Assembly: GCA_019695095.1 (NCBI GenBank)
Contig: JAIBAQ010000038.1
Span: 1 to 39,684, forward strand
Direction: 5' to 3'
Origin: Candidatus Hydrogenedentota bacterium
GTDB lineage: Bacteria; Hydrogenedentota; Hydrogenedentia; Hydrogenedentales; SLHB01
DNA: 39,684 nucleotides
The position numbers were made by a program, and so were the translations under genes. Position 1 is the stretch's first letter. Each line of letters begins with the position of its first letter. The notes beneath the pieces were generated by a model. The model worked only from the letters and a program-made list of their open reading frames with translations, ran no database searches and was not told where the DNA came from. Below, in pieces: positions 1-39,684 of the stretch.

Positions 1-90
1 GATAACGGCGCTAGAGCGGCTCAACTTCTCTCCAACGTGAACTCCAACGCAATCGGAACCCTGGGAGACCTGTCATCAGTAACGCAATAG
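1..90 (+). CDS. C-terminal fragment of an upstream gene (unidentified)
   Basis: Frame 1 is open from the left edge to a TAG stop at 88-90 and encodes 29 residues ending GTLGDLSSVTQ. Its codon choice resembles the genes that follow, and it ends about 20 bases before the chain-length gene, as expected for an upstream operon member. The fragment is too short to assign a family. By position it could be a polysaccharide export or periplasmic protein, but that is a guess. Frame 3 is also open from base 15 and is continuous with the next gene, so this may be non-coding. Confidence 0.35.
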   Translation, partial: DNGARAAQLLSNVNSNAIGTLGDLSSVTQ

Positions 91-110
91 TCAGAAACTC
101 CCTCCGCGAT

Positions 111-1661
111 GTGCTGTACATCGTGTTCAGGCACAAGGTGAAGATCCTGTTTGTCTTTGCGCTTGTTTACGCTGGAGTTGTCCTCGTGACATTTCTCAGC
201 CAGGAGATCTACCGCTCCGAGGCGCAATTGTTGGTGCGGCTTGGCCGGGAGAATCTGTCGGTTGATCCGTCTGTATCGGGGCCGACGCTGTACCCTTCGC
301 GCGATCGCGAAAACGAAGTCAACTCCGAACTGGCGATTCTAAAGAGCCGGGCGATCGCGGAAGAGGTTGTACAGAAGATTGGCGTGGACGCGCTGTTGGA
401 AAAGCCGGACGAGTCTTCGGAAGTACAGCCGCCCGTCCCGGCCATGAAAGATGCTCAGCAGGAATTGCGTGCGTTGCGCCGCGAAGTGCGAGAGAAGGAG
501 GCCGGTGGCGCTGGATTGCTGGTGGCCCTGGATCTGGCGACTCCGTTGACGCCCCAAGAGAAAGCCGTCAAGACTGTGATGGAGAACACAACGGTCGTTG
601 CGGAGTCGAAAACGGACATCCTATCCGTGAAGTATGACGCTCCCAGCCCGGCACTCGCCCAACGCGCACTCGACGCCATGCTCCAGTCGTTTCAAGAGCA
701 CCATATCCGCGTCCACGCGACGCAGGCATCGCCTGATTTCTTCGAGGAGCAAACGCGACAGTACCAAAGTGAATTGGAGAGTAGCCAACAGAAGCTGGCG
801 GCTTTTCGTGAAGAGCACGGCATAACCAGCCTTGAACAGCAGAAAATCGTGCTGCTCCAGCAAGTCAGCGCTCTGGAGACGCAACTCGCGGACACCAAAG
901 CTGAGTTGTCCGCATCCGAGAAGCGCGTGGCGTCCATGCGGAAGACGCTATCGGGCCGCGAAAAGGTCACCGAGCTCAGCCGCACAACCGGACGCACAAA
1001 CTATGCGGCAGACGCGCTCAAGGAAAAACTCCTGGAGTTGAAGCTCCAAGAGACGGATCTCGCATCACGCTACCCGGAGACACATCGCCCGCTCATCGAC
1101 ATCCGAAAGCAGGTGAAGGAAGCTCAAGCCGCACTGGCCCGGGAAATGGAAACGCATACGGAAGTCACTACGGGGATAGACACTTCGTTTCAAGAGCTGC
1201 AACTTACCCTCGAGAACGAGGATGCGCAACTCGCCTCCCACGAAGGACGGGCCAAGGTCCTTGAAGACGAGCTTGCTCGTCAGAAGAGTTCCTTGGCAGA
1301 CCTCGCCGCGCAGGAAGTCACGTTGAAGACGCTCGAACGTGAAGTGGAGCTTGCGGAAAAAGACTATAAGGAGTATCGCGAGAGTCTGCAGCGAGCGCGT
1401 ATATCCAGCGCGATGGACCGAGACAATGTGTCCAATGTGAGCGTTGTGCAACCGGCTACACTGCCCATGGGTCCTGTGAAACCCAACAAGATCTTAAACT
1501 TGGCGCTTGGGCTCTTTTTGGCGATGTTTGCCGCTCTATCTGTGGCCATGACTTTTGAGTACTTTGACGATTCTGTTAACAGTCCCGAACAAGTCGAGAA
1601 GTGGGTTGGCGTTCCTGTACTCGTCACAGTTTCCGACAGGGAGTACAAGGCATGTATTTAG
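111..1661 (+). CDS. Wzz/GumC-like polysaccharide chain-length determinant
   Basis: A polysaccharide co-polymerase of the inner membrane that sets chain length and couples Wzy polymerisation to export. One membrane segment lies at about residues 10-28. A long, Q/E/L-rich coiled-coil periplasmic part follows, and a second membrane segment lies at about 462-482 after the proline-containing stretch PMGPVKPNK typical of the family. The cytoplasmic tail contains VEKWVGVPVLVTV, the usual lead-in to a BY-kinase domain, but stops there; a separate kinase-like gene lies two genes downstream. The start is uncertain. GTG at 111 has no clear ribosome site, the frame is open back to 15, and LRDVLYIVFRHK resembles the conserved N-terminus, yet no standard start codon exists upstream. 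It overlaps the next gene by 10 bases. Confidence 0.88.
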   Translation: MLYIVFRHKVKILFVFALVYAGVVLVTFLSQEIYRSEAQLLVRLGRENLSVDPSVSGPTLYPSRDRENEVNSELAILKSRAIAEEVVQKIGVDALLEKPDESSEVQPPVPAMKDAQQELRALRREVREKEAGGAGLLVALDLATPLTPQEKAVKTVMENTTVVAESKTDILSVKYDAPSPALAQRALDAMLQSFQEHHIRVHATQASPDFFEEQTRQYQSELESSQQKLAAFREEHGITSLEQQKIVLLQQVSALETQLADTKAELSASEKRVASMRKTLSGREKVTELSRTTGRTNYAADALKEKLLELKLQETDLASRYPETHRPLIDIRKQVKEAQAALAREMETHTEVTTGIDTSFQELQLTLENEDAQLASHEGRAKVLEDELARQKSSLADLAAQEVTLKTLEREVELAEKDYKEYRESLQRARISSAMDRDNVSNVSVVQPATLPMGPVKPNKILNLALGLFLAMFAALSVAMTFEYFDDSVNSPEQVEKWVGVPVLVTVSDREYKACI

Positions 1662-2686
1662 AGCACTACCGGCTAGCCAAAGAGCCTTTTCACATTGCAT
1701 CGACACCCGGCTTCTTCTACATGGGTGAGAACCATCGGGAAGCGCTCGCCATGATGGTGTATGGCGTTCGCAAACGCCTCGGATTTGTCGCGTTGGTGGG
1801 CGATGTAGGCACTGGCAAGACAACGGTGCTGCGAGCATACCTTGAGCATATTCGAGGTTCCGACATCCGAACCATATTGATGTTCAACCCCAATGTGACG
1901 TTCGAAGGCCTATTGCTGCACATCCTGGGCGGCTTGGGCATAGACGCGTCCGGACGCGACGAACGATGGATGCTCCACGCGCTGGCCTATTGTCTTCAGC
2001 AGGAACTGAATGAGGGGCGCACAGTCGCGCTTGTGATTGATGAGGCCCACCATCTGCCGCTGGCGACTCTTGAGAAGATGCACTTGATCTCCAACCTGGA
2101 AACAGGACAGGGAAAACTGCTGCAGGTCGTATTTCTGGCCCAGCCTGAATTGGATGACATTATTCAAGATGACCGCTTGCGGCAGATTCGTCAGCGCATT
2201 GCAGTGCGGTATTACCTGCGTCCACTGAGGTATTGGGAGAGCCGGGCCTACTTGCGATTCCGCATTCAACGGGCCGGAGGCGATCCGGATTACGTGTTTA
2301 CGCGAAGCGCGATTAAAGCGCTCGCGCGTTCGGCAAAGGGCGTGCCCCGCCTACTGAATATCTTCGCGGACAACGCGCTTATCACGGGGATGGGACACGG
2401 CATGCGTCCCGTTACACCTAAGGTGGTTCGCGAGGTCGTACGCGACTTTTCGCCCCGCCGCCGTTTCCATTTCTGGCGGTGGGCGGCCGCCGCAGCGCTC
2501 GTTATCGTGGCTGGGACGGCACTGGCCGCGTTCGCCGGAGCGACCTTAAGTCCCAATGTCGTAGATAGTCCTGACGGAACTTCTATCGGTGCGCGTGCGC
2601 CACAGCCTGTCGCGCGTGTCTATTCAACCCGTGACTCTGCAGCGTCTGCCACTTCCTCCGAAGACTCGACGGAGACGATTCCATGA
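1652..2686 (+). CDS. ExeA-like AAA ATPase of the polysaccharide locus
   Basis: A 344-residue membrane-anchored ATPase of the ExeA/GspA-like family, often found in exopolysaccharide and PEP-CTERM (XrtA-type) loci. It begins MYLEHYRLAKEPFHIASTP, the conserved family opening. Walker A is GDVGTGKT at residues 50-57, Walker B is VIDEAH with D130-E131, and a sensor-like arginine-rich helical lid follows. A single hydrophobic segment at about 272-295 and a short Ser/Thr/Ala-rich tail end the protein. ATG 1652 is chosen because GGGAG lies just upstream and the family motif starts there; the frame is open from 1601 but the extra residues are not family-like. The gene overlaps wzz by 10 bases and the next gene by ATGA. 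Its exact role in export is not established for the family. Confidence 0.88.
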   Translation: MYLEHYRLAKEPFHIASTPGFFYMGENHREALAMMVYGVRKRLGFVALVGDVGTGKTTVLRAYLEHIRGSDIRTILMFNPNVTFEGLLLHILGGLGIDASGRDERWMLHALAYCLQQELNEGRTVALVIDEAHHLPLATLEKMHLISNLETGQGKLLQVVFLAQPELDDIIQDDRLRQIRQRIAVRYYLRPLRYWESRAYLRFRIQRAGGDPDYVFTRSAIKALARSAKGVPRLLNIFADNALITGMGHGMRPVTPKVVREVVRDFSPRRRFHFWRWAAAAALVIVAGTALAAFAGATLSPNVVDSPDGTSIGARAPQPVARVYSTRDSAASATSSEDSTETIP

Positions 2687-3414
2687 GCAAGATTTTTGAA
2701 GCCCTGCAATTGCGCGAACTGGAGACGCCCTCGGATACGCCCTGGACCGCGCAGACGTTGACCGTTACGCCGCGCCCCTCTGCCCCAAAGAAATTTGAGG
2801 AGCGGATTCTGGGCCTCTATCGGCGCATTGAAGCCATGCTCGACGGCGATGGGGCGAGGATCGTTTCCCTGGTAAGCATGACGTCCGTCAAGGAGTCATT
2901 CACGTATACCTTCGAGTTGGCTCGTCTTGCCGCAAAGCAATTCCGTCTGCGTGTGCTCGTTCTTTGCACGCATGGATCCGGCGCATCCCAACATTTGCTT
3001 AACGGCGCGCCGCTCCAACGCGGATGGGAACAGGCGGCCTTTGAGGACAAGCCCTTGGCAGAGACGGTTCACAAGATCGAGGAACCGCCCATCCACATTA
3101 GTCAGCTCAATGCAAGCATTGTGTCGTTGCCAACCCTGGTGGCCTCGCCGAAGTTTGAGCCTTTTATAACCCGCATGCGCAAACAGTACGACATCATACT
3201 TATAGACTCGCGGCCCTTTACGGATGGTATGGACGCGGCCCTGCTCTCGCCTGTTGCGGACGGCACGATTCTGATAGTCGATGCCGGATCGTCCAGGTGG
3301 CAGGTCGTGCGCAACGCTGTGGACCAAGTTGTCTCCCAGCGGGGAACACTCCTAGGAGTAGTGCTCAACAAGCGAAAGCACTACATACCCAACTTCATTT
3401 ATCGAAGGCTGTAA
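2683..3414 (+). CDS. BY-kinase-like (CpsD/CapB family) protein lacking the P-loop lysine
   Basis: The N-terminus MSKIFEALQ and C-terminus NFIYRRL match bacterial tyrosine-kinase-like proteins that partner Wzz in exopolysaccharide loci. The fold is visible: a central strand RIVSLVSMTS leads into a helix where Walker A should be, strand RVLVLC occupies the Walker A' position, and IILIDSRPF at 171-179 matches Walker B, keeping D175. The residues normally reading PGEGKST appear as SVKESFT (about 68-74), so the glycine-rich loop and catalytic lysine are lost. The Walker A' aspartates are also lost (CTH). There is one tyrosine near the end, not a cluster. It is therefore probably an inactive or regulatory partner of the chain-length protein. 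The ATGA overlap with the ATPase gene suggests coupled translation. Confidence 0.78.
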   Translation: MSKIFEALQLRELETPSDTPWTAQTLTVTPRPSAPKKFEERILGLYRRIEAMLDGDGARIVSLVSMTSVKESFTYTFELARLAAKQFRLRVLVLCTHGSGASQHLLNGAPLQRGWEQAAFEDKPLAETVHKIEEPPIHISQLNASIVSLPTLVASPKFEPFITRMRKQYDIILIDSRPFTDGMDAALLSPVADGTILIVDAGSSRWQVVRNAVDQVVSQRGTLLGVVLNKRKHYIPNFIYRRL

Positions 3415-3454
3415 CGGCTGGCTTGGCGCCCCTTCGGTTCAAAGGCAATATCTC

Positions 3455-3973
3455 ATGAATCACGCACACAACGGCAATCGGACTGTCCTCACTCGTCTCT
3501 TCTCGAAGCGGCACGGCCCGCGGCGAATGGACGCCCCTGGCGGCTTTCTGTCGCAGGAACTCTTTGCTGCGCAGCTTGAGGTTGAGCGGGCGCGCGTGGA
3601 CCGTTCAGGGCATGCGTTCACCGTGATTCTCTTCTCTGTTCAAGGTGTCGTTGGAGAGATTGAAGTGAAGCGTGCCGAGCAAGCGTTGATTGCCGCGTTG
3701 ATCGAGCGTACGCGCCGCTGCGACACGAAGGGCTGGTATGGTTCACATCCCGCCGTGATTCTGCCTTATACGAGCAAAGCAAGGGCGATGAACCTGACCG
3801 CCCCCGTCGAAATAATCTTCCGCAAGCATCTCACTCAGGCGGGAATGCCGCTGGTCCCGGGTCCTCGCCTTACGTTTGTCGCTTATGGGTATCCCCAGGA
3901 TTCTCTCCCCGCGGACGAAGCAACCCTAGCTGCGCACGGAGATCATCCTCACACCGATGCATCGATGAGGTAA
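3455..3973 (+). CDS. Small protein with a degenerate GGDEF-like (nucleotidyl-cyclase-fold) domain
   Basis: A 172-residue cytoplasmic protein without signal peptide or membrane segment. The pattern of residues about 30-150 resembles a GGDEF domain. An F..QLEVERARVDRSGHAF opening is followed by a hydrophobic strand (TVILFSV), a helix with AALIERTRRCD and a strand reading AVILPYTS. The signature loop that should read GGDEF is YGSHPA, and the first metal-binding aspartate region reads ILFSVQG, so cyclase activity is not expected. ATG 3455 follows AAAGG with suitable spacing. It lies between the kinase-like gene and the initiating transferase, suggesting a role in controlling polysaccharide initiation or export. 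This family assignment rests on pattern only. Confidence 0.6.
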   Translation: MNHAHNGNRTVLTRLFSKRHGPRRMDAPGGFLSQELFAAQLEVERARVDRSGHAFTVILFSVQGVVGEIEVKRAEQALIAALIERTRRCDTKGWYGSHPAVILPYTSKARAMNLTAPVEIIFRKHLTQAGMPLVPGPRLTFVAYGYPQDSLPADEATLAAHGDHPHTDASMR

Positions 3974-3979
3974 CACATC

Positions 3980-4696
3980 ATGTCACTTGGCGAACTGAGT
4001 ACAGGCCTTGCCGATTTCGTTCCTCTTCGGAGAAGCGAAAGGCCCGACTTCCAGGCCACGACGGTCCGATCATCCGGGCTGCATCTATTTGCGCGGCCAT
4101 TGCCCTGGTGGAAGCGCGGGCTCGACATTGTGGGAGCATCTAGTGCTTTGATTCTCTTCGCACCACTTATGATAGCCATTTCGCTGGCCGTAAAATGCAC
4201 TTCAACTGGCCCAGTGCTCTTTACCCAAGTGCGCGGAGGGCGAGGCGGGAGGCCGTTTCGCCTCTTCAAATTCAGAAGTATGACCGTCGACGCCGAAGCC
4301 AAGAAGGCGGCATTGCTGAAGTTCAACGAGCGCAGCGGCGTTGCGTTCAAAATGACCAATGATCCGCGTGTGACGCGCGTGGGCGCCTTTCTGCGCAAAA
4401 CGAGCCTTGACGAATTACCTCAATTGCTCAACGTGCTCAAGGGCGACATGAGCCTGGTGGGACCGCGGCCTCTCCCCGTGAAGGAGGAAGAATCCTACGA
4501 CTCGTGGCATTGGCGGCGGCTCGACGTGAAGCCGGGTCTGACGTGTATTTGGCAGGTAACAAGCCGGCACGATCGCGATTTCGATCGATGGGTCCGGTTG
4601 GACATCGAATACATCCGCAAGCAGTCGTTCTGGCTGGATATCAAGTTGATACTGCAAACCGTTCCTGCCGTGCTTCTCCAGCGTGGGGCTTGCTAG
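3980..4696 (+). CDS. Initiating sugar-phosphate transferase (bacterial sugar transferase, PF02397)
   Basis: Transfers a sugar-1-phosphate from a nucleotide sugar to undecaprenyl phosphate, the first step of repeat-unit assembly, on the inner face of the inner membrane. The protein is 238 residues and has only the catalytic half of the WbaP/WcaJ family. It has the opening KRGLDIVGASSAL with a re-entrant hydrophobic helix, FRSM after FKL-type residues, DPRVTRVGAFLRKTSLDELPQ, the GDMSLVGPRP signature and KPGLTCIWQV. An N-terminal stretch of about 45 residues is not conserved. ATG 3980 follows GAGGT, six bases after the stop of the preceding gene. The sugar transferred cannot be told from sequence. 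Confidence 0.93.
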   Translation: MSLGELSTGLADFVPLRRSERPDFQATTVRSSGLHLFARPLPWWKRGLDIVGASSALILFAPLMIAISLAVKCTSTGPVLFTQVRGGRGGRPFRLFKFRSMTVDAEAKKAALLKFNERSGVAFKMTNDPRVTRVGAFLRKTSLDELPQLLNVLKGDMSLVGPRPLPVKEEESYDSWHWRRLDVKPGLTCIWQVTSRHDRDFDRWVRLDIEYIRKQSFWLDIKLILQTVPAVLLQRGAC

Positions 4697-4735
4697 GCCG
4701 GTTCCAAAGGGTATTTACGACAAGCAGATAAGCCT

Positions 4736-6061
4736 GTGAGCAACGTAGCCGAAATAGTGAATCGCGTCGTAGCGTTCCGTCCTCGTGCGTCCGCCTTGGG
4801 AGAAGGCGGGAGACTGCTTCGAGGGGGTTCTCTCACCATTGCCGATCAGGTCGTGGCAAGCGGAACCACGTTTGCAACGGGCGTCCTGATAGGGCGAATT
4901 TGCTCGAAGGAAGAATTCGGCCTCTACATGCTTGGCTTTTCCGTCGTGACCTTTCTCATGACGATACAAGCCTCGCTTGTCTCAACACCCTACATGATCT
5001 ATTTCCCCCGCACGGACGAAGCGACACGTCCTCGCCTGACGGGCAGCGCACTGTTATTTCAGATGGTTCTGGCAGCATGCGCGGCGGTAATCATAGGGGT
5101 CGTGGCGTTCGGTGCGTGGATCTTCACGTCCACACCGGGTATGCCTTCCATGCTGGCAGCTCTTGCGGCAGCAATCCTCTTTCTTCTTCTTCGTGACTTC
5201 ATCCGCCAGATTTGCTTTGCCCGTCTCGAGGTAATGCATGCGTTTGGTTTCGATGTATCCGTGGCAGGATGTCAGCTTCTTGCGCTCGGCGCCCTGGCGA
5301 TAGTCGGCTGGATGAACGCATCCAGCGCCCTTATCGCGCTCGGACTTGCCTGCGCGTTGGGAGCTTCTGGCTGGTACTGGACTCACCGCGACTCTATCCA
5401 GGTTCACCTCCCTTCTGCTGCGGCCGACTTCTCCCGCGCATGGGTGTCCGGCAAATGGTTGTTCGCAAGCGGTCTCGTGTGGAGCATCAGCATGAATCTC
5501 TACGCATGGCTGATTGTGGGATTTCATGGTGCTGCATCCGTTGGCGCGTGGGGCGTTGCCGTGGGCACCGTGACTCTGCTGAATCCATTCATGCTGGGCC
5601 TACAGAATTATCTCGGCCCGCACATCATGCACGCGCATACACCGAATGACATGCGCTCTCTCGCGCGCGCCGTGACCTCATCCACCGTTCTCTATGCGGG
5701 TTCGCTCCTGATGTTCAGCGTCTTAATGTATCTATTCGGCGACCAGCTCGTTGTCGCGATCTATGGAAGCAAATACGCCGGAGGCGGGCCGGTCGTGGCA
5801 ATTCTCTCGCTAAACCTCGTATTTCTTGCCATTGGATTCTGCGTATCTCGCGGTCTTTTTGCGATGGAGAAAGCATCCCTGGACTTCAGGGTCAACTTCG
5901 TCGCGCTTGCCACGATGATTGTCCTCGGAGTGACGTTGTCGCGGAACTATGGGCCGCTTGGAGCAGCATTGGGCCAGGTCGCGACGAGCGCAACGGCGGC
6001 CGTTGTCCGCACGGCTGTATTTGCCGCGACACTGCGGCGCACCCGACGAGCCCTGACATGA
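4736..6061 (+). CDS. Wzx-type lipid-linked oligosaccharide flippase
   Basis: A 441-residue polytopic inner-membrane protein of the MOP (polysaccharide transporter) superfamily, expected to flip the undecaprenyl-linked repeat unit to the periplasm. It shows about 12 hydrophobic segments and the family-typical start GGSLTIADQVVASGTTFATGVLIGR, in which the first helix is preceded by a basic stretch. Later it has a repeat of the fold around LVWSISMNLYAWLIVGFHGAASVGAWGVAVG. GTG 4736 is the first usable start; no strong ribosome site is visible. The stop overlaps the start of the polymerase gene (ATGA at 6058), so flippase and polymerase are probably translationally coupled. Confidence 0.85.
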   Translation: MSNVAEIVNRVVAFRPRASALGEGGRLLRGGSLTIADQVVASGTTFATGVLIGRICSKEEFGLYMLGFSVVTFLMTIQASLVSTPYMIYFPRTDEATRPRLTGSALLFQMVLAACAAVIIGVVAFGAWIFTSTPGMPSMLAALAAAILFLLLRDFIRQICFARLEVMHAFGFDVSVAGCQLLALGALAIVGWMNASSALIALGLACALGASGWYWTHRDSIQVHLPSAAADFSRAWVSGKWLFASGLVWSISMNLYAWLIVGFHGAASVGAWGVAVGTVTLLNPFMLGLQNYLGPHIMHAHTPNDMRSLARAVTSSTVLYAGSLLMFSVLMYLFGDQLVVAIYGSKYAGGGPVVAILSLNLVFLAIGFCVSRGLFAMEKASLDFRVNFVALATMIVLGVTLSRNYGPLGAALGQVATSATAAVVRTAVFAATLRRTRRALT

Positions 6062-7461
6062 TCACGTCAGCGAATCCAGCTACACCGATCGACTCCGGCG
6101 CTGAGCGGCCGATTCCATGGATCCTTTTTGCGGCATTGACACTGGCCTTCTTCATTGCGCTGCACGATCCCATGCGGTCGTTCAGTATCGGCGAAGACTA
6201 CCTTCCGTCCGCCGATACTCTTCAACGTCATGCCGCGGAAGGCAACGTAAAACGTCAGATAGGGTTTCTTCTTGTTGGGGCCATTGGCGCGGCTATACTC
6301 GCGAGCTCCAATCGCCGCCGCATCGAAATGCGCGGAGCCCTCTCTTTCCTCATCTTGTACTTCCTGACGTGGATCACCCTGAGCATCACATGGGCCGACC
6401 AGCCCGCACTCACGGGCAGAAGGCTTATCGTGATCGCCATGCTCGCCATAGGGGCGCTGGCGGTCGTGACTCGCTTATCGTTGCGAGAAATTGTTCTGCT
6501 GGTGTTTCTCAGTTCGTTTGCATATCTGCTCGCTGGAATTGCCGCAGAACTCGCATTGGGGACGTTCCGGCCCTCAGCTGAGCGGTATCGGTTTGCCGGA
6601 ACTATTCACCCGAACAATCAAGGCGTAAACTGTTCGCTCATCATCTTGTCCGGATTGACCGCGGCACTCACCGAGAAGCGCTATCGCAGACTCTACGTTG
6701 CCGCCATTGTCTTTGCCTTCGTCTTTCTGGTGCTCACGAAATCCCGCACATCGTTCCTCAGTTGCGGAGCGGCTCTGGCTTTCCTCTCTGCCTTGGTCTT
6801 CAGTAGATCGAGACACGTCCCGTACTTTATTTGCGTAACCATGACATGCGTGTTGAGTGTCGTCCTGTTCGCTCGCGACGCGTTGAGCACCCTGCTTACC
6901 AACACGATTCTTCTCGGCCGGACAGACCAGGACTTGTCGGGAGCATTGACCCTGACTGGGCGTCTTCCGCTATGGCAGAACCTTCTTGAATACGCGGCTC
7001 GCAGACCCATTCAAGGTTATGGCTACGGCAGTTTCTTCACGGTCGAACACATCCGTGAAATATCCGCGCGACAAGGCTGGCCCATTGCCGAGTGTCATTC
7101 GGTCTTTCTTGAAGTGCTACTTGGGCTTGGCATCGTGGGTGTCAGTACGTATGCTCTCATACAATTCATCGGCTTGTTCAGGACGACTGTCTATTTCAGA
7201 TTGACGCGCGACCCTCGATATGCGCTGTTAGGCAGTCTGTTGCTTCTAGGCATTGTGGGAGGCATGGCCGAGTCCACACTGCTTGTCCCAACGATGCAAA
7301 CCTTTGTGCAATTCCTCACCTTGGCCCAGTTGGCTTTCCTGGCGCCGAGTGAAGAGATCGGTTCTATCCTTCGGTCTCGCGCTGCTGGCAAATTCAGTGC
7401 TCCCACGATTTATCCTTTTCCGGCACGGGCTACGGCGTGTTCACCGGGAGGAAAGACATGA
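6058..7461 (+). CDS. Wzy/WaaL-like O-antigen polymerase or ligase
   Basis: A 467-residue polytopic membrane protein of the O-antigen ligase/polymerase family (PF04932), expected to join lipid-linked repeat units in the periplasm. About 11 hydrophobic segments are visible. A large loop carries the family pattern TGRLPLWQNLLEYAARRP followed by GYGYGSFF, and the nearby HSVFLEVLLGLGIVG is also characteristic. An earlier FAGTIHPNNQG motif matches the conserved GxxxHPNxxG loop. The last ~40 residues are non-conserved. Placement directly after wzx and before the glycosyltransferases favours polymerase (Wzy) over ligase. The start overlaps wzx by four bases; the end overlaps the next gene's start codon by four bases at 7458. 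Confidence 0.87.
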   Translation: MITSANPATPIDSGAERPIPWILFAALTLAFFIALHDPMRSFSIGEDYLPSADTLQRHAAEGNVKRQIGFLLVGAIGAAILASSNRRRIEMRGALSFLILYFLTWITLSITWADQPALTGRRLIVIAMLAIGALAVVTRLSLREIVLLVFLSSFAYLLAGIAAELALGTFRPSAERYRFAGTIHPNNQGVNCSLIILSGLTAALTEKRYRRLYVAAIVFAFVFLVLTKSRTSFLSCGAALAFLSALVFSRSRHVPYFICVTMTCVLSVVLFARDALSTLLTNTILLGRTDQDLSGALTLTGRLPLWQNLLEYAARRPIQGYGYGSFFTVEHIREISARQGWPIAECHSVFLEVLLGLGIVGVSTYALIQFIGLFRTTVYFRLTRDPRYALLGSLLLLGIVGGMAESTLLVPTMQTFVQFLTLAQLAFLAPSEEIGSILRSRAAGKFSAPTIYPFPARATACSPGGKT

Positions 7462-8657
7462 GTGCTGTCACGCCGAACCACGCGGCTCCGCGAATCGTTC
7501 TCGGAAGTGGGTTTCAAGCTCACTACGTGCGAGAGGTTGCCGACGCCTACGCCCGCCTGGGACTTCCTGTGGAGGTCATTGGCGGCAACATGCACGCCCA
7601 TCTGCAATTTGCCCCAGGAGTGCGATTCTGCAATCTTCGCGGCAATGACAAGCTGGAGAAAAGCCCAGTCTCAGAGATTAAGAAGCTGGCGAATTACTAT
7701 GTTCGCTTGATGCGCCACGTGCGCCAATCCAAATCGTCGGGAATCTACGACGTCAGTATCGGACGGCCCATTTTGCGGTGCATGCTCATGTACTCCGCCT
7801 TTCGCTTGATGGGCAAACGCATCGTGTATACCGCCCACAATGTTCTTCCCCACGACCGCGACACTCGCCTCAACCGCATCATCTTCTGGGCAATATACCG
7901 AATCTTCGCGAATGCAATCGTGGTGCATGGGCAATCCATTAAGGACCGCATCGTTTCTGAATTCAACGTGGATGCGCGGAAAGTCACCGTTATTCCTCAC
8001 GGAACCTATCACCCTTGCGATGACACAACGATCTCGAAACATGCGTCACGCGAAAGACTAGGGTTATCGCAAAGCGCCAGGGTTGTCCTATTCTTCGGCC
8101 TCCAGCGTCCCTACAAGGGAACTCACTTTGCGATCGATGCACTGATGGGCGCCTCAATAAAGAACCTCCTTATCTTGATTCGCGGCGAGGCGACCAATCC
8201 CATCTACGGTAAAGAACTCAAGGCGACCATTGCGGCCGCTTCCCTCTGCCTTGCCATCGATTCACGATTGGAGCCTATCCCCGATTCCGAAATGGAACTC
8301 TTGTTCAAGGCGTCCGATATCGTTGCGCTTCCCTATCTGGAAGGAAGCCAAAGCGGTATCAAGTACATGGCCTACGCTTACGGACGCCCCGTATTGGCAA
8401 GCAACGTCGGCAGTCTCTCCGATGGGGTCATCTCGGGGGTAACCGGTGAAACATTTGAATGCGGCGACGCTGCGTCATTCCTTAGAAAGCTTGAGCACAT
8501 GATGAACAACCTTGACTTGTATGACGAAGGTCGCATACGCGCCATGGCGCGCGACGAATTCTCGTTTGAAGCCGCCGTGCGCAAGGTGGAACGTCTCTTC
8601 GATGAGCATAGTGTTCCGCCTGGCGCAACGGCCTGTGGGGAAGGGACCAACGCATGA
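7458..8657 (+). CDS. GT4-family glycosyltransferase
   Basis: A 399-residue GT-B fold transferase expected to add a sugar to the lipid-linked repeat unit in the cytoplasm. The N-terminal half includes RIVYTAHNVLPHD. The C-terminal donor-binding half includes VLFFGLQRPYKGTHFAIDAL and the family motif region LPYLEGSQSGIKYMAYAYGRPVLAS. The acceptor-side sequence VRLMRHVRQSKSSGIYDV is unusual. ATG 7458 is chosen over an in-frame GTG at 7437 because GGGAGGAAAG ends five bases before it and it overlaps the polymerase stop. The following gene starts at 8654, overlapping by ATGA. Sugar specificity is unknown. Confidence 0.88.
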   Translation: MSAVTPNHAAPRIVLGSGFQAHYVREVADAYARLGLPVEVIGGNMHAHLQFAPGVRFCNLRGNDKLEKSPVSEIKKLANYYVRLMRHVRQSKSSGIYDVSIGRPILRCMLMYSAFRLMGKRIVYTAHNVLPHDRDTRLNRIIFWAIYRIFANAIVVHGQSIKDRIVSEFNVDARKVTVIPHGTYHPCDDTTISKHASRERLGLSQSARVVLFFGLQRPYKGTHFAIDALMGASIKNLLILIRGEATNPIYGKELKATIAAASLCLAIDSRLEPIPDSEMELLFKASDIVALPYLEGSQSGIKYMAYAYGRPVLASNVGSLSDGVISGVTGETFECGDAASFLRKLEHMMNNLDLYDEGRIRAMARDEFSFEAAVRKVERLFDEHSVPPGATACGEGTNA

Positions 8658-9853
8658 GGTTCCTTCAAATCCACAATTACTACCGTTATCGCGGCGGCGA
8701 AGACTCGATGTTCGAACAGATATGCGCCGTGCTTCGCACGCACGGCCACGCGGTTACTACGTACACCCAGAGGAGTACCGACGTTCAAGGCTCCGGCAAG
8801 AAGCTGAAGGCGGCGCTTACCGGGGTACACTCACCACGCTCCGAGCGTGAAGTCCGCAGGATGCTGCGATGGGATCGACCTGATATTGCCCATGTCCACA
8901 ATCTCTATCCCTTGATTTCGCCTTCAGTGCTGCGTGCCTGTTCCGACGAGGGGATTCCGATAGTCATGCGGTGTCCCAACTACCGTCTTGTCTGTCCAAC
9001 GGGAGTTCTTCTGCGCAATGGCAAGCCTTGCGAACTGTGCGTCGGAGGTCACGAGTATCGTTGTGCGCTCGTGAATTGCCGAGGCAACCTGCTCGAAAGC
9101 ACCGCCATAGCAGGACGAAGCTTCTTGGTTCGCGCCTTCGGAATGATTAGCAAAAGCGTGACACGGTTCATCGCGCCCAGTCAGTGCGTTAAGCAGCGTC
9201 TCGTGCAAGCCGGGATCGATAGTGAACGCATCGATGTCGTTCCAAACATGGTTCCACTCCCGGCCGTCACAGTCGATCCATCGCACGGAGAGTACGTGGC
9301 GTTTGCTGGACGATTGAGCGCTGAAAAGGGTCTGGAAACCCTTCTCGATGCGGCTCGCCTGATTCCCCACGTTCCGGTGCGCATCGCGGGAAACGGCGAG
9401 TTGCTGGATTCCCTTCAGAACTCGGCGCCCTCAAACGTGACGTTCATGGGCCACTTGCGAAGCGACAAGCTTGCCTCCTTTTATGCGAAGGCTCGCCTCT
9501 GCGTGGTACCCAGCATCTGGCTGGAGGCTTTCGGGCTTGTCCCCGCCGAAGCGATGGCCTACGGCCTGCCCGTGGTCGCATCGCGGATGGGCGCTCTTCC
9601 GGAAATCGTAGACCATGATTCGACTGGCTATCTCTTTGAGCCCGGTAGTCCAGAACAATTGGCGGCATCCATAGAGCAACTGTGGTCCGATCCTCAGCGG
9701 TGTCGTGATATGGGGCTTACCGGGAGAGAAAAGGTCAAGCTGGAATACTCGCGTGACGTTTATTACACGCGCCTGATGCGCGTGTACGAGCACGTGCTTG
9801 AAGCAACTGAGAGTGCATATACGGAAATTCGGCGCACGGTCCATTCCGTGTAG
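8654..9853 (+). CDS. GT4-family glycosyltransferase with cysteine cluster
   Basis: A 399-residue GT-B transferase of the GT4 group. The N-terminus MRFLQIHNYYRYRGGED carries the glycine-rich acceptor loop. The donor domain shows FAGRLSAEKGLETLLDAA and the E-x7-E region EAFGLVPAEAMAYGLPVVAS. Between the two halves a stretch at about residues 112-150 has cysteines spaced C..YRLVCP, GKPCELC, YRC and NCRGN, which could bind zinc or form a structural loop. The same pattern recurs in the GT4 at 14690, so the two are paralogues within the operon. The start overlaps the previous stop by four bases. Substrates are unknown. Confidence 0.9.
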   Translation: MRFLQIHNYYRYRGGEDSMFEQICAVLRTHGHAVTTYTQRSTDVQGSGKKLKAALTGVHSPRSEREVRRMLRWDRPDIAHVHNLYPLISPSVLRACSDEGIPIVMRCPNYRLVCPTGVLLRNGKPCELCVGGHEYRCALVNCRGNLLESTAIAGRSFLVRAFGMISKSVTRFIAPSQCVKQRLVQAGIDSERIDVVPNMVPLPAVTVDPSHGEYVAFAGRLSAEKGLETLLDAARLIPHVPVRIAGNGELLDSLQNSAPSNVTFMGHLRSDKLASFYAKARLCVVPSIWLEAFGLVPAEAMAYGLPVVASRMGALPEIVDHDSTGYLFEPGSPEQLAASIEQLWSDPQRCRDMGLTGREKVKLEYSRDVYYTRLMRVYEHVLEATESAYTEIRRTVHSV

Positions 9854-9901
9854 CTGCGGGCAACGGTCAACACAACCTTGCGCGCATCAAGGAGACGAAG
9901 T

Positions 9902-10975
9902 ATGAAGATAGCAGTAGTCACCGGATCCGGCGGTCTTATTGGAGCCGAGGCGGCCCGATTCTTCGGAGAGCTTGGCTTTCGGATCGTTGGCATCGACAAC
10001 AACATGCGCAAGGAATTCTTCGGAGAAGAGGCCTCGACCGCGTGGGCTGTTCAGGACCTCCGGTCAACCTTGCCGGACTACACCCATTACTTCACGGATA
10101 TTCGCGACGCAGACGCCGTTGACCGTATCTTTAGCGAGTACGGCAAGGATATCCAACTCGTTGTACACACCGCCGCGCAGCCCTCTCATGATTGGGCCGC
10201 GCGCGCCCCGCTCGTGGACTTTGGCGTCAACGCGCTGGGCACACTCCATCTGCTCGAAGCAACGCGTAGACACGCGCCCGAGGCGGTCTTCATTTTCACT
10301 TCCACCAACAAGGTATACGGCGATACGCCCAATCGTCTTCCACTAATCGAGTTGGAGACACGGTATTCGATTGAAGACGGTCACGAATACGAAAACGGCA
10401 TCACGGAGACGATGTCGATCGATTCGAGTACGCATAGCGTATTCGGGGCCTCCAAGGTTGCGGCCGACGTCATGGTGCAAGAGTACGGCCGCTATTTTGG
10501 CATGAAGACCGTTTGCTTCCGCGGCGGATGCCTGACAGGGCCCGGTCATTCCGGTGCCGAGTTGCACGGTTTCCTCGCGTATCTGATGAAATGTTGCGTG
10601 ACAGGACGCACCTACCGGATCTTTGGTTACAAGGGAAAGCAAGTCCGCGACAACATCCACAGCTTCGATCTCATTCAGGCCTTCTATGCCTTCTACAAGA
10701 ATCCGCGCGCCGGGGAGATCTACAACATCGGCGGCGGGCCTTACAGCAACTGTTCGATGAATGAAGCCATCCACATGTGCGAAGAGATTTGCGGGAAACG
10801 CATGCATACCATCTATGTGGAAGAAAACCGAATTGGCGATCACATCTGGTGGGTGTCCGGTCTCACGAAGTTCGAGTCGCACTATCCATCGTGGAAAATC
10901 ACCTATGACGTGCCTGCCATCCTCCGCGAGGTCTACGAAGCAAACACGCAACGTCTCCAGGCCGCCAACGCATGA
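9902..10975 (+). CDS. NAD-dependent sugar epimerase (CDP-paratose 2-epimerase-like, extended SDR)
   Basis: A 357-residue extended short-chain dehydrogenase/reductase of the nucleotide-sugar epimerase type, resembling CDP-paratose (tyvelose) 2-epimerases. It has the NAD-binding loop TGSGGLIG near residue 7, [13 protein letters not shown], the serine motif [10 protein letters not shown] (S134) and the late motif [10 protein letters not shown]. The usual YxxxK is FxxxK here (F181, K185). ATG 9902 is chosen because an AGGAG lies about 10 bases upstream; an in-frame start at 9878 lacks this. It is probably a supplier of an activated sugar for the surrounding transferases. The stop overlaps the next start (ATGA at 10972). 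The exact substrate cannot be read from sequence. Confidence 0.85.
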
Positions 10976-12261
10976 AACGCGAAGCTACACGCCGCCCGCT
11001 GCGAATTCTGCTGGTTAGCAATCACCGGCGGTTCAAAATCAACTTTCGCGCCCATCCCTGGGCGCGCGAGCTGGCCGATCGCGGGCACGATGTTGACGTA
11101 ATGTGCCACGCGGATACCGAGCGTTGGCGTACGCGAATCGAGCATGTGGACGGCTTTCGGATTGTCGAAAGCCCGGACCTCCTCTTCGGTGCATTGCGTC
11201 AAGGATGGGATCCCGTCTGCGCCTATCGCCGGTACGCGTTCCTGATGCGCGAAAACAAATCCTATGACATCATCCACTGCCTGGATACGCGCCTTGCAGT
11301 CATCTGGCCCGCCTTGGCATATGCCAAGGCAAAAGGGATTCCTATCGTGAGCGATTGGATCGACTGGTGGGGACGTGGCGGACTGATCAAAGAGCGACGA
11401 CCCTGGTGGTACAAGCTCCTCTTCAGTTGGATTGAAGTCTTCTTCGAGGAGGCCTATCGCGCAAGGCTGGACGGTCTCACCGCCATTTCGAATGCCTTGG
11501 TCGAAAGAGCCGAAGGCCTTGGGATGGTACGGGATCGCTGTCTTTTTATACCCGGCGGCGCGAACGTGCGCGCTTTCGCCAACGTTCCAGGCAAAGAGGA
11601 TGCCAAAACAGCGCTAGGCATCGCTCCGGAGACACCCGTTGTGTGTTTCTCGGGCCTGGATGTCTTGATTGATTTGGGCATGGCCGTTCGAGCCTTCGAA
11701 TTGTTGCTTGAACTCGATCCAAGTATCACGCTTCTGTTGGTTGGCCCCACCGAAACAGACGCGCGGTCCCATGTTGCGCACAGCCAATCGCTTGCGAACA
11801 TTCTAGCCTTGGGTCCTGTCTCCTACCGCGAATTGCCGATCAAGCTTGCTGCGGCCGATGTCTTCCTCATGCCCTACACGAACAAGGTCAGCAATGTCGG
11901 CAGATGGCCGAACAAGATCGGCGACTACATGTGTGTGGGCCGTCCTACGGTTTCGAATCCGGTCGGAGAGGTTCGCCGACTCTTCGAAAAGCATGAATTG
12001 GGTTTGCTCACGGAAGAGACACCCGAATCGATGGCTGAAGCGGCATGGAGTCTCTTGTGCGACGATGAACGTTCCTCTCGAATCGGATTGAACGCGCGCC
12101 GAGTTGCGGAAAACGACTATGCATGGGACAAGCTAATTGTCTCTTTGGAAAGCTGGTATTACGACCTCATTGAAGGACACTTGGGTCCGCTGCGCTCTCA
12201 ACGGGGCGTAATGCCCGCCCCCGCAAGCATCTCGACCACGCGCGTGGGCGCGCCACACTGA
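10972..12261 (+). CDS. GT4-family glycosyltransferase
   Basis: A 429-residue cytoplasmic GT-B transferase. The N-terminus [20 protein letters not shown] is followed by [14 protein letters not shown], the usual acceptor-side Rossmann opening. The donor half has [22 protein letters not shown] and [13 protein letters not shown], then [18 protein letters not shown] where the donor-binding loop lies. It is translationally coupled to the epimerase by ATGA and lies 14 bases before UDP-glucose dehydrogenase. The region after residue 400 is Ala/Pro-rich and not conserved. It shares less with the other three GT4 proteins than the pair at 8654 and 14690 share with each other. Specificity is unknown. Confidence 0.87.
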
Positions 12262-12275
12262 ATAGGAACTCGAAC

Positions 12276-13655
12276 ATGCGAATCACAGTTATCGGAACCG
12301 GATACGTTGGTCTCGTCACCGGAACGTGCTTTAGCGAAGTGGGCCACGATGTCACGTGCGTAGACATCGACAAGGCCAAGATTGAAGCGCTCAATGCGGG
12401 CAAAGTCCCCATCTACGAGCCGGGCCTGGACGAAATGGTTGCCGTCAACGTTGCGCAAGGACGACTCACGTTCACGACCGATTTGAAGGCCGCGGTAGAG
12501 CGTGCCCTGTTCGTCTTCATCGCCGTGGGGACGCCGCCTCTTGAAGATGGCACCGCGGACCTTAAGTACGTGCTTGCGGCAGCGCGCTCCGTGGGCGAAT
12601 ACATGAACGGCTACAAGATAGTGGTCAACAAGTCGACCGTGCCCGTGGGCACCGCAGACAAGGTCTATCGCCGCATTGAATCCGCTCTAAAAGACCGACG
12701 CGCCAAATACGATTTCGACGTTGTCTCCAATCCGGAGTTCCTTCGTGAAGGGTGCGCTATCGATGATTTCATGAGTCCTGACCGCATTGTCATTGGTTGC
12801 AGCGATTGCCGTACCGAGGCGCTGATGAAGGAACTCTACTCGAGCTTCATCCGGGACGGCCGCCCCGTTCTCTGTATGGACACCACTTCGGCGGAGATGA
12901 CCAAGTACGCCGCGAACGCGATGCTCGCGATGAAGATTTCGTTCATGAACGAAGTGGCGAATATTTGCGAACGCGTTGGCGCGGACGTGGAGCATGTGCG
13001 GAACGGGATCGGCGCGGATCATCGCATAGGTTACCAATTCATATTCCCCGGGATTGGGTACGGCGGCAGTTGTTTCCCCAAAGATGTTCAGGCCCTCGTC
13101 AGCACCGCGCGTGGCGCCGGCTATGTCCCGCAAATCCTCACCGCTGTCGAATCCGTCAACGCGGCTCAAAAACGCGTTCTCCTTTCGAAGATTCACTCCT
13201 ACTACGGCCAGGACCTTTCAGGACTTACGTTCGCGCTTTGGGGGCTTGCCTTCAAGCCAGAGACCGACGACGTCCGCGAGGCTCCATCCCTGCTACTGAT
13301 CGATGCCCTGCTAAGCGCAGGAGCAACCGTTCGCGCCTACGATCCCAAGGCCGTGCACGAGGCGCAACGATCCCTCGGGGACCGCGACGATCGGTTGGTG
13401 TACACAGAAGACAGTTTTTCCGCCCTTCACGATGCCGACGCTCTCTTGCTCGTCACGGAGTGGTCCTATTTCAAGAATCCCGACTTTGACCGCATGAAAT
13501 CTCTGCTGAAGGCGCCTGTCATTTTCGACGGACGCAACGTGTACTCCACTGACCTCATGCGCATGCTCGGATTCGATTATTTCTCGGTGGGACGGTCCCC
13601 CGTGCTCGCTTACTCGGAGACTTGGGCCACGCATAAGGAGGCGGCCGTCGGGTGA
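12276..13655 (+). CDS. ugd: UDP-glucose 6-dehydrogenase
   Basis: Oxidises UDP-glucose twice to UDP-glucuronic acid with two NAD+, supplying uronic acid to the polysaccharide. The 459-residue length is normal. The NAD-binding loop is [20 protein letters not shown], and NKSTVPVGT and [11 protein letters not shown] follow in order. The catalytic cysteine is C266 in [10 protein letters not shown], and the C-terminal UDP-binding domain includes [18 protein letters not shown] 12276 follows AGGA. The stop overlaps the GTG start of the next gene. Its presence argues that the exported polymer is acidic. A UDP-N-acetyl sugar dehydrogenase is less likely given the close match to the UDP-glucose type, but cannot be fully excluded. 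Confidence 0.95.
13635..13641 (+). promoter_or_regulatory. Strong ribosome binding site before the GT2 gene
   Basis: AAGGAGG, a perfect anti-16S match, lies inside the last codons of ugd and ten bases before GTG 13652. It is the strongest such site in the operon and favours the GTG over ATG 13682 for the GT2 start. Confidence 0.55.
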
Positions 13656-14674
13656 CTATGCAGCCGCCGCAAAGGGAGTCAATGAACAACGGGATAGACA
13701 TCAGTATCGTCGTGTGCACGTACAATCGCGCCGCGCTGCTGTTCCGGAGCGTGGAATCGCTGTTTCGTCTGAACACTGCCGGCGCTTTTGTGTATGAGAT
13801 CGTGGTCATCGATGATTTATCCACCGATGACACGCCTGTCATTCTTGAAGGGTTGCGCGAACGCTCTCCGGTCACGTTACGCTGGGCGCGCGCTTCGGGC
13901 GCCGGGATTGCCGCCGCGCGGAACTGCGGCATTCGCGAAGCAGTGGGCGATTACATAGCCTACTTCGACGACGATCAATTGGCCGACCCCAATTGGCTGC
14001 TGGAACTCTGGCGCACGCGCTTGGACACCCACGCTGCGTGTGTTGGCGGCGCGCGCCTCCTTGAATTGCCGGCTCGCGAACTGTCCGGGATACACCCGAT
14101 TATTCGCCTCTATCTCGGCGAGATACCCATCGAGACTTCGCCCCGCAAATGCGGTCGCGCGGACCTTCTCTGCACGGGGACCGTACTCCTCGACCGGACT
14201 GTATTCACGCGGGTCGGCGGGTTCGACGAAAGTCTCTCCGAAGGTGGCGAGGACACCGAGTTCTTTACGCGCGTGCGCGCGGCAGGTTTTCAATGCTGGT
14301 ATACGCCGCATTCCGTCGTGAAGCACATCATTCCTTCCTATCGAAGGGAAGCGCCTTATCTCCAGTGGACAGCGATACGCGGGGGCGAGTGCTTTGCATG
14401 TCGCGACCTGCGCGAATTGGGGGCATTGCGCACAGTAGTCCTAAGCGCGCTGCGCGTCATCCATGCGTTTGCCGTACATGCGCCGGTGATGTGCGTGATG
14501 CGCTTGCTGAAACGCAAAGGTGACGTCCTTGCGCGCAGTTGCCAGATTCGACGCGCGCTCGCCTATGCCCGTGGCGCGGTCCGGCGAATCATTACTGGCA
14601 ACAGCGAACGGGGCGGCAAGTCCCGAATCGATTTCAGAAGTGAACGCACCCTATTTCCGAGAACGGAGTCATGA
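13652..14674 (+). CDS. GT2-family glycosyltransferase
   Basis: A 340-residue GT-A fold transferase. [14 protein letters not shown] opens the catalytic domain, [11 protein letters not shown] gives the first acidic motif, and [20 protein letters not shown] carries the DxD-type metal site. [20 protein letters not shown] matches the conserved GG.DE..... ED box. The last ~80 residues hold a hydrophobic stretch and a basic tail. The start is taken as GTG 13652, overlapping the ugd stop, because AAGGAGG at 13635-13641 lies ten bases upstream. ATG 13682 behind GGGAG is a reasonable alternative and would remove ten non-conserved residues. The sugar and linkage are unknown. Confidence 0.88.
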
Positions 14675-14689
14675 GGCGATGAGAGCGCC

Positions 14690-15874
14690 ATGCGAATAAT
14701 TCAGCTCACGAATTGGCACCGGTATGGAGGCGGCTCGGACTACATTGCCCAGGCCACGACAGACCTCCTGCGGGCTCGCGGACACTACGTCTTGTTGATG
14801 GACCATGACAGCCGGCTCATGCATGGAACGTTCAAGGGGAAGGCTGAAGCGTTCCTGCGCGGCATTTACTCCCCGCGCGCGCGAACCGAAATGCGCGAGA
14901 CCCTTCGCAGCTTTCAGCCGGACGTGGTTCATGTGCACGAACTGTATCCCTTCCATTCGCCGTGGGTGCTTGAAGACTGCGCGCGCTACGGTGTGCCCGT
15001 TGTCATGACGTGCCATGATTTCCGGCTGACGTGCCCTGTCGCGACGCATCTGCACAAGGGCCGGTTCTGCGATCGCTGCGCGCGAGGCGGGGCGCATTGG
15101 TGTGCTATCAAGAATTGTCGCGGGAACGTGTTCGAGAGTCTTGGGTTTGCAGCCCGCAGCACGGTAGCCAATCTATTCGATCTCTTTCGAGCGCATGTTG
15201 CTCTCTTTATTGCGCCCAGCTACTTCTTGCGAGACCAGCTCGTGAAATCAGGTCTGCCGGAAGAGCGGTTCGTCGTAATCGCCAACACTGTCTCGAGTGT
15301 CGATTCGCCGGTTGATCCCTGCAAAGGGGCCTACATCGCCTACGCCGGGCGCATCGCACCCGAAAAGGGCGTTGATACTCTTCTTGAGGCCGCGCGCCAA
15401 ACAGGATTGCCGGTGCACATCGCGGGGGGTGAATTGCAGACTCCCATCCCGGACACCGTGCGTGTGCTCGGACATTTGAACGCAAAAGAACTCGCGCGCT
15501 TCTACCGGGGCGCTCGTTTTGTGGTTGTGCCCAGCCGCTGGTGCGAAGTGTTCGGCCTCGTGGCCGCGGAGGCCATGATGCACGGTCTTCCCGTCATTGC
15601 GGCACGGAGCGGAGCGCTCCCCGAACTCGTGGAAGACGGAGAGACTGGCCTGGTGTTTGAGGCCGGTAATGCCAAGGACCTGGCAATCAAGATGACCGCC
15701 CTATGGAATTCGCCCATGTTGTGCAGCTCGCTTGGAGCCGAAGGACGCAGAAAGGCTCTCAAGCTTTACACGGCGGACGCCTACTGCGATCGCCTTATGA
15801 ATGCCTACTCGTCTACAGCTAAGGGGGAACATGTCGTAGATGCCCGGCAACATCAAGGGATAGGAGTACTATGA
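14690..15874 (+). CDS. GT4-family glycosyltransferase with cysteine cluster (paralogue of 8654 gene)
   Basis: A 394-residue GT-B transferase. MRIIQLTNWHRYGGGSD opens the acceptor domain. The donor domain has YAGRIAPEKGVDTLLEAA and CEVFGLVAAEAMMHGLPVIAA, the E-x7-E region. Cysteines in CHDFRLTCP, GRFCDRC, HWC and NCRGN match, position for position, those of the protein encoded at 8654. With the similar start (RII/RFL-Q-L/I-x-N) this shows the two arose by duplication. ATG 14690 is 16 bases after the previous stop. The stop overlaps the start of the GT26 gene. It probably adds a different residue of the repeat unit; specificity is unknown. Confidence 0.9.
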   Translation: MRIIQLTNWHRYGGGSDYIAQATTDLLRARGHYVLLMDHDSRLMHGTFKGKAEAFLRGIYSPRARTEMRETLRSFQPDVVHVHELYPFHSPWVLEDCARYGVPVVMTCHDFRLTCPVATHLHKGRFCDRCARGGAHWCAIKNCRGNVFESLGFAARSTVANLFDLFRAHVALFIAPSYFLRDQLVKSGLPEERFVVIANTVSSVDSPVDPCKGAYIAYAGRIAPEKGVDTLLEAARQTGLPVHIAGGELQTPIPDTVRVLGHLNAKELARFYRGARFVVVPSRWCEVFGLVAAEAMMHGLPVIAARSGALPELVEDGETGLVFEAGNAKDLAIKMTALWNSPMLCSSLGAEGRRKALKLYTADAYCDRLMNAYSSTAKGEHVVDARQHQGIGVL

Positions 15875-16680
15875 TGAGTTTGCCGCCGTCCAACGCGCTG
15901 GCCCCCACCCACTTCGACATGGGAGGTGTGAAGTGTTCGACACACACGATCCCGCAGTTTCTTGACGAGATCCGTTTTCTCATGGAGAACCCAGCGGCTC
16001 AACCCAGGACTCTGCTGTGCTTGAATGCCCATATCTACAATCTTGCTCAGGAGGACAGCATGCTTCGCGAGAGCTTGAACAGCGCTCGCATCGTCACTGC
16101 TGACGGGATGGGGATCGTGTGGCTCGCGCGATTGTGGCGGACCGAAGTCGCGGAACGCTGCAACATGACCGAGGCGTTTCGCGCCTTCTTCATGAGTCCA
16201 TCGTTTCAGAAGAGCGAAGGCATCCTTATCGGAGTCAGTCGTGAGGAAGCCGAGGCGGCGGCAGAAACCATCGCGCGGAATTCCAGCCACTGCCGCATTC
16301 GGAATGCGTATTCGGGATATCTGCGCGACGACGAATACGATGAATTGTTCCGCACCATGGCTCCCGTGGATTTCATCTACATCGGCATGGGAACACCGCG
16401 CACAGAACGAATCTGCGCCATCGCACGCGCGCGCTGTCCGCAGGCGATTGTGTGGGGTATCGGCGCGGGTACGATCCGTATTCTTGCGGGCACGATGCAC
16501 GAGGCCCCACTGCCCATGCGCCGAATGGGACTTCAGTGGCTTCATCGCCTATGGTGCGAACCCACGCGCCTTTGGACACGCTACCTCTTCGGTAATCCGC
16601 GCTTTCTTTACCGTGTATTCAAGACTGTGCGACAGACCAGAAGATCGGTCGCGCAGCAAAGCGCAGTGCCCCGAAGTTAG
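15871..16680 (+). CDS. WecG/TagA/CpsF-family (GT26) glycosyltransferase
   Basis: A 269-residue transferase of the family that adds N-acetylmannosaminuronate or ManNAc-type residues to lipid-linked intermediates. LLCLNAHIYNLA, TADGMGIVWLAR (with D78, the proposed catalytic aspartate) and DFIYIGMGTPRTE are family signatures. The C-terminal membrane-association motif WLHRLWCEPTRLWTRYLFGN is present. Two adjacent ATG codons (15871 and 15874) are both possible starts. It is the last gene of the operon; a hairpin follows at 16756. Together with ugd it fits synthesis of an acidic polymer. Which sugar it uses is not visible. Confidence 0.92.
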   Translation: MMSLPPSNALAPTHFDMGGVKCSTHTIPQFLDEIRFLMENPAAQPRTLLCLNAHIYNLAQEDSMLRESLNSARIVTADGMGIVWLARLWRTEVAERCNMTEAFRAFFMSPSFQKSEGILIGVSREEAEAAAETIARNSSHCRIRNAYSGYLRDDEYDELFRTMAPVDFIYIGMGTPRTERICAIARARCPQAIVWGIGAGTIRILAGTMHEAPLPMRRMGLQWLHRLWCEPTRLWTRYLFGNPRFLYRVFKTVRQTRRSVAQQSAVPRS

Positions 16681-16866
16681 GTGACACGTATCCCCCATGG
16701 GAACAAGTGGTGTGTCTCATACGGATGGGCATATTCTTTCTTGGGGGGAGGAAATCAGGGACAGACACGTCTCCGCTTCGCTGCGCTTGTGTCAGTCCCT
16801 GTTTTCCGCCGCTTTTGACTCTTCCTTGGGTCTTCCAGAATGTTGCCCCAATTACAATTCACTACG
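16681..16866. other. Intergenic gap after the polysaccharide operon
   Basis: This 186-base gap separates the operon from a convergent large gene. It holds two near-copies of GACACGTATCC (16683-16693 and 16764-16774, 10 of 11 identical) and the inverted repeat described separately. No open frame here looks coding. Confidence 0.5.
16756..16801. terminator. Hairpin between convergent genes (terminator or REP-like element)
   Basis: CAGGGACAGACAC at 16756-16768 pairs with GTGTCAGTCCCTG at 16789-16801 with one mismatch in 13, around a 20-base loop. TTTT follows on the + strand. It lies between convergent genes and could end both transcripts. The GGGACAGACAC arm also resembles short dispersed palindromes seen in some genomes, so a repetitive element is an alternative. 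Confidence 0.5.
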
Positions 16867-19800
16867 CTAGTTGGCGCTCGTAACACGGTAGCGGCCGGCG
16901 TTTCGCAGGCCGACCGTGAATACGATGCGACTGTCGCGCACGTCAAACGGCACATCTCCGATTACCTCCTGCGAACCTCTCGCCAACGCCGTCACACGCA
17001 ACACGCTCGGACTAAGTGATTTTTCTCCCAGCAGTGATGCGACATCCAACTCGACCGTAAACGACTTGTCGCGCGGATAGGGAAGCACCATGAGTTCATT
17101 CGCGCGTTTCTCGACCTTTACGGACCCGTCGGTGGCCACATTACCGAAGTCCACCCACGTTCCTTCGGGATTCAAGTGCGCCGTGAAATCGGCTTTCTCT
17201 TTGTTGGCAGCGGCGGTGTCCGCAGTAGTATCGCCCAATCTGACTCCTGTAACGGTGTTGCCATCTCGCTGTACAAGCAGCTTGCCAATAAGTATGCGAT
17301 TGCCGGAAGTGGAGACTCCTTTCAATGGTACGCGACGTCCTTCTTGATGCAGCCCTATTGTGACGTTGTATTCCGTGATGGGCGCATCGGGGATTGTAAT
17401 CTCGTACGGACCATCATCAATCGTATCGCCTGCCTTCCATTGCGAACTGGGTTTCGGCAGCGCATGGTCCTGCTGAAACGCGATGGAGTCCGCCGTGCTG
17501 ATGAGCGGCGTCGTGAAATGCACAAAGCACAGGTAGTCCGTATCCAGGGAATCGTTCACGACCCATTCATAACTCAAACGGACCTTGTTTCCGCCGAGCC
17601 ATTCGAACGTCTTGAGTCTGGGTTCAATCTTTTTCTCTCGATTCACATACGGCATGTTGAACGAGGTGCGCGCATCCACATACACGTACTCCGGACATGC
17701 CACGTGGTCCGCGAATACACCTTCCTTCAGTACAGTCTCGACCTGCGTGCCATCCCCGAGCGCCAAGACACCCCATTGAGGCAACACGCGGCCTTCGACT
17801 GTCCATGGTTCCTCGCCCCAGTTCACCCAAACTCGCAGACCGGAGTCGTATTCAATGTGTTGACGTAGACGGCGATCCGCCACAAGCGCGACGCCGATCG
17901 GGACCATGCGGCCATCCACTTCGTAGAGAATTGACTTGGGCTTTGCCGTGTTTGCGAGTCGCTGTATGGGGTACATCATATGATGCTCTTTCGCCACCCA
18001 CTGCACATTGTCGGTCTGTGCCGCGCCAATGAAGCCCGCGTGGCCGTACGCGATCTCTTGCGCACGGTATTTATCCACTTGTTCGGGTGTTCCCGTGTCG
18101 TGACCCCATTGATGATCGTAGCCACGCCGGAACCAACGTTCGTAATAGCCCATGCCGTGATTCACCATCTGCGGGTGAATCTTAAGGAGATCGAAATCCA
18201 GAAACGGCGCGTGGTCCTCTCCCCCATTCACCTGAGCTTCGGCGCCATCGAACAGCCCGGCCCAGAAGAATTGGTAGTTGCCTTCTCCAAACATGGGTCC
18301 CTTGTGGGTATCCCGCATATACTGAAACAGCTTCGTCTGCTCCACGTACTTGGCGCGCGCCATGGCCGCTAGAGGTTGCGAAGCGTCATGGTCCAGGACG
18401 TGCCACGGCGGCACACACGTGTGTACATCGAGATAGGCGGCGTTGGTGCCGAACCGCGCATGAATATCGGGCGAGTTCTTCTCCGCGAACCCCAACGAAC
18501 GGTTGCACTTGATCCCAAAGCTCTGCACTTTTGTACCTGCGTTGTACCATCCGAGCACCGGTGAGCCATCGGAATTCACGGCGCGCGCAGACTCGTCGTA
18601 TGAGGGCGCGTCCGGATACAGGTCGGTGTAGTTCTCGTGCAACGACCAAACGTATCCGCACTCGTTCGCGGCCTTGCCGAATTCCTTCATCCCCTCGTCG
18701 CCGCCGAATTGTTCGTTGGCCGGCAAATGGTCAGGCAACTTCACGTCGTAGCCAAAGCACTGCCAAACGTGTGAGATGATGGCGAGGTGGTCGATGCCGT
18801 TGTCCTTCAAATCGCGCAGATTCGCCGCGTCGCCCGCGTATGTGCCGTCGTGGTGTTGCCAAATATCGAGCATGATGCGCGGCCCCAGCAATTCCAGGAA
18901 CGGCGAAGGTTTTGACGGAATATTGGGCAACACCTCAGCCACGTTCTGCGATATCGCAATATAGGCCGATTCGTTGAGGGTATTTCGCGTGCCATCAGTC
19001 TTCGTCTCGTAATTGGCATCGCCTTGCGGACAATTCGACGCGTTGGATACAGTCCAATCCAGATAGCGGCACGTAAACGCCTTCTGCTCGGGAAGGTAGG
19101 AGATGCTACCCCAGAGATAGGGAACCTGGAAGACGCGGCGAAACGCGACGTTGCCTTCGCGTCCCAGCGAAAACGTGCCAATAATCGCGTCGGAACTTGT
19201 CGCGGATACAGTAAGCGCTTTGCCGCGCATACCGAAACGCCACTGCACGGATATTGTTTTCCCCTCCAACGAGTAGTCCCAGGTGAGATGCACTTCGGGC
19301 CGGTCGCCTGCTGACAGTTCAATGGACCGGGCTGCTCCGCCGCGCAACGCTAAAATCTGTTCACGGCCATCTTTCTGAATCGCCGCGAATACGCCACCTC
19401 CCAGGGCTGGCGCAAACGCTGGCGTGTCGTTAATAGATGCGGAAAAGTCGTCCAGCGTGCCTGTCGCCGGGGTATACGTATAGACCACGCGACCGTCCGC
19501 ACCTTCATACATAAATCGAAAGTTGTCGCCGTCGGCAACCACTGCGTTCTTTCCATCCAATAGGCTTGAAGGAACAACGCCCATCGACGCGTCATTGGTC
19601 GCGCGCGCCAGGCTCACACCTTCTGTCGCTTTCATCGCAGGCGAATCGATCAGTCCATCCAGAGCGACCTTGGGCGAATCGTCCGTGCCAACGGAGATTG
19701 AGGGAGCGCTAAAGTAGGAGTAGTCCCACCCGCAGTCTTTCTTGGGACCCGGTTCTACTTGAAGACGGAGCGTGACGTCCTTTCCCGCATACGGGGCGAG

Positions 19801-20265
19801 ATCAAGCTGGACATCTTTCCAGGCAGCCACCGCATAGTGTTCGCGCATCAATTCATGGTCGCCCGACTCATCGACCACCGCCGCGCTGAAGGTAACGCCG
19901 TCGCTCTTTCCGGGATCGAAAGCGGCGCGGCTCATGGCGATGCCGAATTTCAGCACGATGGGAGTCTGGTCGGGGAGATGTATGGGGTACTCAATCCACG
20001 TCATTCCCAGGGGTACGCGCCACGGTGAGTGCATCATCAGTGCCTCGCGGCCAAACATCTGTTCGCTCGGCTGATACGTCACCCCGGAAGGCGCATCCTG
20101 CCCTTGCCAACCCACGGGCATGTCCACACGCGGCCCGTCATACGACCGATACGCGACGCGCAAATATCCGATATCGCCCAGCATGGTCTTGCCCGCGGGC
20201 AACGTGACGAATTGCCCTTGCGCGGCGGCAAGTGCAAACGCTAATGCGCAGAAAACGTAACTCAT
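16867..20265 (-). CDS. Large secreted glycoside-hydrolase-like protein (GH101/GH129/DUF5696-like TIM barrel)
   Basis: A 1132-residue protein with a short signal peptide (MSYVFCALAFALAAAQG). A beta-sandwich domain at about 100-200 resembles NPCBM/jelly-roll carbohydrate modules (DVTLRLQVEPGP...WDYSYFSAP). A galactose-mutarotase-like beta-rich stretch comes next. A barrel at about 470-780 starts RIMLDIWQHHDGTY. Likely catalytic acids are D613 in AAYLDVHT and E661 in MFGEGNYQFFW, each at a strand end as in GH101 and GH129 enzymes (endo-alpha-GalNAcase type). A C-terminal beta-rich region of about 300 residues follows. The family call is by resemblance, not by a strong motif match. It probably acts in the periplasm or outside the cell on a large glycan. 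Confidence 0.7.
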   Translation of the reverse strand: MSYVFCALAFALAAAQGQFVTLPAGKTMLGDIGYLRVAYRSYDGPRVDMPVGWQGQDAPSGVTYQPSEQMFGREALMMHSPWRVPLGMTWIEYPIHLPDQTPIVLKFGIAMSRAAFDPGKSDGVTFSAAVVDESGDHELMREHYAVAAWKDVQLDLAPYAGKDVTLRLQVEPGPKKDCGWDYSYFSAPSISVGTDDSPKVALDGLIDSPAMKATEGVSLARATNDASMGVVPSSLLDGKNAVVADGDNFRFMYEGADGRVVYTYTPATGTLDDFSASINDTPAFAPALGGGVFAAIQKDGREQILALRGGAARSIELSAGDRPEVHLTWDYSLEGKTISVQWRFGMRGKALTVSATSSDAIIGTFSLGREGNVAFRRVFQVPYLWGSISYLPEQKAFTCRYLDWTVSNASNCPQGDANYETKTDGTRNTLNESAYIAISQNVAEVLPNIPSKPSPFLELLGPRIMLDIWQHHDGTYAGDAANLRDLKDNGIDHLAIISHVWQCFGYDVKLPDHLPANEQFGGDEGMKEFGKAANECGYVWSLHENYTDLYPDAPSYDESARAVNSDGSPVLGWYNAGTKVQSFGIKCNRSLGFAEKNSPDIHARFGTNAAYLDVHTCVPPWHVLDHDASQPLAAMARAKYVEQTKLFQYMRDTHKGPMFGEGNYQFFWAGLFDGAEAQVNGGEDHAPFLDFDLLKIHPQMVNHGMGYYERWFRRGYDHQWGHDTGTPEQVDKYRAQEIAYGHAGFIGAAQTDNVQWVAKEHHMMYPIQRLANTAKPKSILYEVDGRMVPIGVALVADRRLRQHIEYDSGLRVWVNWGEEPWTVEGRVLPQWGVLALGDGTQVETVLKEGVFADHVACPEYVYVDARTSFNMPYVNREKKIEPRLKTFEWLGGNKVRLSYEWVVNDSLDTDYLCFVHFTTPLISTADSIAFQQDHALPKPSSQWKAGDTIDDGPYEITIPDAPITEYNVTIGLHQEGRRVPLKGVSTSGNRILIGKLLVQRDGNTVTGVRLGDTTADTAAANKEKADFTAHLNPEGTWVDFGNVATDGSVKVEKRANELMVLPYPRDKSFTVELDVASLLGEKSLSPSVLRVTALARGSQEVIGDVPFDVRDSRIVFTVGLRNAGRYRVTSAN

Positions 20266-20358
20266 AGGCCCCCCAACAAATATCGAATAGTGTGTCTCAG
20301 AGAATGATTAGAACAACAGACAAGCCCGAGCCGCAAATCAGAAGTCAATGGCGGTCGG

Positions 20359-20949
20359 TCAATCCAATACGCGATAGTCGACGGTCTGGTAAGCGCCGCC
20401 GTCCAGAAATCGTGCAAGCATGAACAGCGTGTCGCTGAGCCGGTTCAAGAAGACAAAAATGCTCTCGGCTCGAAACTCAGGATATACCTCTTTCACGCGC
20501 ACGACGCAGCGCTCGAGGCGGCGGGCGATGGTCGTGACGACGTCCATTTGCGCGGCGAGCGGATTACTCGCGGACACAATGAATTGCTTGGGGAGCTTCA
20601 CCCGCCCTTCGAGGCGCGCCTGGAAATTCTCAAGTGTCTCGATGTGCTTTTGAGAGAGTTCCACGGCCCGATACTCCGGGTGCTTGTCTTCGGGATCGCT
20701 ACACGCGGTACCGATCACGAAGTAAACGTGCAGAAGCCACAGCAGAAAGGCGTCGATCGAGTCCGCATCCTCAGGCTGCACAGCTTGAATCGCCTGGCGC
20801 ACCAGCGCCGTCTGTGCGCGCAACTCATCGACCGCGCCGGTACAATCGATTATGACATGCGACTTCAACACATCGTCGCCGCCAAGCGTGGACGTGTGAC
20901 CTTGATCGCCTCGTTTCGTTGTAACCTGTGACCGCTTCAATTCGCTCAT
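20359..20949 (-). CDS. PduO-type corrinoid adenosyltransferase-like protein
   Basis: A 196-residue protein resembling PduO/MMAB ATP:cob(I)alamin adenosyltransferases (PF01923), which form the Co-C bond of adenosylcobalamin. The N-terminal motif TTKRGDQGHTSTLGGDDVLK matches the TKxGDxGxTxLxxG ATP-binding segment. The C-terminal RRLERC and FLNRLSDTLFMLAR match the family's RRAER and YLNRLSDxLF blocks. The middle PGG...LHxART segment is diverged (SASNPLAAQMDVVTTIA), so activity or substrate may differ. ATG 20949 is chosen because it overlaps the exonuclease stop by ATGA; an in-frame start lies 24 bases earlier. No other cobalamin gene is present. Confidence 0.78.
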   Translation of the reverse strand: MSELKRSQVTTKRGDQGHTSTLGGDDVLKSHVIIDCTGAVDELRAQTALVRQAIQAVQPEDADSIDAFLLWLLHVYFVIGTACSDPEDKHPEYRAVELSQKHIETLENFQARLEGRVKLPKQFIVSASNPLAAQMDVVTTIARRLERCVVRVKEVYPEFRAESIFVFLNRLSDTLFMLARFLDGGAYQTVDYRVLD

Positions 20950-21713
20950 GCAACCGCCAGCGAGACCGGGCAATGGTCCGATCCCATCACGTCGGCGTGA
21001 ATTCGCGATGATTTCACGCGCGGCATGAACTCTTCATTGACACAATGGTAGTCGATTCTCCAGCCGACATTCTTCTCGCGCGCGGCGGAACGGTACGACC
21101 ACCACGTGTAATGATGCGGGTCCGGCGTGAAATGGCGGAACGTATCGACATAACCCGCGCTCACAAACGCATCCATGCTGGCGCATTCCTCGGGGTAGAA
21201 CCCTGGACTGTCGCGGTTGTCCTTCGGGCGGGCAAGGTCAATCTCCTTGTGGGCGATGTTGTAGTCGCCACAAATCACAACGTGTTTGCCCGCCTTGCGC
21301 AGCTTGTTGCAGAGCTTCAGCATGGCATCGCAAAACGCCAGTTTGTAATCGATCCGTGCGCGCTCCGCCTGAGAATTGGGGTAGTACGCATTGATGAGCG
21401 TGAAGTCCTTGAACTCGAGCACCTGCACCCGGCCTTCATCATCGAATTCCTTGATGCCCATTGGCTTGACGGAAAGTGGTTCGCAGCCGGTTCTATAAAA
21501 GGTGGCGGTGCCGCTATAGCCCCTCTTCACGGCCGAATGCCACACGCTGCCGTAGCCCTTCGGCTCGCGGAGCGCGGGCTCCACGTCGCCCTGACACGCT
21601 TTCGTCTCTTGCACACACAACACGTCGGGACGTTCCGCCGCCATCCATTCGAGAAATCCCTTGCGGCCAATCGCCCGAATTCCGTTTACATTCCAAGAAT
21701 AGAGTTTGATCAT
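20946..21713 (-). CDS. xth: Exodeoxyribonuclease III (AP endonuclease, ExoIII/EEP family)
   Basis: A 255-residue DNA repair nuclease that cuts at abasic sites and degrades 3' ends, in the cytoplasm. WNVNG (N8, N10), QETK with metal-binding E36, NAYYPNSQ, GDYNIAH (D150, N152) and GSDHCPVS (D246, H247) give the whole active site. Length is normal for the Xth subgroup, and the start MIKLYSWNVNGIRA is the usual N-terminus. It is the first gene of a two-gene unit, overlapping the adenosyltransferase start by four bases. The functional link between the two is not obvious. Confidence 0.95.
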   Translation of the reverse strand: MIKLYSWNVNGIRAIGRKGFLEWMAAERPDVLCVQETKACQGDVEPALREPKGYGSVWHSAVKRGYSGTATFYRTGCEPLSVKPMGIKEFDDEGRVQVLEFKDFTLINAYYPNSQAERARIDYKLAFCDAMLKLCNKLRKAGKHVVICGDYNIAHKEIDLARPKDNRDSPGFYPEECASMDAFVSAGYVDTFRHFTPDPHHYTWWSYRSAAREKNVGWRIDYHCVNEEFMPRVKSSRIHADVMGSDHCPVSLAVA

Positions 21714-21791
21714 TGAGGCGCCTTACTGAAATCGTTCCGGTAATCAGGTCCATGCAGTTGATGCCAGGAGCTTACGGGAAACAAGGTTCAT

Positions 21792-21829
21792 CACTCAAGG
21801 GTCTGCGTCATATGCACTCAGGGATCTGC
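21792..21829 (+). repeat. Imperfect 15-base direct repeat, 23 bases apart
   Basis: CACTCAAGGGTCTGC at 21792-21806 and CACTCAGGGATCTGC at 21815-21829 match at 13 of 15 positions. A third copy of the first eight bases (CACTCAAG) lies at 22024. The 23-base spacing is close to two helical turns, as for paired protein binding sites. Confidence 0.5.
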
Positions 21830-21861
21830 CTGCCATGGTTGCGGTTAATGTCAAGGTGACT

Positions 21862-22057
21862 CACGTGGGTGCGTTTAACGGCTGGGCGACCATCCGCTGC
21901 TCGGCTCTTTAATGGTGCCTATCGGAGGTGTTAGCGTCGTTAAACTCCTTGATCTAGCTTCGGCGCTTGTTCAATAAGTCATTCATAAATAACAAGTTGA
22001 ACGAAAGGACATGACATTATCAGCACTCAAGATATCTCATTGTGCACTTGGGTGCGT
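21862..22057 (+). repeat. Pair of 13-base direct repeats (CAC[G/T]TGGGTGCGT)
   Basis: CACGTGGGTGCGT at 21862-21874 and CACTTGGGTGCGT at 22045-22057 differ at one of 13 positions. The second copy ends seven bases before the -35 hexamer of the proposed sigma-gene promoter, the usual place for an activator site. Confidence 0.5.
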
Positions 22058-22064
22058 CCGAGAG

Positions 22065-22093
22065 TTGAAAACGGGACCGTTTGCTGGTACGAT
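22065..22093 (+). promoter_or_regulatory. Sigma70-type promoter of the ECF sigma gene with operator dyad
   Basis: TTGAAA at 22065-22070 and TACGAT at 22088-22093 are separated by 17 bases. Within the spacer, AAACGG-GA-CCGTTT (22069-22082) is a perfect 6-2-6 dyad overlapping the -35 end, as expected for a repressor or autoregulator site. The start of transcription would be near 22100. Confidence 0.6.
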
Positions 22094-22102
22094 TTGGGTG
22101 GT

Positions 22103-22114
22103 GGGAATATTCCC
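22103..22114. promoter_or_regulatory. Perfect 12-base palindrome at the predicted transcription start
   Basis: GGGAATATTCCC is a perfect palindrome starting about 10 bases downstream of the -10 hexamer. This is a typical operator position. No regulator that binds it can be named. Confidence 0.45.
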
Positions 22115-22182
22115 GAAGGTCTTAAAGCTCGGTAGGCCGCATTGCCCACTTTTGCGGCGCCCGGGTAGGTGAAAGCGCTAGT

Positions 22183-22791
22183 TTGGCTGATACCGTACAA
22201 GAGACTCTCCCTCGATCCCCGGAATTCGAGAAGCTCGTTCTGGAGCACATGGACATGCTGTACGCCGTGGCTCTGCGGCATACCCGCAACACGGCAGACG
22301 CGCTGGACTTGACCCAGAACACTATTCTCAAGGCTCTTCGGTTCCACGGGAAGTTCGAGAAGGGGACGTATATCAAGGCATGGTTGCTGACCATTCTGCG
22401 GAACACGTTCATTAACGAATACCGCAGAAAGGCGCGGCGTCCTACGTTTGTCGAACTCACTGGCGCAGAGCCCGCTGTCGATACCTCTCCCGATCCGGAC
22501 ATTCGCTACGAGCCAGCCAATCGGTCGTCATCCGAAATGATGGAACTGCTGGATGACGAAGTGAAGAAGGCGGTCGAAGCGCTTCCCGATGATTTCCGAC
22601 AGGCGGTGGTCATGGCGGACCTGGAAGACATGTCCTACAAGGAAATCGCAGAGAAGATGAACTGCCCGCTGGGAACGGTCATGTCCCGGTTGTACCGCGG
22701 TCGCAAGCTTTTGCGCGAGCAACTGCTGGATTATGCGAAAAGCAAGCGGCTCGTGACTGGCGATATCGTCGAAGACCCGGATTCGAACTGA
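22183..22791 (+). CDS. ECF-type RNA polymerase sigma factor
   Basis: A 202-residue sigma factor of the extracytoplasmic-function class. Region 2 spans about 18-90 and includes ALDLTQNTILKAL, the usual DLVQET position, and WLLTILRNTFINEYRRKAR. A linker of about 45 residues is rich in acidic and proline residues. Region 4 spans about 130-185 with ALPDDFRQAVVMADLEDMSY, KEIAEKMNCPLGTVMSRLYRGRKLL as the helix-turn-helix. The start is TTG 22183, as no ATG or GTG occurs in frame between the upstream stop (22123) and region 2; a weak TAGGTG lies before it. No anti-sigma gene is next to it, which is unusual for the class. Its targets are unknown. Confidence 0.93.
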   Translation: MADTVQETLPRSPEFEKLVLEHMDMLYAVALRHTRNTADALDLTQNTILKALRFHGKFEKGTYIKAWLLTILRNTFINEYRRKARRPTFVELTGAEPAVDTSPDPDIRYEPANRSSSEMMELLDDEVKKAVEALPDDFRQAVVMADLEDMSYKEIAEKMNCPLGTVMSRLYRGRKLLREQLLDYAKSKRLVTGDIVEDPDSN

Positions 22792-22842
22792 CACAGCGCT
22801 GCGTGCGTTGTGGCGGGGTCTTGACCCAGACACAAAACGGCT

Positions 22843-22864
22843 CGCCCGGCACAGAGACCGGGCG
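22843..22864. terminator. GC-rich hairpin between convergent genes
   Basis: CGCCCGG at 22843-22849 and CCGGGCG at 22858-22864 form a perfect 7-base stem with an 8-base loop, in the 88 bases between the convergent sigma and GH123-like genes. There is no strong T run, so it is only a candidate bidirectional terminator. Confidence 0.45.
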
Positions 22865-22879
22865 TTGCGAATCAAGTCA

Positions 22880-25800
22880 CTACTTCAACATCGCCTCAAT
22901 GGCCTTGCCAAGCAATTCCCTGCGATCTTCAAGTGGGGCAGGATCGGTCGTAAAACTGGTCGTCGACGAAGTGATTTCATCGGGCACTTCAAGCAACTGC
23001 TCGAACCCCGCCAATGCCGCCGGGTCGATGCCCTTCTTCTTGGCTTCACCGATTAGCCGCCTCAGGATCACGAAGTACTCGTAGTCCTCCACACCATCGC
23101 GCAACATTTCCAGGCGAATACTCGACACCGGCCCTTCCATAATCGCTTCGGCTTGGCGTCCGGTCGCGGCTTCGGGAGGATAGATGAACCGGCCGTCTCC
23201 GTTACCCCAGGGGATACGCGCCCCGGAAGGCGTACCGTAACCGGTCGTCCATCCCATCGGGTCTTCGTAGGGGTTCTGAGGCGCGGAAGGATCGGGGTAT
23301 GCGGTCGGACTTGACCAGTAATTGGACTGCCACACGAGTATGCCGTCGATCTTGCGCTGCCACGTCTGCCACAACCACACGCGCAGGTCCATCGCGGGGT
23401 GATCGATGAAGAGCGTGCAATAGGGTTCCTTGGGTCCGGTGCATATGTACCACCAGAACTTCTCGCCGAAAGGCCTCCGCTGCTCGGCCTGTTCCATGCT
23501 GAAAGCATCGGATATCGGGCACCAGATGTTTGGGCCTCCAATGAGCGCCTCTTCGACCTGCTCAGTCAGCATGCGGTTAATACCCGGAGCGGCCTCCTGT
23601 ATCTTCCGGAACCCGTTCATCACAAACTCGTAGTCCTTGGGATCGGGTTCGTCGAACCAATACACGTACGCCTCATCGAGCCAGCCGTTCGCCTTCAGAT
23701 GCTCTTCGACCTGCTTGCAGTAGGAGGTGAACGCAGCCTTGTATTCGGGTGTGTTCTCCGCGTAATCAAGCAATGACGGCTCTGTGCGCGAATGAAAGGT
23801 CCCGCCTCCCATGCCGACGATGGGAATCGTGAACGCATTGAAGCCATACACGTCTATGGCCTTCTTCATGGCGGTATCCCATGCTGTCCAGTCAATCACG
23901 GGACTGAATGCGGCTTCGATATCCTTGGTCTCGCCTTTCTTGTAGGCTTCCACGCCGGGCCACGTGACACCAAAGGGATCGAGCGCGGCGGGAACCATGG
24001 GCGAAATGTGATGTGTACTCAGTTCCTTCAAATACAGGTCCAGCAGAACGTGTTTCTGAGCAGGGTCGTCGACTCGGTGGTACTGGAAAACGCTTCCGGC
24101 GTCGAAACCGAACGTCGTGACACAGCTCATGCGTGCGGGCAGATCGAAATCGAACACTTCCACGCGAATGGGAGCGGTATGCTCGTAGCCGTCGGCTGTC
24201 AAGTGCAGGTTTCCGGTATATGCCCCTCCAGGGATGCCCGCCGGTACATTGACTCGAATCCAAATCGGCTGATTGGCGCCCATCGGCACGTCGATTGGCC
24301 CGGTGAGCGGTGGCAAGGGATCGGGCCAAGGAGCGGCAACCCCCAATTTGTCCGTGGGATGCGTGACCTGCACATACCGCACGCGCAACAGCTCGATGTT
24401 CTCTTTGGGAATGAAAGCTCCATTGGGGCCATTCAGCGATGCAGCGGAGATCTTCAGATTGCGCAGATTTACCGTCGGCGAAATGACCAATTGGACGGCC
24501 TCGCTCTCGTTGCGCGCTGCTTGGACCACCAGCGCATCGGTGGAAACGGTGGGAACAGGACGGTCCTGGCTTACTTTCCACCCCGACGACGCCGCCCACA
24601 ATCCCACTTCCACGGAAGAGGTCGGCAGATGAGCACCGTAGGACGATTCAAAAAGCATGGAGACGGTGAACTCCGTTTCCATCCGGAACGCGATCGCGTT
24701 TCCAAGACTAAGTTGCATCGAGAACTTCCCGCTGTCCTTCAACGTATACGGGAGTCTAATCTCGTTCGCTCCGGGAGCGAGCGTTACCTGACGGATCAAC
24801 TTCAAAGTTTGCCCGCCGGACTCAGGCACGATTTCGAGATAGGGTATGGAGTAGAGAGGGCCCGTGGTTTTGTTTACGGCCCTGGCAATCAATTCGTTTT
24901 CAGGCCCGGGGCGGCACGCACCCAACGAGAGAATCGCTACATCCACACGCGGATCGGTTTCTTCGATGGCAACGTACTTGGTACTGCCTTCAAGCTGCAC
25001 GGGGGCCCCGTCGAGAGTTGCCTCCACGGAATACCCGCTTAGCACAAATGCGGCGGAGCTGTCTGTACCTTGCTTTGGACGCGCTGCGAGGCGTATCCAG
25101 ATACGCTCCGCAGGCAACATGTCGGCAGGCAGATCGAAAGACTGTCTTACGTTATCCCCGATGACGCCCAATTCGCGCCATTCACCCTCGCGAACGCCGG
25201 CGTACACCACCAACTCTCCCGCGGCATATTGCGAAACGGAGGGAATAACGCGGAATTGGGTAAGCTTGCGTCCCGCGATTTCGTGGACGTAGGTTACGTA
25301 GGAGTCTGTTGCGAAATTCCAGCGATTGGTGTTGAAGAAGCAACTCTGATGGGCCAGCGAGCGGCTGTGATTGGTATTTAGACTGCTATAGGGAGCGTCA
25401 AACGTGTAAGCGTTTCCCAGAATCCGCTCGCCATCGCCCAACGCGATATCGCCTTCTCGCCGGTATACCGGCTGCGCGAGTGTAAGTTCGACGTCATCGA
25501 ATTCCATCGTACCTTCAACGTGCCACCCGCCCAGGGCAATGCGCGATTCATATCCCTGGGGCATCTGAGCGGGCGTAATGAAGACGTTGGAGTAGCTCTG
25601 CCAATCCGAGTTCATCACACCCAGATCCTTGTTCGCCGCTCCGAATCGAAGTATGGCCGTGCCGTTCTGCACGTCGACGCTGCGCGCGAACGCTTTGAGA
25701 ACGTACAGCGTGTTAGGCAGAAGTGTGATTTCGTCCGAACTCCAAAAAGAGAAGTCGTCGCCGTTTCCCGTAACCGTCACATACCGTCCGCGATCCGGAT

Positions 25801-25984
25801 CGCTGCTTTTCCAGTCGCCCGATGCGCCCGGCGACAACGTCCACCCACCCGGGGTCGTGCCTCGACCCTCATTGAACGTGGAATTGCGGACTTGCGGCGC
25901 CTGCCCGAACCCGGCCGCGCACACGGCCGCAAACACGACGGCCGTCACGAGAATCCGTCCATAGTCCCCCCTGGAATGCGGCAT
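22880..25984 (-). CDS. Large secreted GH123/DUF4091-type glycoside hydrolase
   Basis: A 1034-residue protein with a signal peptide (ILVTAVVFAAVCAAGFGQA). The N-terminal part is beta-rich, with a carbohydrate-binding-like domain at about 25-170 (WTLSPGASGDW...FDDVELTLAQP) and two further sandwich domains. The C-terminal half is a GH123-like (PF13320, DUF4091) barrel. It begins after the conserved IPGGAYTGNLHL linker, contains AYVYWFDEPDPKDYEF with the acidic pair D778-E779, and ends in RLEMLRDGVEDYEYFVIL, a family hallmark. Characterised GH123 enzymes are beta-N-acetylgalactosaminidases. ATG 25984 is preferred to GTG 25990 because GGGAG sits eight bases before it. It lies 45 bases downstream of trkA on the same strand. 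Confidence 0.85.
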   Translation of the reverse strand: MPHSRGDYGRILVTAVVFAAVCAAGFGQAPQVRNSTFNEGRGTTPGGWTLSPGASGDWKSSDPDRGRYVTVTGNGDDFSFWSSDEITLLPNTLYVLKAFARSVDVQNGTAILRFGAANKDLGVMNSDWQSYSNVFITPAQMPQGYESRIALGGWHVEGTMEFDDVELTLAQPVYRREGDIALGDGERILGNAYTFDAPYSSLNTNHSRSLAHQSCFFNTNRWNFATDSYVTYVHEIAGRKLTQFRVIPSVSQYAAGELVVYAGVREGEWRELGVIGDNVRQSFDLPADMLPAERIWIRLAARPKQGTDSSAAFVLSGYSVEATLDGAPVQLEGSTKYVAIEETDPRVDVAILSLGACRPGPENELIARAVNKTTGPLYSIPYLEIVPESGGQTLKLIRQVTLAPGANEIRLPYTLKDSGKFSMQLSLGNAIAFRMETEFTVSMLFESSYGAHLPTSSVEVGLWAASSGWKVSQDRPVPTVSTDALVVQAARNESEAVQLVISPTVNLRNLKISAASLNGPNGAFIPKENIELLRVRYVQVTHPTDKLGVAAPWPDPLPPLTGPIDVPMGANQPIWIRVNVPAGIPGGAYTGNLHLTADGYEHTAPIRVEVFDFDLPARMSCVTTFGFDAGSVFQYHRVDDPAQKHVLLDLYLKELSTHHISPMVPAALDPFGVTWPGVEAYKKGETKDIEAAFSPVIDWTAWDTAMKKAIDVYGFNAFTIPIVGMGGGTFHSRTEPSLLDYAENTPEYKAAFTSYCKQVEEHLKANGWLDEAYVYWFDEPDPKDYEFVMNGFRKIQEAAPGINRMLTEQVEEALIGGPNIWCPISDAFSMEQAEQRRPFGEKFWWYICTGPKEPYCTLFIDHPAMDLRVWLWQTWQRKIDGILVWQSNYWSSPTAYPDPSAPQNPYEDPMGWTTGYGTPSGARIPWGNGDGRFIYPPEAATGRQAEAIMEGPVSSIRLEMLRDGVEDYEYFVILRRLIGEAKKKGIDPAALAGFEQLLEVPDEITSSTTSFTTDPAPLEDRRELLGKAIEAMLK

Positions 25985-26029
25985 GGTCACTTCTCCCCTC
26001 TCGCTCCAGTCCCCCGGTCACACTGGTTC

Positions 26030-27364
26030 TCAGCGCCGGAACAGTCGTTGCGCGTCCTCAATAAGGTTAGCGGAAGCAATCAAAATCACGGAATCCCCGG
26101 CCCACACGACGGAATCGCCTTTAGGTACCAGAACTTCGTCGCCCCGCAAAATACTGGCGACCAACGTACCTCGTGGAAGATCGACGTCTTTCAGGGCCTT
26201 CCCGGCTATTGGCGATCCGTTACTCACCGACAGTTCAATAATCTCAACCTCGCCCTCTTCCAAGACCGCGAGCGATGCCACGGTTTTCTGGTGCACTAGC
26301 CGCAGAATGCGATTGGCTACGCTCGCGCGCGGCGTAACGGCGTGGTCAATACCCAGCTTGCGCACCAGTGGCGCGAAGTCGGGCTGGTGTACCACCGAAA
26401 TGGTCTGAGTAACGCCTACTTCTTTCGCAAGCACGCTTGCCATGATGTTGCGCTCGTCGTCACTGGTGCACGACACGAATACGTCCGACTGATCCACGTG
26501 CTCCTGCTCAAGCGACGTGCGTGTGGTGGCATCGCGGCAAACCACCTTCGCCTTCTTCAGCGTTGCCGCGAGCTGATTGCAGCGCTGAAGATTCCAGTCC
26601 ATTATCTTGACGCCGATCTGCCTGCTTTCGAGCAGTTGCGCCAAATGGAGCCCAATGCTCCCGCCACCCATGATAACCACGCGCTGCAACTTCGGCTCGG
26701 TGCCCTTGAACATGGCCAGAGCTTTGTCGATCTTGTCGCGTTCGCCGATGAAAGCCACCACGTCTCCCGGCTCAATGCTGGAATCGCCGTGCGGAATGAT
26801 TGTCGTGCCGTTGCGGCTGATGGCTCCCACGAGCGTCCCCTGCGGCAACTGGATGTCTTTGAGCGTCTTGCCGTTTGAGGTGGGAGACTTGGTCACGCGA
26901 AGCTGGCGCATTTTGACCAGACCCCGCCCGAAGTCCTCGGTGGATATCATGCCGGGACTTTCGATGTACTTCGCGATTTCGAGAGCCGTCAAGGCCTCGG
27001 GGCTGATGATGTAATCAATCCCCAATATCGTTTCGTAGAGAATATTCGATTCGATGTACGCAGGATCGTCCACGCGCGCCAGCACCTGTTTGGCGCCCAA
27101 TCCCTTGGCCGTCGCGGCCGCGATGAGATTCATCTCATCGGTACCCATCACGGCGATGAAGAGGTCCGCGTCGCCCACGCCCAATTCTTGCAGGAACATC
27201 ACGGATACGGCGTTGCCCTCCACCGTGCTTACGTCCAGTGAATAGTCAACCTGCTCCGCGCGGCTCGAATCCGCCTCAATGACCGTAACGTCGTGTTTTT
27301 CCTGACTCAACAACCGGGCAATGTGATAGCCAATACGGCCGCCGCCGGCGATGAATACATTCAT
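26030..27364 (-). CDS. trkA: Trk potassium uptake system protein TrkA
   Basis: A 444-residue peripheral membrane protein that binds NAD(H) and gates the Trk/Ktr potassium channel. Two tandem RCK units are visible. The first Rossmann loop is GGGRIGYHIARLL at residue 7 with an acidic VIEAD at the strand end. The second is GGGSIGLHLAQLL near residue 233. Each is followed by a TrkA-C domain with LPQGTLVGAI and LPRGTLVASI. Length is normal. No TrkH/KtrB membrane subunit gene is in the window, so it must lie elsewhere. The next gene on this strand, the GH123-like gene, begins 45 bases later and may share the transcript, although no functional link is known. Confidence 0.93.
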   Translation of the reverse strand: MNVFIAGGGRIGYHIARLLSQEKHDVTVIEADSSRAEQVDYSLDVSTVEGNAVSVMFLQELGVGDADLFIAVMGTDEMNLIAAATAKGLGAKQVLARVDDPAYIESNILYETILGIDYIISPEALTALEIAKYIESPGMISTEDFGRGLVKMRQLRVTKSPTSNGKTLKDIQLPQGTLVGAISRNGTTIIPHGDSSIEPGDVVAFIGERDKIDKALAMFKGTEPKLQRVVIMGGGSIGLHLAQLLESRQIGVKIMDWNLQRCNQLAATLKKAKVVCRDATTRTSLEQEHVDQSDVFVSCTSDDERNIMASVLAKEVGVTQTISVVHQPDFAPLVRKLGIDHAVTPRASVANRILRLVHQKTVASLAVLEEGEVEIIELSVSNGSPIAGKALKDVDLPRGTLVASILRGDEVLVPKGDSVVWAGDSVILIASANLIEDAQRLFRR

Positions 27365-27519
27365 GGGAATCCTCGTATATAAGCCCTTGGGTCAATGCAC
27401 GCAACCGTTTGGGCAGTGCGGGAAAGGTCCAACCGGAAGACATTTTGCGTTATGATCGAATAAAGCGAGGAAAGCTGTCAAACGCGTCATCATTCCGTGT
27501 TTGCGGCAGGGAGTCTGGT

Positions 27520-28017
27520 TTGGGCACCAAGTACGGTCGAGAGGACTATGCGGATCGCATGGGGCGCATGTCGCCCAGTCAGAGAATCATGCAGTCTCTA
27601 CAGAATCCGCGTCAGACGGCCGCACGGTTTTCGGGAAAACGCCAAGTCTTAGTGCTTGTGTTTGTGATTGTGGCTTTGTACCTGGTGGGGACTTGGTTTG
27701 AGCGCAGACCGGTGGAAGCGCCCGTTCTGGATGCGCAAGGAGTGGTGTATTTGAAGGAGGTCCGCGGCACAGGTCCCGACCGCGAGTATGTCGTGGGCGT
27801 CCGCGTCACGGAAACGAACGGAAACGAACTTGGGCTCACATTCTCGTGCTCGCAGGAACTCTGGACACAACTCGCCAACAATGACGAAGTAACCGTTACG
27901 TATCGGTTTGTAGAAAATGGGGCGCGAGCCGTCCCGCTGACTATAGAGCGAAATCCTGCAATTGACCGTTCAGGATCGCAATCTGGCTCGGGTGGATCCG
28001 CGGCGCTTGAGCCGTAG
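27520..28017 (+). CDS. Small single-pass membrane protein of unknown function
   Basis: Not recognised. The protein has a basic cytoplasmic N-terminus (about 42 residues), one membrane segment at about 43-61 (VLVLVFVIVALYLVGTW), and a ~100-residue extracytoplasmic domain with strand-like stretches (VVYLKEVRGTG, YVVGVRV, LGLTFSC, EVTVTYRFV), ending in a Ser/Gly-rich tail. The start is unclear. TTG 27520 has AGGGAG six bases before it; ATG 27559 is the alternative; the frame is open back to 27409. Codon use suits a real gene. The last 48 bases overlap the end of the convergent phosphoesterase gene. It lies divergent from trkA. Confidence 0.55.
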   Translation: MGTKYGREDYADRMGRMSPSQRIMQSLQNPRQTAARFSGKRQVLVLVFVIVALYLVGTWFERRPVEAPVLDAQGVVYLKEVRGTGPDREYVVGVRVTETNGNELGLTFSCSQELWTQLANNDEVTVTYRFVENGARAVPLTIERNPAIDRSGSQSGSGGSAALEP

Positions 28018-28887
28018 GGGAATGACGGTCGTACGATCACGCTCCTCGCCGGCAGTCCACGTGTTGAACTGAACTAGCGACAAGGCCGCGAACGATTTGT
28101 CGCTCAACCCCATGGTGTGAACCTCCAATCGGTCCTCGTAGACGTGAATGTCCCTGAACTCGGCGGGGTACTCCGTCAGGGCGGAAGTTGCGATGTGCAC
28201 GATGCCGCTCTGCTCTTCGATGAAATTCATGTGCGCATGGCCGGTGAACACGGCAACTACATTGGGACTGTTTGTGAGGATTTCCGTCACCAGGTCGCCG
28301 TTCGCGAGGTGACCATAAATGATCATGCCGGGTTTGCGCAGACGTTCCGGAATCGGCACGAGCGGATAGTGAAGCGCGATCAGCGTGGACATGTCTCGAT
28401 GAGCGGCAAGGTCCTCCTGCAACCATTTGAGCTGATGCGGCGGAATCGCCCAGCCGTAGTTGCCCACGGGACCGTCACGGTGGCCGCATAATGTTCCGTC
28501 CGGCCAGACCCACCATGCGTCGAGTATGCACATGTGGAGGTTTTCGTGTGTGAACGAATAATACGTGTCATTGCCCGGGAGGTGAGCACCGTAGGCTTCC
28601 AGGAACCACTTTCGCGATTCCCGCACCAGAAAGTCCTGATTACCGCCCACGGGATAGTACGGAAACCCTAGTGAATCGAGAAGGTCGCGCGCCGCATACA
28701 TCGCATCTCGCGAATGCTGACCGACCAGGTCGCCGGTGGCCAGAATGAACCGGGGATCGAGCTTGCCGAGGTCGCGGCGCAGACACGAAATCAACTCGGG
28801 CATGCGCGACCGGATAAGGATGTTGTTTCCCCGGCTATCCGACAGCGCGGCAAGATGGGGGTCGGTTAAATGAACGAAGCGCCACAT
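27970..28887 (-). CDS. Calcineurin-like metallophosphoesterase with altered GNHD motif
   Basis: A 305-residue cytoplasmic protein of the metallophosphoesterase superfamily, nearest in shape to CpdA/Icc-type cyclic-nucleotide phosphodiesterases. Metal motifs are D9-x-H11 (LTDPHL), GD at 52-53 (ATGDLV), ALHYPL and TGHAHMNF. The GNHD/E motif is GNQD (Q84), which removes the usual general-acid histidine while keeping the metal-binding asparagine, so activity may be reduced or different. A good promoter lies upstream (28917-28945). Its 3' end overlaps the convergent gene by 48 bases. The substrate is unknown. Confidence 0.82.
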   Translation of the reverse strand: MWRFVHLTDPHLAALSDSRGNNILIRSRMPELISCLRRDLGKLDPRFILATGDLVGQHSRDAMYAARDLLDSLGFPYYPVGGNQDFLVRESRKWFLEAYGAHLPGNDTYYSFTHENLHMCILDAWWVWPDGTLCGHRDGPVGNYGWAIPPHQLKWLQEDLAAHRDMSTLIALHYPLVPIPERLRKPGMIIYGHLANGDLVTEILTNSPNVVAVFTGHAHMNFIEEQSGIVHIATSALTEYPAEFRDIHVYEDRLEVHTMGLSDKSFAALSLVQFNTWTAGEERDRTTVIPLRLKRRGSTRARLRS

Positions 28888-28916
28888 TATACGACCCTCT
28901 GCAATACCATACGTCT

Positions 28917-28945
28917 AGAATACCATGTGGCGGGCAGCTTGCCAA
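28917..28945 (-). promoter_or_regulatory. Sigma70-type promoter of the metallophosphoesterase gene
   Basis: On the - strand TTGGCA (28945-28940) and TATTCT (28922-28917) are 17 bases apart. The -35 matches five of six consensus bases and the -10 four of six. Transcription would start near 28910, about 22 bases before the ATG. Confidence 0.5.
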
Positions 28946-28994
28946 TTGCCGGAGCGTGTGAAGTTGGCCTATGAACCATGTGTGTCGCGCTTGG

Positions 28995-30662
28995 TCACTC
29001 AATCTCGTATCGCTTCATGGCGCGCCACAAGGTCGTCCGGCCGACGTTGAGCAGCTCGGCAGCCTCGCTTCGATTCCCTTTGGTGCGCCGCAACACCGCG
29101 CGGATCAGATCCTCGGACAGATCTTGGGATGGACGTCCCCATCGATTCGTAAGCACATCCTCGGGTAATTCAGAAAGGCCCAGCTCGCGATCGGGCCCAA
29201 ATACCACGGCGTATTCGATGACATTGCGCAACTGCCTGACGTTACCGGGCCACGAACAATCCATCAGGGCCTGCTTGAAATCCTCTGAGAACCGGGCGTT
29301 TGGCTTGTCGTATCGGTCGCGAGCCTCGCCGAGCAAGGTCTGCGCCAACCGCAGTATGTCCTCTCCTCGCTCGCGCAATGGAGGTATGTCAATGCGACCT
29401 ATCGCAAGCGCGTAGTAAAGGTCCTCGCGCAACTCGCCCGACGCGAGTTTCTCCAGGGGATCGAATTGCGTGGCTGCCATTACGCGAACATCCGCTTTGC
29501 TTGGCGTGGGACTTCCCAACGGCGTGACTTCTCCCTGTTCCATCACGCGCAGTATCAGCCCTTGAATCTCGCGAGTCAGCGCAGTGATCTCGTCGAAGAA
29601 GATGGTACCCCGATGGGCTCGTTGGAAGGCTCCGGTGTGCGAGCGCGACGCTCCCGCAAATGCACCCTGCGCAAAGCCCGACAGTTCCTGCATCAACAGC
29701 GTAGGGCTCAGTCCCCGGCAGTCGATTGCCTCAAATTGCCCACTCTTGCGCGACCCGCCGTGATGAATGGCCTTGGCCAGTGTGGCGCGACCTGTGCCCG
29801 ATTCCCCCACGAGAAGGACCGACACATCGGAATTGACGACCTGCCGCGCGCGTTTTGCCACGCGCTGCATGGCATCGGACTCCATGATAAGCCCTTCAAG
29901 CAGAAGCTCAGTCTTCAGTCGACGGCTCAGGTGAGCCAATGCCCCTTGTGCCCTGCGCGCGGCCCGCTGGGCTGCATCCACAAGCTCCTCGCGCCGCGCA
30001 ATCTCGGAGTCGACCGATTCCAAGCGAAGCGCCTCGCGAGCCCACTGCGCTTCTTCGCCCCACTCCGATTCCAGTCGAGCAATCATGCGGCAGCGCGTTG
30101 CGCCCTGGGCAATACATTCCTGCTCAACACAAAGGACAGGCCTTCCCACGATTTCACTTACGTGCCCAGACAAATAGCCCGTGGTCGTCCAACACACCGG
30201 CTGACTGACCTCCTCCTGCACCATTTGGTGTGCCAATGCCTCGCATGAACTATGCAGCAACACCTCGCGGTACAGAACTCCCTCGTCGAGGTCGAACTCA
30301 AAACGTACTGGCTCAGCAACGTATCGTCCCTGCAATTGCCCGAACACGGGACCCGCCTGAAGCGCAAGTCGCGCATTCTCTTCATACGTCGCGAGATGAC
30401 GCAGCGCTTCACGACGGCCAACTTCGAAACCCATGCGAAAACAGTACGCGCGAGTGCGTGCCATCCCAAAGGCTTCAAGGAGGTGTCTTCGCTCGACGGC
30501 GAGCGATTCGATGTCAGTGAAGACTCCGGGCCGATTGAGCAAGGATATTCGACCGGCCGGTGGCGAGCACTCCAACCAAGTGCTGCGCGCGCTTTCAATG
30601 AAATGGGAAAGTACGGGCGGTAGATCAAGAAAGACCTGGGAGCTGAGTTTCGTTGGACGCAC
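28995..30662 (-). CDS. Sigma54-activator-like regulator with XylR-N/V4R sensor, AAA+ and Fis domains
   Basis: A 555-residue transcription regulator built like XylR/DmpR. The N-terminal ligand region (about 1-120) is followed by a V4R domain at about 130-195 with conserved residues HSSCEALAH and CIAQGATRCR. A coiled-coil linker comes next (about 210-265). The AAA+ domain spans 270-500 with Walker A-like GESGTGRATL (R292 replacing lysine), Walker B IFFDEI, and the loop GAFAGA (333-338) instead of GAFTGA. A Fis-type helix-turn-helix ends the protein (NRSEAAELLNVGRTTLWRAMKR). GTG 30662 follows GGAGGAGG. The altered loop and P-loop suggest it may not activate sigma54 in the standard way, so it could act like TyrR or as a repressor. 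The effector is unknown. Confidence 0.88.
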   Translation of the reverse strand: MRPTKLSSQVFLDLPPVLSHFIESARSTWLECSPPAGRISLLNRPGVFTDIESLAVERRHLLEAFGMARTRAYCFRMGFEVGRREALRHLATYEENARLALQAGPVFGQLQGRYVAEPVRFEFDLDEGVLYREVLLHSSCEALAHQMVQEEVSQPVCWTTTGYLSGHVSEIVGRPVLCVEQECIAQGATRCRMIARLESEWGEEAQWAREALRLESVDSEIARREELVDAAQRAARRAQGALAHLSRRLKTELLLEGLIMESDAMQRVAKRARQVVNSDVSVLLVGESGTGRATLAKAIHHGGSRKSGQFEAIDCRGLSPTLLMQELSGFAQGAFAGASRSHTGAFQRAHRGTIFFDEITALTREIQGLILRVMEQGEVTPLGSPTPSKADVRVMAATQFDPLEKLASGELREDLYYALAIGRIDIPPLRERGEDILRLAQTLLGEARDRYDKPNARFSEDFKQALMDCSWPGNVRQLRNVIEYAVVFGPDRELGLSELPEDVLTNRWGRPSQDLSEDLIRAVLRRTKGNRSEAAELLNVGRTTLWRAMKRYEIE

Positions 30663-30728
30663 AGAACCTCCTCCAGTACCCCACGGAAAGGAAGATTATT
30701 TACAGACTGGATTTTCGAAACTCAGGAG

Positions 30729-30757
30729 ATCTTATTTCGAGCAGCCGCGAAATGCAA
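30729..30757 (-). promoter_or_regulatory. Promoter of the V4R regulator gene
   Basis: On the - strand TTGCAT (30757-30752) and TAAGAT (30734-30729) lie 17 bases apart, about 65 bases upstream of the GTG start. Matches are moderate (three and four of six), so it is supported mainly by spacing, position and the adjoining dyad. Confidence 0.4.
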
Positions 30758-30759
30758 GC

Positions 30760-30773
30760 GTTTCACTTGAAAC
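30760..30773. promoter_or_regulatory. 6-2-6 operator-like dyad upstream of the V4R regulator promoter
   Basis: GTTTCA-CT-TGAAAC is a perfect inverted repeat. It lies two bases upstream of the -35 hexamer of the proposed regulator promoter and eight bases past the lgt stop. It is a likely site for autoregulation or another activator. Confidence 0.45.
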
Positions 30774-30780
30774 AACTCGA

Positions 30781-31665
30781 CTATTCGACGTTCTCGGTGG
30801 AAGCTTCTGGGTTCTTGGCGCGTATACGCCGCCAGTATGCAGACAAGAAAGTAAGCAATACCAAACCCGCAACTACACTCAACACACAGAACACTTGCTG
30901 GTCGGAGAGTGACAGAAATCGGGTCGGATTGTGGTCGCCACGGAACATTTCGATGACAAATCGCCCCGCGCTGTAAAGGATGAAATACCAGCATATAATA
31001 AACCCTGGAAACCTCCAGCAGCATTTGCGAAGCAGCAACAGAGTCACACAAAGCAGACACAATGCGGCAACCGAATAGAGTTGGGTGGGGTGCACAGGCA
31101 AAGACCACAGGTCAGTATCGTACGAGAGCGCGTAGCGTTGGCAGTGGTCCATGTAGGCCGGGCTACCCGTTACGCCCGCCTTGGACAGATCGAACGGAAT
31201 GCGAGGAAACTGAACCCCCCACGGCAAATCCGTCCGCTGACCGTAACAGCATCCATTTAGAAAGCACCCTACTCGGCCGATAGCGTGGCCAAGCGCCACG
31301 TACGGCGCGGCAATGTCTATGGTCTTCCAAAACGGCATTTGGTGACGCCGCAAATTGAAGTAGATAACCGCCAGCGCAGGAGGAATCGCGCCTTGAAACA
31401 CGAGTCCGCCTTGCCAGATTGCGATCCACCCTAGTGGGCGAGACCACGAATAGAATTCCGGGAACATGATGATGTGCAGGATTCGAGTTCCTGCAAGACC
31501 CACGAGCAGGCACCAGAAAGCGGTATCGCTTGCGACCCCTGCGTTCAAACCGTGCTTGGCAATATCGCGTGTCGCCAGGTAGGTGGCCAAAAGAAACGCT
31601 ATGGCCATCATAAGGCCATAGGAGTGCACGGAAACCGGGCCCAACTTCAGAATGGTTGGAAACAT
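30781..31665 (-). CDS. lgt: Prolipoprotein diacylglyceryl transferase
   Basis: A 294-residue polytopic inner-membrane enzyme that moves a diacylglyceryl group from phosphatidylglycerol to the lipobox cysteine of prolipoproteins. About seven hydrophobic segments are seen. The signature loop is GHAIGRVGCFLNGCCYG, with the conserved arginine R131, followed by HPTQLYS and GRFVIEMFRGD, all family hallmarks. The segment that reads HGG in Escherichia coli Lgt is QGA here (Q91). The GCCYG form of the signature is a common variant. It lies downstream of dksA and ileS on the same strand, separated by a possible hairpin. The start ATG 31665 encodes the usual MFPTILKLGPVSVHSYG opening. Confidence 0.93.
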   Translation of the reverse strand: MFPTILKLGPVSVHSYGLMMAIAFLLATYLATRDIAKHGLNAGVASDTAFWCLLVGLAGTRILHIIMFPEFYSWSRPLGWIAIWQGGLVFQGAIPPALAVIYFNLRRHQMPFWKTIDIAAPYVALGHAIGRVGCFLNGCCYGQRTDLPWGVQFPRIPFDLSKAGVTGSPAYMDHCQRYALSYDTDLWSLPVHPTQLYSVAALCLLCVTLLLLRKCCWRFPGFIICWYFILYSAGRFVIEMFRGDHNPTRFLSLSDQQVFCVLSVVAGLVLLTFLSAYWRRIRAKNPEASTENVE

Positions 31666-31737
31666 GAACGATTAACGCTCCAATCTACGGCACGGATGAC
31701 ATCAGATCTTCCCCCAGACGCTGCAAAAGGACAGCAG

Positions 31738-31762
31738 CCCTCATCCGAGCGAGGATCGAGGG
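31738..31762 (-). terminator. Hairpin between the dksA-like gene and lgt
   Basis: On the - strand, CCCTC pairs with GAGGG and ATCC with GGAT around a six-base loop, with one bulged G. CCTTTT follows about ten bases later. It could end or attenuate the ileS-dksA transcript before lgt. The T run is short and displaced. Confidence 0.3.
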
Positions 31763-31801
31763 CCGCGTAAGCACCGTATGCTGGAAGCCGGAGATCGTCT
31801 T

Positions 31802-32173
31802 CTAGTACCTGGTGTTTTGCTTTTCAAGCTTCGATTGGCATTCGACACAGAAGCGGGCCGCGGGGAACGCTTCGAGCCGCTTGCGAGGGATCTCACGCCC
31901 GCACGGCTCGCAGATGCCATACGACCCGTTTCGGATACGTTCCAGGGCGTCGCTGACTTCCTGCAGTAACGCGGATTCGCGGCTTCCTATGGAAAGCGCG
32001 GTTTCCCGCTCGAAGTTGTCGGTGCCGACTTCGGCGTAGCTCGAGACGTCAGCCGTAAGGTCGGTCGTCGTCTGATAGAGCGTTCCCTCTTCGAGTTGGC
32101 GAATGCCCTTCTTGAGCCGCTCGCCTTCGCTGAGCAGCAGCTTCTCGAACTTGGCTGCTTCCTTCTTCGTCAT
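31802..32173 (-). CDS. DksA/TraR-family zinc-finger protein
   Basis: A 123-residue DksA/TraR-type protein; the family binds the RNA polymerase secondary channel and adjusts initiation. The N-terminal coiled coil (about 1-80) carries the sequence SSYAEVGTDNFERE near its tip rather than the DxxDxA of DksA itself. The C-terminal zinc finger has C88-x2-C91-x17-C109-x2-C112, all four ligands present. ATG 32173 is chosen because it lies two bases after the ileS stop and begins the conserved part; the longer open frame reads into ileS. Tight spacing suggests co-transcription with ileS. Because the tip acidic pair differs, a DksA-like stringent role is uncertain. Confidence 0.87.
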   Translation of the reverse strand: MTKKEAAKFEKLLLSEGERLKKGIRQLEEGTLYQTTTDLTADVSSYAEVGTDNFERETALSIGSRESALLQEVSDALERIRNGSYGICEPCGREIPRKRLEAFPAARFCVECQSKLEKQNTRY

Positions 32174-32175
32174 CG

Positions 32176-35001
32176 CTAGAGGACTCCCAGTTGTTTCGCA
32201 CACACATGGCAAATACTTGGGTGCTTGGCGATGGTTCCCACGGACTCCCGAACGTGCCAACAACGAACACACTTGGCACCGGGCGCTTTCTCCACGCGCA
32301 CCTTGATCTTCTCGACGGACTCCGTAGCCTCTTCGGACTGCGGCTCGACCGTCGTTTGAGACACGATAAATATGTCGTTCAACTGGCCTGCGTACCGGCT
32401 GAGAGTCTCCGCCGCGTACGCGGAACCGGGCACTATCGCCAGCGCCGCTTGCAGCGACGACCCGATGAGGCCCGCGCGGCGCGCCTCTTCCAACTCTTTC
32501 GAAACCACCCCGCGAATGCGAAGCAGTTCGTCCCAGCGCGCGGCCGCCTCCGCCGAAAGCGAGTACTCGGCCTTCACGCCCGGGAACGCCGCTAAATGAA
32601 CGCTTTCATGCGCACGAAGATGACAAGGCAAGTATTGCCACGCCTCGTCGCACGTAAATACCAAAACCGGGGCAAGCAGTCTCAAAAGATCGCCAAGTAT
32701 CTCGGCGAGCGCGGTCTGCGCGGCCCGGCGTTCACGCGAATTCGCGGCGAACGTGTACAGACGATCCTTCAGCACATCCAAATAGAAGGAACTCATATCC
32801 ACGGCGCAGAAATTGTGCGCCGCATGGTACACGATATGAAAATCGTAGTCCTCGTAGGCTTTCAGCACGCGTTGCTTCAGCAATTGAGTACGGTGCAAAG
32901 CCCACTGGTCAATCTCGAGCAATTGGCCGAAGGGCAGCGCGTCCTTCTCCTCAAAATCGCTAAGATTTCCGAGCATATACCGGAACGTCCAGCGAAACCG
33001 CTTGTAGGCATCTTCTTGCCGCGTCAGGATTTCATCGGAAATGCGGATATCCTGGCGATAGTTCTCGCCGGTCACCCATAGACGAAGGATGTCCGCGCCA
33101 TGCTTCGACAGGAGCTCCGGAAGCCCCACGTAGTTGCCGAGCCGCTTCGACATGGCCTTGCCTTCGCCATCCACGACGTAGCCATGGGTCAATACTTGAC
33201 GATACGGCGGTTCGCCCTTGGCCGCAACGGCGGGGATAAGAGACGACTGGAACCAGCCGCGATGCTGATCGCTGCCTTCCAAATACATGTCCGCGGGCCA
33301 CGTAAGCTCCGGAAGAATCTCGCATACCGCTCGATGGCTCGCGCCAGAGTCAAACCATACGTCGAGAATATCGGTTTCGTGAACGAAATCCGTCTCACCG
33401 GAGACGGGGCACTTCGCGCCTTTCGGCAGCAGCTCGGAGGACGGCGTGTCGAACCAACGATCGATGCCGTCATTGGCTGACAGGGCAAGATCTTCGATGC
33501 GCTTGAAGGACTCCGGAGTGGCATAGACTTCTCCACTCTCTTTTCCATAGAAGACGGGGATGGGCACGCCCCACGCGCGCTGCCTGCTGATACACCAGTC
33601 AGGCCGCTGAGAGATCATGCCGTGGATGCGTTCCTTGCCCCACTCGGGAATCCAACGTACCTGCTCGATGCCTTTCAGCGCCCGCTCGCGAAGTCCGTTA
33701 TGGTCCATGTTGATGAACCACTGCGGCGTCGATCGGAAGATGATGGGGCCGCTGCAGCGCCAACAATGCGGGTAACTGTGCTCATAGGGTTCATGATGCA
33801 TCAACGCATGCTCGCTTCGAAGGTCTTCAACTATGCGCTTATTGGCATCGAAGACCATCGTTCCCGCGTACACGCCCGCATCCTTCGTGAATACCCCCGA
33901 ATTGTCTACGGGAGAGAACGGCGCAATTCCGTAACGCGAACAAACGACATAGTCATCGTGACCGTGGCCGGGAGCGGTGTGAACGCAGCCCGTTCCCGCA
34001 TCGAGCGTTACGTGTTCGCCAAGGATGATCGGACACACCTTCTCGGGGAAGAAGACGTGACGATACGTGTAGTTCTCAAGGTCTTTACCGGAGAACTTGG
34101 CGACTGTCTTGAAGTCGGTGACGCCACAGGCTTCCAGAGCAGCCGACGCAAGAAAACTCGACATGATCAGCGTCTCGCCGTTCACACGAACCGCGCTGTA
34201 GTCGTAGTCGGGATGCACGGTGATCGCCAAGTTGGCGGGCAAAGTCCACGGAGTCGTCGTCCAAATGACGTAATACGTGGGACCATCGATACCCGGCAAT
34301 GGCTTTTCGGCCTTGAACTTCACGAATACGGAAGGAGACGTCTTGTTCGCATACTCGACTTCCGCCTCGGCCAAGGCCGTACGGCAGTTGGGACACCAGT
34401 AGATCGGCTTCAGACCGCGATAAATCGCGCCCGTTTGGTAGATTTCACCGAACACCCGAATGATAGTCGCCACATATTCGGGACTGAGCGTAAGGTACGG
34501 CTTGGCCCATTCTCCGGTGATGCCCAGCCGCTTGAAGCCTTCGCGATGGATGTCTACGTATTTGAGCGCGAACTCGCGGCAAGCCCGGCGAATCTCAGCC
34601 TGCGACATGGTTTTCGCTTTGTCGCCCAGCTCGCTCACCACCTTGTGCTCGATGGGCAGACCGTGGCAATCCCAGCCGGGGACATACGGCGCATCGAAAC
34701 CGGCCATCTGCTTGGACTTCACGACAAGGTCTTTGAGTACCTTGTTGAGGGCATGACCGGAGTGCAGCTCGCCGTTGGCATAGGGAGGACCGTCATGCAG
34801 GACAAACTTCGCGCGCCCCTTGGCAATGCGGCGCATTTGTCCGTATAAGTCACTCTCGTCCCAGCGTTTGAGGATTTCCGGTTCGCGCTTCGTTAGGCTC
34901 GCGCGCATCGGGAAATCCGTTACGGGCAGATTGACAGTATCTTTATAGTCCTTTTCGGACATTGCGGTAGTTGCTTCGACGGTTTTCGATGATTCAGACA
35001 C
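32176..35001 (-). CDS. ileS: Isoleucyl-tRNA synthetase
   Basis: Class I aminoacyl-tRNA synthetase charging tRNA-Ile, with an editing domain that removes misacylated valine. The 941-residue length is normal for the bacterial type. The HIGH-type motif is HSGH at 80-83 ([16 protein letters not shown]), and the KMSKS-type motif is KAMSK at 615-619. The signature [17 protein letters not shown] and WFDSGASH are present. A C-terminal zinc module has CVRCW and CHVCA. GTG 35001 has GGAG 11 bases upstream and a good promoter at 35029-35057; ATG 34962 is a less supported alternative start. The dksA-like gene follows two bases after its stop. Confidence 0.96.
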
Positions 35002-35028
35002 AGCACAGATTACTCCAATAAGCGGCGG

Positions 35029-35057
35029 ACTGTAACACAGGGCAACGGGGAAGTCAA
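35029..35057 (-). promoter_or_regulatory. Sigma70-type promoter of ileS
   Basis: On the - strand TTGACT (35057-35052) and TACAGT (35034-35029) are separated by 17 bases. The start would fall near 35022, giving a leader of about 20 bases that still contains the GGAG ribosome site. No T-box-like leader fits in this length. Confidence 0.55.
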
Positions 35058-35141
35058 GCGAGACAGCGCATAAAGCGCATAATTAGCAGATAAAACTTCG
35101 ATCTACGCTAACCAGTTCTATCTGCCGTTGTGACGTTCACT

Positions 35142-35160
35142 GGCGGCAGAGTCCGCCGCC
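35142..35160 (-). terminator. GC hairpin after the methyltransferase gene
   Basis: GGCGGC at 35142-35147 and GCCGCC at 35155-35160 form a perfect six-base stem with a seven-base loop, about 55 bases past the methyltransferase stop and before the ileS promoter. It lacks a T run. Confidence 0.3.
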
Positions 35161-35214
35161 TCTACTCCGCACTGGTTACATGAGAAGGTCAAGTGTGTTC
35201 GTGAGAAATCCGGG

Positions 35215-36045
35215 CTACCCCTTTCGAAACACCAACGCCGCAAGGCCATGGTTGGTGAGAGTCTCAGGCCCTTTCTCAACGGGTACGACCTTGCGATGCG
35301 CCCAGTACGGATCCAGCGTCTTCGTCATCAGGCTGGTGAGGGAACGTGGCGAGGAAGTGCGGGCACAGTACGCGGCGTACCATCCCGGCTTGCGTTCTTG
35401 CCAAACGGAAACCGCCATAAGACGCAGTCCACAGGGACGTATTACGCGGCGCTGAAGCGACGGCCAGTCGTAGAAGCGGCTGAAGAATGCCGCTCCGCTC
35501 ACGTCGCGCGTTTGCCGTCCATACGGATCGTGGTCGAACCAGATTTCTCGATAGGTTGGGACGAGCGGCGTGGTGATCACGGCGGTCGCGCCCGGAGTCA
35601 TGATTCGCGCGAGTTCCTCCATGAACTCGGTGTCTCCTTCCTCGCCTCCGACATGCTCAATCGCGCTAACAGAATAAACGAAATCGAAGCATTCTCCAGG
35701 AAAGGGGAGCGACCTGCCGTCGGCCAGACACGGAAATGCCCTCTGGGCACCAGGGACACGCACTGCAACCATTTCCGGAGACGGGGCAATATCGACGGCC
35801 GTAACTCGAACATCGTTGCGAGTTGCGAGGAGTCGGGCAAGAAGCTTGGGACTACCGACGTCGAGAACGCGTTGCTGGTTCTCATACGCGGCGAGTACGG
35901 CTCGGAACTCCCGGTAGCGCCACAAATCGACAGGACACGCTAGCAATCGAGCTCCGTGGAGGCGGGTCGATGGAGAATGCCGAAACGACTGGCAGCCCCA
36001 ACGCAACCCTTCACGCCAAAGCGTGAACGGAGACTGAAGGCTCAT
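35215..36045 (-). CDS. Class I SAM-dependent methyltransferase-like protein
   Basis: A 276-residue cytoplasmic protein with a Methyltransf_11-like fold. Motif I reads VLDVGSPKLLARLL (D62-V-G-S-P-K), where most relatives have D/ExGxGxG. VTAVDIAPSPE gives the acidic residue for the ribose. FDFVYSVSAIEHV is motif IV, and ELARIMTPGATAVITTPL is a typical post-motif helix and strand. The C-terminal ~100 residues are of unknown type, with many aromatic residues. The acceptor is unknown. It starts at ATG 36045, 41 bases after the tex stop on the same strand. Confidence 0.8.
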   Translation of the reverse strand: MSLQSPFTLWREGLRWGCQSFRHSPSTRLHGARLLACPVDLWRYREFRAVLAAYENQQRVLDVGSPKLLARLLATRNDVRVTAVDIAPSPEMVAVRVPGAQRAFPCLADGRSLPFPGECFDFVYSVSAIEHVGGEEGDTEFMEELARIMTPGATAVITTPLVPTYREIWFDHDPYGRQTRDVSGAAFFSRFYDWPSLQRRVIRPCGLRLMAVSVWQERKPGWYAAYCARTSSPRSLTSLMTKTLDPYWAHRKVVPVEKGPETLTNHGLAALVFRKG

Positions 36046-36086
36046 GGCTATAGGATCCCGCTATCGGGTGACACAACGATTGGTCA

Positions 36087-38684
36087 TCAACCGCCAAGCT
36101 TGTTCTTGAGAGCGGCAAGTTGATCGGCCAGTTGGGTATTCAACAGACCACCGCCATCGCCAAAAGTGCGCGACTTGTCTCCAGTCTGATGATGCTGCTT
36201 CCCCCCGGATCGAACGGCGCCGCGTAGCGCAGCGTCTTGCTCCTTCTCGCGACGGCGCGGACGTTGCCCTTGCGGACGACGGTCACCATCGGCCTGAGCT
36301 GCGGGACGTTGGTCGGGACGAGGTCTGCGAGAACGAGCATCCTCTCCACCACCGCCACCCTCTTGGCGCTGCGGACGATCCCGGCGTGGCGGACGTTGCT
36401 GGCCAGTGCCTTCACGCGGCGCAGCCGCATCCGACGCGCCTCCAGCCGTCTGCGGGGCTTGTCGCGTTTCACCAGAAGCGGGACGGTGCCTGCGCGGATG
36501 CGGATGTGCGTGCCTGGGTTCCGGCGGCGGCAACAGAGCTTTGATCGACAAGGAAATCCTGGGCAGCGCCTTATCAACCTTGATCACTTTGACCTTGACG
36601 ATTTCCCCGACCTTCACAACGTCGCGGGGATCCTGGACAAAGCGGTTCGCCAGTTCGGATAGATGCACAAGCCCATCTTGATGGACGCCAATGTCAACGA
36701 AGGCTCCGAAATCGGTAACGTTCGTGACCACGCCCTCAATCTCCATGCCCTCTTCGAGATCTTGCACGGAATCGACGCCTTCCAAAAACTTCGGAATCTT
36801 GAATTCCGTGCGCGGGTCGCGACCTCGTTTCAACAATTCATTGTGAATGTCCCCGAGCGCGAGGCGCCCGATGGATTCGGTGGCGAATGCGGACAAATCA
36901 ATCCCGTCCAGGCTCTCGGGCTTATCGACAAGCTCTCGGGGCGCGAGTCCAAGCGACTCGGCAATGCGTTCGACAACGGGATACGCTTCCGGATGGATCG
37001 AGGTACTGTCGAGCACGTTTTCTCCATTCGCGACGCGAAGGAAACCCGCGCACTGCTCGAAGACCTTCGGGCCGATGCCCGATACATCCATCAATTGCTG
37101 GCGATTCTTGAAGCCACCATGTTGCATACGCCATTCGACGATGTTCTTGGCAATGTCCGCATGGACACCGCTCACGTAGTTGAGAAGCTGCACGCTCGCC
37201 GTGTTGAGTTCGACGCCGACCGCATTCACGCAGGAGACGACCGACCGGTGCAAACCATCGCGCAACGACCGTTGATTGACGTCGTGCTGGTATTGGCCCA
37301 CGCCAATATGCCGCGGCTCGATCTTGACGAGTTCCGCAAGAGGATCCTGCAAGCGACGCGCAATCGAGATGGCGCCGCGGATGGTAACGTCGAGATGCGG
37401 GAATTCTTCGCGCGCGAGTTTGGACGCCGAATAGATGGACGCGCCTGCCTCGTTCACAAAGACCCAGAATGCACCGGTCGATGGGATCTTCGCCAAAGTC
37501 TGTTTGACAAAACGGCTGACTTCTCTCGATCCGGTGCCGTTGCCAATGGCTATGGCCTGAACGTTGTACTTGGCCATGAGCGCCATAAGAACCGCTTCGG
37601 CGCCCTCGACGTCGTTTTGGGGCGGCGACGGGAAAATCGTGGCGCTTTCGATGAACGCACCCGTGTTATCGACAACCGCCAACTTACAGCCCGTCTTCAT
37701 ACCGGGGTCGACACCGATGACCGATATCGCTCCGGCAGGCGCGGACAGAAGAAGGTTGCGCGCATTTTCACGAAAGACGCGAATCGCCTCTTCATCGGCG
37801 CGTTCGGCAACTACCGCAATGACTTCGTTCTCGATAGACGGACGCAGAAGACGATTGTATGCGTCTTCAACGATCGCCCGGATGACTGCGGCAAACGCAC
37901 TATCGGGCGACTTGAGCCACCGCGAGGTCAATTCGGAAATCAGCGTAGCATCGTCAACCGCCAGTTCCATACGGAGGAAACCCTCGCGCACGCCACGATG
38001 GACTGCGAGGTATCGGTGCGAAGGGATCTTCTCGACGGGCTCGGAGAACTGGTAGTAGGCCTCGAACTTCGTGACCTTTCCTTCGCAGTTCTTGGTGGGA
38101 TGAGCGGTAATGGCCCCCTGCTTCAGCATTCGATCACGGACCAAGCGCCGTGCATCGATATCGGTAGAGACCAATTCAGCGAGAATGTGGCTCGCGCCTT
38201 CAATGGCTTCCGCGACAGAAAGCACGGCCTTCTCGGGACGTACGAACGTGGCTGCAAACTCTTCGACCGACTGGCCGGACGAATCCTGGGCCCAAATGAA
38301 GTCCGCGAGTGGCGTGAGGCCTTTCTCGCGGGCAACCGTCGCTTTCGTGCGTTTCGCTTTCTTGAACGGCAAGTACAAGTCTTCAAGCGTCGTCTTGTCG
38401 ACGCAGTTCTCTATTGCCTGACGAAGCTCGTCGGTCAACTGCTCCTGCTTGACCAGCGTGGAGAGAATCGATGCGCGCCGGTCTGCAAGCGAGGCGTAGT
38501 AGTCGCGACGATCGGAGATAATCTCCAGCTTCGTTTCGTCGAGGTTCCCTGTGGCATCCTTGCGATACCGCGCGATGAAGGGAATTGTGGCTCCCCCGCC
38601 AAGCAAGTCAACTACACTGTGTACTTGCTCGGGCCGGACACCGGCTTCGCCCGCAATTAACTGAACAAATTTCTCTTCTAACAT
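36087..38684 (-). CDS. tex: Tex-family transcription accessory protein (S1 RNA-binding) with long basic tail
   Basis: An 865-residue nucleic-acid-binding protein of the Tex/YhgF family. The N-terminal helical region starts MLEEKFVQLIAGEAGV. A YqgF/RNase H-like fold contains GVDPGMKTG (D326), helix-hairpin-helix parts contain VSGIGPKVFEQCAGF, and an S1 domain lies at about 643-715 (VVTNVTDFGAFVDIG). About 150 residues then follow that are rich in Arg, Pro, Gln, Gly and His and probably disordered, ending QLADQLAALKNKLGG. Usual Tex proteins stop near 730-790 residues. ATG 38684 is chosen because GGAG lies nine bases upstream; TTG 38699 is a longer alternative. A promoter is proposed at 38719-38747. 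Confidence 0.94.
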   Translation of the reverse strand: MLEEKFVQLIAGEAGVRPEQVHSVVDLLGGGATIPFIARYRKDATGNLDETKLEIISDRRDYYASLADRRASILSTLVKQEQLTDELRQAIENCVDKTTLEDLYLPFKKAKRTKATVAREKGLTPLADFIWAQDSSGQSVEEFAATFVRPEKAVLSVAEAIEGASHILAELVSTDIDARRLVRDRMLKQGAITAHPTKNCEGKVTKFEAYYQFSEPVEKIPSHRYLAVHRGVREGFLRMELAVDDATLISELTSRWLKSPDSAFAAVIRAIVEDAYNRLLRPSIENEVIAVVAERADEEAIRVFRENARNLLLSAPAGAISVIGVDPGMKTGCKLAVVDNTGAFIESATIFPSPPQNDVEGAEAVLMALMAKYNVQAIAIGNGTGSREVSRFVKQTLAKIPSTGAFWVFVNEAGASIYSASKLAREEFPHLDVTIRGAISIARRLQDPLAELVKIEPRHIGVGQYQHDVNQRSLRDGLHRSVVSCVNAVGVELNTASVQLLNYVSGVHADIAKNIVEWRMQHGGFKNRQQLMDVSGIGPKVFEQCAGFLRVANGENVLDSTSIHPEAYPVVERIAESLGLAPRELVDKPESLDGIDLSAFATESIGRLALGDIHNELLKRGRDPRTEFKIPKFLEGVDSVQDLEEGMEIEGVVTNVTDFGAFVDIGVHQDGLVHLSELANRFVQDPRDVVKVGEIVKVKVIKVDKALPRISLSIKALLPPPEPRHAHPHPRRHRPASGETRQAPQTAGGASDAAAPREGTGQQRPPRRDRPQRQEGGGGGEDARSRRPRPDQRPAAQADGDRRPQGQRPRRREKEQDAALRGAVRSGGKQHHQTGDKSRTFGDGGGLLNTQLADQLAALKNKLGG

Positions 38685-38718
38685 CGCGCTGAACTCCAAA
38701 GTCCCCCGTAAACTAGAA

Positions 38719-38747
38719 AATGTAGCAGATTTCGCCGTCGGTCACAA
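38719..38747 (-). promoter_or_regulatory. Sigma70-type promoter of tex
   Basis: On the - strand TTGTGA (38747-38742) and TACATT (38724-38719) are 17 bases apart, each matching four of six consensus bases. Transcription would start near 38712, about 28 bases before ATG 38684. Confidence 0.45.
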
Positions 38748-38749
38748 TG

Positions 38750-39684
38750 TCAGTGCCCCCAGGTAAGGTTGACCTGCACATCCTCGGCCGTGTTCGGCAA
38801 GGCAATCCGAAGGGTCGACGAATCGGCATCCCAGTCATATGGGATATCCGTGTTCGCTCCGGCCTTCACGCTCACAGGCTTTTCGGGGGTCAGTATACGC
38901 ACTGTCGCGGTCGTCCCAAGCGGGCCACGAAGATCGAATGTCAGCGAACTCTCGCCCACGACTTCGTGGCGCACCCGGCCACCCGCGGCAATCACCTTGG
39001 CTTTGGCCCCGGACTTCGCAAGCCAATCGAGATCGTAGAGCAGCGCCCTCTCGTTGGCTTGGAGTTTCGGGTCCTTCAACACCGACAGATTGGCATCGAA
39101 CAGATTCACAAACCGTCCACTGAACGCGTGGCTGGGCTCCTCAATGACAGTCTCGTCCAGCACACTGGCCACCAGATAGGGCCCGCGACGCAGGGCGATA
39201 TACGGTTGTGTCTTGAGGGACTCGCCTTTCTTGGCCAACATCTCGCTGACCAGAGTACGCACCAAGTCAGCTCCTTCGGCGGAACGCGTAAGAGAACTGG
39301 GGCTCTTCTGGACAACGCGAAGGAAGCCCTTATCAATGGATTGGGGCGTTTTGGCCGCCTCTTCCGTCGCGCCAAGACGCTTCAGCAGATCGTCGTAGGC
39401 CCGTGCGGATGTCTTGCCTTGATCGTTCCACCATTCTCGTACCCCGTGGTACGGGTCATTACCATCATCGACCAGAATCAAGGAACCGCCGTCGCGGACC
39501 CACTTTTCCAACGCCGCGTGGTATTCGGATTTCAGCGGTTTCTGATGTTCATACGTAAGCAACAGAATACGGTACGGTTCCAGGCATGCTGGATAGATGG
39601 TGTTCTCAAGTTGCACAACTTCGGCGGGCACTCCAACCTTCAACAAGGGAATGGCCAGACCGTAGAACCCTCCCAGACCCGAGT
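38750..39684 (-). CDS. C-terminal part of a large protein with a glutaminase-like/GH42-type domain, cut by the window edge
   Basis: The frame is open without a stop to the right edge, and the residues before any candidate start (GLGGFYGLAIPLLK) read as coding, so this is the 3' end of a longer gene. PLLKVGVPAEVVQLEN, YRILLLTYEHQKPLKSEYHAAL, and GGSLILVDDGNDPY resemble the class I glutaminase-like (beta-galactosidase trimerisation) domain that follows barrels in some GH42-like and related proteins. The last ~100 residues are beta-rich and end with DIPYDWDADSSTLRIALP. The catalytic part, if any, lies outside the window. Function is therefore not assigned. The tex promoter lies just past its stop. 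Confidence 0.65.
   Translation of the reverse strand, partial: SGLGGFYGLAIPLLKVGVPAEVVQLENTIYPACLEPYRILLLTYEHQKPLKSEYHAALEKWVRDGGSLILVDDGNDPYHGVREWWNDQGKTSARAYDDLLKRLGATEEAAKTPQSIDKGFLRVVQKSPSSLTRSAEGADLVRTLVSEMLAKKGESLKTQPYIALRRGPYLVASVLDETVIEEPSHAFSGRFVNLFDANLSVLKDPKLQANERALLYDLDWLAKSGAKAKVIAAGGRVRHEVVGESSLTFDLRGPLGTTATVRILTPEKPVSVKAGANTDIPYDWDADSSTLRIALPNTAEDVQVNLTWGH

Follow-up and report, generated by a model that had tools for sequence, protein, structure and literature searches.

The promoter of a stand-alone ECF sigma factor gene in Candidatus Hydrogenedentota carries, just past its predicted start, a palindrome, GGGAATATTCCC, that has been kept in relatives while the bases on either side of it have diverged. 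We consider it probable that this palindrome is the operator of a separate symmetric, probably dimeric protein, which would repress the housekeeping-type promoter of the gene. Two equally perfect inverted repeats lie within 50 bases at this promoter, and only one of them survives comparison with relatives.

The sigma factor gene and its neighborhood

The window, by which is meant the whole stretch of 39,684 nucleotides that was analyzed, is contig 38 in the 6.77-Mb assembly of a Candidatus Hydrogenedentota MAG. The sigma factor gene (22183-22791, plus strand) begins with TTG and encodes 202 amino acids carrying sigma domains 2 and 4 only (Sigma70_r2, PF04542, residues 18-86; Sigma70_r4_2, PF08281, residues 126-177), as is characteristic of an ECF sigma factor. 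A possible ribosome binding site, AGGTGA (22167-22172, plus strand), can be read 10 nt 5' of the start. TTG or GTG, not ATG, is likewise the apparent start codon of many orthologues. SigH of M. tuberculosis is the nearest solved relative (E = 4.6e-40), and TIGR02947 (SigH_actino) is the top NCBIfam model, with a score of 164.9 bits that lies below the curated cut-off of 251.55 for membership. Of 60 Hydrogenedentota genomes, nearly all have an orthologue, at 53-86% identity. A 42% relative is also encoded by a MAG titled Bifidobacterium breve (L091), where it ranks among hits from Gemmatimonadota and Ignavibacteria; this title is probably a mislabel.

The flanking genes, for exodeoxyribonuclease III (20946-21713) and a GH123 glycoside hydrolase (22880-25990), both lie on the strand opposite to the sigma gene, and no anti-sigma gene is found beside it in the window, in agreement with the earlier note, which had described a lone sigma factor. 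Among relatives, neither a conserved small downstream partner (reading frames of at least 80 aa) nor a conserved neighboring regulator gene was found. The neighbors that do recur are TrkH/TrkA-like and GHMP-kinase-like proteins, named by sequence inspection rather than by family scan.

A conserved housekeeping-type promoter

A promoter scan placed a -35 hexamer, TTGAAA, at 22065-22070 and an extended -10, TGG-TACGAT, at 22085-22093, both on the plus strand. The -10 hexamer TACGAT itself occupies 22088-22093, 17 bp from TTGAAA, and is preceded by TG; the promoter scored 9 of 12, and its predicted transcription start is at ~22100. Orthologues of the sigma factor were drawn from 60-68 genomes and from named records, and their upstream regions were anchored on the promoter pattern. 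In 44 of these regions a single pattern, TTGA-N17/18-TGnTAnnAT, was observed, with N18 in 35 and N17 in 9 (the window included). It stands at a similar distance from the gene throughout, the median to a fixed codon downstream being 124 bases. The TTG of the -35 is invariant and its following A is present in 42 of 44, and at the -10 the TG is found in 43-44, the TA in all 44, and the AT in 42-44; these counts are biased upward at the scored positions, because the 44 promoters include near-copies and the pattern search also served as the anchor. The promoter-to-gene spacing and the repeated TGCTAGGAT/TGGTACnAT had already been seen before anchoring.

The window promoter thus combines a TTGACA-like -35, a spacer within 16-18 bp, and a TGnTATAAT-like -10, and is, as predicted from these elements, of the housekeeping sigma-70 type with an extended -10. 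The earlier note had called TTGAAA-17-TACGAT an ECF sigma promoter; the letters and their place before the gene were confirmed, and the pattern is kept in the 44 orthologues, but the promoter is not of an ECF type.

Further features were observed in the leaders of relatives, between promoter and sigma gene. GGGGGA occurs there in 14 of 40 relatives (L039, L040, L041, G009, and G021 among them) against 3.4 in shuffles, is absent from the window, and is perhaps a ribosome-binding or leader element. In L039 and L041, two tiny frames, MCPAG-V/L-TL and MKALP, form a chain in which stops overlap starts and whose end is the TTG of the sigma gene, perhaps a sign of translational coupling; a similar frame, VKEVR, lies just upstream of the sigma start in L040. 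The close relatives L077 and L078 have differing palindromes at the same place, ~56 bases past the -10 (GGGAATACTCCC; GCGGGATTTTCCCGC), which may represent a hairpin with paired changes.

Conservation and arrangement of the palindrome

The palindrome GGGAATATTCCC is at 22103-22114, corresponding to approximately +3 to +14, and is conserved in eight genera of two families. Relatives carry a 16-bp form, TCGGGAATATTCCCGA, to which the window matches in 14 of 16 positions at 22101-22116. The string GGGAATATTCC(C/T) starts 14-21 bases past the first -10 base in the window and in L039, L040, L041, L043, L072, G021, and G009, with L043 carrying the variant GGGAATAATCCC in its place. The six nearest rows on the sigma tree, and likewise L043 and L072, depart from the dyad at one position at most. 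Across six non-duplicate diverged rows, the 12 columns of GGGAATATTCCC showed 92% pairwise identity, compared with 25-28% in the flanks on either side; because the dyad itself served to align the rows, the 92% is partly built in, and the telling point is that the flanks only a few bases off show no residual similarity. A palindrome conserved above its flanks at promoter positions is what would be looked for in an operator, and the perfect, operator-like palindrome that the earlier note had placed at the predicted start was in this respect borne out.

Of 40 promoter windows, 6 contained the 11-mer GGGAATATTCC, exactly and in either orientation, where shuffles gave 0.01. The dyad clusters on the sigma tree, its distribution requiring 6 changes where shuffled labels gave 11.1; a count as low as 6 did not arise in any of 500 shuffles, and in the nearest well-supported clade all six rows carry the dyad. 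It is also found at the sigma gene in a more distant family (f4), where L075 has three copies, G049 has one, and G027 has one adjoining the -35 together with a 28-bp perfect palindrome, TGCCGTTCGGGAATATTCCCGAACGGCA, at the start. For G027 the link to the sigma gene is drawn from contig ends: the site-bearing contig stops ~170 bases on, and the sigma gene opens the end of another contig. Multiple copies were seen elsewhere, with two in L072, 23 bp apart, and extra part-copies in G021 and G009, covering the -10 or lying 5' of the -35; spacings of 21-23 bp and 33-34 bp recur in several relatives. Two weak rows have the dyad at other places (L051, near the start codon; L077, far downstream), and the dyad is lacking from the promoters of many more distant orthologues. 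Three of the more distant ones, L059, L062, and L067, contain repeats of TATTCC in the spacer and immediately past the -10, which may represent the same putative operator in degenerate form.

Confinement of the palindrome to one gene

Within its own 6.77-Mb genome, GGGAATATTCC occurs once. When up to one mismatch was allowed, the 16-mer gave six sites in 25 family genomes, five of them upstream of the sigma gene, and the 20-mer GTTCGGGAATATTCCCGAAC, with up to two mismatches, was found at the sigma gene only in 68 genomes. Looser matches to the dyad are commoner than those to a reversed control, which differs in base-step make-up. A wider dyad regulon was considered and rejected: 53 sites were counted in the genome at three mismatches, where ~25 are expected for random bases, and the reversed control is compositionally unlike. 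The stronger non-sigma sites that were inspected lie mostly within coding sequence, and one in G013 (L189) is intergenic, ~30-50 bp 5' of a radical-SAM-like frame, and is not supported by relatives.

To our knowledge, the dyad sequence matches no known bacterial operator. Literature searches on the dyad and on Hydrogenedentes sigma factors returned nothing relevant, and the single structural paper found to contain GGGAATATTCCC deals with eukaryotic heat shock factor (PMC8379338).

The AAACGG inverted repeat

The second inverted repeat, AAACGG-GA-CCGTTT, is at 22069-22082. Its letters are present as the earlier note had given them, but rather than lying inside the spacer it starts within the -35 hexamer, whose last two bases are its first two. 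Every relative has at least four mismatches to it, and the columns beneath it are 28% identical among relatives, as different as random. In its own genome, AAACGG-CCGTTT sites with up to one mismatch number 22, against 42 for the reversed control.

Dinucleotide shuffles served as the control for a count of perfect inverted repeats in the window (arms of at least 6, gap of at most 4). The window holds 63, against 53 in the shuffles, and has 2 pairs of repeats no more than 50 bp apart, where the shuffles averaged 1.97, so that the argument that two such dyads in 50 bases are unlikely by chance does not hold. GGGAATATTCCC stands above chance because it is conserved, which the AAACGG dyad is not; the check that had been proposed for both, that they be kept better than flanking bases, separates the two in the same way. 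AAACGG-GA-CCGTTT is judged from these comparisons to be a chance or species-private match and not an operator.

Proposed mechanism and alternatives

In the reading that we propose, the stand-alone ECF sigma gene is driven by the housekeeping-type extended -10 promoter, and the palindrome at +3 to +14 would serve as the operator for a symmetric, probably dimeric protein whose gene lies in another part of the genome. We infer a sequence-specific symmetric protein because the palindrome is unchanged amid diverged surroundings and is arrayed around the promoter. Recognition as DNA is favored because copies 5' of the start cannot act as RNA and because the sequence is constant without paired changes. 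The bound protein would most likely repress, blocking polymerase binding or escape, since the dyad covers the first transcribed bases and, in multi-copy relatives, also the -10 and the bases around the -35. The amount of sigma factor would then be set by relief of repression and not by an anti-sigma factor. Against such an operator count the lack of a conserved regulator gene beside the sigma gene and the many distant orthologues without the dyad. A factor with a single strong target and without self-control is, moreover, unusual, which counts against a separate regulator.

Control by the encoded sigma factor itself is possible, although we think it unlikely: each arm of the dyad would be a -35 of the ECF sigma, and its own holoenzyme would bind there and block or modulate the housekeeping promoter. 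HrpL holoenzyme, which blocks the promoter of its own gene, is a precedent (PMC8999054). The consensus of SigH is GGAAYR-N17-GTT (PMC4803200), and each arm, GGGAATA, includes GGAATA, the SigH -35; the recognition helix of the sigma factor is near-identical to that of SigH, its nearest solved relative (GTVMSRL-x-RGR), and 14 of the 40 promoter windows, rows without the full dyad included, contain GGGAATA or TATTCCC, where shuffles gave 0.9. However, no -10, whether GTT or any common triplet, was found at a fixed distance from the arms. Of 62 upstream regions, only 2 had a SigH/ECF12-type promoter (GGAAYR-N17/18-GTT), where shuffles gave 0.67, and that of the window was neither of the two; GGGAATA-N15-18-CGTT occurs only three times in its own genome, where SigH-type promoters are not enriched. 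SigH-type autoregulation was therefore rejected. Self-control also leaves unexplained the full palindrome, with its outer TTC...GAA, and the 28-bp form. A narrower version, in which the palindrome is two opposed -35 elements at which the holoenzyme docks without a -10 as a dedicated self-repressor, is doubtful.

The dyad might instead work in the mRNA as a 5'-end hairpin, for stability or translation control. Its position coincides with the predicted 5' end, and an 11-bp stem could form from the 28-bp palindrome of G027, but the copies 5' of the start (in L075, G021, G009, and G027) are not transcribed from the sigma promoter, compensatory changes are absent, only four pairs form in the window, an Rfam search of the promoter region gave no match, and as a single strand the leader has an unremarkable fold (z = -0.07); such a hairpin is improbable. 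Tight dual control by two real operators, as had been suggested earlier, fares little differently. Both dyads are perfect and at operator-like positions, but this proposal falls away because AAACGG-CCGTTT is missing from all relatives and not enriched in its own genome, and close repeat pairs are expected by chance, making dual control very improbable. That the whole arrangement is chance finds some encouragement in how common perfect repeats with 6-bp arms are in the window, but it is hardly credible given the contrast in identity between the GGGAATATTCCC columns and their flanks, and it is already refuted for the promoter and GGGAATATTCCC. An operator for a separate dimeric repressor is the reading that we prefer.

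Comparison with known systems

The palindrome is a defined site at which control of the sigma factor can be tested, and its regulator could be fished with one short DNA bait. Nearly all Hydrogenedentota sampled carry this ECF sigma factor, and the phylum is represented here by uncultured genomes only. In having a symmetric site at +1 and further copies 21-34 bp apart in relatives, the putative operator resembles those of dimeric helix-turn-helix repressors that bind a palindrome at the transcription start. The sigma factor itself is like the SigH/SigR group in its nearest solved relative, its best model (TIGR02947), and its nearly identical recognition helix, but unlike that group it scores 165 against a cut-off of 251, has no anti-sigma gene, and has no SigH-type promoter at its own gene.

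ECF sigma factors that are transcriptionally regulated without an anti-sigma factor include HrpL (ECF32), S. coelicolor SigE (ECF39), and some ECF12 members (PMC8999054), and a sigma factor controlled in this manner is thus of a known kind. As in those cases, the gene described here stands alone, and its own promoter is apparently the point of control. The dyad site and its gene-restricted conservation appear to be unreported in the literature searched. Whereas the HrpL, SigE, and ECF12 cases use a response regulator, a sigma-54 activator, or TetR/PadR-type neighbors (PMC8999054), the Hydrogenedentota gene has a sigma-70-type promoter with a putative operator at its start and no regulator gene nearby.
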